Assembly: GCA_013361595.1 (NCBI GenBank)
Contig: JABFXT010000288.1
Location: 1 to 8,805, forward strand
Source of the DNA: Nocardia sp.
GTDB taxonomy: Bacteria; Actinomycetota; Actinomycetes; Mycobacteriales; Mycobacteriaceae
Reading direction: 5' to 3'
Length of the DNA: 8,805 nt
Shown here one piece after another: positions 1-8,805 of this stretch. The translations under genes were made by a program, and so were the position numbers. Numbering within the stretch: the stretch's first letter is position 1; each line of letters opens with the position of its first letter. Under the pieces are notes generated by a model that did no database searches, was not told the origin of the DNA, and was given only the letters and a program-made list of their open reading frames with translations.

Positions 1-130
1 GAGCGGACCGGAGTCCGGCAGGAACTCGCCGGGCACCACTCCGGCCGGTACCCGTCGCGTACGTGCCGAACCCGAACCGGAAGGCGACAGCCTCATCCAC
101 CTCCGCTGGTGGTCGCACAGTGCGCAGTGA
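1..130 (+). CDS. 3' end of an unidentified gene, truncated by the window edge
   Basis: An open frame entering from the left edge (first full codon at position 2) gives 42 codons and stops with TGA at 128-130. The end reads ...GDSLIHLRWWSHSAQ, preceded by an acidic Glu/Pro run. About three quarters of the codons end in G or C, which suits a coding frame in this DNA, and the stop is followed closely by a hairpin at 136-151. It points towards glgP. In M. tuberculosis the gene convergent with glgP is, from memory, dinG, but I cannot recognise DinG from this tail, so no function is assigned. The opposite strand is also open here with weaker codon bias, so the strand choice is moderate. Confidence 0.5.
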   Translation, partial: SGPESGRNSPGTTPAGTRRVRAEPEPEGDSLIHLRWWSHSAQ

Positions 131-135
131 GGTCC

Positions 136-151
136 GGCGCCCGGCAGCGCC
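136..151 (+). terminator. Short GC hairpin after the left-edge gene
   Basis: GGCGC (136-140) pairs with GCGCC (147-151) around a 6-nt loop, starting 5 nt after the TGA at 128-130. There is no T-run, which is common for actinobacterial terminators, so this is only a possible terminator. Confidence 0.35.
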
Positions 152-161
152 AGTCTGGAAC

Positions 162-174
162 GGTATCCGATACC
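162..174. repeat. 13-bp near-palindrome in the convergent intergenic region
   Basis: GGTATC-C-GATACC has perfect 6-bp arms with a single central base. The one-base centre makes it a poor RNA hairpin but a plausible protein-binding dyad. No gene starts next to it, so a role is not evident. Confidence 0.4.
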
Positions 175-244
175 TGTTACGAACCGAAGTCGCCACTACC
201 GGGTGCGGGGAAACGCGGGCCCGGCCGCCGACGCGCCGTCGGGA

Positions 245-269
245 GGGTCCCGGCGGCACACCGGGACCC
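245..269. terminator. Probable bidirectional terminator between the left-edge gene and glgP
   Basis: GGGTCCCGG (245-253) and CCGGGACCC (261-269) form a perfect 9-bp stem around the 7-nt loop CGGCACA. It begins 24 nt downstream of the end of glgP (whose last base is 293) and lies between two converging genes. Neither strand has a T-tract after the stem, so termination would rely on the hairpin alone, as is often seen in high-GC actinobacteria. Confidence 0.6.
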
Positions 270-292
270 CGCCGCATCCGGGACCATCGCAC

Positions 293-2833
293 TCAGGCGT
301 TCACGACTCTGCCCAGTTCGGCGGGGGTCGCGAGCAGATCGTGCGACGGCAGTACGCGAACCGTGTACCCCACCGCACCCGACAGCGGCACCGGGGCGTC
401 GACGGTGAAGACCTCGAGTGCCGAATCGGCGGATTCACGGCCGGTATGGGACATGGCGACGGTCTGTGTATCGGAGAGATCGTCCTCGGGCGAGACGTGG
501 CCCAGTACCGCTTGTACTGTCACATCGCCGGGGCCGAGACCGGCGAGGTCCACCCGCGCGGTCAACGACAGCCGCGCCCCGATCACCGGGGTATCCGGCA
601 GGCCGGCCGCGTCCACCTGCACCACCCGCACGCCCGGCCAGGCATCGTCCACCCGCCGGCGGTACTCCGCGATCTCCCGCGCCCCCCGCAGATCCGCCGC
701 CGTGGCCTGCCGCCGGGCCGCGGCGGCCGGAGCGTAGTACCGCTCGGCGTATTCACGCACCATCCGGTCCGCGAGCACTTGCGGGCCGAGGGCGTGCAGG
801 GTGTGGCGCACCATCGCCACCCAGTGCGCCGGAATACCGTCCGCGCCCCGATCGTAGAAATGCCGCGTGACGGTACGCTCCATCAACTCGTAGAGCGCGG
901 TCGCCTCCAGATCGTCGCGGCGCTCGTCGTCGACGACGCCGTCGGCGGTCGGGATCGCCCACCCGTTCTCGCCGTCGAACATCTCGTCCCACCAACCGTC
1001 CCGGATGGACAGGTTCAGGCCGCCGTTGAGCGCCGATTTCATCCCGGAGGTTCCACACGCCTCCAGGGGTCGCAGCGGATTGTTCAGCCACACATCACAA
1101 CCCCAGTAGAGATACCGGGCCATGGACATGTCGTAGTCGGGCAGGAACACGATGCGATGCCGCACGGCCGGATCATCGGCGAACCGCACCACCTGCTGGA
1201 TCAGCGCCTTACCGCCCTCGTCCGCGGGGTGGCTCTTACCGGCCACCACCAGTTGCACCGGACGGTCGGGATCGAGCAGCAGATCCCGCAACCGCTGCGG
1301 ATCGCGCAGCATCAGGGTCAATCGCTTGTAGGTCGGCACCCGGCGCGCGAACCCGACCGTCAGCACTCCGGGGTCGAACACCGAATCCACCCAGTTCAGC
1401 TCGGCGTCGGCCGCCCCCCGCTGCCGCCACGACTCCCGCAGCCGCCGCCGCACCTCCCCGACCAGCTTCGCGCGCAGGGTCGCGCGGATCCGCCAGAGCC
1501 GCACCGGCTCCAGTTCCCCGAGGCGCTCCCACACCCGCGGGCAGTCGGCGGTGTCCAGCAGTTCTCCCCATTCCCGGGCGGCCCAGGTCGGCGCGTGCAC
1601 CCCGTTGGTCACCGACCCGATCGGCACCTCGGCGGCATCGAAACCGGGCCACAGCGGGTTGAACATGTCCCGGCTCACCGCGCCGTGCAACCGGGACACC
1701 CCGTTGGCCCGCTGGGCCAGCCGCAACCCCATATGCGCCATATTGAACACCGTCGGATCGGCCTCCCGGCCCAGCGCGACGATCCGGTCCACCCCGATCC
1801 CGGGCAGCAGCGGCGACTCCGATTCGCCGGACGATCCACCGAAATACCGGTGCACCAGCGAGACCGGGAATCTGTCGATCCCGGCCGGCACCGGCGTATG
1901 CGTGGTGAACACGGTGCCCGCGCGCACCGCCGCGAGCGCGGTATCGAAATCGTGACCCGCGGCCAGGTATTCACGGATCCGTTCCAGTCCGAGAAACCCC
2001 GCATGCCCCTCGTTCATATGGAACACCTCGGGATCGGCCGACCCCGCCGCGGCCGTATAGGCGCGCACTGCCCGTACGCCGCCGATCCCGGCGAGGATCT
2101 CCTGCTGGATCCGGTGTTCCTGATCGCCGCCGTAGAGCCGGTCGGTCACCGACCGCAGATCCGGATCGTTGGCCGCGATATCGGAATCCAGCAGCAACAG
2201 CGGAACTCGCCCCACCTGCGCGATCCACACCCGCGCCGTCAGCACCCGCCGATCCGGCATCGCCACGTGCACCAGCACCGGCGAGGAATCGGCGGTCAGC
2301 AGTCGCAACGGCAGACCCTGCGGATCCAGGGCCGGGTACCGCTCGGCCTGCCAGCCGTCGGCGGTCAGCGATTGCCGGAAATATCCCGATCGGTAGAGCA
2401 GCCCCACCGCGATCAGCGGTAACCCCAGATCCGATGCCGCCTTCAGATGGTCGCCGGCCAGGATGCCGAGCCCACCCGAATAGTTCGGCAGTACCTCGGT
2501 CACGCCGAACTCCATCGAGAAGTAGGCGATCCCGCCGACCCCGAAATCGGCCACCGGCCGATCCAGGTAGGCCCACAGATCGGCCGCCGCCGCATCGACC
2601 TGCCCGCAGAACTCCTCGTCACCGGCGAGCGCGTCGAGCCGCTCCGGCGGCACCTCGCCCAGCATCCGTACCGGATCGTGCCCGACCTCCGCCCACCGAT
2701 CCGGGTCCAGCGCGGCGAATACATCCTGCGTCGGCCCGTGCCACGACCAGCGCAGGTTGGTGGAGAGTTCGCCCAGCGCGGCCAGACGCTCCGGCAGATG
2801 GGCGCGGACGGTGAACCGACGCAGTGCCTTCAT
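293..2833 (-). CDS. glgP: Alpha-glucan (glycogen) phosphorylase, GT35 family
   Basis: The 846-residue cytoplasmic enzyme releases glucose 1-phosphate from the non-reducing ends of alpha-1,4-glucan using phosphate and pyridoxal phosphate (PLP). The N-terminus (LSTNLRWSW and the following ~100 residues) is the DUF3417 module of the short bacterial type. The catalytic part follows, with the HMNEGH motif at about 272-277 and the PLP-binding loop [15 protein letters not shown] with Lys599. Length and sequence fit M. tuberculosis GlgP (863 aa by memory). The start MKALRRF is the family start. An in-frame extension to 3097 would overlap glgE and is Arg-rich low-complexity sequence, so it was dropped. 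No Shine-Dalgarno sequence precedes the ATG, and a -10 motif ends 7 nt upstream, suggesting a leaderless mRNA. It is divergent from glgE-glgB; its product could re-enter maltose 1-phosphate synthesis through GlgM elsewhere in the genome (inference). Confidence 0.97.
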
Positions 2834-2850
2834 CCGCCCGAGCTTATTGG
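2834..2850 (-). promoter_or_regulatory. glgP promoter -10 region, probably leaderless
   Basis: On the minus strand CCAATAA (2850-2844) overlaps TAAGCT (2846-2841), which fits the actinobacterial -10 pattern TANNNT. Seven nucleotides separate it from the ATG at 2833, so transcription would start at or next to the start codon. The -35 is weak (GATTCC at 2869-2864, 17-nt spacer). Confidence 0.6.
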
Positions 2851-2924
2851 GAGCGACGGCAGCGGAATCGGCTGGCCCGGTTGCCGTGGTGTGCCGGTTT
2901 CCCCGCCACCGCCGTTGCCAATAA
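2844..2924. repeat. Inverted TTATTGG / CCAATAA pair framing the divergent promoters
   Basis: TTATTGG at 2844-2850 and CCAATAA at 2918-2924 are exact inverted copies 67 bp apart. Each ends exactly 10 nt before the start codon of its own gene (glgP and glgE). The copies include the first bases of both -10 elements. Confidence 0.7.
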
Positions 2925-2934
2925 CGTGGTACGG
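2918..2934 (+). promoter_or_regulatory. glgE-glgB promoter -10 region, probably leaderless
   Basis: CCAATAA (2918-2924) overlaps TAACGT (2922-2927), a TANNNT -10 box. Seven nucleotides separate it from the ATG at 2935, the same distance as on the glgP side. No ribosome-binding site is visible before the ATG. The -35 is unclear (TTTCCC around 2898-2903). Confidence 0.6.
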
Positions 2935-4938
2935 ATGACCGGCCGCATCGCCATCGATGACACTGCCCCGCTCGTCCCCGGCGGTTATCCGGCGAAGGCC
3001 GTGACCGGGGAGGTCTTCCCGGTGCGGGCCGTCGTGTGGCGGGACGGGCACGGCGCCGTCGGCGCCACCCTCGCAGTGCGGGCGCCGGGTTCGTCACGTT
3101 CGGTGCGTATCCCGATGACCCCCGACTACGAACCCGATGTCTTCAACGGCGTCTTCACTCCCACCGGCCCGGGCGTCTGGCATTTCCGGGTCGAGGGCTG
3201 GGCCGATTCCGTCGCGACCTGGCGGTCGGCGATGGAGACGAAACTGGCGGTCGGGCAGAGCGCGGCGGATCTGGACAACGATCTGGAAATCGGCGCCCGG
3301 TTGCTGGAGCGGGCGGCGCAGGCGGTGCCGAAACGGGAGTTCGAACGGCTGCGGGCGGCCGCGGCGGCACTGCGCAGTGCCGAATCGCTTCCGGCGCGGG
3401 TGGCTCCCGCGTTCACCGACGAGGTCGCCGAGATCCTGCGCCGGACGCCGCTACGGGATCTGCTCACCCGCGGACCGCAGTACTCGGTACTGGTGGAGCG
3501 GCCGCGGGCGCGGACCGGGTCCTGGTACGAGTTCTTCCCCCGCTCGACCGGTGGCCGCGACGACCGGGGCGTCCCGGTGCACGGCACCTTCGCGACCGCG
3601 GCGAACGAACTGCCCCGGATCGCGGCGATGGGGTTCGATGTGGTCTATCTGCCGCCGATCCATCCCATCGGCGCGGTCAACCGCAAGGGCCGCAACAACG
3701 CGCTCACCGCGGGTCCCGGCGACGTCGGCTCCCCGTGGGCGATCGGTTCGGCCGAGGGCGGCCACGACGCGTTCCATCCGCGGCTCGGTACCGAAACCGA
3801 TTTCCGCGCCCTCGTCACGGCCGCCGCCGACCTCGGCCTGGAGGTCGCACTGGACCTGGCGCTGCAATGCGCACCGGACCATCCGTGGGTGAGCGCGCAT
3901 CCGGAATGGTTCACCACCCTGCCCGACGGCACCATCGCCTACGCCGAGAATCCGCCCAAGAAATACCAGGACATCTATCCGCTCGAATTCGACAACGATC
4001 CCGACGGCCTCTACGCCGAGGTACTGCGTGTGGTCCGGTACTGGGTCGGGCTGGGCGTGCGGATCTTCCGGGTCGACAACCCGCACACCAAACCGGCCGA
4101 TTTCTGGGAGTGGCTGATCGCCGCGGTACGCCGGACCGACCCGGACGTGATCTTCCTGTCCGAAGCGTTCACCTACCCGGCACGTCTCTACGGTCTCGCG
4201 CGTCGTGGGTTCAGCCAGTCCTACACCTATTTCACCTGGCGCACCCACAAACACGAGCTCACCGAATTCGGTCTGGAACTCGCCGCCAAGGCCGATGAAG
4301 CCCGGCCCAACCTTTTCGTCAACACCCCCGACATCCTGCACGAGAGCCTGCAGCACGGCGGCCCGGGAATGTTCGCGATCCGGGCGGTCCTGGCCGCGAC
4401 CCTCGGCCCCAGCTGGGGGGTGTACTCCGGGTACGAGCTGTACGAGCACCGGGCCGTCCGGCCCGGAAGCGAGGAGTATCTGGATTCGGAGAAATACGAA
4501 CTGCGGCCCCGCCCGTTTGCCGAGGCCCGGGCCCGCGGCGAATCGCTGGAACCGCTGCTCACCCGCCTCAACGAGATCCGGCGGCGGCATCCGGCACTAC
4601 AGCAACTGCGGTGTCTGCACTTCCACCACATCGACAACGACAACCTGCTCGCCTACTCGAAGATCGACCCCGCGACCGGCGACGCGGTTCTGGTGGTGGT
4701 GAACCTGAACCCGTTCACCGCCGAACAGGGGACGCTGTCGCTGGATCTGCCGGCGATCGGCCGGGAATGGCACGATCGCCCGGTGGTGCACGACGAGATC
4801 AGCGGCGAGCAGTACCACTGGGCGCAGTCCAACTACATCCGGCTCGACCCCGCCGATGCGGTCGCCCACCTCATCGCGCTCCCGCCGGTACCCCATCACG
4901 CCCGTGCCGCACTGGCCCATCGGCGCGACTTCCGGTGA
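2935..4938 (+). CDS. glgE: Alpha-1,4-glucan:maltose-1-phosphate maltosyltransferase, GH13_3
   Basis: The 667-residue cytosolic enzyme transfers maltosyl units from alpha-maltose 1-phosphate to the non-reducing end of alpha-1,4-glucan. An N-terminal beta-sandwich (residues ~1-105, DUF3416) and a helical insert precede the (beta/alpha)8 barrel, and a beta C-terminal domain follows. The expected residues are present: nucleophile Asp381 (FRVDNPH), acid/base Glu410 (FLSEAF), and Asp466 (VNTPD) as transition-state stabiliser. Asn339, Tyr344, Asn382, Lys520 and Tyr521 match the maltose-1-phosphate-binding positions I recall for Streptomyces coelicolor GlgE. The nucleophile to acid/base spacing (29 residues) is identical to that enzyme. 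The start MTGRIAIDD aligns with the family N-terminus; an upstream ATG at 2824 would overlap glgP. glgB follows after 4 nt. The maltose-1-phosphate suppliers (TreS-Pep2 or GlgM) are not in the window. Confidence 0.97.
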
Positions 4939-4942
4939 CCAC

Positions 4943-7102
4943 GTGATAGAACGTCGCGACCTGCTGCTCCTGGCGGCCGGCAGCCACCCCGACCCGCATA
5001 CGGTGCTCGGCGCGCACCCCCGTCCCGACGGCACCGTAGTCCGGGTGCTGCGACCGGCCGCGGAATCGGTGTCGGTGCTCGTCGGCGGTACCGATCACCG
5101 CCTGGAGCCGGTGGGCCACGGCGTTTTCGCCGCCGTACTGCCGTACCCCGATCTACTGGACTACCGCATCGTCACCGTGCATCCCCATCTTCCGGCCACC
5201 GTCGCCGCCGACGGCTACCGCTTCCTGCCCACTCTCGGCGAACTCGACCTACATCTCATCGGCGAAGGCCGGCATCAGCGGCTGTGGGAGGTGCTCGGCG
5301 CGCACCCGCGCGCCTATCACGGCCTCGACGGGGAAGTCCGGGGTGTCTCCTTCGCGGTCTGGGCCCCGAACGCCCGCGGGGTGACCGTATTCGGCGATTT
5401 CGACCACTGGCAGGGCGGCACCTGGCCGATGCGCGCCCTCGGACAGTCGGGGGTCTGGGAGGTTTTCGTCCCCGGCGCGGCGCCCGGTGACCGCTACAAA
5501 TACCGGATCCACGGGGCCGACGGCCGGATGGCCGATCACGCCGATCCGGTCGCCTTCGCCACCGAGGTCCCACCGGCCACCGCGTCCGTGGTGGCCGAGT
5601 CCGGTCACCGGTGGACCGACCACAACTGGGTCACCGCCCGCGTCCACACCGATCCCGCGCGGGCCCCGCTCAGCATTTTCGAAATCCATCTCGCGTCCTG
5701 GCGACCCGGTCTGGGCTACCGCGAACTCGCGACCGAGCTCAGTGAATACGTGCGCCACCTCGGATTCACCCACGTCGAACTGCTACCGGTCGCCGAACAC
5801 CCGTTCGGCGGATCCTGGGGATACCAGGTCACCTCGTACTACGCCCCGACCTCGCGGTTCGGCAGCCCGGACGATTTCCGGGCTTTCGTCGACCATATGC
5901 ACGCCGACGGTATCGGCGTCATCCTCGACTGGGTACCCGCGCATTTCCCGCGCGATACCTGGGCACTGGCCCGTTTCGACGGCACCCCGCTCTACGAACA
6001 TCCGGACCCGCGCCGCGGCGAACAACCGGAATGGGGCACCTACGTCTTCGATTACGGGCGGCCCGAAGTACGTAATTTCCTGGTCGCCAACGCCCGGTTC
6101 TGGATCGAGGAGTTCCATATCGACGGCCTGCGCGTCGACGCGGTCGCGGCCATGCTGTACCTCGACTACGCGCGCCCCGGCGGCGGCTGGGAGCCGAACA
6201 TCCACGGCGGCCGCGAGCATCTGGAAGCGGTCGCCTTCCTCACCGAGCTGAACGACAGCCTGCACGGCTCGTATCCGGGTGTGGTCACCATCGCCGAGGA
6301 ATCCACCACCTGGGCGGGTGTCACCCGGGCCACGGAAGTCGGCGGACTCGGCTTCTCCATGAAGTGGAACATGGGCTGGATGCACGACACCCTGAGCTAT
6401 CTGGGCCGTGATCCCGTGCACCGCACCTGGCACCACAACGAGATCACCTTCTCGCTCATGTACGCGTGGAGCGAGAACTACGTGCTGCCGCTCAGCCACG
6501 ACGAGGTCGTGCACGGCAAAGGCACGCTGTGGACCCGGATGCCCGGTGACGAATTCGCCAAAGCCGGCGGCGTCCGCGCCCTGCTCGCCTATATGTGGGC
6601 CCATCCCGGTAAACAACTGCTGTTCATGGGCCAGGAGTTCGGGCACTACCGCGAATGGTGGCACGACCACAGTCTCGACTGGCACGAGCTGGACAATCCG
6701 CTGCATCGCGGTATCCAGCTGCTGGTCGCCGACCTGAACCGCGTCTACCGCGACCACCCGGCCCTGTGGAGTCAGGACACCACCCCCGGCGGGCACTCCT
6801 GGATCACCGCCGACGACCGGGAGACCAACGTCCTGGCCTTCCTCCGGCACGGCGCCGACGGCTCCACGGTGGCCTGTATCTGCAATTTCTCCGGCACCAC
6901 CCGCACCGATCACCGGATCGGCCTACCCGCCGCCGGGGACTGGATCGAGATCCTGAACACCGACGCACTCGAATACGGCGGCACCGGCGCGGGCAATCTC
7001 GGCGTAGTGCACGCCGAGCCGGTGAGCCGGCACGACCGCCCCGCCTCGGCCGCGCTCACTTTGGGCCCGCTCAGCGTCGTCTGGATGACCCCGCGTCCCT
7101 GA
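4943..7102 (+). CDS. glgB: 1,4-alpha-glucan branching enzyme, GH13_9
   Basis: The 719-residue cytosolic enzyme cuts alpha-1,4 chains and re-attaches them in alpha-1,6 linkage, branching the GlgE product. The order is: N-terminal module (~1-100, with [12 protein letters not shown]), CBM48 (~110-205, [10 protein letters not shown]...GDFDHW), catalytic barrel, and C-terminal beta domain from ~620. The GH13 regions are DWVPAHFP (Asp329, His334), DGLRVDAVA (nucleophile Asp399), IAEEST (acid/base Glu452) and LSHDEVVH (Asp520). The nucleophile to acid/base distance of 53 matches M. tuberculosis GlgB as I remember it. I chose the GTG at 4943 (VIERRDLL...), just before the conserved N-terminal module and 4 nt after the glgE stop. 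The upstream ATG at 4856 lies inside glgE and would add an atypical Arg/Pro-rich stretch. The tight spacing implies co-transcription and probably translational coupling with glgE. Confidence 0.97.
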
Positions 7103-7138
7103 ACAGCCGTTCGCCGGGAGCTGCACGGACCACAACGA

Positions 7139-7158
7139 CACCCGGTTCCAGACCGGTG
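7139..7158 (+). terminator. Possible terminator hairpin after glgB
   Basis: CACCCGGT (7139-7146) pairs with ACCGGTG (7152-7158) with one bulged C, around the 5-nt loop TCCAG, 36 nt after the glgB stop. No T-tract follows. The IS110 element is inserted 6-7 nt beyond the 3' arm, at the foot of this hairpin. Confidence 0.4.
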
Positions 7159-7176
7159 CCGAGATGCTCCTATGGA

Positions 7177-7182
7177 TGTCAA
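7177..7182 (-). promoter_or_regulatory. Consensus -35 box at the right end of the IS, facing outward
   Basis: TTGACA lies on the minus strand and includes the transposase TGA stop. Ten nucleotides of element follow it. If the element circularises, the next bases are the left end (CAGTGAGGATGGG...), putting GATGGG (8468-8463) at a 17-nt spacing. This fits the junction promoter known for IS110 circles, although the -10 is poor. In the inserted state no good -10 follows in the flank. Confidence 0.5.
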
Positions 7183-8237
7183 GTGGTGGGGTTGGTGGTG
7201 ATGAGGTGGTAGACCTCGCGGGCGACGTAGCGTTTGAGGCAGCGGATGATTTCTTTTTTCGACAGGCCTTGTTGGGTGCGTCGCTGCAGGTAGGCGCGGG
7301 TTGGTGGGTGCCAGCGGAGTCGGGTGATCACGATGCGGTGGACCGCGGCGTTGGCGTGGCGGTCACCGCCTCGGTTGAGGCGGTGACGGATGGTTCTCCC
7401 AGAAGATGCCGGGATCGGGGCCACGCCGCAGAGCATGGCGAACGCGGCTTCCGACCGCAGCCGGTGAGGGTTGTCACCGACGGTGACCAGGAGTTGGCCG
7501 GCAGTGTCGATGCCGAGGCCGTGGGCGGCGAGCAAGGTCGGGTTGATCACGGTCACGAGAGGTTTCAACAGTTCGTCGAGTTCGTTGATCTCGATGGTGA
7601 GTTGCTGGTGGCGCCGCGCCAGCGTGCGCAGGGCGATCTTCGTGGCAGTAGCCGGGGTGGCGGCAGTGGCGCGGTCGGGGCGCAGGCCCGCGCAGGTGGT
7701 GATCAGGGTGGTATCGGTGAGGTGACGCAGCCGGGCGCGCAGGTCCTCGGGTGCGGTGACCACCACGGCTTTGATCCGTCGTTGTGTGTCGGCGCGCTGG
7801 GTGATGGCGGAGCGGCGCGCGATCCGCAGGGTGCGCAGGGCTTCTACCCGCCCGTCGCGCTGTTTGGGTGTGATAGCACGTTCACCTGCGGCGGCGGTCC
7901 GGGCCGCGGCGATCGCGTCGATCGGGTCGGATTTACCCTGCAACCGGCGGATTCTGCGGTTCGGGCGGTCCACCTCGACAGTGTCGATGCCATGGTCGGC
8001 CAGGACGCGGGCCAGACCGGCGCCGTAGGCGCCGGTGCCTTCGACACCGACCCGGGTCAGGCGCCCGAACTCACGCATCCAGTCGACCAGTGCCAGGTAA
8101 CCGCCTGTGTCGGCACCGAACTCGGCGGTGCCCAGCACCCGGCCCAGGCCGTCGATCACCGCCGCGGTGTGGGTGTCACGGTGGGTATCGACACCACCGA
8201 TGATCGCGGCTTCGACTTCGTGTTCATGATGGGTCAT
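7179..8237 (-). CDS. IS110-family transposase (bridge-RNA-guided recombinase)
   Basis: The 352-residue recombinase would excise the element as a circle and insert it at sites chosen by a bridge RNA. The N-terminal RuvC-like DEDD domain (about 10-160) shows Asp17 (GGVDTHRDTH), Glu66 (VGVEGTGAYG), and Asp104 and Asp107 (KSDPIDA), the four expected metal ligands. A charged helical stretch (about 165-230, probable coiled coil) links to the C-terminal Tnp domain with HGLGIDTAGQLL and the ASSGRT motif. Ser279 there aligns with the catalytic serine of IS621 (by memory). The start MTHHEHEVE at 8237 lies just before the first Asp; extending to 8417 would translate through the structured leader. The ribosome-binding site is weak. 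It is complete, with no frameshift, and lies opposite in strand to glgE-glgB. Confidence 0.95.
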   Translation of the reverse strand: MTHHEHEVEAAIIGGVDTHRDTHTAAVIDGLGRVLGTAEFGADTGGYLALVDWMREFGRLTRVGVEGTGAYGAGLARVLADHGIDTVEVDRPNRRIRRLQGKSDPIDAIAAARTAAAGERAITPKQRDGRVEALRTLRIARRSAITQRADTQRRIKAVVVTAPEDLRARLRHLTDTTLITTCAGLRPDRATAATPATATKIALRTLARRHQQLTIEINELDELLKPLVTVINPTLLAAHGLGIDTAGQLLVTVGDNPHRLRSEAAFAMLCGVAPIPASSGRTIRHRLNRGGDRHANAAVHRIVITRLRWHPPTRAYLQRRTQQGLSKKEIIRCLKRYVAREVYHLITTNPTT

Positions 8238-8308
8238 GCTGGAAAGGTCCGTCCTGTTGTTCGACCGATCGGCGGGGCGGCACGCACCAGCCGGGTGGAC
8301 GGACACGA

Positions 8309-8314
8309 CAGTGA
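8309..8314 (-). promoter_or_regulatory. Right donor guide of the bridge RNA
   Basis: TCACTG is the complement of CAGTGA at 8475-8470, the CA core plus the first four bases of the left end. It is the shortest of the four matches, but it is placed correctly, 3' of the left donor guide in the same loop. Confidence 0.6.
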
Positions 8315-8331
8315 CGGGTCTGCGGTAACAG

Positions 8332-8340
8332 GCTCCTATG
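8332..8340 (-). promoter_or_regulatory. Left donor guide of the bridge RNA
   Basis: CATAGGAGC is identical to the right end of the element at 7174-7166, ending on the first core base. The base before it is again a guide U opposite a C in the DNA (8341 and 7175), as in the target loop. Confidence 0.75.
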
Positions 8341-8398
8341 AAGTCACGACCACCACGCCCGGTGAGTGCGGTGGCCCCGCAGCAGCCTCGACCGACAG

Positions 8399-8406
8399 AT
8401 CTCGGC
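8399..8406 (-). promoter_or_regulatory. Right target guide of the bridge RNA
   Basis: GCCGAGAT is the exact complement of minus-strand ATCTCGGC at 7165-7158, that is, the core A plus the seven flanking bases beyond the right end. The next guide base (C at 8398) does not pair with the core C. Confidence 0.75.
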
Positions 8407-8422
8407 CAAGACACCACGGTCA

Positions 8423-8431
8423 GTCTTACGA
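8423..8431 (-). promoter_or_regulatory. Left target guide of the bridge RNA
   Basis: TCGTAAGAC is identical to the flank at 8483-8475 on the same strand, ending on the first base of the CA core. One base further out (guide U at 8432, flank C at 8484) would be a G-U wobble with the bottom strand. Confidence 0.75.
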
Positions 8432-8493
8432 AGGGTCAGGACAAGGCAACTGCGGGGCCACACCCATCCTCACTGTCTTACGAGGCCCCCAAA

Positions 8494-8622
8494 GGTCGAG
8501 GCCCGTCCCGCCCTTGACCGGAGGTGCTCAACGGTTCACATTCCCCGGACGGCCGACCGCACGTCGCATGAGCGAAGCTCGAGTCTCGAGGGCTGAACGG
8601 CGGGACCGAGGGGGCCTCGACC
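8494..8622. repeat. Long interrupted inverted repeat, possible structured RNA
   Basis: GGTCGAGGCCC plus GTCCCGCC (8494-8512) pairs with GGCGGGAC (8599-8606) and GGGCCTCGACC (8612-8622): 19 base pairs with one 5-nt bulge (8607-8611). The 86 nt enclosed contain further pairing, including GAGC-GAA-GCTC at 8570-8580 and CTCGAG-T-CTCGAG at 8578-8590. Function and transcribed strand are unknown. Confidence 0.6.
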
Positions 8623-8624
8623 CC

Positions 8625-8634
8625 GCGGCGCCGC
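8625..8634. repeat. 10-bp palindrome GCGGCGCCGC
   Basis: A perfect palindrome directly follows the 3' arm of the long dyad. In GC-rich DNA this could be chance. Confidence 0.4.
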
Positions 8635-8732
8635 AGGCGACGCAAATAAACACAGCACCTTGACGAGCGACCCCCGCTTGTCACCTGTGCGGCCCGGTGA
8701 ACCCCAGGCGGGCTGCTGGGCGCCCTTGGTCG

Positions 8733-8748
8733 CTGCCGTGCTGCCGTG
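8733..8748. repeat. Two tandem copies of CTGCCGTG
   Basis: Two exact 8-bp units lie back to back (8733-8740 and 8741-8748) and are followed by a partial related sequence. Confidence 0.5.
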
Positions 8749-8753
8749 CGGCC

Positions 8754-8773
8754 GTACCGGGGCACCCCGGTAC
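8754..8773. repeat. 9-bp-arm inverted repeat near the right edge
   Basis: GTACCGGGG-CA-CCCCGGTAC is perfect apart from the central CA. As RNA it would fold as a 7-bp stem with a 6-nt loop. It could be a terminator for a gene beyond the window or a protein-binding site; there is no T-tract. Confidence 0.55.
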
Positions 8774-8805
8774 CGCCCACAGACCTCCGCCCACTCTGTC
8801 GACCT

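Follow-up and report, generated by a model that had tools for sequence, protein, structure and literature searches.

The window analysed here, a stretch of 8,805 nt, contains a carbohydrate gene cluster followed, after glgB, by a single IS110-family element on the minus strand, and it raises the question of how this element was directed to its present site. An initial annotation had proposed that the left end of the element encodes the target-binding loop of an IS110 bridge RNA whose two guides match the flanks of the insertion. The host genome assembly comprises 5.18 Mb in 908 contigs, and the following features frame the locus.

293-3097, minus strand: alpha-glucan phosphorylase-like gene, part of the carbohydrate cluster
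2824-4938, plus strand: GlgE-like gene, part of the carbohydrate cluster
4856-7102, plus strand: GlgB-like gene, part of the carbohydrate cluster
7164-8475, minus strand: IS110-group element of 1,312 bp, with limits taken from uninterrupted host repeats and the same layout in two other species
7179-8237, minus strand: recombinase CDS (352 aa), identified by Pfam PF01548 and PF02371, an alignment of 26 sequences, and profile matches to IS621 (8wt6) and ISCro4 (9t56)
8274-8475, minus strand: left end with the predicted bridge RNA (covariance-model match of 163.8 bits, the window being among the 29 model sequences)

The recombinase has the IS110-group combination of a DEDD RuvC-like domain (PF01548) and a Transposase_20 domain (PF02371) with a conserved serine; among the 26 aligned sequences, D17 and this serine (S278) never vary, and E66, D104, and D107 almost never do. 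The longer non-coding end and the RNA lie on the left, upstream of the gene, as in the IS110 group: the left end (8475-8238) measures 238 bp compared to 15 bp for the right end (7178-7164), where the shared core C was assigned to the element at 8475. In IS1111 elements, the longer non-coding end and the RNA lie on the right, and long sub-terminal inverted repeats are a further characteristic. The recombinase differs from IS621 in that it matched that protein only through the family profile: a PDB search with the single recombinase sequence gave no match, and the profile built from the alignment matched two solved proteins only, IS621 (E 7.3e-12) and, second, ISCro4 (E 9.9e-11), which was compared by protein only and aligned over its C-terminal part (profile 207-337). 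Searches of Rfam at the gathering score returned no match in the window or in the related loci L007, L016, L031, and L059.

The proposed loop and the bases within it that could read the target are as follows.

8371-8461, minus strand: target-binding loop, the feature of the initial annotation, from sequence, fold, and alignment
8422-8431, minus strand: left target guide TCGTAAGACT, in the same sense as the left target (LT) plus core CT, from family comparison
8401-8406, minus strand: right target guide GCCGAG, which complements core CT and the adjoining right target (RT) (CTCGGC, 7163-7158)
8399-8400, minus strand: predicted target-loop handshake bases AU, complementary to AT, the last two bases of the element's right end, by analogy with IS621 (PMC11208158)

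The 12-bp perfect stem (8461-8450 with 8382-8371, around 67 nt) is present on the minus strand, and TCGTAAGAC at 8431-8423 equals 8483-8475 read on the same strand; compared to the uninterrupted repeat, this left match is one base longer, giving the 10 nt of TCGTAAGACT. Likewise, GCCGAGAT at 8406-8399 is the reverse complement of 7165-7158, although that stretch does not lie wholly outside the right end as had been proposed, because CAT at 7166-7164 belongs to the element. The initial annotation had judged the two matches very unlikely to be fortuitous. Dinucleotide shuffling of the 91-nt loop, repeated 20,000 times, produced the 9-mer in 3 shuffles and the 8-mer in 22. The 6-mer GCCGAG is by itself common (1,191 of the same shuffles) and could in isolation reflect chance, but it accompanied the 9-mer in none of the 20,000; moreover, the family covariation of the guides described below contradicts chance as the source of both flank matches, to which we assign a negligible probability.

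The boundary of the element, and with it the length of the right guide, was fixed by copies of the host repeat that lack an insertion.

8476-8620, minus strand: palindromic, REP-like host repeat that serves as left flank and target; 32 genome matches, with the window and partial matches counted
7158-7163, minus strand: target core CT plus right target CGGC, from uninterrupted repeats

The repeat belongs to a palindromic intergenic family, GTTCAGCCCTCGAGACTCGAG..., whose 32 matches in the host genome include some that are partial and some that lie within one contig. Uninterrupted copies read CTCGTAAGA-CTCGG. Six such copies in the host's own genome run from CTCGTAA..C straight to TCGG without CAT, three of them as CTCGTAAGACTCGG, and a gap-tolerant pattern found five sites in this genome with CAT in none. 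The same layout without CAT was found at all 46 uninterrupted repeat sites matched in two other species: CGGCGGA-CATCGCGGTAG in 16 of 16 pattern matches in Phytohabitans flavus, and TTGAATGA-CTCATTCAGG in 30 of 30 in Amycolatopsis sp. 2-2. The patterns used in all three genomes would equally have matched sites with CAT. By contrast, CAT is present at inserted copies: four of those in P. flavus have GGAGCAT-CATCGCGG, the fifth (L043) has one extra CAT, and the two in Amycolatopsis have GGAGCAT-CTCATTCAGG. We therefore assign CAT (7166-7164) to the right end of the element itself and read the target core as CT, which leaves CTCGGC, or 6 nt, as the portion of the right match that lies in the target. 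The predicted target is TCGTAAGA-CT-CGGC, on whose CT both target guides overlap as in IS621. As expected if CAT is part of the element, the pattern CGTAARACATCTC had no match in the host's own genome.

These uninterrupted sites, which fix the element junctions, bear directly on the initial proposal that both guide matches flank the same CA crossover, with CATCTCGGC as the true right target. CA is indeed present at both junctions, and the left and right guides can be aligned on it. That arrangement would require a target preference for TC, which follows CA in 23 of 23 distinct right junctions, and the additional CAT of the fifth P. flavus copy would be in keeping with it. However, the proposal is overturned by the CT core of the uninterrupted repeats in the host's own genome and by the missing CAT in all three genomes, and the 17-bp promoter spacer described below exists only if CAT lies inside the element. 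We consider a CA crossover highly improbable and take CT as the core of this target. A core of CA with an invariant TC as target had been our own first assignment before the uninterrupted repeats overturned it.

In a separate observation, two loci on contigs C305 and C332 of one assembly (L146 and L148, genome G000) share 86 identical flanking bases, with the element in one and an empty repeat in the other; they are possibly the filled and empty alleles of one site in one population.

If the loop bases are guides, they should change with the flanks of homologous elements. A scan of 83 loci (the best 80 of 97 contig loci, plus same-genus genomes) detected the left-end motif in 43; without one locus that has no flank (L010), 42 junctions remained, which collapsed to 29 distinct left ends with the window counted. 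In each, the flank was compared with the ten bases that precede the conserved TGAC of the loop. Over LT -8 to -1 and the first core base, left guide and left flank agreed at 242 of 261 positions, compared to a mean of 162.2 (sd 6.0) when flanks were re-dealt, and 0 of 20,000 permutations reached 242. Because the left-junction motif itself constrained LT -1 (A or C only) and the core (first base A, C, or T; second base A or G), the test was repeated on positions -8 to -3 by themselves, and these agreed at 156 of 174, compared to 87.6 (sd 5.3) on permutation, with 0 of 20,000 reaching the observed value; since the 29 sequences are related, these permutation counts are not true probabilities.

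The right guide gave a narrower signal. Its counts are out of 23, because the right junction or right guide was unread in 6 of the 29, and positions were numbered from the last base of the element's right end (1) through the first (2) and second (3) core bases to the first right-target base, RT1 (4). At the second core base, 19 of 23 guides fit (permuted mean 9.7; 0 of 20,000 reach), and at RT1, 16 of 23 (permuted mean 8.6; 4 of 20,000 reach). Beyond RT1 there was no family signal (8, 3, and 7 of 23 compared to permuted values of 6.8, 3.3, and 5.4), and therefore the extra GGC matches in the window may be partly coincidental. Hence the proposed polarity, with the left guide in the same sense as the target and the right guide complementary to it, is strongly supported by guide-flank agreement across the family, whereas the 8-nt right guide of the initial annotation becomes a 6-nt guide, GCCGAG, that is informative in the family at two positions only.

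Individual elements followed the same pattern. Guides differ among species, reading ACGGCGGAC in P. flavus, TTGAATGAC in Amycolatopsis, and CCGCTTAAC in Nonomuraea typhae, and multi-copy elements have one left guide and similar left flanks in common (six copies in Nonomuraea jabiensis, five in P. flavus). The six N. jabiensis copies carry the guide TCAACTGAC, with flanks of TCAACTGAC in five and TCTACTGAC in one. Counting against the pattern, the left guides of L024 and L064 fit poorly (7 and 6 of 10 aligned positions), and that of L032 is mismatched at the first core base.

One locus, L030 of Frankia sp. AiPs1, has two left ends, 279 and 228 bases upstream of the recombinase match; the second, TAGTGAGG, comes directly after a sequence identical to the left guide of this element, CCCGTCACGTGA, which would fit an insertion of the element into its own guide.

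The structure predicted for the RNA was examined by folding and by comparison. A fold of -112.7 kcal/mol (z -2.87) is predicted for 8238-8475, and 3 of 200 shuffles are as stable. The consensus fold contains 49 pairs, of which 22 show changes on both sides. In this fold 96.5% of cells can pair, a share that falls to 35.2-43.1% once the partner strand is shifted one to three columns; double-changed cells number 138, compared to 53.6 in shuffles. The outer stem of the target loop holds 14 of the 22 double-changed pairs, so that the compensatory changes sought in this stem are present, and in the inner donor-loop helices 5 and 6 no pair is changed on both sides. The RNA thus has the bridge-RNA layout of two loops, target then donor, with stems supported by covariation. 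No helix is predicted 5' of alignment column 28, and the start of the transcript is a prediction only. Run on the window and 40 chosen loci, the covariance model built from the 29 sequences matched 36 of the 40, all outside the model, at E <= 0.01, where some loci are sister copies and not all are independent.

Located directly ahead of the recombinase start codon and stably folded, this RNA region could be a structured leader that controls recombinase translation, with flank matches that are incidental or copied from the flank. We regard this reading as very unlikely, because the guides track the flanks over many species and unrelated sites, and because the guide stays constant among the copies of a multi-copy element although the wider flanks differ. 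Neither a fixed loop beside differing flanks nor a stem without covariation, the two outcomes named as contrary to a target-binding loop, was found; instead, guides that vary with flanks and compensatory changes in the stem strongly support it.

Beyond the features initially annotated, we identified a predicted donor-binding loop, predicted handshake bases, and a predicted promoter that spans the circle junction.

8278-8369, minus strand: donor-binding loop, with approximate ends (alignment helix 4), from the alignment
8332-8340, minus strand: left donor guide CATAGGAGC, in the same sense as the element's right end, 7174-7166
8307-8314, minus strand: right donor guide TCACTG and, after it, handshake TC; the whole octamer is the reverse complement of GA-CA-GTGA (8477-8470)

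TCACTG at 8314-8309 is the complement of the element's left end, and the two bases that follow it complement the last two target bases in 29 of 29 distinct left ends, with LT GA opposite RNA UC in 23 and AA opposite UU in 6. The right donor guide likewise tracks RD (GTGA with UCAC in 21, GAGA with UCUC in 8), and neither relationship has an exception in these 29; the donor-loop pattern applied to them was restricted to C or T at the handshake position and to A or T within the donor guide. A relaxed scan added four left ends. L090 has a left core of CT instead of CA, and its guide, UCACAGUC, is the complement of GA-CT-GTGA, a full fit. Exceptions to the handshake were L033 and L038, which end in GG opposite RNA UC (one G-U wobble pair), and L054, which ends in GG with core CC and RNA UG, such that neither handshake nor core fits. 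The predicted donor-loop handshake pairing matches that reported for IS621 (PMC11208158). The target-loop handshake AU is invariant in the family and so offers no covariation.

A short seekRNA, consisting of the target loop only, could instead be the functional RNA, with the protein recognising the element's ends and the donor loop not read by base pairing. Work on the seekRNA of ISEc21, an IS110-family element, reports short forms, including a shortened 58-nt form (PMC11187229), and the left donor guide hardly varies in the 29, so that it yields little covariation. This alternative appears unlikely, given that both the right donor guide and the donor-loop handshake base change with the DNA that they would read, that L090 alters guide and core jointly, and that the covariance model spans both loops. 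We therefore prefer a two-loop bridge RNA. With respect to the initial proposal, 8371-8461 is very probably a target-binding loop, whose guides TCGTAAGACT and GCCGAG likely direct the recombinase to the host repeat CTCGTAAGACTCGGC, and the donor loop matches the element's ends. The observations on which this reading is based are sequence matches, the agreement of guides and donor handshake across the family, structural covariation, and uninterrupted target sites. With guide, handshake, and donor bases that change with the DNA across many genera, the family is a natural and independent check on the bridge-RNA model in actinobacteria.

The left donor guide ends two bases (AT) short of the core (window 7164-7174 compared to 8332-8340). 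Therefore the donor guides do not overlap on the core, unlike those of IS621.

The core itself was only partly shared by the two ends. In 35 elements with both junctions read, the left core was CA in 35 of 35, under a search pattern restricted to A or G at the second core position; the right core was CC in 17, CT in 7, CA in 7, CG in 3, and TC in 1. When that limit was removed, the left core was CA in 42, TA in 1, CC in 1, and CT in 1 of 45 (first junction per locus; window uncounted). Rather than the same core dinucleotide at both ends, which characterises IS621-type bridge RNAs, the ends have one base in common (left CA, right CN), so that the donor A mostly stays on the left and the target N on the right. 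In our interpretation, strands would be exchanged after the first core base, or a two-base heteroduplex would be resolved with a bias; either would fit the junction sequences. Only C is shared here (target CN, element CA), whereas IS621 has CT at both. The single shared base reveals which junction base derives from which parent molecule, which is unreadable in IS621 because both of its cores are CT. A left core of TA was noted in L049, as in L030.

Sequences at the two ends suggest how the RNA could be transcribed.

7177-7182, minus strand: TTGACA, predicted -35 box, overlapping the recombinase stop codon, from sequence and from TTGAC in 33 of 35 right ends
8466-8471, minus strand: GAGGAT, predicted -10 box, 17 bp from TTGACA only once the ends are joined as a circle

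TTGAC stands directly before the right end in these 33 elements, and the 17-bp spacing across the circle junction holds only if CAT is included. In the cycle that we propose, the element would leave as a circle, whose joined ends would place TTGACA 17 bp from GAGGAT and so allow transcription from about the first base of the target-loop stem, with an RNA start near 8459. The recombinase and RNA would then pair with target and circle together, strands would be exchanged at the core C, and the handshake bases of each loop would pair with the partner DNA after exchange and thereby aid it. Recombination of the circle junction with the target CTCGTAAGACTCGGC would be expected to give the junctions CTCGTAAGACAGTG and GGAGCATCTCGG. 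Transcription, RNA length, binding, and catalysis are steps that we infer from sequence.

Comparison with characterised systems places the element as a predicted IS110-group bridge RNA with a variant core and variant donor pairing, known in kind and new in detail. Likenesses to IS621 (PMC11208160, PMC11208158) include the PF01548 and PF02371 recombinase with a left-end RNA upstream of its gene; a target loop before a donor loop, each with a left guide, a small stem-loop, and a right guide; a left guide that exceeds the right guide in length; and a -35 box in the right end and a -10 box in the left end, with a REP-like target. Handshake positions follow each right guide, and the target-loop AU occurs in both systems (PMC11208158); in the same account, A81 and U82 of IS621 pair with dA6 and dT7. 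A difference is that the predicted RNA start would leave no space between the -10 box and the target-loop stem for the 5' stem-loop of IS621. The ISEc21 seekRNA (PMC11187229) resembles the RNA of our element in its family, IS110, and in having, for each of the two target strands, a complementary stretch; the non-coding region upstream of tnp is likewise the longer one, and the recombinase size (352 aa here) lies within the 345-385 aa of the ISEc21 cluster. It differs in that its RNA is described as short, and the likeness is by description, not by sequence. The compact recombinases of this family are candidate tools for programmable recombination in hosts with high GC content. Searches limited to open-licence PMC text listed no title or abstract opening that described this element, stop-codon-programmed bridge RNAs, or the nesting of one guide within another.

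The insertion sites of relatives were also compared. In 38 loci (without L010, L030, L064, L002, and the window), the left target ends in a stop triplet (TGA or TAA) in 31, and in 16 this stop terminates an open frame that is 80 or more codons long and rich in GC at third positions, compared to a background of 23 of 312 CTGAC sites elsewhere in the same loci; copies in one genome are not independent in these counts. Among the 16 upstream proteins, 13 match a Pfam family above its curated cut-off, 1 matches below it, and 2 have no match. Therefore the guides look programmed onto stop codons, suggesting a route by which such elements could stay harmless. The window copy and the P. flavus and Amycolatopsis copies lie in repeats instead. 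We consider the chances about even that these elements form a distinct actinobacterial bridge-RNA clade in which the second core base would be unexchanged (donor A left, target N right), the guides repeatedly programmed onto sites that tolerate insertion with little damage, either gene stop codons or genome repeats, and the conserved donor guide targeted by a second IS110 clade.

At five loci, in at least four genera, the donor guide of the clade's bridge RNA is split (GTGACCTNATAG / AGGAGCCTGG) by a second IS110-family element.

L007, 1100-2405: second element
L016, 1086-2399: second element, with PF01548 and PF02371 (the one locus searched for these domains)
L031, 309-2415: second element
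L059: 3' side of the second element, at 1103
L193: 5' side of the second element, at 1471

The covariance model found the interrupted RNA pieces in all five loci; both second-element junctions were read in L007, L016, and L031, and one each in L059 and L193. A search of 394 genomes yielded one close relative (L193) and five more distant ones that were not seen in such a site. For the second element of L007, a 7-base left match only was found, and no right-guide match was seen. The leader of the second element in L031 carries CAGGCTCCT and CTCATAGC, which match both sides of its site, and the bridge RNA predicted for the second element is apparently aimed at another bridge RNA.
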